Positions 1-64,000 of a stretch of 64,000 nt of DNA are shown here, in pieces. Position 1 is the first letter of the stretch, and each line of letters opens with the position of its first letter. The notes beneath the pieces are model-generated. The model was not told the DNA's origin. It worked only from the letters and a program-made list of their open reading frames with translations, and did not search any database. Source of the stretch: Desulfovirgula sp. (lineage in GTDB: Bacteria; Bacillota; Desulfotomaculia; Desulfotomaculales; Desulfovirgulaceae); contig DYEX01000127.1 in NCBI GenBank assembly GCA_020725525.1, forward strand, positions 1 to 64,000, given 5' to 3'. The translations under genes and the position numbers were made by a program.

Positions 1-140
1 GGGTATTCGATGGAAATGCCGGCGGAATTTGAAAATTATTTTTGTGATTACCGGTTTAAAATGAGAATTTCCTTTGTTCCACCAGTTGGTTGCCCCAATT
101 TAATTTGAAGATTTTCCCCGAATCAATTTGAAAATCTACA
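1..140. mobile_element. Terminal end of an IS21-like insertion sequence (body lies left of the window)
   Basis: This AT-rich non-coding stretch ends in AATCAATTTGAAAATCTACA. Read on the minus strand it starts TGTAGATTTTCAAATTGATT and contains a second related copy (AAAATCTTCAAATTAAATTG) directly after it. Multiple tandem terminal repeats with a TG...CA end are known for the IS21 family. Immediately to the right the helicase reading frame opens without its ATPase half, so this is probably the junction of an insertion. No transposase is visible because the window starts here. Confidence 0.5.
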
Positions 141-149
141 CGCTACCGG

Positions 150-2939
150 GTGGCGAAAGCGTTCCTCGACTACTTCCGCAAACACCTCGCCATTAATACT
201 CCTTGCCTTCAGGAGACTGTCCAGCAACAGTTACGGAAGCGGGTAAGCCAGGAAATCAACGACCAGTGGTATGGGGAAGATGAACTTTTTTGGCGCGGGA
301 AGCGGTTTATCCTAACCGGCCTCATTGACCCGCAGGCCAATGCCAGGAGCCTCGGGGAGAGAAGCTTAATTGGGCGATATTTACGCCGCGAGTTGAGCCT
401 TTCGCCAGCCACGTACTGGGAGTGTGTTACCCGTTTGGTGGACATTCTCTGCGCGCAAGGATTGCTGGTGAGGTACCGGGAAAAAGAAACAGAGTACGTG
501 CAGCTTGAGGCTGCTGCGCTTGTGTGGCGCCTCGGCGATGGAACGCCCCCGCTACCGGACCCCATATATTCACGCCGTGTGGCAAGCCCGGCTTACCTTG
601 AGGCACAGCGCAAGATCAATGTCTTCTTCCGGGACTTTTATCGCCTGGCGGCGCGGCGGCTGCAGCGCATGAACGGGAAAGAGCATACTGCCCAGATATC
701 TTACGAAGAGCGGCAGAAACGTGAGGATTATTTCCGGAAAGGTATTTTAAAGTGTCTCTTTTGCTCCCCTACAATGGAGCTTGGCATTGACATTTCCGAC
801 CTACAAGTAGTACACCTGCGGAATGTGCCGCCTACGCCGGCCAACTACGCTCAACGAAGTGGGCGGGCGGGACGCCGCGGCGATCCCGCCCTGGTGCTGA
901 CCTACTGTGCTGCCCGCAGCGGGCACGATCAGTATTTCTTCCGGCACCGGGAAGCGATGGTGGCTGGTGCTGTGCAAAGCCCCCGCATTGATCTCGGTAA
1001 CGAGGACCTTATCAGGGCTCATGTGCACGCTATTTGGTTAGCTAAAACGGGACTTCCTTTACAATCGTCAATTGCCGACCTTTTAGAGACAGGATTTGAG
1101 GGACATCCGCTTAAAGAAGAGGTCAAAGATCAAATAAACTTATCCGAAGAGCGCCTTAAAGAGTGCATAAGGGAAGCTCGCGCGGTGTTGACGACCTGCG
1201 AACCGGATTTAGCGGCAAGCGGTTGGTACAGCGATGAATGGCTTGAGGCTACCATTCACAGCGCGGCAAAGGCCTTTGATAACGCCTTTGAACGCTGGCG
1301 CGAGCTTTACCGTGCAGCTATGAACCAGTTACAAGAGGCTCAACATATTTACTACCATGCACGCCGCCGCGATCAGCAGGAAGAGGCACGGCAAAAGATG
1401 GAAGAAGCCAACCGCCAGCGCAATCTTCTCCTTAATGAGGCTGGCCGCGAAGAATCCGACTTTTATCCTTACCGCTATCTTGCTAGCGAAGGTTTTCTGC
1501 CTGGCTATAACTTCCCTCGCCTGCCGCTGCGGGCATACATTCCCCGGGGGGATGGTGAGTTTATCGCGCGGCCCCGTTTTCTGGCTATCAGCGAGTTTGG
1601 ACCTCGTAACATTATTTATCACGACGGGGCCAAGTACGAGGTGGTATCCTTCATTCTTCCTCCGGGTGGACTTGAGGCACGGCGAAAGAAAGCCAAAGTT
1701 TGCCACATTTGCGGTTTTTACCACGAAGAGCCCACCGTGGACCTTTGTACCAACTGCGTTACCCGGCTGGATGCTTCAAATAGCGAGGTTGTGGTTGCCC
1801 TGGACATGCCCAGCGTTAAAACGCGCCGTCGCGAGCGCATTACCTGTGAAGAAGAAGAGCGGGCCCGGCGGGGATATCGGATACAAACGTACTTTTCTTT
1901 TGCCCCGGGTTCCGGGAGTGAATACCGCATGTTCTCTGCTGAAGTACGTGATGATGCAAACATGCCGGTGCTGCGCATGGTCTACGCTCCCTCAGCATGG
2001 CTTTACCGTCTTAATCACGGCTGGCAAAATCGTCCACCCTCGGAGCATTTTCTGATCAATTTGGATACGGGCGAACTCTGGCGCGGGGCAATACCGGGGG
2101 AGGAAGAAGGACAGACCGCCTTGCCAGCAAGGCGTGAAACCTTGCGCTTGGTGGTGCGGGATACGAAAAACGTCCTGCTCATCTACTTCCTTAATCCCGA
2201 CTGGCGCGGCAACGAGAACTTTATGGCTACGCTACAGTATGCTTTGCAACGGGGCATGGAAAAGGTTTTCCAGGTGGAGGAAGAAGAAATTGCTTCTGAG
2301 CGCATTGGTGCAGGGGAGTTCCGGGCCATCCTTTTCTGGGAGGCAGCGGAAGGCGGAGTGGGTATTTTGCGGCAACTGGTGGATGATCATTGCGCCCTGG
2401 CGTTGGTAGCACAGGCGGCCCTGGAGCGCTGCCACTTTGGCGAAGGTGAAAAAGATACTTGTGTAAGAGCCTGCTACGAATGCCTTCTCTCCTACACCAA
2501 CCAAAGCGACCACTCCAGGCTTGACCGCCATCTGGTGCGGGATGCGCTAAAGCAGTTGGCCAATAGCGTTACCCATCTACGCACAGGGCAACGTTCTTAT
2601 GAGGAACAATATCGCTGGCTCCGCTCCTTAACCGATTCCCGCTCTGAACTTGAGCGGCGGCTTGTGGATCACCTTTATCAGACCAAACGGCGCCTGCCTG
2701 ATGATGCGCAAAAAATGCTTAAAGATTACCCTGCTATTCCTGATTTCTTCTACGAGCCAAATGTCTGCATCTATTGTGACGGCAGTGTGCACGACGAGCC
2801 ACAGCAAAAAGAAAAGGACCGCGTTGCGCGGCAAGAACTTAAAGAACTCGGTTATCGGGTTGTTGTCGTCCGCTATGATCGGGATCTGGAAGAGCAGGTG
2901 CGGGAATACCCTGACGTGTTTGGCGAGGGGAGGAAGTAG
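150..2939 (+). pseudogene. 5'-truncated helicase with DUF1998 region and C-terminal Vsr-like nuclease domain (DrmA/DrmB- or DruE-like)
   Basis: The 929-residue frame begins at GTG 150 but contains only the second RecA-like half of a superfamily 2 helicase. Motif V (TMELGIDISD) is near residue 210 and motif VI (QRSGRAGRRG) at 235-244. No Walker A or DEAH box is present. A Cys-x2-Cys...Cys-x2-Cys zinc site lies near residues 516-535. Near residue 770 is the cysteine-rich end typical of DUF1998 (CVRACYECLLSY). The last 100 residues look like a Vsr/DUF559 nuclease fold (IPDFF near 861, CDGSVHD near 875). The frame is open back to an insertion-like end at about 140, so the ATPase half was probably separated by insertion. 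It leads the block with the SNF2 helicase and methylase, as in DISARM-related loci. Whether the fragment is expressed is unknown. Confidence 0.7.
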
Positions 2940-2944
2940 CCACG

Positions 2945-5806
2945 GTGTCTCTTTTTAGTGTAGGTTCCGTTGTGCAGTCCCGGGGACGGGAATGGGTGGT
3001 GGTGCCTTCTGAGGACCCGCAAGTTTTGCTCCTCCGTCCTTTAACTGGAGGGGAGGGAGAAGAATGCGGTATTTATCTCCCTTTGGTGAGGCTGGGGCTG
3101 GAGCGGATTGAGCAGGCTGTTTTTCCACTTCCCAAAGCCGAGGAAGTTGGTGACGCTGTAGGTATAGAATTGCTCTTTGACGCTGCCCGCCTCATTTTAA
3201 GAGATGGGGCTGGACCTTTTCGCTCCTTAGGGCGCGTATCAATTCGTCCCAGAGCCTACCAGTTCGTGCCCCTTTTGATGGCCCTGCGACTTAATCCGGT
3301 ACGCATGCTTATAGCTGACGATGTGGGCGTGGGAAAGACTGTCGAAGCCCTTCTCATTGCCCGCGAGCTGCTGGATCGGGGAGAGATAAAGCGATTGTGT
3401 GTCCTCTGCCCTCCTTACCTCTGCGAACAGTGGCAAATGGAGCTAAAGGAAAAGTTTCATCTTGAGGCGGTGGTGGTGCGCTCTGGAACTGTAAGCCAAC
3501 TGGAGCGCCATTTGCCGCAGGGTGAATACAGTATTTTCAGCTACTATGAGTACCTGGTGGTCAGTATCGACTACGTGAAGTCCGAACGGCACCGGGATAA
3601 CTTTATCCTCCACTGCCCCGAATTTGTCATTGTAGATGAGGCACATGGTGCAGCCAAGCCGGGATCTAGCGCGCGGGCCCAGCAGCAGCGCCACGAATTA
3701 TTGTGCCGACTGGCCGCAAAACCGGACCGCCACCTTATCCTTTTAACGGCCACGCCACACAGCGGCATCGAGGAATCATTTTTGTCACTTTTAGGGCTTC
3801 TTAAGCCGGAGTTTTCCCGATTGGACCTTTCGCGTCTCGAGGGGAAAAAGCTCGATGAGCTGGCGCGGCATTTCATCCAGCGGAAGCGCGCGGACATTGT
3901 CCATTGGCTAAATGAAGAGACGCCGTTTCCTCAGCGGGAATACCTTGAGAAAACTTACCTGCTCTCTTCCCGTTATCGTGAGCTTTTTGACCGGGTATAC
4001 CAGTTTACCCAGGATCTGGTTAACACTAGCCAACGCCTCCAGGGCTGGCGCAGGCGCATTCGCTTTTGGGCTGCGCTATCTCTATTGCGCTGCGTGATGT
4101 CCAGCCCTGCTGCGGCGGCAGCGGCGCTGTACGAACGGTCAAGAAAGGGCGGCTCCGTGGAGGAAGAAGGGGTGTCCGATGAGCTTTACCTCCCTTATAT
4201 TTACGAGCCAACCGATGCAGAGACGCTTGATACCCAGCCCGCCCACATCATCGAGGAAAGCGAAGCGGACCTCACCCAAAGTGAGCGGCGCCAGTTGCGT
4301 AAATTTGCCCAGCTGGCCGAAAGTATTAAAGGCACGGAGGATGATATTAAACTTACTAGATGCACAGCATTAATTGCGGAACTTTTGCGCGAGGGATATC
4401 ACCCCATTGTCTGGTGCCGTTACATTGCCACCAGTGATTACGTAGCCGCCGAGCTGGAAAAGCGCCTTGAGCCGCTCTTCCCGGGCTTGAAGGTTTTTTC
4501 CGTCACCGGGTCCCTCCCCGAAGAAGACCGGCGGGAGCGGGTGGCCGAACTGGCAAATTATCCTTACCGCGTGCTTGTGGCTACCGATTGCCTCAGCGAA
4601 GGGATTAACCTGCAGGATCATTTTACCGCTGTTATCCATTACGATTTGCCGTGGAACCCCAACCGGCTTGAGCAGCGTGAGGGAAGGGTGGATCGTTTTG
4701 GGCAGCGTGCCAGGGTCGTAAAAGCCATTCTCTTTTACGGCCAGGATAATCCGGTGGACGGGGCTGTGCTGGATGTCCTCTTACGCAAAGCGCATGCCAT
4801 TCACAAAACCCTGGGTATCTCTGTGCCCGTGCCTATGGATAGCGAAGCCGTCCTTGAGGCTATCTACAGGGCGCTTTTTTCGCGGGCTTCGAGGTTCAAA
4901 GAGCAGGTGGTGCAGTTAAGGCTCTTTGAGGATATGGAGGTAGAGGAGTTTCACCGCCGGTGGGATCGGGCTGCGGAACGCGAAAAGGAAAGCCGGACCC
5001 GTTTTGCCCAGCGGTCTCTCAGGCCAGAAGAAGTGCAGCGCGAGCTGTTAGAAATGGATGCCGTATTGGGCGATCAAAAGGCAGTGGAAAGGTTTGTGCT
5101 AAATGCCTGCCAGCGACTGGGGTTTGGGATAAAGCCCGGGCCAAACGAAGTATTTACCATAACACCGCCGCCGGGAAACGCCCTTCCCGATTTCCTCCAG
5201 AGTATGCTCCCCCGTGCGGACTGGTGCATTACTTTTAAGACACCACCACCGCAAGAAGGAGTGGATTACCTGGGGCGTAATCACCCCTTTGTGGTGGCCC
5301 TGGCTCGCTACCTTTTGGAGGCCGCTCTTTCTCAAGGAGCTGCTGCGCCGGCTAGCCGGTGCGGTGTCATAAAGACGATGGTCGTGCAAAGGAGAACGGT
5401 GCTGCTTCTCTTGCGGCTGCGCTTCTTATTGGAGCAGCCGGACAAAAGGCCTCTTCTGGCTGAAGAGGTTGTAGTTACTGCTTTTTATGGGTTCCCTCCC
5501 GATCGTTTGGAATGGCTAAACGAAAAGGAGACGCTTACTCTTCTCCAGGATGCCCGCGCCGATGCCGCCATTACACCACGGGAACGCCGCGAGGTTTTGG
5601 AAGAAGTGCTTGGCTGGTGGCGCGACCTTTTGCCCGGCCTTCAAGAATTTGCCCGGCAGCGGGCTAAAAAGCTGGAGGATGCCCACCGGCGGGTGCGGGC
5701 AGCCGCGCGCTTGGCGCGCCGGGGCTTGAGCGTGCGTCCCCAGTTGCCCCCGGATCTTCTGGGCCTTTTAGTGCTGCAACCCGTTCCCAAAGGGGTGAGG
5801 AAATGA
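2945..5806 (+). CDS. SNF2-family helicase, DrmD-like, of a DISARM-related defence locus
   Basis: A 953-residue superfamily 2 ATPase. Walker A reads DDVGVGKT near residue 125, motif II VDEAH near 228, motif III LTATPHSG near 270, and motif VI RLEQREGRVDRFGQ near 572. These are Snf2/RapA-type motifs, expected to act as a double-stranded DNA translocase. The N-terminus is a small beta-rich region of about 70 residues before the helicase core. The GTG start lies 5 bp after the upstream gene, and the stop overlaps the methylase start by 4 bp (ATGA), so the genes are translationally coupled. Size, order and partner methylase resemble drmD-drmMI of class 1 DISARM. A generic Snf2 restriction-associated helicase is the alternative. 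Confidence 0.8.
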   Translation: MSLFSVGSVVQSRGREWVVVPSEDPQVLLLRPLTGGEGEECGIYLPLVRLGLERIEQAVFPLPKAEEVGDAVGIELLFDAARLILRDGAGPFRSLGRVSIRPRAYQFVPLLMALRLNPVRMLIADDVGVGKTVEALLIARELLDRGEIKRLCVLCPPYLCEQWQMELKEKFHLEAVVVRSGTVSQLERHLPQGEYSIFSYYEYLVVSIDYVKSERHRDNFILHCPEFVIVDEAHGAAKPGSSARAQQQRHELLCRLAAKPDRHLILLTATPHSGIEESFLSLLGLLKPEFSRLDLSRLEGKKLDELARHFIQRKRADIVHWLNEETPFPQREYLEKTYLLSSRYRELFDRVYQFTQDLVNTSQRLQGWRRRIRFWAALSLLRCVMSSPAAAAAALYERSRKGGSVEEEGVSDELYLPYIYEPTDAETLDTQPAHIIEESEADLTQSERRQLRKFAQLAESIKGTEDDIKLTRCTALIAELLREGYHPIVWCRYIATSDYVAAELEKRLEPLFPGLKVFSVTGSLPEEDRRERVAELANYPYRVLVATDCLSEGINLQDHFTAVIHYDLPWNPNRLEQREGRVDRFGQRARVVKAILFYGQDNPVDGAVLDVLLRKAHAIHKTLGISVPVPMDSEAVLEAIYRALFSRASRFKEQVVQLRLFEDMEVEEFHRRWDRAAEREKESRTRFAQRSLRPEEVQRELLEMDAVLGDQKAVERFVLNACQRLGFGIKPGPNEVFTITPPPGNALPDFLQSMLPRADWCITFKTPPPQEGVDYLGRNHPFVVALARYLLEAALSQGAAAPASRCGVIKTMVVQRRTVLLLLRLRFLLEQPDKRPLLAEEVVVTAFYGFPPDRLEWLNEKETLTLLQDARADAAITPRERREVLEEVLGWWRDLLPGLQEFARQRAKKLEDAHRRVRAAARLARRGLSVRPQLPPDLLGLLVLQPVPKGVRK

Positions 5807-8800
5807 TGCGCTTTCCGTGCCTAAAAGTTGAAGGTGGTTTGCTAGCACCGGATCTACTCGATCAAATTGCCGAGGGATCAGCACCCGGCCAGCAGCCTGC
5901 CGACTTTGGCCTTGCCGCAAGGTCGCGGCTTGCCGATGAAATAGCGGCCGTGTGGATGGGGGCCCGCAATCACTGGCATGCCTTTCTGCACCGGTTGGAG
6001 CGCCTGCCGGAGTCGGATCCCGCCACCACCGTTACCCGCGATCAGTGGGTCATCCCGCTTTTAAGCCTTCTTGGCTATGATCTTGCCTATGTGCCCCGGG
6101 CAGCCGAGGTTGATGGCCGCACCTTTTTTATCTCTCACCGTGCCGGTTCCAATGAAAGTGCACCGCCCGTGCATATTGTTGGTTGCCGGCAGTCTCTGGA
6201 CCGCCGCCCTCCAGCGGGCCGGTCCCGTCTGGCACCCCATTCTCTGGTGCAAGAATACCTCAACCGCACCGAGCACCTTTGGGGCATCGTGACCAACGGT
6301 TTTACCCTGCGGCTTTTACGGGATTCCCAGCGCATAGCCCGCCAGGCCTATATTGAGTTTGATCTGCAGCGAATGATGGCAGAAGAAAACTATGCCGATT
6401 TTGTGTTGTTTTACCGCCTGGCGCACCGCACGCGCCTGCCGCAGGATATAGCCGCCAGCGACTGCTGGCTTGAGCGCTACTACAATATCACCGTGGTGCA
6501 AGGGGGGCGCATCCGGGATCACCTCCGGAACAACGTAGAAGAAGCCCTTAAAATACTTGGTAACGCCTTTTTGGGCCACCCCCAAAATGGGGGACTGCGG
6601 GATAAAGTGCGCGCAGAGGCGCTCACTTCCCTGGAATTTTACCAGCAGCTTCTCCGCCTTATTTACCGCTTTCTTTTCTTAATGGTGGCTGAGGAACGCG
6701 GCCTTTTAACCGATAATGCTGTTTACCGCAAATATTACAGCATGGAGCGGTTGCGCCGCTTATGCCAGTTTCGCTCAGCCTATACGGAACATACTGATCT
6801 GTGGCTGGGACTTAAGACCATCTTTCACCTCCTGCGAGACGAGCGCCTGGGGGCTGAGCTGGGGCTTCCGCCCTTAAACGGTGACCTTTTTAACCCTACC
6901 TTAACTCCTGACTTAAACGATGTGTACCTTACCAACCGTGACCTTTTAAGAGGCTTCTGGTACCTTTCCATGTACCAGGAGAACGCTCACGCCCCCTGGC
7001 GGCGTATCAACTATGCAGCGCTTGACGTGGAGGAACTGGGAAGCGTATATGAAAGCCTGCTTGATTTTCACCCCCTTGTGCTATGGCCGGGGGAGTATCC
7101 GGAGTTCAGGCTGGAAAGCGGCACGGAGCGCAAGACCACCGGTTCTTATTACACCCCCCGGGAGCTGGTAAATGAGCTGGTGGAAAGCGCCCTTGTTCCC
7201 GTAATCCGGGAACGAGTGGAAAAAGCCAAAACTGCGGCGCAAAAGGAAGAGGTCCTTCTTTCCATAAAAGTTTGCGACCCGGCCTGTGGTTCCGGCCACT
7301 TTCTCCTGGCTGCCGCCCGCAGGTTGGGCCGTGAGCTGGCCAGGATACGTGCCAGTGGAGATGAGCCTACGCCGGATCAGGTGCGCCTGGCCACCCGCGA
7401 GGTCATTGGCCGCTCTATCTACGGGGTGGACAAAAATCCCCTGGCGGTGGACTTATGTAAGGTGGCCCTCTGGATTGAGGGGCACGCTCCGGGTAAACCA
7501 CTTACCTTTCTCGACCACCGTATCAAGTGCGGCGACTCCCTGGTGGGGGTGCTGGACCTTACCGTGCTTAAAAAGGGCATCCCCGATGAGGCTTTTGAAG
7601 CGGTGGCGGGGGATGAAAAGGCAACAGCGCGTGCCCTAAAAAAGCGAAACCGGGAGGAGAAAAGCCAGCTCACCATTTCTTTTAGCCCGGCAAAAGAGCT
7701 TGACCAGTTAGTGGATAAGTACCGGCTTTTGGTCGCCTTACCCGACGACACTCCCGCTCAGGTGCGCCAAAAAGCAGATTACTACCGCGAACTCCAGCAG
7801 CACGGTAGCGCCTGGTGGCATAGGCACACCGCCTGTAACCTCTGGACGGCCGCCTTTTTTGCTCTGCTTACCAGGGAGGCAGGCCAGGGGAATAAGGTAC
7901 CCACCAGCGATACCCTTTCCCGCCAGCTGGAAAACCGTGCTCCCGACCCGCGGGCGGTGGGAACAGCCTGGGGGCTGGCCCAAAAGCACCGCTTTTTCCA
8001 CTGGCCCCTGGAGTTTCCCGAAGTATTTGCCCAGGGCGGGTTTGATGTGGTGCTCTGTAACCCACCTTGGGAGCAAATACAACTTGAGGAAAAAGAATTC
8101 TTTGCTGTGCTGGCACCAGAAGTTGCACGTGCTTTAAATAAGGCGGCGCGGCAGCGCCTGATCAACAGGCTGCCTGAAGAGAACCCCCCGCTCTGGCAGG
8201 AGTACCAGGATGCCAAGCACACTGCTGAGGCCACAAGCAAGTTTCTGCGCGGCAGCGGCCGCTTCCCGCTAACCGCACGTGGGCGTATCAACACCTACAG
8301 CGTCTTTGCAGAGCTTTTCTCCCAGCTTCTCCACCCGGGCGGCCGCGCCGGCGTGGTGCTGCCCACTGGCATTGCCACCGACGACACCAACAAGCACTTC
8401 TTCGCCCACCTGGTGGAGACCGGGCGGCTGGTGAGCCTCTACGACTTTGAAAACCGCGAGGGAATTTTCCCTGGTGTACATAAGAGCTATAAATTCTCCC
8501 TCCTTACCATGCGGGGCCGAGGGGAAGAAAAAACTCCGCAGCGCTTTGCTTTCTTTCTCACCCGCACCGAGCAATTGCGTGACGGCCGCCGCGTCTTTGA
8601 GATGAGCCCGGAAGACTTGGCCCTCTTTAACCCCAACACCCGCACCTGTCCCGTCTTCCGCACCCGCGAAGACGCCGAGCTGACCAAGAAGATCTATCGG
8701 CGCGTGCCGGTGCTGGTAAACGAGCATACGGGGGAAAACCCGTGGAAAGTTTCCTTTACACAAGGCTTATTCAATATGTCTACGGACAGCCACCTCTTCC

Positions 8801-9825
8801 GCACGACGCAGGAGCTGGAGGATCAGGGATACGTGCTCATGCGCGGCCGGGACCTCGGTCGGCCCGACGGCTTCTGTTACGTGCGTGGGGACGAGATCTG
8901 GCTGCCTCTCTACGAGGCCAAGATGATCTGGCAGTTTGACCACCGCTTTGGCACTTATAAGGGCGTATCACCAAATACCACGAGCACCCACCTCCCCACG
9001 CCGCGGGAAGAGGAGTACGCCGACCCGAATTACTTCGTCCTGCCGCGGTACTGGGTGAGGGAGGAGGAGGTAGAGGCATGCCTTAAGCAGTGGAGCCGTG
9101 ACGGCACGCAGCTCCTGTGGGAGTGGAATCGGGGGTGGCTGTTGGGCTGGCGGGACATAACAAACGCCACCAATGAACGTACCGTTATAGCTACTGTTGC
9201 TCCTCGTTTGGGGTGCGGGGATACCTTCTTGCTAATGTTTCCACCAAAACCTACAAGAGAAGTATGTTGTCTAATGGCTAATTTTAACACATTTGTTTTC
9301 GATTATACTGCACGCCAAAAGATTCCAGGTGTGCATTTAAAGTATGTAACTTTTAAGCAACTTCCCGTTATCCCACCCAGCGCCTATACCGAGTCCGACT
9401 TCTTCTTCATCGTCCCCCGCGTCCTGGAGCTGGTCTACACCGCCTGGGACCTGGAAGCGTTTGCGCGGGAGGTCTGGCAGGATTGCCCGCGGGAGCTGCG
9501 CAAAGAGATTGCCCGCCGCTGGCAGGAATGCTGCGGCAGGTCACCAAAAGTCCACCCGGACGCCGAAACGATCCTGCCCTTCCGCTGGGATCCCGAGCGC
9601 CGCGCCATCATCCGCGCCGAGCTCGACGCCTACTACGCTAAACTTTACGGGTTAACCCGCGACGAGCTGCGCTACATCCTTGACCCCAGGGACGTCTTTG
9701 GCCCCGACTTCCCCGGCGAGACCTTCCGCGTGCTCAAAGAAAAAGAAGAGCGCCATTACGGCGAATACCGCACCAGACGCCTGGTCCTGGAGGCGTGGGA
9801 GAGGCTGGTTGGTGGTGGAAAGTAA
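5803..9825 (+). CDS. Large DNA N6-adenine methyltransferase, DrmMI/PglX/Eco57I-like
   Basis: A 1340-residue protein. SAM-binding motif I reads CDPACGSGHF near residue 489 and catalytic motif IV NPPW near 752, the order of amino-methyltransferases of the Eco57I/PglX type. The first 200 residues resemble the nuclease-like N-terminus of such enzymes (TNGFTLRLLRDS), but the expected acidic-x-Lys pair is not evident (HIVGCRQSLD), so this part may be structural. The C-terminal 450 residues would hold the target-recognition domain. It overlaps the SNF2 gene by 4 bp. In DISARM-type systems the methylase marks host DNA so that the helicases act only on foreign DNA; that role is inferred from context. 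Modification specificity cannot be read from sequence. Confidence 0.85.
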   Translation: MMRFPCLKVEGGLLAPDLLDQIAEGSAPGQQPADFGLAARSRLADEIAAVWMGARNHWHAFLHRLERLPESDPATTVTRDQWVIPLLSLLGYDLAYVPRAAEVDGRTFFISHRAGSNESAPPVHIVGCRQSLDRRPPAGRSRLAPHSLVQEYLNRTEHLWGIVTNGFTLRLLRDSQRIARQAYIEFDLQRMMAEENYADFVLFYRLAHRTRLPQDIAASDCWLERYYNITVVQGGRIRDHLRNNVEEALKILGNAFLGHPQNGGLRDKVRAEALTSLEFYQQLLRLIYRFLFLMVAEERGLLTDNAVYRKYYSMERLRRLCQFRSAYTEHTDLWLGLKTIFHLLRDERLGAELGLPPLNGDLFNPTLTPDLNDVYLTNRDLLRGFWYLSMYQENAHAPWRRINYAALDVEELGSVYESLLDFHPLVLWPGEYPEFRLESGTERKTTGSYYTPRELVNELVESALVPVIRERVEKAKTAAQKEEVLLSIKVCDPACGSGHFLLAAARRLGRELARIRASGDEPTPDQVRLATREVIGRSIYGVDKNPLAVDLCKVALWIEGHAPGKPLTFLDHRIKCGDSLVGVLDLTVLKKGIPDEAFEAVAGDEKATARALKKRNREEKSQLTISFSPAKELDQLVDKYRLLVALPDDTPAQVRQKADYYRELQQHGSAWWHRHTACNLWTAAFFALLTREAGQGNKVPTSDTLSRQLENRAPDPRAVGTAWGLAQKHRFFHWPLEFPEVFAQGGFDVVLCNPPWEQIQLEEKEFFAVLAPEVARALNKAARQRLINRLPEENPPLWQEYQDAKHTAEATSKFLRGSGRFPLTARGRINTYSVFAELFSQLLHPGGRAGVVLPTGIATDDTNKHFFAHLVETGRLVSLYDFENREGIFPGVHKSYKFSLLTMRGRGEEKTPQRFAFFLTRTEQLRDGRRVFEMSPEDLALFNPNTRTCPVFRTREDAELTKKIYRRVPVLVNEHTGENPWKVSFTQGLFNMSTDSHLFRTTQELEDQGYVLMRGRDLGRPDGFCYVRGDEIWLPLYEAKMIWQFDHRFGTYKGVSPNTTSTHLPTPREEEYADPNYFVLPRYWVREEEVEACLKQWSRDGTQLLWEWNRGWLLGWRDITNATNERTVIATVAPRLGCGDTFLLMFPPKPTREVCCLMANFNTFVFDYTARQKIPGVHLKYVTFKQLPVIPPSAYTESDFFFIVPRVLELVYTAWDLEAFAREVWQDCPRELRKEIARRWQECCGRSPKVHPDAETILPFRWDPERRAIIRAELDAYYAKLYGLTRDELRYILDPRDVFGPDFPGETFRVLKEKEERHYGEYRTRRLVLEAWERLVGGGK

Positions 9826-9865
9826 GGATTAAGCCTCTTAAGGTTAAGGAAGGAGTGAAATTTAC

Positions 9866-10723
9866 TTGGCGGACTTCCACCTTTTTCGATTGAAGGTATA
9901 CAAGCCAAGGCAAATGAGACTGTTCGTGCAAGATAAGGGCCGTTTAGAAATTCTTAGGGAAGTTATCTTTTCACTACCCTCCGCCGAGCTAAGAAAAGGT
10001 ATTACTTGGCATATTGGGAACATTACCTACCTTGATAAGGATGGGTTATACCTCCGCATTGGCAGAATATCCAAGTCTACAATAGAGACCTATAAAGACG
10101 GCAATTTCGTTGATCAAGAGTTTGAAACGGCGCCTTATACGCATGTTATCCTTGATACCGGGCTGGAGGTATGCGCTATAGCAAAAAAGACAAAGCTCTC
10201 ACGAACGGCTACTGGAATCGCGCATCGGTTTATTGAACTCCTATCGAGATCTGAGCGGGCGCAATTCTATGGTGTAGAATTTGAGATTGATGAAATAAAT
10301 GATCCCGAAGACTTTATCACTCATCTCCGCAAAGCATATCTTATATCAAATTTCTGGGTTGCTTTTTCGCGGCCTAACCCTTTTGATCTTGAATATGATT
10401 TTCTCAAACCAGTTGTAAGTTTCTTAGAAAAATCAAATGGGGATAGAGGTAAAGTCGAAATACAAGCTAAAGACGGATTAAATCATGCTAGCTTGGAGGC
10501 TGTAGTACGATCAGTTGCTACCATAGGTGACGATGCAGGTGCTTTGATTTTGGAAGAAGAAGGCGGCAAAAAGGTCAAAAAACGTTTGAGTGGCAATCCG
10601 GTAGTCATCTCAGAGGAAGACTTAACCGACGATCAGCAGCGTAAGCGATTCTTACAGCGAGTAAGGGAGCTGTACTGGAAAATAAGGGGAAATGGCGGGG
10701 CACACGGTGAACGAAGATATTAA
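9866..10723 (+). CDS. Unrecognised 285-aa protein of the defence block
   Basis: The TTG start is preceded by AAGGAAGGAG at good spacing. I do not recognise the family. The protein is soluble, beta-rich in its first half (repeated short strand-like stretches up to residue 100) and charged in the second half, with an acidic-lysine segment (EEEGGKKVKKR) near residue 235. No transmembrane helix, signal peptide or nucleotide-binding motif is evident. It follows the methylase after 40 bp on the same strand and overlaps the next gene by 32 bp, so the two are coupled. A regulator or sensor for the membrane partner is a guess from context. AT content is higher than in the methylase, which suggests separate acquisition. 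Confidence 0.7.
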   Translation: MADFHLFRLKVYKPRQMRLFVQDKGRLEILREVIFSLPSAELRKGITWHIGNITYLDKDGLYLRIGRISKSTIETYKDGNFVDQEFETAPYTHVILDTGLEVCAIAKKTKLSRTATGIAHRFIELLSRSERAQFYGVEFEIDEINDPEDFITHLRKAYLISNFWVAFSRPNPFDLEYDFLKPVVSFLEKSNGDRGKVEIQAKDGLNHASLEAVVRSVATIGDDAGALILEEEGGKKVKKRLSGNPVVISEEDLTDDQQRKRFLQRVRELYWKIRGNGGAHGERRY

Positions 10724-11267
10724 AAAAGATATTGGACAGAAGTTGAATTACTGGCGTTGGTTTATTAAAGGGAGCGGTGGCCGACCGGGATATAAAAGGT
10801 TGCTTAATAGGTGGATTTTTATTCATATTGCCGCAGGGTTAGCACTCTCTGTATTTGTCCCCGTTTGTCTGGAGCAAGCCGCCACCGCAGTCTTGATTCC
10901 TTTGTCTGGTATTTTTGTTGGACTTGCTTTTGCTTGGGCTGTAAATTCGCATTCGTTGATACAAAGTGACGAGATACGAACGCTAGCCGAGTATAAAGAA
11001 GGGGGGTTACCTGAATATATTTTCACATATCAAACAGCTATTATGGTAATCTTGTTTACTTTAGTTCTCTGGGGTTTATCTGGTTTAAAAGTATTTGATG
11101 CACGATGGCCAACTACAAGTAAGCCATATTGCTATTTTGTCACAAAGGCTATCCTCTTTACCCTTTCGAGTGTAACGCTTCGGGAATGTTGGCATGTTGT
11201 TTTGGGAACACATTTGTTGCTTTTAATTCAACAAGAAATAAAGAAGCGGAGAGAAAATAGTGGATAG
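10692..11267 (+). CDS. Four-helix membrane protein partnered with the 285-aa protein
   Basis: A 191-residue protein with about four hydrophobic segments (near residues 37-55, 59-77, 113-133 and 147-175) and basic ends, so a polytopic inner-membrane protein is likely. The ATG at 10692 sits close to an AAGGGG; GTG 10707 is an alternative start. It overlaps the upstream gene by 32 bp in another frame. Membrane proteins paired with a cytosolic partner occur as effectors in several abortive-infection systems (Kiwa has a four-helix KwaA, for example), but I see no sequence reason to call this Kiwa. Function unknown. Confidence 0.65.
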   Translation: MAGHTVNEDIKKDIGQKLNYWRWFIKGSGGRPGYKRLLNRWIFIHIAAGLALSVFVPVCLEQAATAVLIPLSGIFVGLAFAWAVNSHSLIQSDEIRTLAEYKEGGLPEYIFTYQTAIMVILFTLVLWGLSGLKVFDARWPTTSKPYCYFVTKAILFTLSSVTLRECWHVVLGTHLLLLIQQEIKKRRENSG

Positions 11268-11917
11268 AGGTGGTAATAGTAAATTAAAATTGCTGGCTAA
11301 GATAAGTAAAATGTACCTAACCTGACCAGAATCCTGTACGCTCGTTATAGATTCTCAAATTAATTCCAAAAATTTTTTAAATTACGTTAGGCGAAAATGA
11401 GGATAAATTTACTTTATCTCAGCATTTTCGCTTGGAATTATAACAGCTATTAATGTCGGATAAGGATTGATAGACGGACTGACATGGATATCAATACAAA
11501 ACAAGATCATAATTTCATTCTCAGATTGCTTAATTTGAGAAATTTGACCTAATTTAATTTGAGAATTTACACTCTCGTGAGTAGCCAAACTTTTTGTGTG
11601 CATACAGGTACAAATAATCAACAAGAATTATCCCTTTTCATTTAATCTGTCTCATTTCACAGAATTTTGGCTTCTGGCTTAGGTGGCAGGAAAAGAAAGA
11701 AGATCGTTAAAGTCCGGGCTTCGGCGGCCAAGATATTTGACCCTTCGAGCCAACCCGCCGGTTTTCGGTGGTCTAATTTGAATAACAGGTTCATGTCATG
11801 CGCTTAAACGTCTTTTGCAACGTTAGTTTTCTTTTTTCTGGATTGTTTGGTTGGCAGTTAAAGCAACCATAATAAATAATTTTTTGAATGGTGAGCCAAC
11901 ACCGGTGGTGAAGACTT
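11268..11917. other. 650-bp intergenic region containing an insertion-element remnant
   Basis: No gene can be supported here. It contains an inverted-repeat remnant (11343-11573) and a further solo copy of the TCTAATTTGAA motif near 11772. The remaining AT-rich DNA up to the HEPN gene shows no clear promoter or terminator. It separates the defence block from the HEPN genes. Confidence 0.6.
11343..11573. mobile_element. Short transposase-less element with inverted IS21-like ends
   Basis: The left end (TTATAGATTCTCAAATTAAT) and right end (AATTTAATTTGAGAATTTAC) are imperfect inverted repeats. Just inside the right end is a second related repeat (TTAATTTGAGAAATTTGACC), the same two-repeat arrangement as at window positions 1-140. 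The 230 bp between contain no open frame worth calling. It is either a MITE-like derivative or a decayed copy of the element that cut the helicase gene. Confidence 0.5.
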
Positions 11918-13471
11918 GTGAGTCAGACAAGGTTGCAACTTCTCCGGTACTTTCAGGAATATGCCAGCATTGTCTATGCCAGCCTTAGCAGGCTTACTGT
12001 ACGTGAGTCCAGAATAACGCACCTGACCCCGGCCCAGCGTGCCCGCCTGCTGGAGGCAGTGGAATGGCTGGAATCCCAGCCCGTATTCCGGGAGCTAGTG
12101 GGGGCTACATGGGATGCTTACCGCGATGAAAAGCATCATTCCAGCAAGTTTTACATAAGATGGGAAAGCGCGGTTAAAAATTTCTTCCGCCGCTCGGGCT
12201 TCTACTTGAATTGCTTTGAGGGGGCGGGTACTTCAGACTGGGTAGGGCTTTTCCAGAAGTACGAACAGGCCTTCCAGGCATGTGAGGCGCTAATAACTTA
12301 CCTTTTGCCCTTAGAGGGTGTGCAGCTGGTGGAATTCCGGGATGGGGTTATTTATCTCCGTCGTGACCCCATAGAATGCGATAGTTTTACAATCAAGCGC
12401 TACTCCAAGGAGGAGCTGGAAGAGCTTTCTGGAAACCGGGTCAACAGAACTTTCTATCCGCAATGCGTCTGGGATACCGAAAGGCTTTCCCATTACTGGT
12501 ATCTGGTAGTCGGCAGCAGGAAGCCGGTTACAGGCATTGGAAAGGTTATTATCGATTTCACTGGCCTAAACAAGATAAAGCGCAGGTCTGCACCTGGCTG
12601 GCTAGCACCTTTCCAGATGGTCCTTTACCGGCTTGTGCTTTATGACTGGATACCGGATGGTTTTCAGCTGCACCGGGAGCTGATTGGTACATGGCCGAGA
12701 GAACTGGAGGGCTTTTGCTGGCCCGCTACCGGGATCCGCTTCTCAGTGGACTCAGTGGAGCGGTTCGAGAAAGAGCAGTACCTGAGTTGGGTACCCTGGT
12801 ATGGCTTCCGCTTGCCCTTTCGGCTTGAATGTGACGATGAGTTGCTCCACGAGCCTCCCGTAGCTCAAGGTACCTCGGTGCTTGAAATGGAGTTCCACGG
12901 GGAGCTGGGAGTTGAAGAGGTGGAGTGGCCTGCAATATGGTTCGAGCTGGGTGAGAAAGCCACGGCGGAGCTGGCGCGGCTCATCAACAAGGACCTTAGC
13001 ATAATCGATACCGAACTGCTAGAACAGTGGCCGTTTTTCCAAAGAGCCCTGGAATACCTCCTGAAGGCCTTCCTTACCGATCCGGACAAGGCCCCCGCCG
13101 AGCAGCTCCTCTGGCACGTAACTACCCTGGAGGCCCTCTTGGGGAGGAAGGAAGACAAACCCATTGTAGGTGCTATCGCAAGGCGTCTGGGCCGGCTCCT
13201 GGGCATAAATGCCAGGGAGAGGGACCGGGTCGGTTATCACTTCCGGAAGCTCTACGAAATCCGCAGTGACCTTGTCCACGGGAACCCCTGGAAGGACTAT
13301 TCCACTCTCTACCTCTACCTGGCCCGGAACTTGGCCCGGCAGGCCTGCCTGCGGTATGCGGAGCTGGCCACCAGCTGCATCCAGAAAGGCAGACCGTTAC
13401 CTAATCGTGACCAAATCATCACCGCTCTGGACGAGGGGTGGTTTGATGAGCTGCTAGGAAAGGAGCCTTAG
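11918..13471 (+). CDS. ApeA-like protein with C-terminal HEPN ribonuclease motif
   Basis: A 517-residue protein starting at GTG 11918. The C-terminal 130 residues are helical and contain R-x4-H (RSDLVHG, Arg 448 and His 453), the catalytic signature of HEPN ribonucleases. The long N-terminal region with many aromatic residues resembles proteins annotated as ApeA or Apea-like HEPN. HEPN proteins usually act as toxins or abortive-infection RNases that cut cellular RNA on phage attack. No adjacent antitoxin is obvious, and a second, broken HEPN gene follows after 93 bp. The HEPN assignment is firm on motif; the defence role is inferred. Confidence 0.65.
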   Translation: MSQTRLQLLRYFQEYASIVYASLSRLTVRESRITHLTPAQRARLLEAVEWLESQPVFRELVGATWDAYRDEKHHSSKFYIRWESAVKNFFRRSGFYLNCFEGAGTSDWVGLFQKYEQAFQACEALITYLLPLEGVQLVEFRDGVIYLRRDPIECDSFTIKRYSKEELEELSGNRVNRTFYPQCVWDTERLSHYWYLVVGSRKPVTGIGKVIIDFTGLNKIKRRSAPGWLAPFQMVLYRLVLYDWIPDGFQLHRELIGTWPRELEGFCWPATGIRFSVDSVERFEKEQYLSWVPWYGFRLPFRLECDDELLHEPPVAQGTSVLEMEFHGELGVEEVEWPAIWFELGEKATAELARLINKDLSIIDTELLEQWPFFQRALEYLLKAFLTDPDKAPAEQLLWHVTTLEALLGRKEDKPIVGAIARRLGRLLGINARERDRVGYHFRKLYEIRSDLVHGNPWKDYSTLYLYLARNLARQACLRYAELATSCIQKGRPLPNRDQIITALDEGWFDELLGKEP

Positions 13472-13564
13472 CAAGCCTGTCATAGAAACGGAAAAGCAAG
13501 CGACCTGTTCTTTGGCAAGGAAATTGTCTGCCATCCGGAGCATTACCAAGAAAGAGGTGAGACA

Positions 13565-14618
13565 GTGCGAAACCTCCCGCCAGATGTGTTGAAAAGGATT
13601 CAGGAGGAGATGTGTCGCCCGGAGGGGACGCTCGAGTTCGATTACGTTTACGAAAAACTTTTTGATCCGGCTGTGCCTCAGGAGGTCATTTTTGAACTGT
13701 CTGCCGGAGCCCACATTTTCCAACTGCTACGCAACGAGCGGCTAGAGCTTGTATTCTACCATTCCTCGCCTGGTACGGGTACCCGCGTGGCTACAGTGGA
13801 CCTAAATTCTATTACCCCCTGTTCCCGGGTGTACATCGCGCTTGTGTGGTCGCCTTCGGAAACAAGGTTATACGTGGGCCCGAGAATTGCCGGGGGAAAA
13901 CTGGTGCGAGTTGAGGGAGTGCCCTCTCCGGTGCGGCTCAGGGTTGGCCAGGATGGACGCATTTATAGGATCGGTGATGCTGGCGTGGAAGTGGGCCACT
14001 ACTCTATGCATCTGGGCGGGCGTTTGGTGTTGCAGCCCACGGCCATAGAGGCTTGGCGGAACACGATCCAGGCGTTGGAGGTGCTTAAGAAAGCAAAGTC
14101 GGAAGATGGTTACGCATTTGAAGTGATTCTGAGCAACTTCATAATCGTTGTGCTGGTGACCGGCTTTGAGACCTACTGCAGAACAAGGTTTTTGGAACTG
14201 GAGTCAGAGAGAGTAACTCCCGACCTGGAGGCCGTGATGGCCGCTTTTTGCTCCCGCTTGACCTTAGAGGACCTGAAGAGGGAGGCGGCGTCCGAGAACC
14301 GCACGGTACTGCAGAAGATGGCTGAGCGGTGGATCAACTTTCAGAACTACGGCTAGGTCAAGAAGGCGTACCGCAAGGCCTTACGGCATAAGGTTTGGCG
14401 AGATAGGAGTCTCCTCCAGTGATCTAGCGCTGCTCCAGCGACTCATCCGCCACCGCCACAGGGTGGTTCACTTCAGCCCGTGGGAAGGCCACCTCCCGAC
14501 GCCCTCGGGGGAACCCGAGTTCTCCAGTCTGAGGCTGGTGGAAAAGGCCATCACCTGCTTCGACCGCTTTGTGGCTAGACTCCATAAGGCCACGCTGGGG
14601 CTGCGTCCCTCTAAGTAG
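13565..14618 (+). pseudogene. Broken second HEPN-domain gene (in-frame stop and frameshift)
   Basis: The first 263 codons run from GTG 13565 to TAG 14354-14356. The protein appears to continue: after the stop and a shift to the +1 frame at about 14385, an open frame runs 77 codons to TAG 14616-14618. It carries a HEPN-type R-x4-H (RHRHRVVHF), which completes a C-terminal HEPN domain. Thus one stop and one shift separate an N-terminal beta-rich domain from the catalytic motif, and the gene is most likely dead. A sequencing error could explain the shift but not both lesions easily. It lies in the same orientation as the intact HEPN gene but is not an obvious duplicate of it. Confidence 0.6.
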
Positions 14619-15000
14619 GATGGCTTGGACATTATGAGGGTCAGCCGTCAGGCCTCCTTTTTCCCGCGGTAACCGTAGCTTGGCCCGGCACCTCGAAAAG
14701 CCGTACCGACTCCTGGGAAGAAGACGTGTATATCTTTATAATATTGGGTATCTTTATATAGAGAAGCTACACCGGACTAGTAAGGAGGCTGAAAACATTC
14801 AATGGGACCAGAAGTCCCAATCCGCTGTCACGATAATTTTGGGGATTTATCTCCAGTGTTGGAGTCGAACTATGAGCCGGTTACCATTATATGGTGTAGC
14901 TTCGCATGGGGCCCCTAACTAAGTTAGACTAGACACTGGTTGTCCTGTCTGGCCTGCTTTCATCTGCGCCAGCAGCGTACCCGCGAGTCACCAAAAATTA
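14619..15000. other. Non-coding interval holding a 141-bp element with inverted-repeat ends
   Basis: No gene is supported. An 11-bp perfect inverted repeat, GAAGCTACACC at 14763-14773 and GGTGTAGCTTC at 14893-14903, bounds a 141-bp segment. Inside it, GGGACCAGAAGTCCC can form a small hairpin. It looks like a short non-autonomous element or a large RNA hairpin. Confidence 0.4.
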
Positions 15001-15029
15001 TTGTCAAATTACTGATTTTACAGTATAAT
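15001..15029 (+). promoter_or_regulatory. Strong sigma-A promoter for the leader RNA and hydrogenase-maturation operon
   Basis: TTGTCA (15001-15006) and TATAAT (15024-15029) are separated by 17 bp, near consensus. Transcription should begin around 15036, just before the structured leader. No other promoter of similar quality is seen before the TM1266-like gene. Confidence 0.75.
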
Positions 15030-15035
15030 TTTTCA

Positions 15036-15193
15036 TAAGTACCCTGACGGATGGGGGCCTGATGGCCCTGAACCGGAGGGGTATGACAACGGCATAACAG
15101 CCTTCCCTGCGAAAAGGGTTTTTCCTGTACTCAAGGGGGCAGCGAAGAACTGGGCAGCAGCCTGCTTTTCGTGGGAGAAAGGCAGGCTTTTTT
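15036..15193 (+). ncRNA. Structured leader RNA or small RNA ending in an intrinsic terminator
   Basis: About 158 nt lie between the promoter and a terminator. TACCC and CGG (15040-15050) pair with CCG and GGGTA (15073-15083), enclosing the tight hairpin GGGCCTGATGGCCC. A second paired region follows, then AGCCTGC...GCAGGCT followed by a T run. This is the layout of a transcription-attenuating riboswitch upstream of the maturation genes, or of a free small RNA. I compared it mentally with fluoride, molybdenum-cofactor, ZTP and c-di-GMP classes and none fits. Confidence 0.5.
15159..15193 (+). terminator. Intrinsic terminator of the leader RNA
   Basis: AGCCTGC (15159-15165) pairs with GCAGGCT (15182-15188), and the stem is followed by TTTTTT. 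It lies about 100 bp upstream of the TM1266-like start, so full-length operon transcription requires read-through. Confidence 0.75.
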
Positions 15194-15292
15194 ATTTACA
15201 TTAATAGCGTCTTTTAAAAAGGGCATGGGTGCGCTCATTTGTGGACGAATTGCGGGGTGCGTTTAAGCTGCGGCGTGGGGGAGGTGTAAGGT

Positions 15293-15544
15293 GTGGAAAG
15301 GCGCATTGGGGTGGTCGGCATCCTGGTCGAAGACCGCCAGCATGCCGCGGGAAAGATCAACAGCATCCTGGGAGAATATGCGGAGATTATTGTGGGGCGC
15401 ATGGGCATACCTTACCGGGAGAAGAACCTTTCGGTCATAGCCCTGATTGTTGACGGCACCACCGACGAAATCGGGGCTATGACGGGAAAACTGGGCAGCA
15501 TCAAAGGGGTGCAGGTGAAAAGCGCCCTGGTGTCCCGCAGGTAA
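15293..15544 (+). CDS. TM1266-like iron-only hydrogenase system regulator
   Basis: An 83-residue protein starting at GTG 15293 after GGAGGTG. It has an ACT/NikR-like alpha-beta pattern and matches the small protein family named after Thermotoga TM1266 that sits next to H-cluster maturation genes (MERRIGVVGI start, RMGIPYREK centre). The family is described as a putative regulator; its ligand is unknown to me. The stop codon TAA coincides with the left end of a ~300-bp repeat inserted directly after the gene. Confidence 0.8.
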   Translation: MERRIGVVGILVEDRQHAAGKINSILGEYAEIIVGRMGIPYREKNLSVIALIVDGTTDEIGAMTGKLGSIKGVQVKSALVSRR

Positions 15545-15841
15545 AACCGTTAAGAGAAGGATGCGGCGCTGTCCGGAGCGAACGACTTGCGAAGCGCCGG
15601 TAACAGCACCCGGTGAAGCGAGGCCGCCGGCTCGGCTCTCGAGGACGCCAAACGAAAGCACATGGAAGAACACCTATTGGTGACACATCGGGCACTTTAA
15701 TATGGTCGGGAGGTAACAGTGTCGATGGCAATCCGCAGAGAGCCAGAGCCGGCCCGAAGCAAGCCGCGGTGCGCATCTTACGCGGAGCACTGGAGTGAGC
15801 GGGGACAGCGCCGCATCCAACCGGGTTCACTGAATATTTAC
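15538..15841. repeat. Structured ~300-bp repeat, copy 1
   Basis: A 16-bp arm GGATGCGGCGCTGTCC (15559-15574) has its exact inverse at 15803-15818. Within it the left conserved arm runs to GAGGACGC (15641-15648) and the right arm resumes at GGCAATCCGCAGAGAGCC (15727-15744). GGCTCTC in the left arm is complementary to GAGAGCC in the right arm. The ~78 bp between the arms differ from copy 2 at 22.2 kb although both arms are nearly identical. The outer right end is CTGAATATTTAC. No protein is encoded. It fills the gap between the TM1266-like gene and aspartase. Confidence 0.8.
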
Positions 15842-15867
15842 TTTACTTTAAAGGGTGTTGGGTTGAG

Positions 15868-17307
15868 GTGTCCTACCGGGTAGAAAAAGATCTGCTGGGT
15901 GAAAGGGAAATCCCCCGGGAGGCCTACTACGGCATCCATACTTTAAGGGCCAAAGAAAATTTTGCCGTGTCCGGGATTCCCGTTCATCGTGAGCTCATCT
16001 GGGCCCTGGCCCTGGTCAAAAAAGCCGCGGCCATGGCCAACAGGGAGATTGGTTTGCTGGAACCCCGCATTGCCGGGGCCATAGTGCAGGCGGCGGAAGA
16101 ACTGGCCGGGGGGCAGTGGCATGATCAAATTGTCGTCGACGCCTTTCAGGGTGGGGCGGGCACTTCCACCAACATGAATGTCAACGAGGTCATTGCCAAC
16201 CGGGCTATTGAAATCCTGGGAGGGACGAAGGGAGATTACTCACTGGTCCATCCGCTGGATCACGTTAACCTGGGTCAGTCCACCAATGACGTTTACCCTA
16301 CGGCCCTGCGGGTGGCGGCCATCAAACTGGTGCGGGAGTTGAGCCAGGCCATGGCCGTGTTGCAGGGGGCCCTGCAGGCCAGGGAAAAGGAGTTTGCCTC
16401 CATACTCAAGATCGGCCGCACCCAGCTGCAGGATGCGGTGCCCGTTACCCTGGGCCAGGAGTTCGGCGCCTACGCCGAGGCGGTAGCCCGGGACTGGTGG
16501 CGTTTGTACAAGGCAGAGGAACGCCTGCGGCAGGTTAACCTGGGTGGGACAGCCGTGGGGACGGGACTCAACGCCAGCCGGCGTTATATCTTCCGGGTGG
16601 TGGAGATACTGCGGGAGCTGACCGGTTTTGGCCTGGCCCGGGCGGAAAATACCGTGGAAGCCACGCAAAATGCCGACATTTTCGCGGAAGTCTCCGGCTT
16701 TGTAAAGACCGCCGCTGTCAACCTGGCCAAGATAGCCGGGGATCTGCGCCTGTTATCTTCCGGCCCCCGGGCGGGGCTGGGGGAAATCGTGCTGCCTGAG
16801 GTGCAGGCCGGTTCATCGATCATGCCCGGCAAGGTCAACCCCGTGATACCTGAGATGGTCACCCAGGTGGCCTACCAGGTGATGGCCGGCGATGTGGCCA
16901 TTAACATGGCCGCGGCTTCCGGGCAGCTGGAGTTGAACGCCTTCCTTCCCCTGATTGCCCACAATTTGCTCCACTCCCTGGAAATGATGACCGGGGCGGC
17001 CAGGTTGCTGGCGGAAAAATGCGTCCGGGGCATTCAAGCTGATGAGGCCCGCTGCCGGCAGTTGCTGGAAGCCAGCCAGGGGGTGGCCACCGCCTTTGTC
17101 CCTTACCTGGGCTACGAGAAGGCTACCGCCATGGTTCTGCGGGCGGTCCGGAGCGGCCGGCCGGTAACGGAACTGCTGGTGGAGGAGGGGTTGTTCACCA
17201 GGGAGGAAATCGAAGCGATCCTGAAGCCGGAAGAGCTGACCACACCGGGTGTGGCCGGCGTGCGGCATTTAAAGCGCTTTTTAACCAGGGAAGGTGATAA
17301 GCCATGA
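15868..17307 (+). CDS. aspA: Aspartate ammonia-lyase
   Basis: A 479-residue fumarase/aspartase superfamily enzyme converting aspartate to fumarate and ammonium. The superfamily signature GSSIMPGKVNP is near residue 316, preceded by the substrate-site stretches GGAGTSTNMNVNEV and HVNLGQSTND. Full length, GTG start. The stop overlaps the HydF start (ATGA), so it is an integral member of the maturation operon. Aspartase next to HydE/F/G is a recurring arrangement; supply of ammonium for the dithiomethylamine bridge of the H-cluster is a plausible but unproven reason. Confidence 0.92.
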   Translation: MSYRVEKDLLGEREIPREAYYGIHTLRAKENFAVSGIPVHRELIWALALVKKAAAMANREIGLLEPRIAGAIVQAAEELAGGQWHDQIVVDAFQGGAGTSTNMNVNEVIANRAIEILGGTKGDYSLVHPLDHVNLGQSTNDVYPTALRVAAIKLVRELSQAMAVLQGALQAREKEFASILKIGRTQLQDAVPVTLGQEFGAYAEAVARDWWRLYKAEERLRQVNLGGTAVGTGLNASRRYIFRVVEILRELTGFGLARAENTVEATQNADIFAEVSGFVKTAAVNLAKIAGDLRLLSSGPRAGLGEIVLPEVQAGSSIMPGKVNPVIPEMVTQVAYQVMAGDVAINMAAASGQLELNAFLPLIAHNLLHSLEMMTGAARLLAEKCVRGIQADEARCRQLLEASQGVATAFVPYLGYEKATAMVLRAVRSGRPVTELLVEEGLFTREEIEAILKPEELTTPGVAGVRHLKRFLTREGDKP

Positions 17308-18584
17308 GCCTGAATGCTACCCCCCGGGGGCAGCGGCTGCATATTGCCCTTTTCGGCCGGCGTAATGCAGGCAAATCCAGCTTAATTAACGCCATAACCA
17401 ACCAGGAAGTGGCCATCGTTTCCGGCATCCCCGGCACGACCACCGATCCCGTGGCCAAGGCCATGGAGCTCCTCCCCCTGGGGCCGGTGATGATTATCGA
17501 CACGGCGGGGTTGGACGATACCGGGGAACTGGGCGCCCTGCGGGTGCAGAAAACCCTGGAGGTGCTCAACAAAACCGACCTCGCCCTGCTGGTGGTGGAT
17601 CCCGGGCGGGGAATTGGGGAATATGAACGGGATGTGGTGAACCGGGCCCGGGAACAAAAAGTGCCGGTGCTGGGAGTAATCAACAAAATTGACCTCTACC
17701 CCGGAGCGGTTAACCGCCCGTGGCAGCAGGAACTGGATGTGCCCTTTGTGGCGGTCAGCGCTTTGACCCGCCGGGGCATCAATGAGTTGAAAATGGCCGT
17801 CGTAAAGGCTGCCCCCAGGGACTGGGCCCTTCCCACCATTGTGGGGGACCTGATTGAACCGGGGGACCTGGTCGTACTGGTCATCCCCATTGACAAGGCT
17901 GCTCCCAGGGGGAGGCTCATCCTCCCGCAGCAGCAGGTAATCCGGGACGTGCTGGAAAACGACGCCGTCGCAGTGATGGTCAAGGAGCGGGAGCTGAAGC
18001 ACGCCCTGGCCAGCATGGCCGTGAAACCGAAGCTGGTGGTTACCGATGCCTCGGCCTATCTCAAGGCCGTGGCCGACACCCCGCCGGATGTGCTTTTCAC
18101 CTCCTTTTCCATCCTGTTTGCCCGCTTTAAAGGAGACCTGCCCACCCTGGTGGCCGGGGCCAGAGCCGTCAAGGATTTAAAGCCCGGCGACAAAATCCTC
18201 ATTGCCGAGGCCTGTACTCATCACCCCATCCAGGATGATATCGGCCGGGTGAAGATCCCCCGCTGGCTCCGGCAGGCGGTGGGAGGGGAACTGGTATTTG
18301 ACGTGGTCAGCGGCGGGAGCACCCTGCCCGAAAATCTCCGGGATTACAGGCTGATCGTGCACTGCGGGGCCTGTATGCTCAACCGCAGGGAAATGCTTTA
18401 CCGGATCATGCAGGCCCAGGAAGCCGGGGTGCCAGTTGTCAATTACGGTGTGTTCATGGCCCACATTCACGGGGTTTTAAAGCGGGCATTATCCCCCTTC
18501 CCCCAGGCTTTAGCCGTTCTGGAAGAGGAACAGGTGGATTTTGAAGATGAGCTGGCCCTTTTGCAGCAGGCATCCCGGACATAG
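17304..18584 (+). CDS. hydF: [FeFe]-hydrogenase maturation GTPase HydF
   Basis: A 426-residue scaffold protein on which the 2Fe subcluster is assembled before transfer to apo-hydrogenase. The N-terminal GTPase domain has G1 GRRNAGKSS, G3 DTAGLDDTGE and G4 NKID. The C-terminal cluster domain has the characteristic CTHH followed after about 50 residues by HCGAC. Starts with ATG overlapping the aspartase stop by 4 bp. Cytosolic. Confidence 0.95.
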   Translation: MSLNATPRGQRLHIALFGRRNAGKSSLINAITNQEVAIVSGIPGTTTDPVAKAMELLPLGPVMIIDTAGLDDTGELGALRVQKTLEVLNKTDLALLVVDPGRGIGEYERDVVNRAREQKVPVLGVINKIDLYPGAVNRPWQQELDVPFVAVSALTRRGINELKMAVVKAAPRDWALPTIVGDLIEPGDLVVLVIPIDKAAPRGRLILPQQQVIRDVLENDAVAVMVKERELKHALASMAVKPKLVVTDASAYLKAVADTPPDVLFTSFSILFARFKGDLPTLVAGARAVKDLKPGDKILIAEACTHHPIQDDIGRVKIPRWLRQAVGGELVFDVVSGGSTLPENLRDYRLIVHCGACMLNRREMLYRIMQAQEAGVPVVNYGVFMAHIHGVLKRALSPFPQALAVLEEEQVDFEDELALLQQASRT

Positions 18585-18593
18585 GTGGTTTAT

Positions 18594-19658
18594 ATGCGGC
18601 AGGAATTTATGGAAGTGCTGGAAAAAGCCAGAGGAACCCACGGTCTTGAGCACCATGAAGTAATTGTTTTGCTTCAGGCCAGGGGCGAAGAGGTTGATGC
18701 CCTCGGCCGGGCGGCCGACGGGGTAAGGGCGGCATTCCTGGGAGATGAGGTACACTTACGGGGCATCATTGAGTTTTCCAACTACTGCCGCCAGAACTGC
18801 CTTTACTGCGGCCTGCGCCGGGACAACCGGAAGCTGCGGCGTTACCGCTTAACTCCCGGGGAAATCCTGGCCGCTGCCCGTAAGGCCGCCGGGCTGGGTC
18901 TTCCGACCATTGTTCTGCAATCGGGGGAAGATCCCCATTATACGGCCCCGGTTCTGGCGGATATCATCAGGCGTTTAAAGGAAGAGGTGGGGGTGGGAGC
19001 GGTAACCCTTTCCGTCGGCGAGCGTTCCTTTGAGGATTACCGCCTGTGGCGGGAAGCGGGAGCCGACCGCTACCTCTTGAAGCACGAAACTGCCGGCGCC
19101 GCCCTTTTTGCCCGGCTGCGGCCGGGTACCACCTTGCAGGACCGGCTGCTGCGCCTGAAGTGGTTGCGGGAGCTGGGCTACCAGGTGGGGTCGGGAAACA
19201 TCGTCGGCCTGCCTGGCCAGAGTCTGGAAACCCTGGCCGCCGACATCCTGCTCATGCGGGAATTGGACGTAGAGATGGCGGGCATTGGCCCCTTCATACC
19301 CCACCCCCAAACACCCCTGGCCGGAGAACCTCCCGGAGAGCTGGAACTCACCCTGAAGGTGCTGGCCGTGTCCAGGTTGCTCCTTCCCCGGGCCCATTTG
19401 CCCGCCACCACCGCCCTGGGTACCATCCACCCCGCGGGGCGCCGTTTGGGCCTGTGTTTTGGTGCCAACGTAATTATGCCCGATACAACCCCGCCGCCTT
19501 ACCGCAACTATTACCAGATCTATCCCGGAAAGGCGGGACTGCACGAGGAAATAGAAACAACACTGGTTTCGTTGAAGAACCTGATCTTTTCCTTAAACCG
19601 GCGGGTGGGGAGCGGACCGGGGCATTCTCCAAAAATCCAGGGAGGGATGGAACAGTGA
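18594..19658 (+). CDS. hydE: [FeFe]-hydrogenase maturation radical SAM protein HydE
   Basis: A 354-residue radical SAM enzyme with the cluster motif CRQNCLYC (Cys 65, 69, 72). HydE works on the iron-cysteine synthon delivered by HydG to build the diiron subcluster. The start is placed at ATG 18594 because AGGTGG ends 5 bp upstream of it; GTG 18585, nine bases earlier, would lie inside that ribosome-binding site. The stop overlaps the HydG start. Confidence 0.95.
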   Translation: MRQEFMEVLEKARGTHGLEHHEVIVLLQARGEEVDALGRAADGVRAAFLGDEVHLRGIIEFSNYCRQNCLYCGLRRDNRKLRRYRLTPGEILAAARKAAGLGLPTIVLQSGEDPHYTAPVLADIIRRLKEEVGVGAVTLSVGERSFEDYRLWREAGADRYLLKHETAGAALFARLRPGTTLQDRLLRLKWLRELGYQVGSGNIVGLPGQSLETLAADILLMRELDVEMAGIGPFIPHPQTPLAGEPPGELELTLKVLAVSRLLLPRAHLPATTALGTIHPAGRRLGLCFGANVIMPDTTPPPYRNYYQIYPGKAGLHEEIETTLVSLKNLIFSLNRRVGSGPGHSPKIQGGMEQ

Positions 19659-21067
19659 AGTGTGAACCCGCTACCTTTATCAACGAAGAGCAAATTAACG
19701 GTCTGCTGGAAGAAGGCCGCCGGGCAAATGTTGCCACGGTCCGGGAGATCATCGCCCGGGCGGAAGAAGCCAGGGGGCTCTCCCCCTTTGAAGTGGCCGT
19801 TTTGCTCCATGTGGAGGACCGGGATACCCTGGACCTCATGTATGCCACCGCGCACCGGGTTAAAGAAAGGATCTACGGCAAAAGGCTGGTTCTTTTTGCC
19901 CCCCTTTATATCAGCAACTACTGCATCAACAACTGCCGGTACTGCGGTTACCGCCGGGACAACAAAGAACTGGTGCGGCGCCGCCTGACCATGGAGGAAA
20001 TACGGGATGAAGTGATTGCCCTGGAAGCCATGGGACACAAGCGGCTGGCCCTGGAAACGGGTGAGGACCCCGTCAACTGCCCCATTGATTACGTGCTGGA
20101 AGCCATCGAGACCATCTACTCCGTTAAGGACAGGAACGGCAGCATCCGGCGGGTGAACGTGAATATCGCCGCCACCACGGTGGATGAATACCGGCTTTTG
20201 AAGAAAGCTGGCATTGGCACCTATATCTTGTTCCAGGAAACTTACCACCGTGATACCTACCGGGCCATGCACCCCTCCGGCCCCAAGCGGGATTACGACT
20301 GGCACACCACGGCCATGGACCGGGCCATGGAGGCCGGCATTGATGACGTGGGCCTGGGGGTTTTGTTCGGGCTTTACGATTATAAGTTTGAGGTGCTTGG
20401 CCTGCTCTTCCACGCCCTGCATCTGGAAGAGCGCTTTGGTGTCGGCCCCCACACCATCTCGGTACCCCGGCTGCGCCCGGCCTTGAATGTCAATCTGGAG
20501 AACTTCCCTTACCTGGTTTCCGACCGGGACTTCAAAAAAATCATCGCCATTTTGCGCCTGGCCGTACCTTACACCGGCATGATTCTCTCCACCCGGGAAA
20601 GGCCCGGGTTCCGGGACGAGTTGATTTCGGTGGGTATTTCCCAGATCAGCGCCGGTTCGTGTACGGGCGTGGGAGGCTACCACAGGGCTCTGATGGGCGA
20701 GCACCGGGAGGAGGGAGATACCTCCCAGTTCCAGGTGGAGGATCACCGGAGCCCCGATGAAGTGCTGCGCAGCGTTTGTTTGTCCGGGTACATACCCAGC
20801 TTCTGTACGGCCTGTTACCGCAAGGGGCGCACCGGCGACCGGTTTATGTCTTTAGCTAAAACCGGCCAGATCCAGAACGTCTGCCAGCCCAACGCCATTC
20901 TCACCTTCAAGGAATTTCTCCTGGACTATGCTTCTCCGGAAACCAGGCGGGTGGGTGAGGAAACCATCCAGAAACACCTGGAGTTGATCGAAAATTCCAC
21001 CGTGCGTGAAGAAACCATAGCCCGTTTGGAAATGATCGAAAAAGGACAGCGGGACCTGTACTTTTAG
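19655..21067 (+). CDS. hydG: [FeFe]-hydrogenase maturation radical SAM tyrosine lyase HydG
   Basis: A 470-residue enzyme that cleaves tyrosine to give the CO and CN ligands of the H-cluster. The SAM cluster motif CINNCRYC is near residues 90-97. The C-terminal auxiliary cluster site contains CTACYRKGRTGDRFM. The frame is open much further upstream, but homology starts at GTG 19655 (VKCEPATFINEEQ), which overlaps the HydE stop by 4 bp as expected for coupled genes. The upstream open frame is only a shadow of hydE. Confidence 0.95.
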   Translation: MKCEPATFINEEQINGLLEEGRRANVATVREIIARAEEARGLSPFEVAVLLHVEDRDTLDLMYATAHRVKERIYGKRLVLFAPLYISNYCINNCRYCGYRRDNKELVRRRLTMEEIRDEVIALEAMGHKRLALETGEDPVNCPIDYVLEAIETIYSVKDRNGSIRRVNVNIAATTVDEYRLLKKAGIGTYILFQETYHRDTYRAMHPSGPKRDYDWHTTAMDRAMEAGIDDVGLGVLFGLYDYKFEVLGLLFHALHLEERFGVGPHTISVPRLRPALNVNLENFPYLVSDRDFKKIIAILRLAVPYTGMILSTRERPGFRDELISVGISQISAGSCTGVGGYHRALMGEHREEGDTSQFQVEDHRSPDEVLRSVCLSGYIPSFCTACYRKGRTGDRFMSLAKTGQIQNVCQPNAILTFKEFLLDYASPETRRVGEETIQKHLELIENSTVREETIARLEMIEKGQRDLYF

Positions 21068-21118
21068 TTTGTACTTAACATGCCTTATGCGGGTTTGCAT
21101 CCGGCGGTTCATCAAGTT

Positions 21119-21173
21119 CCCCTTTGTTACCCTGATCATTAAAGATGTCTTTGGTAGCAAAGGGGGATTTTTT
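21119..21173 (+). terminator. Intrinsic terminator after hydG
   Basis: CCCCTTTGTTACC (21119-21131) pairs with GGTAGCAAAGGGGG (21153-21166) with one mismatch, followed by TTTTTT. It closes the maturation operon. Confidence 0.85.
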
Positions 21174-21409
21174 GTGGAATACGTTGGGAGGTGATAAAAA
21201 GAGATTTTTGTTAAAAAGCGGCGCTACTGCCGTTAGGCCGTTTTATATGACCGCTTATCCCCTTCAAATGACCATTTAGCAAACTTGTATTGCTTTTTTG
21301 AAAAAAAGTATTATTCTGTTGTAATAAACAATTTTGATGACTAACGATAACGTAATATTATTGTGCAGGCCGAATGATCAAAAAAGCTTTTTATGGCAGG
21401 TGAACGACA
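21174..21409 (+). promoter_or_regulatory. Intergenic region with candidate promoter for the sensory-hydrogenase module
   Basis: TTGTAT (21285-21290) and TATTAT (21309-21314) are 18 bp apart in AT-rich DNA, about 100 bp upstream of the DRTGG gene. A short palindrome TTGTAATAAACAA follows near 21319. It is shorter than the 18-bp Rex operator, so I do not call Rex. No gene is seen here. Confidence 0.4.
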
Positions 21410-21751
21410 ATCAAGCTGCATGTCATTAAAGAGATGCTCCATGCCGATGTGCTCTGCGGTGCCGACCGGCTTGACACAGAGGTCACTTGCGGCTTTGGCT
21501 GCGACCTGATCAGTGACTCTTTGTGTTTTGCCAGGCCGGGCTGCCTTCTGCTTACCGGGCTTACCAATGTGCAGATCATCCGTCTTGCGGAAATGGTGGA
21601 GGCACGGGCCATCGTTTTTGTGCGGGGTAAGAAGCCCGGTGAAGACGTAATCAAGCTGGCGCGGGAAAAGGGCCTTCCCTTGCTGGCGACCGATCTGTTC
21701 CTGTTTGAAAGTTGCGGCATCCTCTACCAGGCGGGACTGCGGAGTTCCTGA
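21410..21751 (+). CDS. DRTGG-domain protein, hydrogenase-associated
   Basis: A ~113-residue single DRTGG domain (GCDLISDSLCFA, LLTGLTNVQIIRLAE, AIVFVRGKKPGEDVI), a small ligand-binding fold also found in phosphotransacetylase N-termini. A second DRTGG protein lies after the sensory hydrogenase. The start is uncertain. The conserved N-terminus begins IKLHVIKEMLHADVLCG, and AGGTGA is 6 bp before an ATC at 21410. The first ATG (21434) would delete the first eight conserved residues and has no ribosome-binding site, so a non-canonical ATC start is likely. Confidence 0.75.
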   Translation: MKLHVIKEMLHADVLCGADRLDTEVTCGFGCDLISDSLCFARPGCLLLTGLTNVQIIRLAEMVEARAIVFVRGKKPGEDVIKLAREKGLPLLATDLFLFESCGILYQAGLRSS

Positions 21752-21768
21752 AACGGGGGTAAGGTGCC

Positions 21769-22266
21769 TTGCAGCTGAAGTTTCAGGTGAAGGGGATGGA
21801 TTTCAGCCGGGCAGGCCAGGCCGCAACAAAGATCAAAAAAGCCTTACAGCTGGCCGGTATGGATCCCGCGACCATCCGCAAGGCCATCATCATTGCCTAC
21901 GAGGCGGAGATGAACATCGTCATCCATGCCTATCATGGCACCCTGACAGCCAATATCACTCCCCATAAGGTGGAAATCATCGCCGAAGATGAAGGCCCGG
22001 GTATTCCCGATATTCCCCTGGCCATGCAGGAAGGATATTCCACCGCTCCTCCCCACATCCGGGAGATGGGTTTCGGAGCAGGTATGGGCCTGCCCAACAT
22101 CAAAAAAAGCGCCGATGAACTGGATATCCAGTCGGAAGTAAATAAAGGCACCAGACTGTGGGCGGCAGTTTTCAACAATGTAAATATTCAGCAAAACCGT
22201 TATGACGAGGATGCGGCGCTGTCCGGAGCGAACGACTTGCGAAGCGCCGGTAACAGCACCCGGTGA
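21769..22266 (+). CDS. GHKL-type ATPase (anti-sigma-factor-like serine kinase), C-terminus altered by a repeat insertion
   Basis: A 165-residue protein with the GHKL ATP-binding boxes: N box (YEAEMNIVIHAY), G1 (DEGPGIPD) and G2 (GMGLPNIK). This resembles SpoIIAB/RsbW anti-sigma kinases but may simply be a regulator of the hydrogenase module. TTG start after GGGGGTAAGG. The domain ends near residue 142; the last ~20 residues are read from the ~300-bp repeat inserted at 22180, which also supplies the stop. The natural terminus has therefore probably been replaced. Confidence 0.75.
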   Translation: MQLKFQVKGMDFSRAGQAATKIKKALQLAGMDPATIRKAIIIAYEAEMNIVIHAYHGTLTANITPHKVEIIAEDEGPGIPDIPLAMQEGYSTAPPHIREMGFGAGMGLPNIKKSADELDIQSEVNKGTRLWAAVFNNVNIQQNRYDEDAALSGANDLRSAGNSTR

Positions 22267-22486
22267 AGCGAGGCTGCCGGCTCGGCTCTCGAGGACGCAT
22301 GATGAACTACCCGGAAGAAGACCTTTTAAGACATATTGTTTCAAGAGGTAATAACGAAGAATGATTAGTGGCGGGCAATCCGCAGAGAGCCAGAGCCGGC
22401 CCGAAGCGAGCCGCGGTGCTGTCGGCGCGGAGCACTGGAGTGAGCGGGGACAGCGCCGCATCCAACCGGGTTCACTGAGTATTTAC
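22180..22486. repeat. Structured ~300-bp repeat, copy 2
   Basis: The outer inverted ends are GTAAATATTCAG (22180-22191) and CTGAGTATTTAC (22475-22486). The closing stem GGATGCGGCGCTGTCC is at 22209-22224 with its exact inverse at 22448-22463. The left arm through 22298 and the right arm from 22374 are nearly identical to copy 1; the 75 bp between (22299-22373) are different. No protein is encoded. It overlaps the end of the GHKL ATPase gene and precedes the sensory hydrogenase. Confidence 0.85.
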
Positions 22487-22568
22487 TCAACAATTAGTTA
22501 AGGTAAGAGTTGAACGGAGCGAAGCGTTGTAAACAACAATGCAAAGCAGCCAGAAGTGGTGATTAAAA

Positions 22569-23906
22569 ATGCAGCAATATTTCCATTCAGTGCGTCTCGA
22601 CGAAGAAAAATGCAAAGGGTGCACCAACTGCATCAAGCACTGCCCTACCGAAGCCATCCGGGTTCGCAAGGGTAGAGCCCGCATTATCGAGGAGCGCTGT
22701 ATTGACTGCGGTGAGTGTATTCGCATCTGCCCCAACCAGGCCAAGCTGGCCATCACCGATTGCCTGGAAAAACTAAAAGATTTTAAATATACCGTTGCCC
22801 TCCCTGCTCCTTCCTTTTACGGCCAGTTTAAACCCGAAATTACCCCCTCCCGGGTATTAAGTGCCCTGCTGGCCCTGGGCTTTCATGATGTTTTTGAAGT
22901 GGCCCTGGCGGCTGAAGCCGTCTCGTGGGCTATTAGACATTACCTTCAGGTTTGTGTTGACCGGCCGCGGCCATTGATTTCATCGGCCTGTCCGGCTGTA
23001 GTTCGGTTGATACAGGTGCGCTTTCCCAGCCTGCTGGAACACATCATTCCCATAGAATCTCCCATGGAAATAGCCGGGCGTATGGCCCGGGAGCAGGCCT
23101 GCCGGAAGACCGGGCTTGAACCGGGCGAGATTGGAACCTTTTTCATTACCCCCTGTCCCGCCAAAGTGACGGAAGTAAAACAACCTTCCGAAGGTAGATC
23201 CAGTGTCGATGGGGCCATCTCCATGGCCGAGGTTTATGGTGCTCTGCTCAAACGCCTGGAAATGCCTGCACCATACCCGGTGGCTCCCCGGGCTTCAGGA
23301 GTGGGCATTGGCTGGGGCCGGGCAGGGGGAGAAAACGAGGCCATTAAAGCCGGGTCGCTGCTGGCCGTTGACGGTATCCACAGCGTGATCAGCGTTCTGG
23401 AGGAAATAGAAAGGGGAGGCCTTACGGACATCGATTACCTGGAGGCCCAGGCCTGCACGGGAGGCTGCATTGGCGGCCCCCTGGTGCCGCAGAATCCCTT
23501 TGTGGCCCGGGTGCGCATGGGTAATCTGGTCAAGTTGTACCCTGCCGGGGAACCATGGGACTTTCCCCGGGATTTCGACTACTATCGCCTGAAAACACCC
23601 ATTCCGGCCCGCCCGGCCTTAACCCTGGCCAAAGACCCCCAGGTGGCCCTGGCCCGGCTGGAAGAGGCGGAGCGAATTTGCACCGAACTCCCCGGGCTGG
23701 ACTGCGGATCCTGTGGTTCCCCCAGCTGCCGCGCCCTGGCTGAAGATATAGTACAGGGGTATGCCCGCCGCAGCTACTGCATCTTTGAACTGCGGGAGCG
23801 CCTGCAGCAGCTGGCCGAGGAGATGGTCGAACTGGCCCAGAAACAGCCGCCGGCCATGGGACGGGATTGGAAACAGGCAAGGGACGGGGGTGGTGAAGCT
23901 GATTGA
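22569..23906 (+). CDS. Sensory [FeFe]-hydrogenase-like protein (HydS-type)
   Basis: A 445-residue protein. Two N-terminal [4Fe-4S] ferredoxin motifs (CKGCTNCIKHCP, CIDCGECIRICP) precede an H-cluster domain with altered loops: L1 SSACPAVV, L2 TPCPAKV and L3 CTGGCIGG. The cysteine that shuttles protons in catalytic enzymes is alanine here while the cluster-binding cysteines remain, a known feature of HydS proteins. A C-terminal four-cysteine Fe-S motif (CGSCGSPSC) replaces the PAS domain seen in some HydS. A hydrogen or redox sensor controlling the neighbouring hydrogenase is the likely role, inferred from the family and from the flanking DRTGG and ATPase genes. Confidence 0.8.
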   Translation: MQQYFHSVRLDEEKCKGCTNCIKHCPTEAIRVRKGRARIIEERCIDCGECIRICPNQAKLAITDCLEKLKDFKYTVALPAPSFYGQFKPEITPSRVLSALLALGFHDVFEVALAAEAVSWAIRHYLQVCVDRPRPLISSACPAVVRLIQVRFPSLLEHIIPIESPMEIAGRMAREQACRKTGLEPGEIGTFFITPCPAKVTEVKQPSEGRSSVDGAISMAEVYGALLKRLEMPAPYPVAPRASGVGIGWGRAGGENEAIKAGSLLAVDGIHSVISVLEEIERGGLTDIDYLEAQACTGGCIGGPLVPQNPFVARVRMGNLVKLYPAGEPWDFPRDFDYYRLKTPIPARPALTLAKDPQVALARLEEAERICTELPGLDCGSCGSPSCRALAEDIVQGYARRSYCIFELRERLQQLAEEMVELAQKQPPAMGRDWKQARDGGGEAD

Positions 23907-24288
23907 CTGGCGGGAAATAATTGCCGAACTGGAACTGACGGCCCATCACCACAATGCCCTGGCCCTTCCCCCGGTGTACGGTGCCTACTGTGGTGATATG
24001 ATGAGCGACGTGCTGGCCCGTGCCCGCCGGGGGAGCCTGTGGATTACCATCCAGCGCCACCGGAACGTGGTGGCTGTGGCTTCCCTGGTGGGTTTAAGCG
24101 GGGTTGTTATTTCCGGAGGCCGGGTTCCTCCACCGGATACCGTTGCCCTTGCGGAAAAGGAAGGCGTGCCCCTTTTCTCCACACCCCTTGACAGTTTCCA
24201 CGCTGCGGGCAGGCTGTATTACCTGCTCACCAGGGTTGGCCTGATCAACCCAACGGCAGATGGTGTGGCTAAACCACAAAATACATAA
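23893..24288 (+). CDS. Second DRTGG-domain protein
   Basis: A 131-residue single DRTGG domain (GDMMSDVLARARRG, TIQRHRNVVAVA, GVVISGGRVPP) related to the protein at 21.4 kb. The GTG start lies inside the end of the HydS-like gene (14-bp overlap), so the two are coupled. GTG 23890 is an equally possible start. It probably binds a small ligand and signals with the sensory hydrogenase; no catalytic motif is seen. Confidence 0.75.
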   Translation: MKLIDWREIIAELELTAHHHNALALPPVYGAYCGDMMSDVLARARRGSLWITIQRHRNVVAVASLVGLSGVVISGGRVPPPDTVALAEKEGVPLFSTPLDSFHAAGRLYYLLTRVGLINPTADGVAKPQNT

Positions 24289-24471
24289 GGGCGGGGGGTG
24301 TCCCGGAGCGACTCAGCGCAATCGGTTCTAACTTGAGTTCGGCCCGGGTCTTTCCTGGCGACGGGGATCCACCGCCGCCCGGTTAATTTTACGGTGTTAC
24401 CCTGAAGGGAGGTGGTCAATCCCTTTTGGCACGGCTCCCGGTAAAACAGACAAAGCGCAAAGGAGGTTGGT

Positions 24472-24957
24472 ATGATGTCGTTCGGGTGCAAGTGTGGTGG
24501 GGAGTTAAACAGTAAACTGGATGCGCTGCTTGAGCAGTATCGCGGGCAGCCCTCGGCGTTAATTCAGGTGCTGCACCAGGCGCAGGGGATTTACGGTTAC
24601 CTGCCCAAAAAGGTACTGCAGAGGGTAGCCGAAGCTCTCAACGTACCCTTAAGTCAGGTCTACGGCGTGGTATCTTTTTACTCCTTCTTTACCATTCATC
24701 CCAAGGGCAAGCACCAGATCGGCGTGTGTAAGGGTACGGCCTGCTACGTGCGGGGAGCGGGGCAGCTCCTGGATCGCATCAAAGAAGAACTGGGCCTCAA
24801 GCCCGGGGAGACCACCGAAGACGGCCAGTTTTCCCTGGAAGTAGTGCGCTGCCTTGGGGCCTGCGGCCTGGGACCGGTGATCACTGTGGATGAAGACGTT
24901 CACGCCCGGGTTCAACCGGAGCGCCTGTCCGGTATCCTGGCGGCTTACCGGCAATAA
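24472..24957 (+). CDS. hydC: Bifurcating [FeFe] hydrogenase NuoE-like subunit (HydC/HndA)
   Basis: A 161-residue thioredoxin-like [2Fe-2S] protein with the four ligands in CKGTAC and CLGAC, and the family stretch VYGVVSFYSFF. It carries electrons between the flavoprotein and catalytic subunits. ATG follows AAAGGAGG. It starts the structural hydrogenase operon; the 183 bp upstream show no clear promoter. Confidence 0.92.
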   Translation: MMSFGCKCGGELNSKLDALLEQYRGQPSALIQVLHQAQGIYGYLPKKVLQRVAEALNVPLSQVYGVVSFYSFFTIHPKGKHQIGVCKGTACYVRGAGQLLDRIKEELGLKPGETTEDGQFSLEVVRCLGACGLGPVITVDEDVHARVQPERLSGILAAYRQ

Positions 24958-24975
24958 GTGATGGGAGGGATTCCC

Positions 24976-25554
24976 ATGATGGAAGAACTGGCTCACCACA
25001 TTCTGGATATCGCCAGGAATTCCCTGGAGGCCGGGGCTACCCGTATAGAGATTACCGTAGAAGAGGATCCGGCCGGCGACTTAATGCGTTTTTCCGTAAT
25101 AGATAACGGTTCCGGGATGCCCCCATACGTGCTGCGCCAGTTGACCAATCCCTTTTTTACCACCAAAAGCGGTAAAAAAGTGGGTCTCGGGTTGCCCTTT
25201 TTGCAGGCGGCGGTGGAGCGGTGCGGCGGCAACCTGGAAATACAGAGTGATGTTGGCCGCGGTACGACCGTTGTGGCTACGTTTCCTTATTATTGCTGGG
25301 ACCGTCCTCCTCTGGGGGATATACCCCGGACCATCGTCAGCCTGCTGGTGGGCAATGGCCACCTGGACCTGCGTTACCGCCACATTTACAACGGGCATAG
25401 CTATGAGCTGGATACCAGGGAAATCAGGTCCCGTCTCAAAGGGATATCCCTGGATACACCGGAGGTACTTATCTGGCTGCGCCAGTATCTTACCGAAAGT
25501 TTAAGCATATTTAGCGGAGGTGGTGGGTATGAAATCGCTCGCCGAGCTGGATAA
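24976..25554 (+). CDS. GHKL ATP-binding protein inside the hydrogenase operon
   Basis: A 192-residue histidine-kinase-type ATPase domain: N box (ILDIARNSLEAGA), G1 (DNGSGMP), F box (NPFFTTK) and G2 (GLGLPFLQ). It has no sensor region and no phosphoacceptor helix. Start chosen at ATG 24976 because GGGAGGG lies 6 bp upstream; ATG 24961 would place the site inside the gene. A regulatory ATPase is common at this position in clostridial hnd-type operons, but its job is not established from sequence. Confidence 0.85.
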   Translation: MMEELAHHILDIARNSLEAGATRIEITVEEDPAGDLMRFSVIDNGSGMPPYVLRQLTNPFFTTKSGKKVGLGLPFLQAAVERCGGNLEIQSDVGRGTTVVATFPYYCWDRPPLGDIPRTIVSLLVGNGHLDLRYRHIYNGHSYELDTREIRSRLKGISLDTPEVLIWLRQYLTESLSIFSGGGGYEIARRAG

Positions 25555-25885
25555 GCTCAGGGAGAAGCTGCAGGAAGAGATGCGCCTGCGGGAGGGAAAA
25601 GAGGAAGTTAAGGTGGTTGTGACCATGGGTACCTGCGGCATTGCGTCCGGGGCCCGGGAGGTACTCACGGCCATCCTGGAGGAAATCGGTAAGCGGGGCC
25701 TGAAGGGTGTGACGGTAACCCAGACCGGGTGTGCCGGCCTGTGTCATTGCGAGCCGCTGGTGGAAGTGGAAAGGCCCGGCCGGGATAAGGTTACCTACGG
25801 ACACGTGGATGAGAAAAAAGCGCGGGAAATTGTGGTTTCCCACCTGGTCAACGGCCAGATAATTAAAGAGTGGGCTATTAAGTAG
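25529..25885 (+). CDS. HndB-like thioredoxin-fold [2Fe-2S] subunit
   Basis: A 118-residue protein with a thioredoxin-like fold and cysteines in TMGTCGI and TGCAGLCHCEP. It is similar to the N-terminal extension of the NuoF-like subunit and to HndB of NAD(P)-reducing hydrogenases. The true start is ATG 25529 after GGAGGTGG. It overlaps the end of the ATPase gene by 26 bp. Confidence 0.85.
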   Translation: MKSLAELDKLREKLQEEMRLREGKEEVKVVVTMGTCGIASGAREVLTAILEEIGKRGLKGVTVTQTGCAGLCHCEPLVEVERPGRDKVTYGHVDEKKAREIVVSHLVNGQIIKEWAIK

Positions 25886-25905
25886 ATGAGTAGGGGGGGG
25901 TTGGT

Positions 25906-27699
25906 ATGGAACTTTACAGGGCTCATGTTCTGGTCTGTGCCGGGGCCGGGTGTATTTCCTCGGGGTGCCAGGCAGTAAAATCTGCCCTGGAAGAGAGCAT
26001 AGACAGGCTGGGTTTAAAGCGCGAAGTTAAGGTGGTTGAAACCGGCTGTATGGGTCCCTGCGACCTGGGCCCGGTAATTGTGGTTTATCCCGAGGGGGTC
26101 TTTTACCGCCAGTTAAAACCCGCCGATGCGGTGGAAATCGCCGAAGAACATTTGTTAAAGGGGCGGGTAGTGGAGCGCCTGCTGTACAAGGCGCCCGAAA
26201 ACGGCAAGACGGCGGTTACCTCCGATCAGATAGATTTCTTTAAAAAGCAGACCCGCATTGCCCTGCGCAACACGGGAATCATCAACCCGGAATCGGTGGA
26301 AGAATACATTGCCCGCGACGGGTACCGGGCTTTGGGCAAAGTGCTCACCAGCATGACCCCGGAGGAAGTCATCGAGTGCATCAAAAAATCCGGTTTACGG
26401 GGGCGGGGCGGAGCGGGATTTCCGACCGGCTTGAAGTGGGAATTTTCGGCTAAAGCGCCCGGCAAGCCCAGGTACGTGGTATGCAACGCCGACGAGGGTG
26501 ATCCCGGTGCCTTTATGGACAGAAGCATTCTCGAGGGGGACCCCCATAGCGTACTGGAGGCCATGGCCATCTGCGGTTACGCCATCGGATCCAGCCAGGG
26601 CTACGTTTATGTGCGGGCCGAATACCCCCTGGCGGTGCAAAGATTGAGCCTGGCCATTGAAAAGGCCCGGGAATACGGCCTGCTGGGGCAAAACATCTTT
26701 GGTACAGGCTTTAGCTTCGATGTGGAGATCCGGGTAGGAGCCGGAGCCTTTGTCTGCGGTGAGGAAACGGCCCTGCTGGCTTCCATCGAAGGCCGCCGCG
26801 GTGAACCAAGACCGCGACCTCCCTTTCCTGCCCAGGAAGGCCTTTGGGGAAAGCCTACGGTGATCAACAACGTGGAAACGTGGGCAAACATTCCGCCCAT
26901 TATACTGAACGGGCCCGAGTGGTTTGCTTCCATCGGTACGGAAAAAAGCAAGGGGACCAAGGTCTTTGCCCTGGCCGGCAAAGTAAACAACACCGGTCTG
27001 GTTGAGGTGCCCATGGGCACCACTTTAAGGGAAATTATCTTTGATATCGGTGGTGGCATCCCGGGAGGCAAGCAGTTTAAGGCAGCCCAAACGGGAGGTC
27101 CTTCCGGTGGCTGCATCCCGGCCCGTTACCTGGACGTGCCGGTGGATTACGAGTCGCTGACCCAGCTGGGAGCCATCATGGGTTCCGGCGGGTTGATCAT
27201 CATGGACGAGGACACCTGTATGGTTGACCTGGCCCGCTTCTTCCTGGAGTTTGTCCAGGACGAGTCCTGCGGCAAGTGTTCCCCCTGCCGCATCGGCACC
27301 AAGCGCATGCTGGAGATTGTGGAGCGGATCACCCGGGGCGAGGGCCGGGATGGAGATATCGAGCTGTTGGAGGAACTGGGACAGGGCATCAAGTCTTCCG
27401 CCCTGTGCGGCCTCGGACAGACCGCACCCAATCCCGTGCTCAGCACCATCCGCCACTTCCGTGAAGAGTATGAGGCCCATATATACCACAAGAAATGTCC
27501 TGCCGGGGTTTGCCGCGCCTTGATGGTGTACGCTATAGACGCAGAGAAATGCAACGGCTGCGGGCGCTGCGCCCTGGTGTGTCCGGCAAAAGCTATTTCC
27601 GGAGAGAAAAAGAAGCCCCACCGGATAGACGTGGAAAAATGTCTCCGGTGCGGCACATGTATGGAAAAGTGCAAGTTTGGAGCTATTTATACCATTTAA
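25906..27699 (+). CDS. hydB: Bifurcating [FeFe] hydrogenase NuoF-like flavoprotein subunit (HydB/HndC)
   Basis: A 597-residue subunit that binds FMN and NAD(H). The N-terminal thioredoxin-like [2Fe-2S] region has CISSGC and CMGPCD. The nucleotide-binding stretch is [10 protein letters not shown] near residue 165, followed by the FMN region [13 protein letters not shown]. The N3-type cluster site is [10 protein letters not shown]. The C-terminus has two [4Fe-4S] motifs ([23 protein letters not shown]). This domain order is that of flavin-based electron-bifurcating hydrogenases. ATG with a G-rich ribosome-binding site. Confidence 0.95.
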
Positions 27700-27715
27700 A
27701 GCTGGAGGGAGAAAC

Positions 27716-29440
27716 ATGTCCCTGGTGACGCTTACTATAGATGGGCGACAGGTTCAGGTGCCGCCCGGCACCACCATCCTGGCGGCGGCCAGGCAGGCTG
27801 GGGTAAAAATCCCCACGCTCTGTTACCTGGAGGAGTTGAACGTCATCGGTGCCTGCCGCCTGTGCCTGGTACAGGTAGAAGGTGCCCGCGCGCTGGTGGC
27901 GTCCTGTGTAACCCAGGCTGGCGAGGGCATGGTGGTGCATACCAGCTCGCCGGAGGTGTTAAAGGCGCGCCGGCTTAATTTGGAACTGCTCATGTCCAAC
28001 CACCCCCAGGAGTGCCTGACCTGTCTGCGCAATACCAGCTGCGAGCTGCAGCAGCTGGCGGCCGAGCTGGGAGTGGGAGAAATTCGCTTCCAGGGGGAGA
28101 TGTCTCCCTACGAGGTGGACGACTCCAGCCCCTCTATAATCCGTGACCCGCGCAAGTGCATCCTTTGCCGCCGCTGCGTGGCGGTGTGCGAAAAGGTGCA
28201 GGGGGTCAGCGCCATTGCCGTCCAGGAACGGGGTTTTGATACCGTGGTGGCACCGGCCTTCCTGGCGCCGCTGGGCGAGGTAAACTGTGTCAATTGCGGT
28301 CAGTGCTCGCTGGTTTGTCCCACGGCGGCCATTCACGAACGGGATGAAACGGACAAAGTTTGGGCCGCCCTGGCCGACCCGGAAAAGCACGTGGTGGTGC
28401 AAACCGCCCCTGCCGTGCGGGTAAGCATCGGCGAGATGTTCGGGCTGGAACCGGGAAGTATCGTTACGGGTAAGCTGGTGGCCGCTTTAAGGCGCCTGGG
28501 ATTTGATAAAGTCTTTGATACTGATTTTACCGCTGATTTAACGATCATGGAAGAGGGTAGCGAGTTAATTCACCGCCTGCAGAACGGCGGCAGGCTCCCC
28601 CTGATTACATCGTGCAGCCCGGGGTGGATCAAATTTATTGAGCACTTTTACCCCAACCTGCTGCCTAACTTATCAACCTGCAAGTCGCCGCAGCAGATGT
28701 TCGGTGCCCTGGCCAAGACCTACTATGCGCAAAAAGAAGGTATCGATCCGGCCAGGATCTTCGTAGTTTCCATCATGCCCTGTACGGCGAAAAAATACGA
28801 AGCCGGCCGCCCGGAGATGAACTCCAGCGGCTACCGGGATGTGGACGTGGTGCTCACCACCCGGGAATTGGGTAGAATGCTCAAGCAGGCGGGTATTGAT
28901 TTCGAGTCCCTTCCCGGGGAAGATTACGACGCGCCCCTGGGTATTTCCACCGGAGCGGGAGTCATCTTCGGGGCTACCGGTGGGGTGATGGAAGCAGCCC
29001 TGCGGACTGCTTATGAACTGGTCACGGGTGCCACCCTGTTTTCCCTCGACTTTGAGGAGGTCCGCGGGCTGGAAGGGGTGAAGGAAGCTTCCGTCAACCT
29101 GGCCGGAATGGAGTTGAAAGTAGCCGTGGCTCACGGGCTCGGCAATGCCCGCAAGGTCCTGGATGCCGTGGTGAACAGGGAAAGGGAGTACCATTTCATT
29201 GAAATCATGTGCTGCCCCGGCGGGTGTATCGGCGGCGGCGGCCAGCCCTTCCCCGTGGACAACGAGATCCGGGCCAGGCGTATCGCGGCCATCTACCAGG
29301 CCGACCGGCAGATGCCGCTGCGCAAGTCCCACGAAAACCCGGCCGTACAGGCCCTGTACAGGGAGTTCCTGGGCGAGCCCCTGGGGCACAAGTCCCACGA
29401 GTTGCTGCACACCCACTATACACCCAGAGAGCGGTTTTAA
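27716..29440 (+). CDS. hydA: Bifurcating [FeFe] hydrogenase catalytic subunit (HydA/HndD)
   Basis: 574 residues. An N-terminal [2Fe-2S] ferredoxin domain (CRLCLVQV), a histidine/cysteine cluster region (HPQECLTC), two [4Fe-4S] motifs (CILCRRCVAVCE, CVNCGQCSLVCP), then the H-cluster loops L1 TSCSPGW (~298), L2 MPCTAKK (~353) and L3 MCCPGGCIGGGGQP (~497). It interconverts protons and H2 with electrons from NADH and reduced ferredoxin. ATG 27716 follows GGAGGGAG; the frame is open 39 bases further upstream without support. L1 has serine where many enzymes have the second cysteine, a form I associate with NAD(P)-linked enzymes. Confidence 0.95.
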   Translation: MSLVTLTIDGRQVQVPPGTTILAAARQAGVKIPTLCYLEELNVIGACRLCLVQVEGARALVASCVTQAGEGMVVHTSSPEVLKARRLNLELLMSNHPQECLTCLRNTSCELQQLAAELGVGEIRFQGEMSPYEVDDSSPSIIRDPRKCILCRRCVAVCEKVQGVSAIAVQERGFDTVVAPAFLAPLGEVNCVNCGQCSLVCPTAAIHERDETDKVWAALADPEKHVVVQTAPAVRVSIGEMFGLEPGSIVTGKLVAALRRLGFDKVFDTDFTADLTIMEEGSELIHRLQNGGRLPLITSCSPGWIKFIEHFYPNLLPNLSTCKSPQQMFGALAKTYYAQKEGIDPARIFVVSIMPCTAKKYEAGRPEMNSSGYRDVDVVLTTRELGRMLKQAGIDFESLPGEDYDAPLGISTGAGVIFGATGGVMEAALRTAYELVTGATLFSLDFEEVRGLEGVKEASVNLAGMELKVAVAHGLGNARKVLDAVVNREREYHFIEIMCCPGGCIGGGGQPFPVDNEIRARRIAAIYQADRQMPLRKSHENPAVQALYREFLGEPLGHKSHELLHTHYTPRERF

Positions 29441-29448
29441 AACAGCGA

Positions 29449-29475
29449 ACCACCCGGTTTGGCCGGGTGGTTTTG
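29449..29475 (+). terminator. Intrinsic terminator of the hydrogenase operon
   Basis: ACCACCCGG (29449-29457) pairs with CCGGGTGGT (29463-29471), followed by TTTTGTT. It also lies at the 3' end of the convergent LysR gene and may serve both. Confidence 0.88.
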
Positions 29476-30390
29476 TTATTCCTTCCCCAGTAAACGGCGG
29501 CATAGTTCCCTGTCCATGAGGAAGCTTTTGAAGATGCTGGCTGAGAGACCGTTGCTGACCTGCCGGGGCCAGGCCAGGTACAGGTAGTAACGTATTTGCA
29601 TCCCCGGGATGATTACCCGGGCCACTTTGCCTGTTTCCAGGGCATCGTGGGCTGCGCGGCGGGAAACCGCGGCTATGCCCAGCCCGGCCCGGACCGCCCG
29701 CACCATGGACTGGCTGCTGCCCAGTTCCAGTATGCTGGGAAAATGCTCCACGGTGATGTTGTGTTCGGCCAGTTTGGCTTCCACGGCCTGGCGGGTGCCC
29801 GAACCAACTTCGCGGATGATCAGGGGTTCGTGTGTCAGTTCCTCCAGGGAGATGTTGTTCCCTGCCCAGGGATGCCAGGAGGGGACGATAAAGATCAATT
29901 CGTCTTCCAACCAGGGGTGGTATTCGATACTCTCTCCACCCATCGCCGTTCCCAGAACGCCAATGTCGATCTCCCGGTCCTGTAACCAGCGTGCCACTGC
30001 GGCGCTATTGCCCACCTGCAGGCTTACCCGGACTCCCGGGTACTGCTCCCGGAAGCCGCCGATGAAAATGGGGAGCAGGCATTCGGCAGGCATGCTGGTG
30101 GCTCCAAGCATCAAATGGCCGCTTTTCAATCCCTGGAGTTCATTAATCATGGCGCGGATTTTCCGGTAATGGCGGACCATTTGCTTGATTTCCGGGTAGA
30201 GAAGCCGTCCGGCCTCAGTAAGCAGCACCTTTTTTTCATTGCGCTCCAAAAGGGTGACGCCCAGTTCTTCCTCCAGCGCTTTAATCTGAAAACTTACGGC
30301 CGGCTGGCTCATCCCCAGTTGTCCGGCGGTTTTGGTAAAATTGCGCAGTTCAGCGACCAGCAAAAAGGCCTCCAGCTGTTTTATATTCAT
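29476..30390 (-). CDS. LysR-family transcriptional regulator
   Basis: About 304 residues. The N-terminal winged-helix region (MNIKQLEAFLLVAELRNFTK, QPAVSFQIKALEEELG) is followed by a periplasmic-binding-like effector domain with the typical LMLGATSMPAE start. ATG at 30390 matches the family's usual N-terminus; the frame extends 12 codons upstream. Convergent with hydA. The target is unknown; similar CysL/CbbR-type regulators respond to small metabolites. Confidence 0.85.
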   Translation of the reverse strand: MNIKQLEAFLLVAELRNFTKTAGQLGMSQPAVSFQIKALEEELGVTLLERNEKKVLLTEAGRLLYPEIKQMVRHYRKIRAMINELQGLKSGHLMLGATSMPAECLLPIFIGGFREQYPGVRVSLQVGNSAAVARWLQDREIDIGVLGTAMGGESIEYHPWLEDELIFIVPSWHPWAGNNISLEELTHEPLIIREVGSGTRQAVEAKLAEHNITVEHFPSILELGSSQSMVRAVRAGLGIAAVSRRAAHDALETGKVARVIIPGMQIRYYLYLAWPRQVSNGLSASIFKSFLMDRELCRRLLGKE

Positions 30391-30426
30391 GGAAAGTTGC
30401 AACACCTTTCGGAAGATAATTTCCAA

Positions 30427-30497
30427 GAATATTCAGACGAAGACAAAAAGGAAGCTTAAGTCAACGCGGCACCATAGCGGGATCACTGAACATTTAC
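30427..30497. repeat. Short (71-bp) relative of the ~300-bp repeat
   Basis: The ends GAATATTCAG (30427-30436) and CTGAACATTTAC (30486-30497) match the outer ends of the large repeats. The interior shares CGGCACCATAGCGGG with the 58-bp copy at 55.2 kb (CGGCACCATAACGGG). It lacks the structured arms. It lies between the LysR gene and ttcA. Confidence 0.6.
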
Positions 30498-30596
30498 GTC
30501 GAAAAACTATAAGCTTGTTCTTTCTATATGATATAGTAAAAATCCTGCCGCATGCTTAATCTAAAACACCTTCGGGCCTGCTGTTGTTATTTACCT

Positions 30597-30624
30597 TTGA
30601 CAGAACAGTAACGGCAAATATAAT
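30597..30624 (+). promoter_or_regulatory. Consensus sigma-A promoter for ttcA
   Basis: TTGACA (30597-30602) and TATAAT (30619-30624) with a 16-bp spacer, about 55 bp upstream of the gene. Confidence 0.85.
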
Positions 30625-30681
30625 TTAGGGTGTAATGTACTCGAAGGGTTAACTTTCGAATGTTCAAGGAGCGGTTCAATC

Positions 30682-31413
30682 TTGAGCAAAGAGTTTCAGC
30701 GGTATGTAGTAACCCGGGTAAAGCGGGCCATTGTTGATTACGGCATGATTGCAGATGGGGACCGGGTGGCGGTAGGCCTTTCCGGGGGGAAGGACAGCAG
30801 CGTGCTATTGCACATCCTGAACCTTGTCCGGCGGGTGGCACCCATTAAATTTTCCCTGCACGGCATTTATGTAGATCCCGGCTGGGACATGGAAGTAAAC
30901 GTGTTGCGGGAATTTTGTGAGCACGAAGGGGTTCCTTTTTACTATAAACCCACCAATATTGCCGAGGTGGTTTTCGATATCCGGCAGGAGAAAAACCCCT
31001 GTGCCCTGTGTGCCAACCTGCGCCGGGGGGCCTTAAACAATACTGCCCGGGACCTGGGATGCAACAAGGTGGCCCTGGGACATCACCTGGATGATGTGAT
31101 TGAAACCTTTTTCCTCAGCCTTTTTTACACCGGGCAGTTTCGTACTTTTTCTCCCATTACTTATTTAAGCCGGAGCGATGTCACCATGATCCGTCCTTTA
31201 ATCTATTTGACCCAGGAACACGTACGGGAAATGGCGCGGCAAAAAAACCTGCCCATTTTAGAAAATCCCTGTCCCGTTAACGGCAGGACCAGGCGGCAGG
31301 AAATGAGGGAGTTCGTGGCAAATCTACTTACCAGATATCCCGATTTACACCTGCGCTTTCTCAATGCTCTTAAGACGGCAGATTTACGCAACCTGTGGCC
31401 GGTAGCAAAGTAA
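30682..31413 (+). CDS. ttcA: tRNA 2-thiocytidine synthetase TtcA-like protein
   Basis: A 243-residue PP-loop ATPase with SGGKDSS near residue 34, the cysteine pair CALC (107 and 110) and NPCPVNGRTRRQ near the C-terminus. TtcA thiolates cytidine 32 of some tRNAs using an Fe-S cluster. Shorter than the E. coli enzyme, as usual for the Gram-positive and archaeal-type members. TTG start after AAGGAGCGG. Another member of the TtcA/TtuA family is possible. Confidence 0.8.
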   Translation: MSKEFQRYVVTRVKRAIVDYGMIADGDRVAVGLSGGKDSSVLLHILNLVRRVAPIKFSLHGIYVDPGWDMEVNVLREFCEHEGVPFYYKPTNIAEVVFDIRQEKNPCALCANLRRGALNNTARDLGCNKVALGHHLDDVIETFFLSLFYTGQFRTFSPITYLSRSDVTMIRPLIYLTQEHVREMARQKNLPILENPCPVNGRTRRQEMREFVANLLTRYPDLHLRFLNALKTADLRNLWPVAK

Positions 31414-31515
31414 AAACTACTGAGGTGACAAAACATAAGGATCTTTTCTGGCTTCGGATGCAACTATTAGTATAGCCTTTTTATTTGAAAAATGCCACAA
31501 AACATTAAAATCTCA

Positions 31516-31659
31516 TTTTCGTTCAATTTACAAAATTACTATTTTAATTCGTGCCCGAAGTAGCTATTTACTCACACTTTTCACCCCCTTATAATGAAGA
31601 AAAAGAAATTTTTGTGCATTGTATGCTGTATAATTAGTTATTGAGTTTTCGCTCAATTT
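31516..31659 (+). promoter_or_regulatory. Promoter and candidate operators upstream of the acetyl-CoA synthetase gene
   Basis: TTTACT (31567-31572) and TATAAT (31590-31595) are 17 bp apart. Two near-identical 14-mers, TTTTCGTTCAATTT (31516-31529) and TTTTCGCTCAATTT (31646-31659), flank it. The second is part of the palindrome ATTGAG-N6-CTCAAT (31640-31657). The arrangement suggests a repressor binding on both sides of the promoter. The cognate protein is unknown. Confidence 0.5.
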
Positions 31660-31680
31660 GCTCCAAGAAGGGGTGAAAAT

Positions 31681-33783
31681 GTGGGACTTCTGAACAATTT
31701 TTATAACCCAAATGCGGTAGCGGTAGTTGGTGCGTCAAATAAGCCCGGTAAAGTAGGCCACTCTATAGTAAAGAATTTGATCGAGTCCGGGTATGCGGGA
31801 AAAATTTATCCGGTTAATCCCGGGGAGGATGAGATTGAAGGGTTAAAGTCTTATCCTTCGGTTACCGCCATCCCAGAGGCGGTGGATCTGGCCGTAATAG
31901 CCGTTCCGGCAGCGAAAACCCTGGATGTGGCCAAAGAGTGCGGTGAAAAAGGCGTGAAAAACCTGGTAGTGGTGACTGCCGGGTTTAAGGAAATTGGCAA
32001 AGAGGGTTTAGATCTGGAAAAAGAACTGGTAGCCACCTGTCAGCATTACGGCATGCGTATGCTCGGGCCGAACTGCGTGGGCATGATGGACACCCACACG
32101 CCGATCAATGCCTCCTTTACTAGAACTTTCCCCCTAAAAGGTGACATTGCCTTCCTCTCCCAGAGCGGTGCCACCCTGATTGCCATCCTGGACTGGAGCC
32201 GCACTGTTGGCCTTGGTTTCAGCAAAATGGTCAGCCTGGGTAACAAAGGAGACCTTTCCGAAATTGATTTTATTGCTGAAGCCGCCGTAGATCCCTATAC
32301 CCGTGTTATTGCCTGCTACCTGGAAGACGTGGCCGACGGGTCCCGTTTCCTGGAAGTGGTCCGGCAGGCCACCCGTAAAAAACCGGTGATCATTCTCAAG
32401 TCCGGCACCAGCCAGGCCGGTGCGCAGGCCGCTTCTTCCCACACCGGTGCCCTGGCCGGTAGTGACCTGGCTTACGATACTGCCTTCCGGCAGTGCGGCG
32501 TTATCCGCGCCCGGACCATGACCGAGCTTTTCGAGCTGGCCATTGCCTTTTCCCGTTGTCCGGTTCCCGCCGGTAAACGGGTGGCCATCGTGACCAACTC
32601 GGGCGGCCCCGGCATTGTGGCTACGGATAACGTGGAAGCCAGATCCCTGACCATGGCCCGGTTCACCAGGGAAACCATTGAGGATCTGCGTGCGGGTCTG
32701 CCTCCCGAGGCCGCCCTGTATAACCCGGTGGACGTGCTGGGTGACGCCAGGGCCGACCGCTACCGTTTTGCCCTGGAGAAGGTTCTCGCCGACCCCAATG
32801 TGGATAGTGTCGTGGTGTTAATGTGTCCCACCGCCGTGGCCCAGCCCCTGGAAACCACCCGGGCGGTGATCGAGCTGCAGAAGAAGTATCCCCATAAACC
32901 GATCATGGGCGTTTATCTGGGCGGGGAATCCATGGCTGAAGGCGCGCGGCTGATGTCTGAAGCGGGCATGCCCTGTTTTACCTTCCCGGAGCCGGCTATT
33001 GCGGCCATTGACGGGCTGGTTAACTACGGTCAATTCCGGAATGCCCCTGAAGGGGAAAGTGATCTGGTTTATTCCGACGTGGACAGGAAAACGGTCAAGG
33101 CCGTTTTTTACGATGCCATGCGGGATAACCGCCTGGTGCTGCTGGGCAGCGAAGCCGCAGCCGTTGCCAGGGCCTACGGCATTCCTGCTGCGCCAATATC
33201 CCTGGTCACTACTCCGGATGAAGCGGTGGAGGAAGCGGAAAAAATGGGCTACCCGGTGGTACTGAAGGTAGCCTCTCCCAAGATCCTGCACAAGACCGAC
33301 GTGGGCGGCGTGAAAATTGGCCTTGATTCTCCCGAGGCAGTACGTAAGGGTTTTATAGAGATCATGGAGAATGTCCATCGCCTGATGCCCCAGGCGGTCA
33401 TTTACGGTGTCGAGGTACAGAAAATGATGCCCAGGGGCGTTGAACTGATCATCGGCATGACCCGGGACGTCCAGTTTGGTCCCATGATTGCCTGCGGTCT
33501 GGGCGGTATTTATGTCAACCTGCTTAAGGATGTTTCCTTCCGTCTGGCCCAGGGGCTCACCCGGCGGGAGATTGAGGCCATGCTTTCTGAAACTAAAGCC
33601 TATACTCTCTTGCGGGGTTACCGGGGCGAGAAGCCGTCCGATCTGCCGGCGCTGGTGGAAGCCATCGGGCGCACGGCCCGGCTGGTGCTGGATTTCCCGG
33701 AGATCAATGAAATCGATATTAACCCCGTCTTTGTCTATAACCAGGGCTTAAGTGCCCTTGATATCAAAATTACCATATCGTGA
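31681..33783 (+). CDS. ADP-forming acetyl-CoA synthetase (fused alpha and beta subunits)
   Basis: A 700-residue protein: N-terminal CoA-binding domain (VAVVGASNKPGKVG), succinyl-CoA-ligase-like domains with the phosphorylated histidine in SSHTGALAGSD (His about 254), and a C-terminal ATP-grasp domain (GYPVVLKVASPKILHKTD). It makes acetate and ATP from acetyl-CoA, ADP and phosphate, or runs in reverse. GTG start after AAGAAGGGG. The order alpha-beta in one chain is common in bacteria and archaea. It is followed after 12 bp by a phosphotransacetylase-N-like protein. Confidence 0.9.
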   Translation: MGLLNNFYNPNAVAVVGASNKPGKVGHSIVKNLIESGYAGKIYPVNPGEDEIEGLKSYPSVTAIPEAVDLAVIAVPAAKTLDVAKECGEKGVKNLVVVTAGFKEIGKEGLDLEKELVATCQHYGMRMLGPNCVGMMDTHTPINASFTRTFPLKGDIAFLSQSGATLIAILDWSRTVGLGFSKMVSLGNKGDLSEIDFIAEAAVDPYTRVIACYLEDVADGSRFLEVVRQATRKKPVIILKSGTSQAGAQAASSHTGALAGSDLAYDTAFRQCGVIRARTMTELFELAIAFSRCPVPAGKRVAIVTNSGGPGIVATDNVEARSLTMARFTRETIEDLRAGLPPEAALYNPVDVLGDARADRYRFALEKVLADPNVDSVVVLMCPTAVAQPLETTRAVIELQKKYPHKPIMGVYLGGESMAEGARLMSEAGMPCFTFPEPAIAAIDGLVNYGQFRNAPEGESDLVYSDVDRKTVKAVFYDAMRDNRLVLLGSEAAAVARAYGIPAAPISLVTTPDEAVEEAEKMGYPVVLKVASPKILHKTDVGGVKIGLDSPEAVRKGFIEIMENVHRLMPQAVIYGVEVQKMMPRGVELIIGMTRDVQFGPMIACGLGGIYVNLLKDVSFRLAQGLTRREIEAMLSETKAYTLLRGYRGEKPSDLPALVEAIGRTARLVLDFPEINEIDINPVFVYNQGLSALDIKITIS

Positions 33784-33795
33784 GGTGTTGGCCTG

Positions 33796-34845
33796 ATGAG
33801 AAATCTGTACATTATGGGCACTCCGGCCAGCGGTAAAACGGCCCTGGCCCTGGGCCTGGCTCAAAAATTGCAAAAAGAAGGCTTTCGGGTTGTATACTTC
33901 AAACCTATCGGGAGCCCTTCCCGGGGACCGGAACGGGTGGATGAGGATGCCGTTTTAATGCGGGAAGTGCTGGGGATGGACGTACCCCTGGAATTGATTG
34001 TGCCCCGGGTGGTCGGCCCGTCCTATCTTTCCGGTAACGGTTGTAAAGACGCCCTTTTCCACGTTCGCACGGCTTACGAACGGATCGCTGCGGGAGCCGA
34101 TGTGGTGATTATCGGCGGAGCCGCCTATCCCTATGCCTACGCCGCCTGCGGGCTGGACGATATTACCCTGGCGAAAGAGCTGGAAGCCCAGGTGCTGCTG
34201 GTGGTCAACATTGAAAATGATTTCAGTCTCGACCAGGCCCTGTTCTTTAACCGCAGCCTGACCGCAGCAGGGGTGAATTTGCTGGGCAACATTTTCAATA
34301 ACATTCCCCGTCCTTTTTTGGCCAAGACCGAAGGTATCTACCGGCCCATCCTGGAGGAGAATGGTTACCGTACGCTGGGTGTGATCCCCCGCCGTGCAGA
34401 AATCGCTTCCCCCACCGTGGAAGAATATTATGAGGTCCTGGGCGGAGAAATTCTCACCGGTGGTGAGAACTTGAAGCGTTTGGTGGAGGATGTGGTGGTG
34501 GGCGCCATGACCGCCGAGAGCGCCCTGACCTATTTCCGCCGCACTGCCGATAAGGCGGTGATTCTGGGTGGCGACCGGGCCGACGTGGCCCTGGCTGCCC
34601 TGGAAACCAGCACCTCGGTGCTCATCCTGACCGGCGGCCTCTATCCCGATGTAAAGGTTGTTGCCCGGGCGCAGGAAAAGGGTGTACCGCTAATCCTGGT
34701 TCATTATGATACGTATACGACCATAGAGAAGATCAGCCAGCTGACCCGTCGCTTAAAACCGGGCGACACCACCGGTATTAAAGTAGCCCTGGAAAACGTG
34801 GAACAGTATTGCCAGTGGGAGGCCATTGTGGAGGCGTTGCGCTAA
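33796..34845 (+). CDS. Phosphotransacetylase N-terminal-like protein (P-loop plus DRTGG)
   Basis: A 349-residue protein with a dethiobiotin-synthetase-like P-loop (GTPASGKTALALGLA) followed by a DRTGG domain (VGAMTAESALTYFRRTADKAVILGGDR). This is the regulatory N-terminal half of long phosphotransacetylases, without the catalytic domain. Coupled to the ADP-forming acetyl-CoA synthetase, it is probably a regulatory partner of that enzyme. An intrinsic terminator follows. Confidence 0.8.
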   Translation: MRNLYIMGTPASGKTALALGLAQKLQKEGFRVVYFKPIGSPSRGPERVDEDAVLMREVLGMDVPLELIVPRVVGPSYLSGNGCKDALFHVRTAYERIAAGADVVIIGGAAYPYAYAACGLDDITLAKELEAQVLLVVNIENDFSLDQALFFNRSLTAAGVNLLGNIFNNIPRPFLAKTEGIYRPILEENGYRTLGVIPRRAEIASPTVEEYYEVLGGEILTGGENLKRLVEDVVVGAMTAESALTYFRRTADKAVILGGDRADVALAALETSTSVLILTGGLYPDVKVVARAQEKGVPLILVHYDTYTTIEKISQLTRRLKPGDTTGIKVALENVEQYCQWEAIVEALR

Positions 34846-34862
34846 TTATAGGCCAGCAGCTG

Positions 34863-34893
34863 CACCGCCGGCCAGGCAACCGGCGGTGTTTTT
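34863..34893 (+). terminator. Intrinsic terminator
   Basis: CACCGCCGG (34863-34871) pairs with CCGGCGGTG (34880-34888), followed by TTTTT. Confidence 0.9.
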
Positions 34894-34928
34894 AGTGCCA
34901 TTGAGGGCGGGCTGCCCAGGCATTTGCC

Positions 34929-34957
34929 TTGACAAAGGGACGACACCCCTATATAAT
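34929..34957 (+). promoter_or_regulatory. Consensus sigma-A promoter for yceD-rpmF
   Basis: TTGACA (34929-34934), 17-bp spacer, TATAAT (34952-34957). Perfect hexamers suit a ribosomal-protein transcript. Confidence 0.92.
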
Positions 34958-34986
34958 GAGTTTTGTTAAATTAAGGGGTGCTTGAC

Positions 34987-35523
34987 ATGCGTATTGATGT
35001 GGCGGATTTAAAAAAGAGCCCCGGGGAAAGCATACAGCTGGAACTTTCTTCTCCATTGCCGGAACTGGAATTCCACGGGGAGAGGTTGAGCTTTGATGGC
35101 CCTGCCCGGGTGTCCCTGGAGATTGGTAATACCGGGAAAGCCCTTTTGGTGGAGGGGGAGGTCAAGGGTACCCTGGAAGTCCGTTGTGCCCGCTGTTTGG
35201 AGCCTTTTCGCTTGCCGGTGGAGGCTATGCTGAGCGAGGTATACTATCCTGCGGACAGTGAAGGGATAGCTGTTGTAGATCCAGCTAAAGAAGAGTACCA
35301 GGAATGGATCCCCTTTTCCGGCGATGTCCTGGATATTACGCCGGAGGTGCTTAAGAGTATTTTGCTGGTATTGCCCATGCGTTTCCTTTGTGATGAGGGC
35401 TGCCGCGGTCTCTGTCCCCGGTGTGGCCAGAACCTGAACATGGCACCCTGTGCCTGTTCCGGGGAAGATGTGGACCCGCGCCTGATGATACTCAAGGACA
35501 TGTTTAAGGACAGCAACCGGTAA
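34987..35523 (+). CDS. yceD: YceD family protein (DUF177)
   Basis: A 178-residue protein with the family cysteines CARC in the first half and CRGLCPRCGQN near the C-terminus. DUF177 proteins are nearly always next to rpmF; in plants and some bacteria they affect 23S rRNA processing. ATG 34987 is preferred to GTG 34978 because AAGGGG lies 8 bp upstream of the ATG. Confidence 0.85.
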   Translation: MRIDVADLKKSPGESIQLELSSPLPELEFHGERLSFDGPARVSLEIGNTGKALLVEGEVKGTLEVRCARCLEPFRLPVEAMLSEVYYPADSEGIAVVDPAKEEYQEWIPFSGDVLDITPEVLKSILLVLPMRFLCDEGCRGLCPRCGQNLNMAPCACSGEDVDPRLMILKDMFKDSNR

Positions 35524-35550
35524 CCTTTGGTTAAAGGGGGGTGGAGTGGT

Positions 35551-35727
35551 ATGGGTGTACCGAAAAGGAAGACTTCTAAGCGGCGGGCCAGAATGCGGCG
35601 GGCCCACTGGAAGATAGAGGCTCCGGGATTGGTGCGTTGTCCCCAGTGCCGTGCCCTGATTGTGCCTCACCGGGTTTGCCCTGAATGTGGGTATTACAAA
35701 GCAAAAGCAGTGGTTAAAGTTCAGTAG
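35551..35727 (+). CDS. rpmF: 50S ribosomal protein L32
   Basis: A 58-residue protein with the L32 start MGVPKRKTSKRRARMRRAHW and two zinc-ligand pairs (CPQC and CPEC). ATG follows AAAGGGGGGTGG. The frame is open upstream but the start MGVPK is diagnostic. It is cotranscribed with yceD and separated from fapR by 183 bp containing a new promoter. Confidence 0.97.
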   Translation: MGVPKRKTSKRRARMRRAHWKIEAPGLVRCPQCRALIVPHRVCPECGYYKAKAVVKVQ

Positions 35728-35841
35728 TTATCCGGTTGCAAATATACTCAATAACTCAATGCATTTCTGATTAGAATCGCGGTTCCGGTCAAGCGGGTGC
35801 TGGTGCCCCGCCTGCACCGGAAAATTTTTTGCCTTTCAGAG

Positions 35842-35891
35842 TTGCTTTATTTGCCCATTGCCGCTATACTTATTTTAGTACCTGGTCCTAA
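35842..35891 (+). promoter_or_regulatory. fapR promoter with FapR operator
   Basis: TTGCTT (35842-35847), 17 bp, TATACT (35865-35870). The operator TTAGTACCTGGTCCTAA (35875-35891) lies at the expected start of transcription and matches the 17-bp FapR box known in Firmicutes. FapR should repress its own operon until malonyl-CoA accumulates. Confidence 0.9.
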
Positions 35892-35910
35892 ATTTTCATG
35901 GTGATGGCTG

Positions 35911-36489
35911 ATGTCCAGAGGTCATTCCGCCAAGCTTAATCGCCAGCGATTGGTTTCCCGCTATCTGGCCGGCAACCCTTTTCTCACCGATGAGGATCTG
36001 GCCGCCATTCTCGGGGTCAGCGTGCAGACCATCCGGCTGGATCGCAGTGAGTTACATATTCCCGAAAAACGCGAGCGTTTGGAACAGGTGGCCCGGGGTG
36101 TTTACGGCCAGCTCCGCGCTTTGAGCGAAGCCGATCTGGTCGGTGAGCTGGTAGAGCTAAACATTGGAAAATCTGGCGTTTCTGTCTTGACCATTACCGA
36201 ACAAATGACCCTTAAACGTACCCGTGTAGCCCGGGGGCATTATTTGTTTGCCCAGGCCAACTCCCTGGCCGTGGCTCTGTGCGATGCCGAGGTAGCCCTT
36301 ACCGGTACCACCAAGGTCAGCTTCCGGCGCCCGGTCTACTGTGGGGAAAAGGTGGTAGCCAGGGCGTTTGTACGGCGTAAAAAAGGCAATAAATATATGG
36401 TAAGGGTTGCCTCGCGGGTAAATAACGAAATAGTGCTGGAAGGCAAATTTCTCATCTTTGCCATAGCAGAGGAGGTCTGGCGGCGGTGA
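35911..36489 (+). CDS. fapR: Fatty-acid biosynthesis repressor FapR
   Basis: A 192-residue repressor with an N-terminal winged helix (DEDLAAILGVSVQTIRLDR) and a C-terminal hot-dog malonyl-CoA-binding domain (ARGHYLFAQANSLAVAL). It senses malonyl-CoA and malonyl-ACP. An operator lies 20 bp upstream of the start. Its stop overlaps the plsX start. Confidence 0.95.
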   Translation: MSRGHSAKLNRQRLVSRYLAGNPFLTDEDLAAILGVSVQTIRLDRSELHIPEKRERLEQVARGVYGQLRALSEADLVGELVELNIGKSGVSVLTITEQMTLKRTRVARGHYLFAQANSLAVALCDAEVALTGTTKVSFRRPVYCGEKVVARAFVRRKKGNKYMVRVASRVNNEIVLEGKFLIFAIAEEVWRR

Positions 36490-37496
36490 AAATTGCCGTT
36501 GATGCCATGGGCGGTGACCATGCGCCGGCGGAAATTGTACGGGGGGCAGTGGAAGCGGCACGGGAATACCGCCAGGAGATCATCCTGGTGGGGGACCGGG
36601 AGAAAATTCTGGCCGAACTGGGCCAGTCACTCCCGGATCATATTGAGGTTTTTCACGCTCCGGAAATTATTGCCATGGGGGAACAGCCGGCCGTAGCGGT
36701 CCGGAAAAAGAAACAGTCTTCCATTGTGCAGGCGGTCAGGCTGGTTAAAGAAGGGTCGGCAGCGGCCCTGGTTTCTGCCGGCAGCACGGGAGCGGCCATG
36801 GCAGCTTCCCTGCTGGGTTTGGGTCGCATCCAGGGGATTGACCGGCCGGCCATAGCCAGTATCTTACCCCGGCGGGGAGGAACCACGGTCCTTTTAGATG
36901 CGGGAGCCAACGTGGATTGCAAGCCCCACCATCTACTGCAGTTTGCCATTATGGGTTCCCTGTATGCCGAAAAGATCCTTGGCGTTCCCCGGCCCCGGGT
37001 TGGCCTTTTAAATGTGGGGGAAGAAGAAACAAAGGGCAACGAGCTCACCCTGGCCACCTTTCCCCTCCTGCGCCAGGCTAAAATTAATTTTATCGGCAAC
37101 GTGGAGGGGCGGGATATCTTTGCCGGCACGGTGGACGTGGTGGTTTGTGACGGGTTTGTCGGCAACATTGTTTTAAAGGCCGGAGAGGGTCTGGCAGCGG
37201 CACTGCTTGGGATGATCAAGGAGGAAGTAACCAGGAGCTGGCTGGCCAAAATGGGTACGGTCATGGCCATCCCTGCCCTAAAGTGTTTCGAAAGAAGGAT
37301 AGATTATGCCGAGTATGGCGGCGCTCCTCTATTAGGAGTGAACGGGGTATCGATTATTTGCCACGGCAGTTCCACTGCCCGGGCCATTAAAAATGCCATT
37401 AAAAGGGCCAGGGAGGCGGTGGAAGCCGGGCTGGTAAGCGCCATTCAGAGCAGCATTGAAGAGATTGCGGAGGAGCAGAAAGTGGGGATAAATTAA
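36486..37496 (+). CDS. plsX: Phosphate acyltransferase PlsX
   Basis: A 336-residue enzyme that makes acyl-phosphate from acyl-ACP for phosphatidic acid synthesis. It begins VKIAVDAMGGDHAP, the family hallmark, and has conserved stretches DAGANVDCKP and VVCDGFVGNIVLK. The GTG start overlaps the fapR stop by 4 bp and the stop overlaps the fabH start by one base. Confidence 0.96.
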   Translation: MKIAVDAMGGDHAPAEIVRGAVEAAREYRQEIILVGDREKILAELGQSLPDHIEVFHAPEIIAMGEQPAVAVRKKKQSSIVQAVRLVKEGSAAALVSAGSTGAAMAASLLGLGRIQGIDRPAIASILPRRGGTTVLLDAGANVDCKPHHLLQFAIMGSLYAEKILGVPRPRVGLLNVGEEETKGNELTLATFPLLRQAKINFIGNVEGRDIFAGTVDVVVCDGFVGNIVLKAGEGLAAALLGMIKEEVTRSWLAKMGTVMAIPALKCFERRIDYAEYGGAPLLGVNGVSIICHGSSTARAIKNAIKRAREAVEAGLVSAIQSSIEEIAEEQKVGIN

Positions 37497-38527
37497 TGTC
37501 CGAAAGGGTTCTGCCCGTGGGAATTCTGGGCACGGGCATTTATGTACCCGAACGGGTGCTGACCAACAGGGATCTGGAGCGTATGGTGGACACCAGTGAC
37601 GAATGGATCCGCACCCGTACCGGTATTCGGGAAAGACATATTGTGGCCGACCACGAAGCCGCTTCCGATCTGGCCATTCTGGCCGCCCGGCAGGCCATAC
37701 AGGATGCCGGGATCTCCGTGGAGGAAATTGATTTAATTGTCGTCGCTACCAACAGCCCGGACATGCTGTTCCCGGCTACGGCCTGCCTGGTGCAGCATGC
37801 CCTGGGGGCAAAAAAGGCGGGGGCCTTTGATGTCCAGGCCGGATGTACCGGTTTTATATACGCCCTGGCCTGTGGAGGTCAATTTGTTGCCACCGGGGCG
37901 GCTAAAGCGGTGCTGGTGATTGGTACGGAAGCATTGAGCAGGCTGGTAAACTGGCAGGATCGCAACACCTGTGTCCTGTTTGGTGATGGTGCGGGAGCAG
38001 TGGTTATCGGGCCGGTACCGGAGGGTTACGGCATCCTGGCCACCCGTCTGGGTTCGGAAGGAGCAGGGGGGCCGTTGCTCAGCCTGCCGGCCGGGCTTTC
38101 CCGTTGCCCTGCCTCACCGGAAACGGTGGCTAACAATCAGCACTTCATCCATATGCATGGCCGGGAAGTATTTAAATTTGCGGTTAAGGTGATGGAGGAA
38201 AGCTGTCTGGAAGTTTTGCAGGCAGCCGGTCTTGCCCCGGAGCAGCTGGATTTTTTAATTCCCCACCAGGCCAACATCCGCATTATTGAGGCTGCGGCCA
38301 AAAGATTGGACCTGCCTTTGGAGCGGGTGTGGATCAATGTGGATCGTTACGGAAACACTTCCGCCGCTTCCATTCCCGTGGCTTTGCACGAAGCTTTACA
38401 GGCAGGACGGATCAGAGACGGCGATCATGTGGTGCTGGTGGCCTTTGGTGCCGGGCTTACGTGGGGAGCGACTTTGTTGCGGTGGTATGATCATCATCAA
38501 CAACCCTTTGAGAAGGGAGACGGATAA
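37496..38527 (+). CDS. fabH: 3-oxoacyl-ACP synthase III FabH
   Basis: A 343-residue condensing enzyme starting fatty-acid elongation from acyl-CoA and malonyl-ACP. The catalytic triad is visible: Cys in QAGCTGF (about 118), His in PHQANIRI (about 257) and Asn in YGNTSAAS (about 286). Confidence 0.96.
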   Translation: MSERVLPVGILGTGIYVPERVLTNRDLERMVDTSDEWIRTRTGIRERHIVADHEAASDLAILAARQAIQDAGISVEEIDLIVVATNSPDMLFPATACLVQHALGAKKAGAFDVQAGCTGFIYALACGGQFVATGAAKAVLVIGTEALSRLVNWQDRNTCVLFGDGAGAVVIGPVPEGYGILATRLGSEGAGGPLLSLPAGLSRCPASPETVANNQHFIHMHGREVFKFAVKVMEESCLEVLQAAGLAPEQLDFLIPHQANIRIIEAAAKRLDLPLERVWINVDRYGNTSAASIPVALHEALQAGRIRDGDHVVLVAFGAGLTWGATLLRWYDHHQQPFEKGDG

Positions 38528-38529
38528 CC

Positions 38530-39483
38530 ATTATCCGCACAAAACTTTGTGATTTACTGGGAATTGAATATCCCATCATCCAGGGGGGAATGGCCTGGGT
38601 TTCCACCGCCGAGCTGGCGGCGGCAGTCAGTGAGGCCGGCGGTTTGGGGATCATTGGTTCGGGTCAGGCTCCCGGTGAGTGGGTGCGGGAGCAGGTGCGC
38701 CTGGCCCGGAAATTGACCGGTAAGCCCTTCGGAGTAAATGTGATGCTGCGCTCGCCCTTTGTGGACGAAGTAATGCAGGTGCTTTTGGAAGAACGGGTTG
38801 CGGTAATTACTACCGGGGCGGGCAATCCGGGCAAGTATCTTCCCGCTTTGCAGGCTGCGGGCATCCGGGTAATTCCGGTGGTGGCTTCGGTGGCTCTGGC
38901 CAGGCGCCTGGCCAAAAGCGGTGTGGACGCTCTCATTGCCGAGGGGATGGAGAGCGGCGGCCATGTGGGTGAGCTGTGCACACTGCCCCTGGTCCCGCAG
39001 GTTGTGGATGCGGTGGATATTCCTGTAATTGCCGCCGGCGGTATTTATGACGGCCGGGGGCTGGCGGCGGCCCTCATGCTGGGGGCGCAGGGTGTGCAGA
39101 TGGGTACCCGTTTCATGTGTGCTGCCGAGTGTACCATTCACCCGGCAGTAAAAGAAATGGTCATTAAGGCTAAGGACCGGGATACCGTGGTCACCGGCCG
39201 GCCCACAGGCCATCCGGTCCGGGTATTGCGCAACAAATTAAGCAGGCAGTTTGAAGAGCTGGAAAGCCGCTGCGCTCCGCCGGAAGAACTGGAGAAGCTG
39301 GGCGTGGGGAAGTTGCGGGCGGCCATGGTGGACGGGGATGTGGAATACGGTTCGGTGATGGCCGGACAGGTGGCGGCCATGGTGCGGGAAATTCAGCCCG
39401 CCCGGGAAATTGTTCTCGAAGTGGTGCGCGGCGCGGCAGCCCTGCTATCCGCCGCACCCCAGTGGGTGGTGACCCGGGAATGA
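38530..39483 (+). CDS. fabK: Enoyl-ACP reductase II FabK (probable ATT start)
   Basis: A ~317-residue FMN-dependent enoyl-ACP reductase (nitronate-monooxygenase fold): YPIIQGGMAWVSTAEL at the N-terminus, AEGMESGGHVGE and IAAGGIYDGRGLAAAL for flavin binding. The first ATG (38590) would remove 20 conserved residues (IIRTKLCDLLGIEYPIIQGG). The gene should start 2 bp after fabH at ATT 38530, with AAGGGAG about 10 bp upstream; no ATG, GTG or TTG is in frame there. The stop overlaps fabD. Confidence 0.9.
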   Translation: MIRTKLCDLLGIEYPIIQGGMAWVSTAELAAAVSEAGGLGIIGSGQAPGEWVREQVRLARKLTGKPFGVNVMLRSPFVDEVMQVLLEERVAVITTGAGNPGKYLPALQAAGIRVIPVVASVALARRLAKSGVDALIAEGMESGGHVGELCTLPLVPQVVDAVDIPVIAAGGIYDGRGLAAALMLGAQGVQMGTRFMCAAECTIHPAVKEMVIKAKDRDTVVTGRPTGHPVRVLRNKLSRQFEELESRCAPPEELEKLGVGKLRAAMVDGDVEYGSVMAGQVAAMVREIQPAREIVLEVVRGAAALLSAAPQWVVTRE

Positions 39484-40418
39484 AGCTGGCTTTTATCTTT
39501 CCCGGCCAGGGGTCCCAGTATGTGGGTATGGGCCGTCAGATGTGTGAATGTTTTCCCGCTGCCCGGCGCGTTTTTGAAGAAGCCGATGCCTCTTTGGGCT
39601 TTTCCTTAAGCCGCTTGTGTTTTGATGGCCCCGCAGAGGAATTGCAGCATACCGTGAATGCCCAGCCGGCCATCCTCACCGTGAGTGTGGCCTGTCTGCG
39701 GGTGCTCCAGGAAAGAGGGGTGGTACCGGCAGTAGCTGCCGGCCACAGCCTGGGGGAATACAGCGCCCTGGTAGCGGCGGGGGCATTAACCTTTGCCGAT
39801 GCCGTGAGGATAGTGCGCAAGCGGGGTCAGTTCATGCAGGAAGCAGTACCCCTGGGAACCGGGGGGATGACGGCCATCCTGGGCCTGGATGTACCTAAGG
39901 TGGAGGAGATCTGCCGCCAGGCATCTGATGCCGGGATTGTGGAGGCGGTTAACCTCAACTGTCCCGGTCAGGTGGTCATTGCCGGGGAGACACACGCTTT
40001 GGAGCGGGCATCAATGCTGGCCAGAGAGGCAGGGGCCAGGCGTTGCGTTCCCCTGGCCGTGAGTGCCCCCTTCCACTCCAGCCTGATGCGCCCGGCCGGG
40101 GAGAAACTGGCCCGGGAGCTGGAGCAGGTGACCATGGCCGACCCCCAATTTCCCGTAGTGGCCAATGTTACTGCCGATTATGTCACCTCCAGAGAAGACG
40201 TAAAAAGGCTTCTGGTGGAGCAGGTTTACAGTCCGGTGCGCTGGGAGGAAAGTATGCGGCGGCTCATTGGGGACGGCATCACAACCTTTATCGAGGTAGG
40301 TCCCGGAACGGTGTTATGCGGCCTCCTGCGCAAGATTAACCGTCAGGTAGACTGCTGGTCGGTCCAGGATCCGGATTCCCTGGAAAAAGTCCTTGCATGC
40401 CTTAAGGAGGTTAGCTAA
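39480..40418 (+). CDS. fabD: Malonyl-CoA:ACP transacylase FabD
   Basis: A 312-residue enzyme with the [12 protein letters not shown] start and the nucleophile Ser in GHSLGEY (about 89); the catalytic His is in [12 protein letters not shown] 39480 overlaps the fabK stop (ATGA); an in-frame start 18 bases earlier would encode residues foreign to the family. Confidence 0.95.
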
Positions 40419-40419
40419 A

Positions 40420-41163
40420 ATGTTACTTGACGGTAAAAAAGCCATTGTTACCGGCGCTTCCCGGGGCATCGGCCGCAGTATTGCCCTGGCTTTGGCCCGG
40501 GCCGGGGCGGACGTGGTGGTAAACTTTCACGGGCAGGCCGCCGCCGCCGGGGAAGTGGTTTCCCAAATCCGGGAAATGGGCCGGCAGGCAGTAGCCTGCC
40601 AGGCAGATGTTTCCATCCCATCTGAAGCGGCAAAACTGGTTAATATGGCTGCCGGGCAACTGGGCGGGCTGCATATTCTGGTGAACAATGCCGGAATCAC
40701 CCGGGATAACCTGGTGATGCGCCTTACGGATGAGGACTGGAACCGGGTTCTGGACGTGAATTTGAAAGGTGCTTTCAATACCATCCGGGCGGCTTCCCGG
40801 TTGATGATGAAAGCCCGCTGGGGGCGAATTATCAATGTCAGCTCAGTGGTTGGTATTACGGGCAACGCCGGCCAGGCCAACTATGCCGCCAGCAAGGCCG
40901 GGCTCATCGGGCTGACCAAAGCGGTGGCCAGAGAGCTGGGTTCCCGGAACATCACGGTTAACGCCGTGGCGCCGGGATTCATCCTTACCGATATGACTGA
41001 CTCCCTGTCCGAGGCTGTTCGGGAAAAGATGCTCAGCCGGGTGGCACTGGGACGTTTCGGCCAGCCCGAAGAGGTAGCGGCGGCGGTGGTTTTCCTGGCC
41101 AGCGATGCGGCGGGATATATCACCGGGCAGACCATTGTCGTTGATGGCGGTCTAACCATGTAA
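40420..41163 (+). CDS. fabG: 3-oxoacyl-ACP reductase FabG
   Basis: A 247-residue short-chain dehydrogenase with the NADPH motif TGASRGIG and the catalytic YAASK (about 156). ATG 40420 follows AAGGAGG and lies one base after the fabD stop. It reduces the ketoacyl-ACP made by FabH/FabF. Confidence 0.95.
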
Positions 41164-41212
41164 GCTGACTACATAAAGTTAGTGAGGGATGCAGTGGAAG
41201 GAGGTGAAAGGT

Positions 41213-41443
41213 TTGTCTGTTTTTGAGAAGGTTAAATCCATCATTGTGGAGCAGCTGGGGGTAGATGAATCCGAAGTGACCATGGAAGCATCCTTTATTG
41301 AAGATTTGGGGGCTGACTCCCTGGACATTGTGGAACTGGTGATGGCTCTCGAAGAGGAGTTTGATCTAACTATTCCCGATGAGGACGCGGAGAAGATCCG
41401 CACTGTAGGTGAGGCCGTCAGATATATCCAGGAGCATTTATAA
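41213..41443 (+). CDS. acpP: Acyl carrier protein
   Basis: A 76-residue acidic helical protein with the phosphopantetheine attachment site GADSLD (Ser 36). The TTG start has a strong GGAGGTGAAAGG; an in-frame ATG 24 bases upstream would add residues not found in the family and overlap the ribosome-binding site. Confidence 0.96.
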
Positions 41444-41455
41444 GTAAAATCCCAG

Positions 41456-41481
41456 GTCCCGCGCACCCCGCGGGACTTTTT
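41456..41481 (+). terminator. Intrinsic terminator between acpP and fabF
   Basis: GTCCCGCG (41456-41463) pairs with CGCGGGAC (41469-41476), followed by TTTTT. It probably makes acpP message more abundant than the downstream genes. Confidence 0.85.
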
Positions 41482-41532
41482 GAAATATGTTTTTAAATAT
41501 TGCTTTTATGAATCGCTTAAGGAGGTAAGGTT

Positions 41533-42774
41533 TTGTCCAATAGAGTTGTGGTAACCGGTGTGGGCATAATATCCCCGGTGGGTGCCGGTGTGGAAACTTT
41601 CTGGGCCAATCTCACGGCAGGGAAAAGCGGTGTGGGGCCCATCACCCGCTTTGATGCCAGTGGCTACGATACCCGCTTTGCCGCCGAGGTAAAGGATTTT
41701 GACCCCACCCGGTATATGGATAGGAAAGAAGCCCGGCGCATGGATCGCTTTACCCAGTTTGCCCTGGCCGCCACAAACATGGCCCTGGAAGATGCCGGTC
41801 TTGACCTGGAGCAGGTGGACAGGGACCGGGTCGGCGTTATTTTGGGCTCGGGTATTGGCGGCATTGAAACGCTGGAAGAGCAGTACCAGGTGCTCTTAAA
41901 TCGCGGGCCGGGACGGGTGAGCCCCTTTTTCATCCCTATGATGATTGCCAACATGGGGGCAGGGCAGATTGCCATTACCCACCGGCTGCGGGGTTGCAAC
42001 TTAACCGTCACCAGCGCCTGTGCCTCCAGCAGTCATGCCGTGGGCGACGCCTTTCGCCTGCTCCAGTGGGGCCATGCGGATGTAATGATTACCGGCGGCA
42101 GCGAGGCACCCATTACTCCCCTGTCGGTGGCCGGTTTTTCGGCCATGAAGGCTCTTTCTACCCGGAATGAGCAGCCGGAAAAGGCCAGCCGGCCCTTTGA
42201 TGCCGGGCGGGATGGTTTTGTCATTGGTGAAGGTGCGGCCATCCTGATCCTGGAGACCCTGGAGCACGCCCAAAGACGAAAGGCCCGCATTTACGCCGAG
42301 GTGTTGGGTTACGGTACCAGCTGCGACGCCTACCACATTACGGCGCCCGATCCCGAAGGAAGCGGCGCGTCTTTATCCATGGAATTGGCTCTCAAAGATG
42401 CCGGCCTGCCGCCGGAAAAGGTGGATTATATCAACGCTCACGGCACCTCCACCCCCCTGGGAGACAGGCTGGAGACAGTGGCCATTAAACGGGTTTTTGG
42501 GGCCCATGCTTACCGGCTGGCCGTCAGTTCCACCAAGTCCATGACCGGCCACCTCCTGGGAGCGGCCGGTGGTCTGGAAGCGGTGGCCTGCGTGCTGGCC
42601 ATTCACCGGGGGATTATTCCGCCGACCATTAACTACGAGGAACCGGATCCGGAATGCGACCTGGACTATGTGCCCAACCAGGCCCGCCAGGTTCCGGTGG
42701 AGGTGGCCTTGAGCAACTCCTTTGGTTTCGGGGGACACAACGCTACCCTTATATTCCGCAAATTTCACGGCTAA
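41533..42774 (+). CDS. fabF: 3-oxoacyl-ACP synthase II FabF
   Basis: A 413-residue elongating condensing enzyme. Catalytic Cys in TSACASSSH (about 163), His in [11 protein letters not shown] and His in [16 protein letters not shown] start after AAGGAGGTAAGG. Confidence 0.96.
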
Positions 42775-42789
42775 AAAACGGGTGATGAA

Positions 42790-43509
42790 ATGACGGATAT
42801 CGAACAAAACATCAGCGCATTAAAGGAACGGCTGGGGTTTTGCTGGCAAAATGAAGATTTATTGCGCCTGGCCCTGACCCATGGCTCCTATGCCTACGAA
42901 AAAAACTTGCGGAGCCAGGAAAACAACCAGCGGCTGGAGTTCCTGGGCGATGCAGTGCTGGAGCTGGTGGTCAGCGACTATCTCTACCGCACCTATCCGG
43001 GGCACAGCGAAGGGGAATTAACCCGGTTGCGGGCGGCGGTGGTCTGTGAGCCTTCCCTGGCCCGGACGGCCCGGGAACTGGAGCTGGGATCCTGTCTTTA
43101 CATGGGCCGCGGGGAGGAACGCTCGGGGGGGCGCGAGCGCCCCTCCATTCTGGCTGATGCCTTTGAAGCCCTGTTGGGGGCCATTTACCTGGATCAGGGA
43201 TTAACGGTGGCCAGGAGGGTGGCCCTTTTATACCTCGAACCGGTGATTAAAGATGTGCTGGAAGGGCGCGTGGAGCGGGATTACAAAACCGAATTGCAGG
43301 AAATCCTGCAGAAGGAAGGTAGTGTAAGCATCAGTTACGCCATTTTACACGAGGAAGGTCCCGATCATCACAAAACCTTTACTGCCGCAGTATATTTGGG
43401 GGGTAAGGAGATGGGCCGGGGACAGGGACGTTCCAAAAAAGAGGCTGAACAACAGGCTGCCTGCCGGGCACTGGCCAGGCTGGGGTATCTCCAGGGGAAA
43501 GAGCAGTAG
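42790..43509 (+). CDS. rnc: Ribonuclease III
   Basis: A 239-residue double-strand-specific RNase. The nuclease signature NQRLEFLGDAVLELVVSD is in the first third, and a C-terminal dsRNA-binding domain ends with GRSKKEAEQQAACRAL. It processes rRNA precursors. It follows fabF, as in many Firmicutes; smc, often between rnc and ftsY, is absent. Confidence 0.95.
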   Translation: MTDIEQNISALKERLGFCWQNEDLLRLALTHGSYAYEKNLRSQENNQRLEFLGDAVLELVVSDYLYRTYPGHSEGELTRLRAAVVCEPSLARTARELELGSCLYMGRGEERSGGRERPSILADAFEALLGAIYLDQGLTVARRVALLYLEPVIKDVLEGRVERDYKTELQEILQKEGSVSISYAILHEEGPDHHKTFTAAVYLGGKEMGRGQGRSKKEAEQQAACRALARLGYLQGKEQ

Positions 43510-43522
43510 GAGGGTTGGAGGG

Positions 43523-44434
43523 ATGGGGTTTTTAAACCGCCTGAAAGAGAGTTTAGCCAAAACCCGCCAGGGTCTGGTGGAGAAGATTGAAAGTCTCATT
43601 ACCGGGCGCCAGGCCATTGATGAAAATCTTTATGAGGAACTGGAGGAAGCGCTGATTGCCGCCGACGTAGGGGTGGAAACGGCCCTGGAGTTGATGGAGA
43701 CCCTGCGCTGCCAGGTCAGGGAACGGAAGATCAGGGATCCGGAGCAGTTAAAACCCCTCTTGCAGGAGCTTGTTCGGAACACCTTAAGTGCGGGCGAGAA
43801 CTCCCTTAACCGGGGTGGTCCCCCCACAGTAATCCTGGTGGTGGGAGTCAATGGCGTGGGCAAGACGACCACCATTGGTAAACTGGCACATTACTACAAG
43901 TCCCGCGGGGAACGGGTACTTCTGGCGGCGGCAGATACCTTCCGGGCGGCGGCCATCGACCAGCTGGAGATCTGGGGACAGCGGGTGGGAGTGGACGTGA
44001 TCAAGCATAAAGAAGGGGCCGATCCGGCAGCCGTGGCCTATGACGCCCTGCAGGCGGCCCGGGCGCGCAAGATGGACATGCTCATTATTGATACTGCCGG
44101 ACGCCTGCACACCAAAAGCAACCTGATGGAAGAGCTGAAAAAAGTCCGCCGGGTGCTGGGCCGTGAACTGCCCGGGGCACCCCACGAGGTCCTGCTGGTG
44201 CTGGACGCCACCACCGGGCAAAATGCCATTTCCCAGGCCCGGTTGTTTGGTGAAGCTACCGGTGTGACGGGCATCGTCCTGACCAAGCTCGACGGTACCG
44301 CCAAAGGCGGGGTCATTATCGGCATCCGCCAGATCCTGGATATACCGGTGAAGTTCATTGGCATAGGCGAAGGGGTGGAGGACCTGCGCCCCTTTAACCC
44401 CCAGGAGTTTGTAACCGCCCTTTTTGAGAGGTGA
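43523..44434 (+). CDS. ftsY: Signal recognition particle receptor FtsY
   Basis: A 303-residue SRP GTPase with G1 [28 protein letters not shown] and [10 protein letters not shown]. It docks SRP-ribosome complexes at the membrane. The acidic N-terminal domain is short, as in Gram-positive members. ATG after AGGAGGG. Confidence 0.95.
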
Positions 44435-44441
44435 ACAAAAT

Positions 44442-44467
44442 AACCGGGCAAGAGGGCCTGGTTTTTC
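44442..44467 (+). terminator. Intrinsic terminator after ftsY
   Basis: AACCGGGC pairs with GCCTGGTT (one G-T wobble), followed by TTTTTC. It ends the fatty-acid/ftsY transcript. Confidence 0.75.
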
Positions 44468-44516
44468 TTTTTTAAATATTAAGGATAATTTCAGGAAAAA
44501 CCGCCGTTAATATCCA

Positions 44517-45605
44517 TTACATCCGGGGCCGGATTTTCTGCTTTAGCCGTTCCAGCTGGTCCAGTAAGACAGTGGTGTATTTTAAAACGTCGATGTTGGT
44601 GTTGTAAATGAGTTGCCTGATCCCCGGCGCGGTCAACAGGTTGACCAGGCGGTCGTAATCCGCGTTGGTCATGCCGTTGAGCACCCTGCGTAAAGCCAGG
44701 GCGTGAATAATCTGCTGGCGTAAATCGTACGTCAGGTTGGTATAAGACTCCCCCCGGGCCAGTGCCCGGCCGGCGTAAATGCCGCTTCTCAAGGCAGCCA
44801 TGAGCCCGAAGCCTAAAAAGGGCTCCATAAATCCGCCGGCATTTCCCACCAGGATGACATTGCCCACCTGTGGCGGATAGCAGTAACCGCTGATGTGTTG
44901 AATGGAAAAACTCTCTACTATTTGGTAATCCAGTCCCTCAACTTCCCAGAAAAGACGCCATTTTTCTTCGATCTCATCACCGTTGCTTTCGCTGACAATC
45001 AAAACTAACGAAGCCCGGCGGGAATCAAAAGGAGTGAGATAGGCATAGGCACTGCGGCAGTATCTGGTATTTATCCACATAATCAGCGTATTGGGATCAA
45101 AATTCCCCAGGACCACCGCCCCCCGCACCCAGGTTTTCAAAATGTCCTGCCAGCAGCCTAAGATGCGGGGGACCTGCTGTATGCCGTCGCCCACCACTAC
45201 GTAATCATAGTGGTGGGCTAGAATCCGCCAGTCGGCATAATGGTTATAAAATACCGGGGTTTTCAGGAGTGAATAAAGCTGGCTTTCCGTGGATCCTTCG
45301 TCCTGCCCCCGCAAGAAGAAATAGCCCAGATGGCCGGTAATACTGCGGGTGGTGTTGGGCGTGTGCATGATGATTCTCCTTAAGGGTGCCAGGGGTTTTA
45401 CGGGTAGATGCAAGTGGTTGTGCAAAAAAGCCACCTGGTCCTGGATTGGCCGGCTCATGAGCTGTAACGTACCAGCTACGTGGGAAAAAAGCTCTCCCGG
45501 GCGGGAACGCTGCTCAAAAATGGCCGGGGTAATGCCGTGGCGCTCCAGTTCCAGGGCACAGGCCAGGCCGGAAATGCCGGCACCGATAATGGCTATCCGG
45601 GGCAT
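44517..45605 (-). CDS. FAD-dependent oxidoreductase, geranylgeranyl-reductase-like (paralogue 1)
   Basis: A 362-residue flavoprotein with the N-terminal dinucleotide motif IGAGISGLACALELE and the second FAD site VGNAGGFMEPFLGFG. This is the arrangement of geranylgeranyl reductase and related monooxygenase-like enzymes. ATG 45605 is preceded by GGGAGGG; the frame runs 16 codons further upstream. A paralogue at 46.8-47.9 kb lies in the same orientation on the other side of a GerAB permease. The substrate cannot be read from sequence; polyprenyl or carotenoid-like lipids are possible. Confidence 0.75.
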   Translation of the reverse strand: MPRIAIIGAGISGLACALELERHGITPAIFEQRSRPGELFSHVAGTLQLMSRPIQDQVAFLHNHLHLPVKPLAPLRRIIMHTPNTTRSITGHLGYFFLRGQDEGSTESQLYSLLKTPVFYNHYADWRILAHHYDYVVVGDGIQQVPRILGCWQDILKTWVRGAVVLGNFDPNTLIMWINTRYCRSAYAYLTPFDSRRASLVLIVSESNGDEIEEKWRLFWEVEGLDYQIVESFSIQHISGYCYPPQVGNVILVGNAGGFMEPFLGFGLMAALRSGIYAGRALARGESYTNLTYDLRQQIIHALALRRVLNGMTNADYDRLVNLLTAPGIRQLIYNTNIDVLKYTTVLLDQLERLKQKIRPRM

Positions 45606-45737
45606 GAAGGTCCCTCCCCATAGCAAGTAGAACCTGTACCTTAGTATCCCCATCCTGGTTTCTTAAACACAAAAGCCATGCATAGTTGTAATGGCCCTGA
45701 CGCACAATATATGGAAATGAGAGGGGGATGTAGCCAG

Positions 45738-46853
45738 GTGGGTCAGGGGGGAGGCGGTAACCTCATTGTAAAGGAGCAGATTTCCTCCCATCAGATGGCC
45801 ATGCTGCTCTTTACTCTGGTCGTTTCGACCATTGATGTTTTCGTGCCGGCGGTGGTGGCCAAAGTGGCCGGGCGGGATGCCTGGCTTTCGGTAATTCTCT
45901 CAGTCTTTTATGCTCTGATTACCTGGATGGTGGCCTTAGCCCTGGCCTCCCGTTTTCCAGACCAAACGGTGATTCATTATAGCAGACAAATTCTCGGCCG
46001 CTGGCTGGGAGGGGCTGTCGGATTGATTTTTATTATTTTTTTCTTTTTTGGGGGGGCAAGCGCCACCCGTATGATGGCCGATATCATGGCCACGGCCTTT
46101 ATGTCCTATACGCCTCTGGTGGTTTTTGCCGGCAGCCTGGTACTGGTGGCTGGATATGCCGTTTTCGGCGGTCTGGAAGTAATTGCCCGGGTAAACGAAA
46201 TGCTGCTTCCCCTGGGATTGGGGGTGCTGCTTTTTGTGGGTTTCGGTTCTTTGCCCAATGTGGATTTTGCCCGCTACCTGCCGGTATTGGAACGCGGCCT
46301 CGGCCCGGTCAATTGGGGAGGTATCATTATAGCAAGTACTATAGCTGAAATGGTTATAGTGCTGATGCTCTATCCCTGCGTAAATGACCAGCCCCGGGTC
46401 GGGATAAGCGGCTTATGGGCGATTCTGGGTTTAGGGGTGGCAATGCAAATTGGCGTGCTGGCCATCGGTCTTTTTAGCCCGGAGGTTACCGCCGTCATGA
46501 ACTTCCCGGCCCTGGAGATGGTGCGGTCCATCAAACTTGGTCACGCGATTACCCACCTGGATGTGGTGATCATGGCGGTTTGGATGGGAGGTATTTTTTT
46601 AAAGCTGGCCCTGATTTACTATGTGGTGGTTCTGGGACTGGCCCAGTGGCTGGGCCTGTCCAGTTACCGCCCCCTGGTGGCTCCGGTGGGAATTTGGATG
46701 GTTGTCTTTTCGTTGATGGGCTTTCATTCCTTAAGTGATTTTATTACCCTGGAGATGAAGGTTTTTCCCGGTGACTCTCTGTTTCATACATTGTTACTAC
46801 CCCTGTTTCTTTTGGTGGCGGCGTGGGTGCGGGGATTTCAACGTAAAAGGTAA
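45738..46853 (+). CDS. GerAB-family spore germination permease
   Basis: A ~371-residue membrane protein with about ten hydrophobic segments and the amino-acid-permease-type core of GerAB/YndE germinant receptors (KEQISSHQMAMLLFT start). It sits in the inner spore membrane with GerAA and GerAC subunits, none of which is next to it. GTG 45738 follows GAGGGGG. An ATT at 45765 after GGGGGGAGG aligns even better with the family start. The last 57 bp overlap the convergent flavoprotein gene. Confidence 0.75.
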   Translation: MGQGGGGNLIVKEQISSHQMAMLLFTLVVSTIDVFVPAVVAKVAGRDAWLSVILSVFYALITWMVALALASRFPDQTVIHYSRQILGRWLGGAVGLIFIIFFFFGGASATRMMADIMATAFMSYTPLVVFAGSLVLVAGYAVFGGLEVIARVNEMLLPLGLGVLLFVGFGSLPNVDFARYLPVLERGLGPVNWGGIIIASTIAEMVIVLMLYPCVNDQPRVGISGLWAILGLGVAMQIGVLAIGLFSPEVTAVMNFPALEMVRSIKLGHAITHLDVVIMAVWMGGIFLKLALIYYVVVLGLAQWLGLSSYRPLVAPVGIWMVVFSLMGFHSLSDFITLEMKVFPGDSLFHTLLLPLFLLVAAWVRGFQRKR

Positions 46854-47915
46854 TTTGTTCAACCTTGAAATAAGGCCATGGACGAAGGGAATTACGTCCA
46901 ATCCGGAATGATAAACCAGATGCTTTATGCCCGGCATTCCCAGAGCCCATACCAGGCGGTCCAGGTCGTGGTTGTCCAGCCTGTCCAGGCGGAAGCGCAG
47001 TTCGTTTAGCTCGTTGATACGCCGGATCAGGGGCGCGATCAACCTTTCATAATCCCCCTTACCGGCTATGGCCCGGGCAGCCAGTACTCCGCTGATCATT
47101 CCGGAAAAAAGGCCCAGGCCCAAAAGACTGCTGACAAAGCCGCCGCTGTTGCCCACCAGGAGGATGTTGCCCAGCTGATGACGGGTGGCCCGGCCGCAGT
47201 GAAATTCCTGATCATGGGTTTCCACAATGGGATAATGTAGTTTTTCGGATTCCAGAAAAAGTTCCCAGTAATCATCCATCTCCCTGGATTGAATGTCTCC
47301 AACCGCAAGGAGCATACAGGCCCGGCCCCGGTCAAAAGGGGTCAGGAGGCCATATCCGTGCCCGGCGTAACGGGTATCCCAGAACATATGAGAGGTGTGG
47401 GGATCAAACTGTCCCAGTACCGTGGCTCCCCTAATGGCTACGTTAGAAAATTCCTGCCACAAGCCTAACTGGCGGGCGGGTTTGCTGTCTCCCGTGGCGG
47501 CCACCACCCAGTCAAATTCCCGGGCCAGAGCCAGCGGATCGGCAATGGTCTGGAGAATGAACGGGACGGTAAGCCGGGCCGCCAGCTGGTTTTCCAGGGA
47601 GAGGGGGGAGCGTCCCCGGTGAACGAAGTAACCCAGGCACCGGGCCTGGATGACCGACCGGTGGCTGTGGCTGTGCATGACGATGGTGCGCAGAGGCCCC
47701 AGGGAGGTAACTGGGAGGTGGCAACAACGAGTCAGATAGGCCAGCTGGTCCTTGACCGGGCGCCAGGCCAGGTGCATAAGTATATCCACCCGTTCTACCG
47801 GCAGACCAATGCGGTGGTAACGTTCAAAAATAACCGGTTTTATACCCAGCCTTTGCAATTCCAGGGCGCAGGCCAGACCGCTGGGCCCGGCGCCGATAAT
47901 GGCCACGCGCAACAT
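46797..47915 (-). CDS. FAD-dependent oxidoreductase, geranylgeranyl-reductase-like (paralogue 2)
   Basis: A 372-residue flavoprotein with IGAGPSGLACALELQ at the N-terminus and VGNSGGFVSSLLGLG, clearly paralogous to the protein at 44.5-45.6 kb. ATG follows GGGAGATG. Its 3' end overlaps the GerAB gene by 57 bp tail to tail. The conserved pair around a germination permease hints at a sporulation or membrane-lipid role, which is inference only. Confidence 0.75.
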   Translation of the reverse strand: MLRVAIIGAGPSGLACALELQRLGIKPVIFERYHRIGLPVERVDILMHLAWRPVKDQLAYLTRCCHLPVTSLGPLRTIVMHSHSHRSVIQARCLGYFVHRGRSPLSLENQLAARLTVPFILQTIADPLALAREFDWVVAATGDSKPARQLGLWQEFSNVAIRGATVLGQFDPHTSHMFWDTRYAGHGYGLLTPFDRGRACMLLAVGDIQSREMDDYWELFLESEKLHYPIVETHDQEFHCGRATRHQLGNILLVGNSGGFVSSLLGLGLFSGMISGVLAARAIAGKGDYERLIAPLIRRINELNELRFRLDRLDNHDLDRLVWALGMPGIKHLVYHSGLDVIPFVHGLISRLNKLPFTLKSPHPRRHQKKQG

Positions 47916-48128
47916 CGATCATCTCCCAAATGTTATTGTAATACCTGGGGATCAAGCCATAAAAATACAAATTTGCGACTTTTTCATTCACTATACTCAT
48001 AGTGTTCGTTGCGGCAGGGGATATTATGATATTGAAGGCGAGATTAAAATTTCCTCAAAACGGGGTCGAGTGTGCGGGAAGGCGGGTAGACAGCAAAAAA
48101 TGAAAGATGCCCGAGGAGGCAGTCAACC

Positions 48129-48569
48129 GTGCCCTGGCTAATAACCTTTGTGATCAGCTGGCTGGTTTTTTTGGTCCTGGCAGACCGCCGGGGGTATGTG
48201 CCCCTTTTGATGGGGGGGGTGGCGGCTGTGGTTTTTCAGCTTTTCACTGATCTTTTAGGCCACCACCTGAACCTGTACCAGGTATCTGAACTCATGTTAC
48301 CCATCTTTGAATCCTCTGCGTTTTTTACCTTTGGCCCGGTATTTACCATGGGAGCTCTTTTCGGACAGTATCTTCCTTCTACCCGCTTGCTCCAGGGACT
48401 GCACATCCTGGCTTTTTCCGGCCTTTTCCTGTTAGAAGAACATATGTACCTGCTGGCCGGCGTCCTGGAGTACGTCCACTGGAGTCACACTGCCAGTTTA
48501 CTGGTAGATCTGCTGGCCTTTGTCAGCCTGGCCTGGGTGGTGGAGAGCCAGCGGTTGGGCTGGCGTTAG
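48129..48569 (+). CDS. Small integral membrane protein, CBO0543-like
   Basis: A 146-residue protein with about four membrane helices, several histidines and acidic residues in or near helices (LGHHLNLYQVSE, EEHMYLLAGVLEYVHWSH). It resembles the CBO0543 family of sporeformer membrane proteins of unknown function. GTG start after GAGGAGG. Confidence 0.65.
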   Translation: MPWLITFVISWLVFLVLADRRGYVPLLMGGVAAVVFQLFTDLLGHHLNLYQVSELMLPIFESSAFFTFGPVFTMGALFGQYLPSTRLLQGLHILAFSGLFLLEEHMYLLAGVLEYVHWSHTASLLVDLLAFVSLAWVVESQRLGWR

Positions 48570-48718
48570 CTCCACCAATGCGGCGCTCCCAAAAGCCGCT
48601 GGTTCCCCGTGGACACCAGGGCGAGCCCGGTGCTGGGCGTGGCTTTCTGATTACGCGACGGGAATAGCCGAAACAACTTTGGTCACCGATTTGCATTGGG
48701 GGATATTGGGGGATAGTG

Positions 48719-48814
48719 ATGCTGGTCAATCTTTTTACCTTTACCGTTTTTTCTTTGGGAGTGGCCCTGGCAGTAGTGCTGTGGCTGCTGGTAATCAAAA
48801 AAATTCAATATTAA
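48719..48814 (+). CDS. 31-residue single-helix membrane peptide
   Basis: ATG 48719 is preceded by GGGGGATAGTG and encodes MLVNLFTFTVFSLGVALAVV continuing to a short basic tail (IKKIQY). It is one strong transmembrane helix. Such miniproteins are common near sporulation or respiratory genes, but coding is supported only by the ribosome-binding site and the helix. Confidence 0.45.
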   Translation: MLVNLFTFTVFSLGVALAVVLWLLVIKKIQY

Positions 48815-48846
48815 TGGTGTTTCCCACAAGGATGCAGCTGGTGGGG

Positions 48847-49101
48847 TTACAGCCGGAAACGCGGATGGGCCTCCAGCCCGGGCAGGATTTTGTTTACGGG
48901 AAAAGGATTGGATTCCAGGGCGATTATTTCCGTGCGCAAGGCCAGCACATGCTGGGCTTCTTCATCCCTTAAACGTCTAAAAAGTTCCCGGGCTACCGGA
49001 TTGACCATCATGAGCATTTGTTCGTTGTAAAAGGTCTGGCTCCACATCTTGTCGGCCAGGACATCGTACAGCAAATCCAGCTTGTTCACTGCTTTTGGCA
49101 C
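48847..49101 (-). CDS. Small ferritin-like helical protein (84 aa)
   Basis: A helical protein with FYNEQMLMMVNPVARELFRR and RDEEAQHVLALRTEI; the E-E-x2-H pattern is typical of rubrerythrin/ferritin-like helices. Too short to form a complete four-helix bundle alone. The next gene on the same strand is also ferritin-like, so the two may form a heteromer or be halves of a split ancestor. Confidence 0.6.
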   Translation of the reverse strand: MPKAVNKLDLLYDVLADKMWSQTFYNEQMLMMVNPVARELFRRLRDEEAQHVLALRTEIIALESNPFPVNKILPGLEAHPRFRL

Positions 49102-49102
49102 C

Positions 49103-49309
49103 TCAACGGATGTTAAAATTCTTCATTTCCGTCTTGAGCATCGCAATATGCCGGCGGCCGGCCACGGCAAAGCTGCCGAAGAGATTCTTTAACTTTTTAT
49201 CCCGGGCATTGCGGGCCAGAAAGGCATATTTGGCCTGCCGGTGTTGCTCCATGTCCAGGGCCAGTTTGAGGGCATTATTAAGGATTTCCTGTTCGCTTAG
49301 AAGAGACAA
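49103..49309 (-). CDS. Small ferritin-like helical protein (about 68 aa)
   Basis: Two predicted helices (SEQEILNNALKLALDMEQHR, GSFAVAGRRHIAMLKTEM) with E and H at ferritin-like positions. The start is set at TTG 49309 because GAGGTGG lies 6 bp upstream; a TTG at 49324 overlaps that site. It lies one base before the next gene, and the two are likely cotranscribed. Confidence 0.6.
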   Translation of the reverse strand: MSLLSEQEILNNALKLALDMEQHRQAKYAFLARNARDKKLKNLFGSFAVAGRRHIAMLKTEMKNFNIR

Positions 49310-49424
49310 CCAGAACCACCTCAATATTTAGTATTTACGCTTAAAATCCCGGTTATGCGATGCTGTCCCTTGACCTGTTATCTGAAAGAACGGCCGGGTG
49401 ATGTTTACCCGGCCCGTTACTGGT

Positions 49425-49703
49425 TCACTTCAAGCAATTCAAGACTTTCATTAAATCTTTAACCAGTTCATTGGTTACGGTGTAACAGATTTCCGTTCCT
49501 CTGCGCCGGCCCTGAATGATTCCCCGGGATTTGAGAATGCCCAGATGTTGGGAGACGGTCGATTGTGGTAAATCCAGGCATGTGCGCATTTTGGTCACGT
49601 TACATTCATTATTGATCAGCCCGTCTACGATACATAACCGGATGGGATGGGCCAGGGCTTTTAGAAGCTCGGCTTTTTCTTCATATTGCTGAATATTTCC
49701 CAT
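49425..49703 (-). CDS. ArsR-family winged-helix repressor
   Basis: A 92-residue ArsR protein: ALAHPIRLCIVDGL, then the recognition region CLDLPQSTVSQHLGILKSRG. Cysteines at NECNV and RTCLDL could serve metal or redox sensing, but the classic ELCVCDL motif is absent. A palindrome (AATCGT...ACGATT) upstream is a likely operator. Confidence 0.88.
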   Translation of the reverse strand: MGNIQQYEEKAELLKALAHPIRLCIVDGLINNECNVTKMRTCLDLPQSTVSQHLGILKSRGIIQGRRRGTEICYTVTNELVKDLMKVLNCLK

Positions 49704-49723
49704 AATACCACCTGCTATCGTAT

Positions 49724-49741
49724 AATCGTTATATTACGATT
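49724..49741 (-). promoter_or_regulatory. Candidate ArsR operator
   Basis: AATCGT-N6-ACGATT, a perfect inverted repeat 20 bp upstream of the ArsR start, in AT-rich DNA typical of the family's autoregulatory sites. Confidence 0.6.
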
Positions 49742-49923
49742 TTAGACCCCACTTTCTGGTGCTGTCAATGACTTCTTTGGTGGGCCAATATTTTCTATGC
49801 GTTAAAAAGGAAAGTAAGGGAGAAAGGCGAATAGTAGGTAAGGTTGGAATGAAGGCTAAATACAAACCCCTGTTGGACAGCCGTGTGCTTTCTACCGGGG
49901 AATACTACTATGGAGGTCTTGTC

Positions 49924-50709
49924 ATGGCTGTACGCATAGCCATCATTGGCGGGACGGGAGTGTACGATCCCAATATTTTAAGCGATGTTCGCCAAAAACG
50001 CCTGGAAACCCCCTTTGGTCCGGCCTGGGTAAAAATCGGTACCTACCGGGGCAGGGAGGTGGCCTTTATGGCCCGGCACGGGGAAGACCACTCGGTGCCC
50101 CCCCACCTGGTTAACTACCGGGCCAACATTTGGGGTCTCAGGCAGCTGGGGGTGAAAAACGTCTTTGCCACGGCTGCCGTGGGTTCTTTGAATCTGGAGA
50201 TGAAGCCCAGGCAGTTTGTTTTTGTCGACCAGTTCCTGGATTTTACCAGATCCCGGGTCCAGACTTTTGTAGAAAAAGGGGTAGTGCACCTGGATATGAC
50301 TGACCCCTATTGCCCGGAATTGCGGATGACGCTGGCCCGGGCCGCACAGGAGCTGGAACTGGAGCATCATGCCAGAGGTACCTATGTTTGTACCGAGGGG
50401 CCGCGGTTTGAAACCCCGGCCGAGATCCGCATGTTCCGGCAGCTGGGCGGGGATCTGGTGGGCATGACCAGTGTGCCCGAGGTGGTCCTGGCCCGGGAGG
50501 CGGGTATGTGTTACGCCACCATTGCCATGGTGACCAATTTTGCTGCAGGTATTTCGCCCACCCGTCTCTCCCACCAGGAAGTGGTGGACGTGATGGCCGA
50601 AAATGTGGGTAACCTGCGCCGGCTGGTTATGCGGGCCATTGAACTTTTAGACCCGGAGCGTACCTGCCTGTGTCATGACTCACCGCTGGATCCTTCGGCC
50701 GTGAAATAA
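49924..50709 (+). CDS. mtnP: Methylthioadenosine/methylthioinosine phosphorylase
   Basis: A 261-residue purine-nucleoside phosphorylase-family protein: [23 protein letters not shown] and [16 protein letters not shown]. With an MtaD deaminase in the same operon the substrate may be 5'-methylthioinosine rather than methylthioadenosine. ATG 49924 follows TGGAGG; the open frame upstream is not homologous. Confidence 0.88.
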
Positions 50710-51788
50710 TGGAAGGGGTGGGCACCTTGGACACCATGCGCTGGGAGAACGGGACGCTGGTGCTCCTGGATCAAACAAAATTGCCCGGTATGGTGGAATA
50801 TATCCACTGCCGGGATCACGAAACTGTAGCTGAAGCCATTCGTAGCTTGCGGGTGCGGGGGGCGCCGGCCATCGGGGCGGCGGCGGCCTACGGCCTGGTG
50901 CTGGGGGTGCTGGCAGCGGGGGCAGGGAGCCGCGAGGAGCTGATTGCCAGGAGCCGGGAGGTAGCCGCTGCTCTTGCCTCCACCCGGCCCACGGCCGTCA
51001 ACCTCACCTGGGCCTTAAACCGCCTGCTCACTCGCCTGGAGGCTTCACCGGCTACGGACCCGGAAGAATTAATGGAGCTTTTAATAAACGAAGCCCACGC
51101 CATTTACCGGGAGGATCTGGAGGGCAATAAGCGCATCGGGCAATTTGGCCAGGAGTTAATCCCCCACGGGGCGAGAATTCTTACCCATTGCAATGCCGGC
51201 GCCCTGGCCACGGCCGGTTACGGCACTGCCCTGGGGGTGATCCGGGCCGCCCACGAAGCTGGAAAACAGGTGAGCGTTTATGCCGGTGAGACCCGGCCCC
51301 TGTTGCAGGGAGCACGCCTTACCACCTGGGAGTTGATTCAGGATAATATACCGGTTACCCTGATCACCGATAATATGGCCGCTTATCTTATGGCCCGGGG
51401 CATGGTGGACCTGGTGGTGGTGGGGGCGGACCGCATTGCGGCCAACGGGGACGTGGCCAACAAAATCGGCACCTACGGCCTGGCCGTACTGGCTAAAGAA
51501 CACGGCCTGCCCTTTTATGTGGCTGCCCCCCTGTCCACCATAGACCTTTCCCTGGCCGGTGGTGAGGATATTCCCATTGAGGAGCGGGAGCCGGAAGAAG
51601 TGACCCACCTGGCCGGTGTACCGGTGGCTCCCGCCGGTGTTAAGGTGTGGAACCCCGCCTTTGATGTTACCCCGGCCCGGCTGGTTACGGCCATTGTTAC
51701 CGACCGGGGGGTGGCCCGGCCGCCCTACGGGGAAAGTCTTGCGCAGTTGGTACGGGGTAATGGTGTTGTTCCATCGGTGGAAACATAA
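50709..51788 (+). CDS. mtnA: Methylthioribose-1-phosphate isomerase
   Basis: A 359-residue eIF2B-like isomerase with [13 protein letters not shown], the catalytic Cys region [14 protein letters not shown], and the Asp region [19 protein letters not shown]. It converts methylthioribose-1-phosphate, and probably 5-deoxyribose-1-phosphate, to the ribulose form. Overlaps mtnP by one base. Confidence 0.93.
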
Positions 51789-51810
51789 ACTTTCTAAGGA
51801 GAGCAGGAAA

Positions 51811-53064
51811 ATGCAGGATTATATAGTGCGTGATATTAACCTGGCTTCCGGGGGTAGACTGAAGATAGACTGGGTGCGCGCCCACATGCCGGTTCTAAAT
51901 GCCATCCGGGAGGAATTCGAAAGGGAAAAGCCCTTTGCTGGAGTGCGGGTGGCCATGAGCATTCACCTGGAAGCCAAAACGGCTTACCTGGCCGAGGTAC
52001 TCAAAGCCGGCGGGGCACAGGTGGCCATTTCCGGGTCCAATCCCCTCTCTACGCAGGACGACGTGGCTGCGGCCCTGGCGGCGGCAGGTATCCATGTCTA
52101 TGCCTGGCATGGCGCCACCGACCGGGAATATATAGATCACCTGATTAAGGTACTGGAAATTCGCCCCCACGTGGTTATTGATGACGGCGGTGACCTGGTT
52201 CACCTGCTGCACACCAGCTGTCGTGAACTGGCCTCCGGGGTGGTGGGGGGATGCGAGGAAACCACCACCGGGGTATCCCGCCTGAAAGCCATGGAGCGGG
52301 AAGGAAAACTCCTTTTCCCCATGATTGCCGTCAACGATGCCCGGTGTAAGTTCCTTTTTGATAACCGCTACGGGACCGGGGAATCGGTATGGGCCGGTAT
52401 CATGCGCACCACCAATTTGCTGGTGGCCGGTAAGACGGTGGTGGTGCTCGGTTACGGCTGGTGCGGCAGGGGGGTGGCCATGCGTGCCGCCGGGTTGGGC
52501 GCCAGAGTAGTGGTCTGTGAGGTGGACCCGGTCAGGGCCCTGGAGGCATATATGGACGGCTACCTGGTGATGAAAAGCGAGCAGGCTGCCGGGGTCGGGG
52601 ATATCTTCATCACCGTTACCGGCTGTCGCGATGTTTTAAGGGGCAGGCACTTCCGGCGCATGAAGGACGGGGCCATTCTCGCCAATGCCGGCCACTTTGA
52701 CGTGGAGATCAACAAGCCCGAGCTGGCCGCAGCGGCCGTCTCCCGCCGGGTGGTGCGGCAGAACATCGAAGAATTCACCCTGCCCGGCGGGCGGCGCATT
52801 TACCTCCTGGGGGAGGGGCGCCTGGTGAATCTGGCCGCCGGGGACGGTCATCCGGCAGAGATCATGGACATGTCCTTTGCCCTGCAGGCCCTGTCCGCCC
52901 GCTATATTTGGCAAAATAAAGACCGCCTGGCGCCCCGTCTATACCTGGTACCGGCTGAGTTGGACCGGCAGGTGGCGGAACTGAAACTTTCTTCCCTGGG
53001 CATTGAAATTGACCGGTTGACACCGGACCAGGAGGCCTATATCCAGAGCTGGCAAGTTGAATGA
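51811..53064 (+). CDS. ahcY: Adenosylhomocysteinase (or S-inosylhomocysteine hydrolase)
   Basis: A 417-residue NAD-dependent hydrolase with the nucleotide motif [15 protein letters not shown] and substrate residues in [11 protein letters not shown] and [10 protein letters not shown]. It regenerates homocysteine from S-adenosylhomocysteine. Because MtaD-type deaminases also act on S-adenosylhomocysteine, the physiological substrate may be the inosyl form, as known in some archaea. ATG after AAGGAGAGCAGG. Confidence 0.92.
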
Positions 53065-53104
53065 ACTCAAGGACCGTCCAGTTAGGGGGAGGAATTGGTT
53101 TTTC

Positions 53105-53788
53105 ATGACGGTGGCAGCGGAAAAGTACAAAGAACAGGTATATAAAATGGGCCTGCGCATGGCCACCAGCGGGCTGGTGACGGGTACCTGGGGCAATCTT
53201 TCCGCCCGGGTTCCCAGGGAAAACCTGGTGGTAATTACGCCCAGCGGCTTACCCTATGCCACCATGCAGGCCCGGGACATGGTGGTTATGGACATGAACG
53301 GCCGGGTGGTGGAGGGAGAGCGGCGCCCCTCCACGGAATTCCAGCTGCACCTGGCCATTTACCGCGCCCGTCCCGACGTCTATGCCGTGATGCACACCCA
53401 CAGTGTTTTTGCCAGCGCCCTGGCCGTGGCCCGCAAGCCTATCCCTCCTATTTTGGAGGACCTGGCCCAGACGGTGGGCGATGGTGTGCCCGTGGCCAGC
53501 TATGCCCGGGCTGGTACGGAGGAACTGGCCCGGGCGGCAGTGGAGGCTCTGGGAAACCGGGGGGCGGTACTGCTGGCCAACCACGGCGTTGTCGGAGTCG
53601 GGCGCAACCTGGAAGAAGCATTTATGGTCTGCCAGATAGTGGAGAAATCGGCCAAAGTTTATGTCTGGGCCGATCTGGTGGGAAAGCCCGCCATCTTACC
53701 GCCGGACGAGGTGCAGGCATTGAGGGATTCTTACCTGAACAGTTACAGCCAGGCCGCCATACGGAATTACGCCGTGAACGACCGGTAA
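53105..53788 (+). CDS. Class II aldolase (MtnB/FucA-like)
   Basis: A 227-residue class II aldolase/adducin protein. Metal ligands are visible in HTHSVFAS and the later His of LANHGVVGVG, and the catalytic acid in RRPSTEFQLH. Within this operon it should cleave 5-(methylthio)ribulose-1-phosphate or 5-deoxyribulose-1-phosphate to dihydroxyacetone phosphate and an aldehyde. A dehydratase (MtnB) is the alternative, but no downstream salvage genes are present. Confidence 0.82.
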   Translation: MTVAAEKYKEQVYKMGLRMATSGLVTGTWGNLSARVPRENLVVITPSGLPYATMQARDMVVMDMNGRVVEGERRPSTEFQLHLAIYRARPDVYAVMHTHSVFASALAVARKPIPPILEDLAQTVGDGVPVASYARAGTEELARAAVEALGNRGAVLLANHGVVGVGRNLEEAFMVCQIVEKSAKVYVWADLVGKPAILPPDEVQALRDSYLNSYSQAAIRNYAVNDR

Positions 53789-53869
53789 GGTATGGCCGGC
53801 CTGCCGGGACGGTATCAAGTTCTGCCCGCGAAAGTTTAGAAAAGTTTTTGGGGTTTGGAGGAGTTAATA

Positions 53870-55171
53870 ATGGGTATGTTGATCCGCGGAGCCGCCGTGC
53901 TGACCATGGAAAAACCTGAGTCTCTGTTGCCAAACGGGGAAATAATTGTTGAGGGGCAGTATATTACCCATGTAGGTCCGGCCGGGAGCGTTTCCCCGGA
54001 GCGCACCTTCGACCGGGTAATCGACGCCCGGGGTATGCTGGCCATGCCGGGCTTCGTGAACTGCCATACCCACGCGGCCATGACTTTATTTCGCGGTTAT
54101 GCCGACGACCTGCCCTTAATGCAGTGGCTGCAGGAGAAAATCTGGCCTGTGGAAGAACGGCTCGAGCCCGAAGATGTTTACTGGGGTACCATGCTGTGCT
54201 GCCTGGAAATGATCCGGTCCGGGACCACTACCTTTGCCGATATGTACTTCCATATGGACGAGGCAGCCCGGGCGGTGGAAAAGGCGGGCTTACGGGCCAG
54301 CCTGTCCCGGGGGATGATTGGGCTTTCCCCTGGGGCGGGGGAGGCCCTGGATTACAGCCGCCGTTTTATCCGTGACTGGCATGGCCGGGCCGGGGGGCGC
54401 ATTACCACCATGCTGGGACCCCATGCCCCCTATACCTGCCCGCCCGATTTTTTGCACCGGGTTATGGAAGTGGCGGCCGATTTAAAGGTGGGAATCCACA
54501 TCCACATTGCGGAAACCCGGGCTGAGATCGAGGAAATACGTCAGAAATACGGCAAAACACCTGTTGTGCTCATGGATGAGGTGGGCCTGTTTGAGTTTCC
54601 CGTGCTGGCTGCCCATTGCGTCCATCTCGATGAAAACGACATCCGCATTCTGGCCGAAAAGAAGGTGGGTATAGCCCATAACCCTGAAAGCAATATGAAA
54701 CTGGCCAGCGGTATTGCCCCGGTGACCCGTTTGCTGGCCGCCGGAGCGCTGGTGGGCCTGGGCACCGACGGGGCGGCCAGCAACAATAACCTGGATATGA
54801 TGGAAGAGATGCGTTCTGCGGCGCTGCTCCAGAAGGTGGCCGCCATGGATCCCACGGCCCTGGCTGCCTTTGATGCCCTGTCCATGGCCACGGCAAACGG
54901 TGCCCGGGTGCTGGGACTTCATGATGTGGGCCTGCTTAAACCCGGTTATAAAGCGGATATTATTTTAATTAACCTTGACCAACCCCATTTCTACCCGAAG
55001 CATGACCTGGTGGCCCACCTGGTTTACGCAGCCCGTTCGGCGGATGTGGAAACGGTCATCATAGACGGCCGGGTGGTTATGGAGAAAAGACAGGTGCTGA
55101 CCATGGACGAGGAAGAGGTATACCATGAAGTGCAGAAACGTTCCCAGAGGCTGGTGGGGACAGGTCTTTAA
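53870..55171 (+). CDS. mtaD: 5-methylthioadenosine/S-adenosylhomocysteine deaminase
   Basis: A 433-residue amidohydrolase with metal ligands in NCHTHAAMT, HIHIAETRAE and GTDGAASNNN, and the conserved HDENDIRILAEKKVGIAHNP stretch. It converts adenine nucleosides (methylthioadenosine, S-adenosylhomocysteine, 5'-deoxyadenosine) to inosine forms. ATG 53870 after GGAGGAG. It completes the operon. Confidence 0.92.
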   Translation: MGMLIRGAAVLTMEKPESLLPNGEIIVEGQYITHVGPAGSVSPERTFDRVIDARGMLAMPGFVNCHTHAAMTLFRGYADDLPLMQWLQEKIWPVEERLEPEDVYWGTMLCCLEMIRSGTTTFADMYFHMDEAARAVEKAGLRASLSRGMIGLSPGAGEALDYSRRFIRDWHGRAGGRITTMLGPHAPYTCPPDFLHRVMEVAADLKVGIHIHIAETRAEIEEIRQKYGKTPVVLMDEVGLFEFPVLAAHCVHLDENDIRILAEKKVGIAHNPESNMKLASGIAPVTRLLAAGALVGLGTDGAASNNNLDMMEEMRSAALLQKVAAMDPTALAAFDALSMATANGARVLGLHDVGLLKPGYKADIILINLDQPHFYPKHDLVAHLVYAARSADVETVIIDGRVVMEKRQVLTMDEEEVYHEVQKRSQRLVGTGL

Positions 55172-55184
55172 ATTACGGAGCAGG

Positions 55185-55242
55185 GTAGTTGTTCAGCAAA
55201 ACCGCTACCATCGGCACCATAACGGGGTTACTGAACATTTAC
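55185..55242. repeat. 58-bp relative of the ~300-bp repeat with flanking direct repeats
   Basis: The left end GTAGTTGTTCAGCAAAACCG matches the left end of copy 2 (GTAAATATTCAGCAAAACCG), and the right end is CTGAACATTTAC. The structured arms are missing. TTACGGAGCAGG occurs on both sides (55173-55184 and 55239-55250), consistent with a target-site duplication of about 10-12 bp. Confidence 0.65.
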
Positions 55243-55263
55243 GGAGCAGGTGAAGGTGACTGT

Positions 55264-56439
55264 ATGCCAGTAGTTAAACTGACCCGGGGCCGGCATCACC
55301 GGGTCTTAAACGGACATCCCTGGGTTTACCGCACCGAGGTGGAGAACATTCACGGTCATTTTAACCCCGGCGATGTGGTGGAAGTGGTGGATCACCGGGG
55401 TCGGTTTGTGGGGCGGGGCTATATTAACCCCTCCTCCCAAATTCTGGTGCGCCTCTTCACCCGGGAGCAGGGGGAAAAAATTGACCGGGAGTTTTTTCGC
55501 CGGCGTTTAATGGCGGCCCTGGAATACCGCCGCCGGGTGGTGCGGCATACCAATGCCTGCCGCCTGGTTTTTGCCGAGGCCGATTTTCTGCCCGCGCTGA
55601 TCGTGGACCGGTTTGGCGATTACCTGTCCGTGCAGACCCTGGCCCTGGGAATAGACGTGCACAAAGATACGATTGTAGAGCTTCTGGATGAACTATTAAA
55701 TCCCGCCGGTATCTACGAAAGAAACGACGTGCCGGTGCGGGAACTGGAGGGGCTGCCCCTGGTGACGGGCTTTCTTAAAGGCCCCTTTAACCCATTAGTG
55801 GAGATAGAAGAAAATGGGTTGCGCTTTTTAGTGGACCTGGCCGGGGGGCAGAAGACTGGCTATTTTTTAGATCAACGGGAAAACCGGCTGGCCCTGGAGG
55901 GGCTGGCCGGGGGAGCCCGGGTACTGGATTGTTTTTGCCACACCGGCACTTTTTCCGTCTATGCCGCCCGTTTCGGGGCCAGAGAGGTGCTGGGTATTGA
56001 TGTGGCGGGCGACGCCCTGGAGATGGCCCGGGAAAACGCGGCCCGGAACGGGTTCCGGCAGGTTTGCACCTTCCGGGAGGGTAACGCCTTCGATGAACTG
56101 CGGGCCATGGACCGGGCCGGGGAACGGTTTGACTTAATTATTCTCGATCCGCCGGCCTTTACCAAATCCAAAGAGGCGCTGGAAGGGGCCATCCGGGGCT
56201 ACAAGGAGATCAATTTGCGGGCCATGAAGCTGTTACCTTCAGGTGGTTTTCTGGTTACCTGCTCCTGTTCTTACCATATGACCGAGGATCTCTTCCTGGA
56301 AGTATTGCTGGATGCTGCCCGGGATGCAGGGCGGCAGTTGCGTCTGGTGGAAATGCGCCGCCAGGCCAAAGACCACCCCATGCTTCTCGCTTCGCCGGAA
56401 ACGTATTACCTGAAATGTTTTGTGCTGCAGGTGTGGTGA
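55264..56439 (+). CDS. Class I SAM-dependent rRNA cytosine methyltransferase, RlmI-like
   Basis: A 391-residue protein with an N-terminal PUA-like domain (GHPWVYRTEVENIHG) and a Rossmann methyltransferase domain: GQKTGYFLDQRENR, LDCFCHTGTFSVYAA (motif I), LDPPAF (motif IV) and CSCSYHM. The RlmI family methylates a cytosine C5 in 23S rRNA. ATG 55264 follows GGTGAAGG. Its 3' end is the left boundary of the plasmid-like element. Confidence 0.85.
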   Translation: MPVVKLTRGRHHRVLNGHPWVYRTEVENIHGHFNPGDVVEVVDHRGRFVGRGYINPSSQILVRLFTREQGEKIDREFFRRRLMAALEYRRRVVRHTNACRLVFAEADFLPALIVDRFGDYLSVQTLALGIDVHKDTIVELLDELLNPAGIYERNDVPVRELEGLPLVTGFLKGPFNPLVEIEENGLRFLVDLAGGQKTGYFLDQRENRLALEGLAGGARVLDCFCHTGTFSVYAARFGAREVLGIDVAGDALEMARENAARNGFRQVCTFREGNAFDELRAMDRAGERFDLIILDPPAFTKSKEALEGAIRGYKEINLRAMKLLPSGGFLVTCSCSYHMTEDLFLEVLLDAARDAGRQLRLVEMRRQAKDHPMLLASPETYYLKCFVLQVW

Positions 56440-56600
56440 AGCCTTAAAAATCAAGGCTTCCGGGGTTTTGGAACGAGCTGGAAGTCCAGAACAGTCCAGG
56501 AGAGACCCCTTGATTTTACTGGATTTTTGGATAGTCCGTTAGCAAACTCGTTAGCAAACGTTAGCAAGTGGTTAGCAAGATTTACGAACATACTGCACGT
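56440..56600. other. Candidate attachment-site region with direct and inverted repeats
   Basis: AAAATCAAGG (56447-56456) and CCTTGATTTT (56508-56517) form a perfect inverted repeat. Four copies of GTTAGCAA follow at 56538, 56550, 56560 and 56571. Inverted core repeats with clustered direct repeats next to a chromosomal gene are the usual look of a tyrosine-recombinase attachment end, but iterons are an alternative. Confidence 0.4.
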
Positions 56601-56638
56601 ATGGTTAAGCAAAATTATTGAGGGCGGAGGGACAGCTG

Positions 56639-56687
56639 CCCCCTGCCGAAGGCTCAAAAAAAGGCCGCAGGCAGGGGGTTTTGTTTG
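56639..56687 (+). terminator. Intrinsic terminator-like hairpin
   Basis: CCCCCTGCC (56639-56647) pairs with GGCAGGGGG (56670-56678), followed by TTTTGTTT. No gene is recognised immediately upstream. Confidence 0.6.
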
Positions 56688-56877
56688 CCGGATAAGACGT
56701 ATTAGCCCGGACAGAAGCAGGGTCAGAGCAAAATGGGCGCCAGGCCCGGCAGGGGGCGGTGGTTGCAGGAAAATGGCCGAGCCGAAAACCATCTCCAGTT
56801 GAGTTTAAAATAGGTCGAGTTGGAATCGAATAGAGGGGCAGGCCAGCAGGAAACACGGCCCGGCTGCGCGGAAAAAC

Positions 56878-56997
56878 GGCCCCGGTTTAAACCGGGGCCG
56901 GTGGCCCTTAAAAAGGGGGTGGTTGGGCAAAAAAACCGGGGTAGGTTGGCTCCAAAACCGGGGTGGGTTGACCTTAAAACCGGGTCGGTTTACAAAA
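56878..56997. repeat. Palindrome and five 22-bp tandem repeats (origin-, partition- or transfer-like)
   Basis: A perfect 22-bp palindrome (GGCCCCGGTTT and its inverse, 56878-56899) leads into units starting at 56888, 56910, 56932, 56954 and 56976, exactly 22 bp apart. Each is built on AAAACCGGGGTGGGTTG; the first and second units are more divergent. Two helical turns of spacing suit cooperative protein binding, as in iterons or centromeres. The region encodes no supported protein. Confidence 0.75.
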
Positions 56998-57133
56998 AAG
57001 GCGGCTAGTTGGAAAAGGCCAACTCCGCCCGGAAGAAAACTCCCGCTGGCCGTACCCGCGAAGGAACAGCTGGCGAGGGTTTTGTTTTTAGGGGGACGGC
57101 CCTAAACAAGAATACCACAAAAGGAGTGATAAT
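56998..57133. other. Non-coding leader of the RHH gene
   Basis: It contains a small hairpin AGTTGG-N6-CCAACT (57006-57023) and an AAAAGGAG ribosome-binding site for the RHH gene. No promoter of good quality is seen. Confidence 0.4.
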
Positions 57134-57301
57134 ATGCGGGAAATAAGACGTAGGCCCATCAAACAAAAAATGGTTAGTATGCGGATGGATACAGAAATGT
57201 TAGAAACAATAAAACATATTGCGGCACGTAATGGTATACATTATCAACAATTAATTCGGCAATGGATACTTCAAGGCATAAAAAAGCACGCACTTAAATA
57301 G
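57134..57301 (+). CDS. Ribbon-helix-helix DNA-binding protein, CopG-antitoxin-like
   Basis: A 55-residue protein starting at ATG after AAAAGGAG. The beta strand MVSMRMD is followed by two helices (EMLETIKHIAARNG, YQQLIRQWILQGIKK), the pattern of CopG/BrnA-type antitoxins. No toxin gene is adjacent: the neighbouring gene is a convergent XRE regulator overlapping by 8 bp. It could be a copy-number or partition repressor acting on the nearby 22-bp repeats. Confidence 0.7.
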   Translation: MREIRRRPIKQKMVSMRMDTEMLETIKHIAARNGIHYQQLIRQWILQGIKKHALK

Positions 57302-58313
57302 TGCGTGCTTTTAAAATTCTATCACCAAGTTTAGTTATTTCTCTTGAAAATTTCTCGTACTCTGAGATATTTGCAAAATTTATAAGCACCACAACGCTGC
57401 CGTCAGATTCAAAACTAATGTTTATGGGATTGCTTGACTTCTTTAGTTTATTAAACTTTAAACCGTTATGTTCAATTTTACTAAATTCTGGTTCTTCTGG
57501 CCACTCATTAGTTTCCTTAATTATATCTCTAATATGTTCATACAGGTACCAGTCACCATTTTCATTAAAAATTTTAATCCACTCTTCCGAAATTTCTGTG
57601 ATGATATTTGCATTGATTTTGTTGTTTTCTTGTAACTGTTGATATTTTCTCACTTCTTCAACTTTCTTTAGCGCTTCCTTGAAAATCTCCGTCTTTTTAA
57701 TAAGTACAGTTATGCCCTTTTTAGGGTCAAGAAATTTATCCGGTATTTTACCTAGTAAAAAAAGAAATTCATCTGGGTCAAAATCAAGTTTTTTAGCAAG
57801 GCTAATATAAATAGCAGCCGAATAATTCACTAGAGACGAAGTATACAAATATAAATCCATTGACTTTGGGTTTTCTATATAAAGTACATCGTTCCAAGAT
57901 AAATTATTCTTTTTTAATAAATATTCCATTAAAGACTTAAAATACAACTCTTCACTAGAATATACAGATAAACGTAATAAGTCCGCAAAATACTTGCCCG
58001 CTAACACTATGGAGCCAACCGCCGCCCTGGGAAATAGTTTTCCGAAGGTACTGAGCTTTTTAATTTCCTCATCGCTTCGGACACCAAGATAGCCTGCGCG
58101 ATATAGCAATTCTACGCAGGATACCTGTAAAGGTATACTTAGCTTTCCTAAGAGTTCTGGTGAAGGGCTAGGCATATCTGGATTATTACAAACCTGGGAT
58201 AAATAACCAGGATTAATTTTTGCTGCTGCGGCTGTCTGGCGCAAAGATAAACCCAATTCGGACATGCGTTCACGTACAAATTCACCAAGCCTTTCGGAGG
58301 CAGGGTTTTTCAT
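57294..58313 (-). CDS. XRE-family transcriptional regulator of the integrated element
   Basis: A 339-residue protein with an N-terminal helix-turn-helix (SLRQTAAAAKINPGYLSQVC). The remaining 270 residues are unrecognised, rich in Lys and Ile, and may sense a signal. Strikingly AT-rich compared with its neighbours, suggesting a different origin. It is divergent from the 408-aa gene, and AAACGTTTAT occurs at both promoters, so it probably represses both. Confidence 0.8.
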   Translation of the reverse strand: MKNPASERLGEFVRERMSELGLSLRQTAAAAKINPGYLSQVCNNPDMPSPSPELLGKLSIPLQVSCVELLYRAGYLGVRSDEEIKKLSTFGKLFPRAAVGSIVLAGKYFADLLRLSVYSSEELYFKSLMEYLLKKNNLSWNDVLYIENPKSMDLYLYTSSLVNYSAAIYISLAKKLDFDPDEFLFLLGKIPDKFLDPKKGITVLIKKTEIFKEALKKVEEVRKYQQLQENNKINANIITEISEEWIKIFNENGDWYLYEHIRDIIKETNEWPEEPEFSKIEHNGLKFNKLKKSSNPINISFESDGSVVVLINFANISEYEKFSREITKLGDRILKARTI

Positions 58314-58339
58314 TTAACAAACACTCCTTTTTAGATAAA

Positions 58340-58444
58340 AAACGTTTATTAAAAAATAACACACTGGGTAGTAAAAATCAAGCCAATTCAGCAGGCAAAA
58401 ATTTAAAAAAGTGTTTGACAAACAGGATATCAAACGTTTATAAT
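58340..58444. promoter_or_regulatory. Divergent promoter region with paired AAACGTTTAT operators
   Basis: On the plus strand TTGACA (58415-58420) and TATAAT (58439-58444) are 18 bp apart, and AAACGTTTAT (58432-58441) overlaps the -10 element. A second AAACGTTTAT (58340-58349) lies just upstream of the XRE start. The core AAACGTTT is palindromic, as expected for a dimeric repressor. Confidence 0.7.
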
Positions 58445-58541
58445 ACATTTCAGAAGTCCCCAGAGTACCCAGCCGGAGGCGGGGCAACACTGCAACATAT
58501 CAATCCAGCTAAAATGGCGAGATGGGAGGAGCAGGGGTAAA

Positions 58542-59768
58542 GTGTGCCCGGAGGATAAACAAAAATCACAAACCACACTAAAAAACCGGACAAGCGATGC
58601 GGAAAGAAGGTGGCGGAAGCGCCACGGCCTGCCGCCAGCACGGAAACAGGGCCAGCGCGGACCGGACAAAAAACCTCGGGCCACCCGCGCCGGGTGGCAG
58701 GACGCCGTGACCGCCGCGGCGATGGCGCTATCCGTGATTCCCACGGCCAGTGTATATGTCATCGCGCGGATGATTATTGGTGCCTCTCCGAAGAAAAAAG
58801 ACATGGAACGTGCCCGCCGCGCCCTGGACGACCTGGCTCGGAGACCCTGGCTGGCCGAGAGCATGGTAGAACAGGTGAAAGTAGCCCTGGCCGCCCGGGA
58901 AGCGGCGGCAGAACAGGCCCGGCAGGAGCGGGAACGACGCAAGGCCGAGCGGGAGGAACGGCAGCGGGAACGGGAAGAGCGGTTCCGGCAGCAACCGGCA
59001 CGGGTACTGCTCCAGCGGCTGCTCCGCCAGCCTGAAATCCAGGAAGAAATTGCCAGGCAGGTGCGGGAACTCCGGAAAAACAGGAGCAATACCACTTGGT
59101 GGTCTATGGCCCTGACCCCGGACCAGGTAGTGTCACCGTCCCCGCCCCAGCACTACACACCCGGAGCGGCGGGCGCGTACCTGACCAGCCAGGAGGCCAC
59201 CTGGCGGGCAAACATGGAGCTGGCGATACTGCGCCGGACCGCCTGCCTGCTCACTGTGCCGCTAGCCACCGCTCGGGACATCTTGACCGCCGCGCGGAAA
59301 CTCCGGCGAGCGCAACGGAAAGGAGACATAAACACAGAAACGGCGGCGCAGGAAGACCTGCGCCTGGCGGTGCGGGACGCGCTGGAGCAGGCGGGGTGGG
59401 CGGACCCGGAACTCTGGGCTGCACAGGTACTAGAGGTCCCGGATGCCCGCGCCAGGCGGGAGATGGCCGCGGCGAAAGAGGCCGGGCTGTGGCCGCTGCC
59501 GGGGGCGGTGAGTTTGTCGTGGCCCTTGCTTGGGGGCGACTGGCCCGAGCCTTACCGTGGGCCGGAACCGGAACCTCCGCCGGTGGCGTCCAATAACAGC
59601 GATGGTGACAGTGACGGTGACGGCGTGGACCCAGAAATCGTAGAGATTTTTTCCGCCAGCGCAGTCGCACTAGCAGGCGGCAGGCGGCGCAGTAAGAAAG
59701 GCGGCGCAAAGACCAGCTTCGCCGAGCGTGCGGCGGTACAACAGGAAGGACTGCACTCGATCATGTAA
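58542..59768 (+). CDS. Unrecognised 408-aa charged coiled-coil protein
   Basis: Starts at GTG 58542. The basic N-terminus (RRWRKRHGLPPARKQGQRGP) resembles DNA-binding tails. A hydrophobic helix near residues 55-78 is followed by a long Arg/Glu-rich coiled coil (about 110-150) and a second helical part. The acidic tail carries SDGDSDGDGVDPE near residue 365. No enzymatic motif is seen. It is the first gene behind the XRE-controlled promoter and is followed by two terminators. A structural or DNA-organising role is a guess. Confidence 0.6.
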   Translation: MCPEDKQKSQTTLKNRTSDAERRWRKRHGLPPARKQGQRGPDKKPRATRAGWQDAVTAAAMALSVIPTASVYVIARMIIGASPKKKDMERARRALDDLARRPWLAESMVEQVKVALAAREAAAEQARQERERRKAEREERQREREERFRQQPARVLLQRLLRQPEIQEEIARQVRELRKNRSNTTWWSMALTPDQVVSPSPPQHYTPGAAGAYLTSQEATWRANMELAILRRTACLLTVPLATARDILTAARKLRRAQRKGDINTETAAQEDLRLAVRDALEQAGWADPELWAAQVLEVPDARARREMAAAKEAGLWPLPGAVSLSWPLLGGDWPEPYRGPEPEPPPVASNNSDGDSDGDGVDPEIVEIFSASAVALAGGRRRSKKGGAKTSFAERAAVQQEGLHSIM

Positions 59769-59792
59769 CCCGGCCTGAGCCGGGTTTTCTTT
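59767..59792 (+). terminator. Intrinsic terminator 1 after the 408-aa gene
   Basis: AACCCGGC (59767-59774) and GCCGGGTT (59779-59786) around a CTGA loop, followed by TTCTTTTTT. Confidence 0.9.
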
Positions 59793-59831
59793 TTTCGGGG
59801 GCTGGACTTCCCCCATCTGTTACCCCTCTTT

Positions 59832-59862
59832 CCCCGGCCAGGGATAGGCCGGGGATTTTTTA
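59832..59862 (+). terminator. Intrinsic terminator 2, in tandem
   Basis: CCCCGGCC (59832-59839) pairs with GGCCGGGG (59847-59854), then ATTTTTTATTT. Two strong terminators in a row isolate the initiator gene from upstream transcription. Confidence 0.88.
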
Positions 59863-60023
59863 TTTCGGGGCCGCCCGCCTCCTGGCGGCCACTGCCCTCA
59901 CGCTCCGGCGGAAAGCCGGGGCATCAAAGACCGGAGATCAGAGACCAGAGAGGAAAGGCAGGTGATGACGCATGGCGTACTGTATTCCGCCCGCCAGAGC
60001 GGGCAAAAAAGGGGGATGACGAC

Positions 60024-60935
60024 ATGGCGGAAAAAGGAAAGGAAAGGGGATGGCAGTGGGAGTGTGGGAGTGAAATTTTACATATAGACCGAAATATAGC
60101 GCGTGATCGAAACATGTTCGCTGTGCCCCTGATAGACGACCCACCAATCAGCCAGGGTCAGCTGCACAACGGCCAAGTTGTGGGCGTGGTGGCCTGGCAG
60201 TGGCCAGGGGATGATCGGGTATTTTTGGTGCCCGCCGAATTATTTTACGTAACCAGGTTAGGCGGGTTAGTCAGGGATGTCATATCTGCTACGGGACAAC
60301 TCTACCGGGACCAGGGATTCCCGGCGCAGGTCACTACATCGTACCGAAAAATAGCTGAATTGCTGGGCCTGAGTTTTAATGGCCGGGTGGCCAACGAGAT
60401 AGAAATGTGTTTTGCGTATGCACGCTGCTTTACCGTACAAAACCATCCTATTATTATCCAATTAGACAAAACCGGTAAGGTGAGAAAACAAGACAAGGTT
60501 GTTTTCGGTTTTATCGACTATATAGCTAGGGCTGACATTAGAGACGGCAAAAAAATACCTAAAAATCGAGCACCGATTAATATAGTGTTAAGTAATTTAT
60601 ATGCTACAGCATTACGCGAACTACCACCGGCCCCGCTTCCGGTGGCCGCGCTGGAAGCGGCACACCGCGCACCCTGGAAATTGGCCACGCCCGCAAAAAA
60701 CCTGGCATATTATCTGGCCGCAAGGGTGCCAATGCGAGAAATCAGGCTACTCTTGCCCACTCTACGCGATATCCTGGGTTTTACCGAACGCAGTGATGGT
60801 AAAACAACCCGGACAAGAAAGGCCATAGAAAATGTAATGAACATTCTATACTCAGTAATGATCTCTGATTATCAGTACGCTGACGACGGGTACAATATAA
60901 CATTATCTGGCAATATTGGAAATAATAATATGTGA
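60024..60935 (+). CDS. Putative plasmid-type replication initiator
   Basis: A 303-residue protein with winged-helix-like segments (TSYRKIAELLGLSFNGRVAN; IRLLLPTLRDILGFTERSDG). I do not recognise the exact family. The initiator call rests on position: the stop codon overlaps the first of four GACGTAATAGG iterons that follow directly, a classic rep-iteron layout. A primase-helicase gene comes next. ATG 60024 follows AAAAAAGGGGG. Confidence 0.6.
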   Translation: MAEKGKERGWQWECGSEILHIDRNIARDRNMFAVPLIDDPPISQGQLHNGQVVGVVAWQWPGDDRVFLVPAELFYVTRLGGLVRDVISATGQLYRDQGFPAQVTTSYRKIAELLGLSFNGRVANEIEMCFAYARCFTVQNHPIIIQLDKTGKVRKQDKVVFGFIDYIARADIRDGKKIPKNRAPINIVLSNLYATALRELPPAPLPVAALEAAHRAPWKLATPAKNLAYYLAARVPMREIRLLLPTLRDILGFTERSDGKTTRTRKAIENVMNILYSVMISDYQYADDGYNITLSGNIGNNNM

Positions 60936-61011
60936 CGTAATAGGGCCAAAAATGAGACGTAATAGGGTACTAAAATGAGACGTAATAGGGCCATTTTTGA
61001 GACGTAATAGG
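60934..61011. repeat. Four iterons GACGTAATAGG with 22-23 bp spacing
   Basis: Copies start at 60934, 60956, 60979 and 61001; the extended form is TGAGACGTAATAGGG. Direct repeats spaced by two helical turns immediately after an initiator gene are typical of an iteron origin. Confidence 0.8.
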
Positions 61012-61020
61012 CACCTGCCC

Positions 61021-61188
61021 GATCCCCGAAAGCCTTGAGCCGCAAGGGTTTCAAGGCTCGGATTTTGCCTTAAGATATCTTAGACAATGAAGATATCTTA
61101 GAGGCGGCTACGCCCGGCCACCTTTCAGGGATGGCCGGGGCGGTAGCCGCCTTCTCTCAAAAAAAGCCAAACACCTCCTTATTTTTAA
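61021..61188. other. Origin-like region with paired palindromes and a long hairpin
   Basis: AAGATATCTTAGA occurs twice (61072-61084 and 61090-61102), each containing the palindrome AAGATATCTT. Next comes a long hairpin closed by GGCGGCTAC (61103-61111) and GTAGCCGCC (61143-61151), with further pairing inside (CCCGGCCA/TGGCCGGG). Together with the iterons this suggests an origin with initiator, strand-opening or partition sites. Confidence 0.5.
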
Positions 61189-61250
61189 GCCGGTCGGTTG
61201 GATCTCGACCGGCCTTTCTTTTTTAGAGAGATTTTTTAGGAGGTGTTTGG
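61167..61250 (+). promoter_or_regulatory. Ribosome-binding-site sequestering structure upstream of the primase-helicase
   Basis: CCAAACACCTCCT (61167-61179) is the exact reverse complement of AGGAGGTGTTTGG (61238-61250), which contains the Shine-Dalgarno sequence 9 bp before ATG 61253. If paired, translation would be blocked. Confidence 0.65.
61189..61226 (+). terminator. Intrinsic terminator within the primase leader
   Basis: GCCGGTCG (61189-61196) pairs with CGACCGGC (61206-61213), followed by CTTTCTTTTTT. It lies between the two arms that can sequester the primase ribosome-binding site. Confidence 0.75.
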
Positions 61251-61252
61251 AA

Positions 61253-63640
61253 ATGCGGGATGAGCTTACAGCGTGGCTGGACGAACAGGTTTACCCGCGT
61301 CTTTCGCACCAGCAGGTTTTTGGCGATCTTCCCGGCTTTAAACGGGTTGGACGGGGGTATGTGGCCGAATGCCCAAACCCGGAGCATGCCGACCGGCACC
61401 CTTCTTTTTATATGAAAGAAGGGCAGCCTTTCGGCCATTGCTTTGGGTGCGGGGTGACTGTCAGTTGGTGGCGGGCGCTGGAGTTACGTGGCCTTTCCGG
61501 GCGGCAAGTCATACAGGAACTTACCCGCCTGGCCGGTGTCCCGCCGCTGGCCGGTGGCGACCCGGAAAAGGCAGTAAAGTCCCGCGCCGAAGCAGAAGCG
61601 GTGGAAAGCTGGTGGCAAACTGCACGGGCCGCCCTTTGGCGCCTTGAAGGCCGGGATGTGCTGGAGTACCTGCGGGAGCGTGGGTATTCTAACGACCAAA
61701 TCCGGCAGATGGACGTTGCCGCCAGGCCGGACGGACCGCCGCCGGGTGGATTGAAACTACCGCCGGAACAGTATCGCCTACTCATCCCGGCACGCGTCCG
61801 TGGCGGGCGGATCATCGGCTTTGCTGGACGGCGAATAGATGGCGGGGAACCAAAGTACCAGTATTCGCCTGGATTCCAGCGTAATTCTCATCTCTGGGGT
61901 ATGTACCGTCTCCGGCCTGACGATATTCCGCTGATAGTAGAAGGCGTGTTGGATAGCGAGACGATACCGCTCCGGGAAATTGTGGCTTTGGGCGGCACCA
62001 CCCTTTCATCCGCCCAGGTGCAGGCACTGGCCCGGCACCGGCGGGTTATCCTGGCTCTGGACGATGACGATGCTGGAAAAAAAGCGACAGAAGCGGCGGT
62101 GCAAAAACTTACCGCCGCCGGGGTAAAAGTGTACGTCATACCGGGTTTCGGTGGTGTAAAAGACCCCGATGAGTTTGTCCGAGCCAGCGGCCTTGCCGCC
62201 TTTGCGGAACTTGCCCGACATGCTGTGGCCGGTCATAAATGGCTAACCGACCGGCTGATTCCTGCCGCAGTACCACCTGCGGATATAGAACGGGACGCGG
62301 TACTAGAGAAGGTCCTGGACCTGGCCGAATCTTACCACCGCACCGACCCGGTGGCGGCGAAAGAAGTCCTGGACATGGCCGCCGCCCGGCTGTGCCTGGA
62401 CCCGGTTGCCCTGGCCCAGGCAGTGGAGCGGCTGGCGGAAAGGCGCAGGGTGCAGGAAGCGGAAAACCTGGTCAGGGCGGCCATCCGGGAAGCCGCCAGC
62501 GAAAAGGATTGGCGGGAGGCGGCCCGGAAGGTGGCCGAGGCGCAGGAGCAGGCAGCGGCCATCCTCCAGGAGCCGCCCAAGCCGATAGACCCGGCGGCGC
62601 TGGAGTATGAAATAGCGCACGCTCCTGAAGGACTGCTCTTCCCGTGGCCTGCCTTAAGCGGGTTATGTAGAATTGACCTTGGCGGCCTGACGACCATTTA
62701 TGCGGCGTCGGGTTTCGGGAAAACGAATGTTCTGTATAATTTACTGTTATTCTACCTGGAAAAGTATCCAGGTGCAATAATTCTCTGGTCAGGCGAAATG
62801 GCCCCCCGCAGGGTGTATCACCGTTTAGTGTCTATCCTTTCCAGTGTTGATTACGGGGAAGTGGGGCGAGGGTTTCGAACGGGAGAAAAGAAGCCGGAGA
62901 TGATTGCCGCGCAGGAAAAGCTTCGTGCATACGCCGAAAGGCTGTATATCCTGGAGCCTCCGAAACCGGCTGATGTAGCCGACCTGGAAACAATGGTGGA
63001 CGCTATTTCCCGGCGGCAGCCGGTTACGGCGGTTATGGTTGATTACCTACAGCAGCTTGCGCCGCCGGGGAAAATAGACGGCACTATAAAATACGGGACC
63101 AGGGAGCAGGAAGTTACCACCGTGGCTAAAGAGTTGCACGGGCTTGGGCAGACCCAAAATATCCCGGTCGTGGCCGCAGTCCAGATCAACCGGATGGGGG
63201 GATTACAGCGAAAGCCACAGCAGGACGACGCCCGAGAATCTGGTGCGATAGAACAGTATTCGCAGTTGGTTCTCGGCCTCTGGAATGCCGGTCGTGCTGG
63301 CGTTCACGCGCTCCGGGACGGCTGCGTTCCCGCCGCGCCGCCGAATGGCTGGTACTGGCAGGATGATGACATTGCTACCCGCCAGGCGGCGGCGATGGCC
63401 GAGAGTCACGGCGCGGTGTTGCTGGAGTGCGCTATTTTAAAGTCCAGGTATTATGGTCACGAGAACATGGCCGTGCCGCTGATGTATTATGGCCCCACCG
63501 GCAGGGTGGAGCCGCTGCGCACCACGCACGGTAAATTGTACGTACCGGTACCGCCGGGAGGGGTGAGCGGTGAAAAAGGCGGCAAAAAACCGTCGAAGAA
63601 GTCAGCCCGCGCGGTTACGGTTTTGGCCGGGGGTAGGTAG
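61253..63640 (+). CDS. Phage/plasmid primase-helicase (CHC2 zinc finger, Toprim, DnaB-like helicase)
   Basis: A 795-residue protein. An N-terminal CHC2 zinc finger (CPNPEHADRHPSFY...HCFGCG, residues about 40-70) precedes a Toprim domain (VEGVLDSE, ALDDDDAG near 220-275) and a RecA-like helicase domain with Walker A ASGFGKTN near residue 485 and motif SGEMAPRRVYHR. This bifunctional layout is that of phage T7 gp4 and related elements. It probably replicates the element from the adjacent iteron origin. ATG 61253 is chosen because AGGAGG is 9 bp upstream. Confidence 0.85.
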   Translation: MRDELTAWLDEQVYPRLSHQQVFGDLPGFKRVGRGYVAECPNPEHADRHPSFYMKEGQPFGHCFGCGVTVSWWRALELRGLSGRQVIQELTRLAGVPPLAGGDPEKAVKSRAEAEAVESWWQTARAALWRLEGRDVLEYLRERGYSNDQIRQMDVAARPDGPPPGGLKLPPEQYRLLIPARVRGGRIIGFAGRRIDGGEPKYQYSPGFQRNSHLWGMYRLRPDDIPLIVEGVLDSETIPLREIVALGGTTLSSAQVQALARHRRVILALDDDDAGKKATEAAVQKLTAAGVKVYVIPGFGGVKDPDEFVRASGLAAFAELARHAVAGHKWLTDRLIPAAVPPADIERDAVLEKVLDLAESYHRTDPVAAKEVLDMAAARLCLDPVALAQAVERLAERRRVQEAENLVRAAIREAASEKDWREAARKVAEAQEQAAAILQEPPKPIDPAALEYEIAHAPEGLLFPWPALSGLCRIDLGGLTTIYAASGFGKTNVLYNLLLFYLEKYPGAIILWSGEMAPRRVYHRLVSILSSVDYGEVGRGFRTGEKKPEMIAAQEKLRAYAERLYILEPPKPADVADLETMVDAISRRQPVTAVMVDYLQQLAPPGKIDGTIKYGTREQEVTTVAKELHGLGQTQNIPVVAAVQINRMGGLQRKPQQDDARESGAIEQYSQLVLGLWNAGRAGVHALRDGCVPAAPPNGWYWQDDDIATRQAAAMAESHGAVLLECAILKSRYYGHENMAVPLMYYGPTGRVEPLRTTHGKLYVPVPPGGVSGEKGGKKPSKKSARAVTVLAGGR

Positions 63641-63662
63641 TTTAATTAGGGGCGGCATAGTT

Positions 63663-64000
63663 GTGTCGCCCCCGACATTATCGCCGATCTCCGAACCCGT
63701 TTCACCGGAACCCAGACCGCCCCAACCCGAACCTCCCGCTTTGCCGCTCACTCCCAACTCGGAACTCCACCCGGCCGCCGACCGCTTCCTGCTTGAGTGC
63801 TGGTTAAACCGCCACCGCCCCGACCTACTGGCCCGGATCCGCCGGGCTGAGGCCCAGGTTGGAGCAGCCTGGTGGGACGCCCGGGCGGAAGCGGCTCTGG
63901 AGGCGGCGGTGGCCGCTGGCCAAAAAGCCATGCAGGAGGCCCTGGATGTCGGGCGGGAACCGGCCCCGGAACCGCCGGGACCGGGCGGCTTCGTTTTGGC
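63663..64000 (+). CDS. Partial unrecognised proline-rich protein (runs off the window)
   Basis: GTG 63663 follows AGGGGCGG and opens a frame to the window end. The first 40 residues are Pro/Glu/Ser-rich (PEPRPPQPEPPALP). Then a helical segment begins ADRFLLECWLNRHRPDLLAR and continues with an Ala/Arg-rich helix. Codon use matches the upstream primase. Function unknown; the C-terminus is missing. Confidence 0.5.
   Translation, partial: MSPPTLSPISEPVSPEPRPPQPEPPALPLTPNSELHPAADRFLLECWLNRHRPDLLARIRRAEAQVGAAWWDARAEAALEAAVAAGQKAMQEALDVGREPAPEPPGPGGFVL

Follow-up and report, generated by a model that had tools for sequence, protein, structure and literature searches.

The window analysed here is a stretch of 64 kb, which is the first part of a 133.9-kb contig (C101). 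A host gene for an rlmI-type methyltransferase is found as an ORF at 55189-56439 on the forward strand, and a mobile element is inserted at the 3' end of this gene. A repeat of the final 38 bp of rlmI, with 33 of 38 positions identical, lies at C101:116655-116692, shortly after an integrase gene (C101:115449-116591), and synteny of the host genes with genomes G003 and G008 resumes to the right of this repeat. The duplicated rlmI end after the integrase gene and the host synteny beyond it thus delimit an integrative element of about 60.3 kb.

The left end of the element begins with the attL region (56402-56475), which contains the duplicated rlmI end with a near-palindromic core, GAAGCCTTAAAAATCAAGGCTTC. 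Elements inserted elsewhere have this core at their borders too. It is followed at 56537-56578 by four forward copies of TTAGCAA (56539, 56551, 56561 and 56572); two more copies lie at the opposite end of the element, where the integrase gene ends (C101:116578 and 116588). A sister element in genome G001, inserted at tRNA-Pro, carries GCAGACC repeats in the same layout, four on the left and two on the right. The repeats of both elements are best read as probable arm-type integrase sites. By a wedge model, a 107-bp segment in the stretch from the core to the arms (56461-56567) ranks among the window's most curved.

Downstream of the arms are two terminator-like hairpins, both on the forward strand. 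Hairpin 1 (56639-56690) is followed by TTTTGTTT and has a folding energy of -34 kcal/mol (z -3.5); its counterpart stands after the arms in genome G005. Hairpin 2 (57041-57092) has a TTTTGTTTTT tail, and its alignment shows conserved U-G and G-U pairs. The array described below lies between the TTAGCAA arm sites and hairpin 2, which precedes a gene for a 55-aa protein of the Arc/CopG ribbon-helix-helix (RHH) type (57134-57301, forward strand; PF12441, E 3.9e-9; PDB chains of the Arc repressor, E 0.004). The AlphaFold model of this protein is of low confidence (pLDDT 68). Convergent with the RHH gene is a gene for a 339-aa protein with an XRE-type helix-turn-helix (HTH) domain (57294-58313, reverse strand; PF01381, HTH_3, E 2.6e-6). 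Both here and in the G001 element, the integrase is immediately preceded by a small HTH ORF, which appears by inspection only to be the likelier excisionase.

Replication and maintenance genes

A 303-aa protein encoded at 60024-60935 (forward strand) is Rep, a replication initiator-like protein by its context. It matches no Pfam, NCBIfam or PHROG family and has relatives in six further genomes. Directly after the Rep ORF, Tandem Repeats Finder (TRF) detects 22-bp iterons (60926-61011, forward strand), the probable replication origin of the element. Such iterons also directly follow Rep in all seven other Rep loci found (G001 and L074-L079), with only 2.5 copies in L076; the members of this Rep family with the arrangement include loci L044 and L074-L079. 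A search for Rep in plasmids found none, and the genome and viral contig scans with Rep or primase gave no relatives. The next gene codes for a primase-helicase (61247-63640, forward strand) with DnaB_C, Toprim and CHC2 domains.

Beyond the window the element encodes an actin-like protein (C101:69376-70383, or L042:5376-6383; ALP_N, E 1.5e-25; MreB-like_C, E 4.1e-31), which resembles PRTRC protein D and ParM. Its gene is preceded by genes for a small protein of unknown family and for an HU-like protein. No RHH-type ParR was seen beside the actin-like gene, the neighbour giving no RHH match, and no array comparable to the 22-bp array was found upstream of it. The element also encodes a VirD4-like coupling protein, a member of the CD1115 family.

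The palindrome and the 22-bp array

Five units follow one another on the forward strand at 56888-56997 (consensus AAAACCGGGGTGGGTTG...). They start at 56888, 56910, 56932, 56954 and 56976, so that the spacing of exactly 22 bp asserted in an earlier, sequence-only reading of this DNA is borne out, as is the start of the RHH ORF 137 bp downstream of the array. The self-identity at lag 22 equals 0.64 over 110 bp. Among 2000 dinucleotide shuffles, none attained this value at lags of 10 to 39, and the rest of the 64-kb window never comes within 0.03 of it. The units can be described as G-rich dyads and are uneven: most pairs agree at 12-14 of 22 positions, and pairs 3-4 and 1-4 agree at 17 of 22. 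The exact dyad AACC-N5/6-GGTT is present in three units (shuffle mean 0.07; 0 of 2000 shuffles).

The array abuts a perfect palindrome, CGGCCCCGGTTTAAACCGGGGCCG, which is the longest in the 104 kb of the contig that were scanned. Its span of 56877-56900 is 24 bp, not the 22 bp given in the same reading. Read on the minus strand, it precedes TTTTT and is scored as a terminator-like hairpin; some of its symmetry may therefore serve a separate purpose. Two weaker unit-like stretches, at about 56850 and 56872, lie just upstream of the array out of phase with the rest, and because of them the palindrome looks like two units placed head to head.

The unit is clustered only at 56888-56997, and it does not recur at the right end of the element. 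Intrinsic curvature of the array is unremarkable (wedge model, p 0.20, rank 886 of 6390). A scan for sigma-70-like promoters gave none near the array, no known RNA family scored above its gathering threshold, and phages and plasmids yielded no similar DNA. The array, close to one end of this integrated 60-kb mobile element, is a real feature, modest and poorly conserved.

The left end in related elements

The backbone proteins of the window's element and of its G001 sister are about 52-97% identical (Rep about 52-54%, primase 76%, the actin-like protein about 85%, the VirD4-like protein 87%). The integrases are only 34.6% identical and the RHH proteins 32-35%, and the convergent regulator that occupies the position of the XRE gene in G001 shows no similarity. 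The differences in integrase, RHH protein and XRE protein against a retained backbone place the array, together with its neighbours, in an exchanged module. The left end of the G001 element is ordered as core, GCAGACC arms, a short stretch with an inverted repeat, the conserved hairpin and the RHH gene. It has no 22-bp array, though its RHH gene is kept after the same hairpin.

The only convincing homologue of the array in the order is in G008, in a remnant of an element at rlmI, where the core is followed by a flank, the array, the conserved hairpin and then BrnA/BrnT. The G008 array consists of four units spaced 21, 22 and 22 bp, with about 70% DNA identity to that of the window. A gene of the 55-aa RHH type is absent from the remnant. 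Its flank matches the TTAGCAA-type end of the window, but the remnant lacks the inverted core site and arms that come next in the window and in G005, so that a deletion probably joined the flank to the array. Other matches with two mismatches in the order are single and within reach of chance, and about 45 other RHH loci, most of them of the BrnA type, have no comparable array nearby. The search for the unit in other elements, proposed together with the sequence-only reading, thus succeeded in G008, and failed at the left end of the G001 element and elsewhere in the order.

Across 113 genomes of the order, hairpin 2 occurs exactly three times, each time in a left end of this element family; two of these ends have the array. 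Its primary sequence (CCCGCTGGCC...GGCTGGCGRGGGTTTTGTTTTT) is nearly invariant at these three left ends, with higher conservation than the RHH gene downstream. Matches to the hairpin pattern in viral contigs lack any left-end context.

We considered and rejected a second, degenerate att core on the upstream side of the array: its apparent similarity to G008 is due to the array itself, and the core and flank alone give p from 0.19 to 0.98 depending on the scoring. One viral contig (L086) matched the array pattern: at 1240-1275 it has 22-bp dyad repeats (AGAACCGGGGGTGGTTCCAAAT), apparently within a coding gene, in a layout similar to that of the array.

Possible functions of the array

The sequence-only reading took the array for a phased nucleoprotein site. 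A phased protein-binding site remains a fair description of five dyad-bearing 22-bp units, and the specific sites then proposed (centromere, transfer origin or second replication origin) fare worse. The array probably serves as a docking site for a small DNA-binding regulator. Our leading interpretation, held tentatively and at somewhat less than even confidence, is that it consists of operator-like sites in an exchangeable integration module, bound cooperatively by a dimeric regulator, most likely the Arc-like RHH protein. As we best read the locus, this protein ranks first among the candidate binders and the neighbouring XRE repressor second.

A dimeric protein, most likely the neighbouring RHH protein, would bind the AACC/GGTT half-sites, whose distance of 10-12 bp would accommodate one dimer per helical turn. 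Cooperative binding along one face of the DNA would then build a nucleoprotein complex. Dimers of the RHH protein RelB bind half-sites of about 12 bp on one face of the helix (PMC2812701). In the excised circle the predicted order is integrase gene, attP, arms, hairpin 1, array, hairpin 2 and RHH gene. The complex would thus lie between the integrase-attP segment and the RHH gene and could regulate transcription or recombination at that end; given this order of genes and sites, control of the expression of the integration module or of recombination is the simplest role to suppose.

The exact 22-bp phase and the dyads, which are far beyond chance, favour operators, and the fact that G008, with about 70% DNA identity, retains the phase is as expected for protein-binding sites and not for coding sequence. 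The neighbouring RHH protein has the size of Arc, which speaks for it as the binder. As in the operators of Arc, CopG and RelB, the half-sites lie about one helical turn apart and an Arc-sized RHH gene is near; unlike a single such operator, the array has five units, and it is not at the start of the RHH gene itself. Two relatives count against the link to the RHH protein: the G001 element has the gene without the array, and G008 has the array without the gene, although the latter is a deletion remnant. Absence of the array where an RHH gene is kept, named beforehand as the observation that would refute the link, was thus seen once, in G001, but at 32-35% identity of the two proteins their sites could have diverged. 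The terminator-like hairpin between the array and the RHH gene indicates that the array is not a simple autoregulated promoter and, together with the absence of the array in G001, weakens the link. The integration module (integrase, arm sites, RHH protein and XRE regulator) varies between related elements that retain their backbone. If the RHH protein does bind the array, this would help to explain how excision or maintenance is controlled in such elements. The array marks a candidate control site at one end of an integrative element that appears to be unclassified and has its own Rep, iterons, actin-like protein and defence island.

The 339-aa XRE-type protein is the next candidate, although an unlikely one: the array would comprise its operators and act as an immunity or maintenance switch, as with the CI repressor. 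Operators of CI and 434 type in phages are 14-bp dyads spaced about 22 bp. The array, with 14-bp dyads made of 4-bp half-sites around a 6-bp centre at a spacing of 22 bp, recalls these lambdoid operators; an HTH_3 domain protein is encoded nearby, and G001, where the regulator at the same place is unrelated, has no array. Unlike those operators, the array has five sites and sits to the 3' side of the XRE gene instead of at the promoter of that gene, with no promoter mapped or sigma-70-like promoter detected near it. It is rather improbable that the array is a functionless relic, the sites of an earlier integration module left behind when a new integrase end was acquired. The apparently composite structure of the left end would suit such a history, for the core, arms and hairpin 1 are as in G005 and the array and hairpin 2 as in G008; moreover, the G008 array sits at the distance where arm sites occur elsewhere, and conservation is lower in the array than in its flanks. 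The TTAGCAA-type flank shared by G008 without the inverted core site and arms suggests, however, a deletion and not an ancestral layout, and neither a second core upstream of the array nor a copy of the unit at the right end was detected. The array resembles arm-type sites of the integrases of phages and integrative and conjugative elements (ICEs) as a short-repeat array close to attL, but about 440 bp separate it from the core and the right end lacks it; since TTAGCAA already has the arm-site layout at both ends, the array is not an arm array.

A centromere-like partition site of the excised, replicating element is quite doubtful. In ParMRC systems (parC of R1, pSK41 and pCW3) the centromere consists of direct repeats of 10-20 bp bound by ParR, typically an RHH protein (PMC9426499), and this element has direct repeats and an actin-like protein next to which neither an RHH partner nor a repeat array is obvious. 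But parC normally lies upstream of parM (PMC9426499), whereas about 12 kb lie between the array and the actin-like gene, which has no adjacent RHH gene, and G001 keeps the actin-like protein without the array at its left end. There is a small chance that, in this integrative replicon, the 55-aa RHH protein and the array together make up a minimal module for stability or partition, either without a linked motor gene or acting through the unlinked actin-like protein. As a part of a transfer origin (oriT) the array is very unlikely. The VirD4-like protein and a hairpin of conserved primary sequence adjoining the array would fit, but neither a relaxase nor VirB4 was recognised among the ORFs scanned in the element, many of which have no family. 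A second, iteron-type replication origin is the most improbable of all: the array shares the 22-bp period of plasmid iterons and of the element's own, but its sequence is unrelated to them, the true iterons directly follow Rep here and in relatives, and no rep gene adjoins the array, Rep and its iterons being about 3-4 kb away.

The 22-bp arrays of the G001 element are iterons and lie after Rep and after a second gene; the latter array (G001:C1, about 1598700-1598780, L065) is iteron-like and follows a gene for a 148-aa protein. The window's element also carries a probable defence island at C101:101943-112383 (L043, L059) that encodes a 1109-aa protein, a DUF1156 methyltransferase and a DUF499 protein, the last with a match to NF042962 below the cut-off; a gene for an Mrr-type endonuclease adjoins the island.
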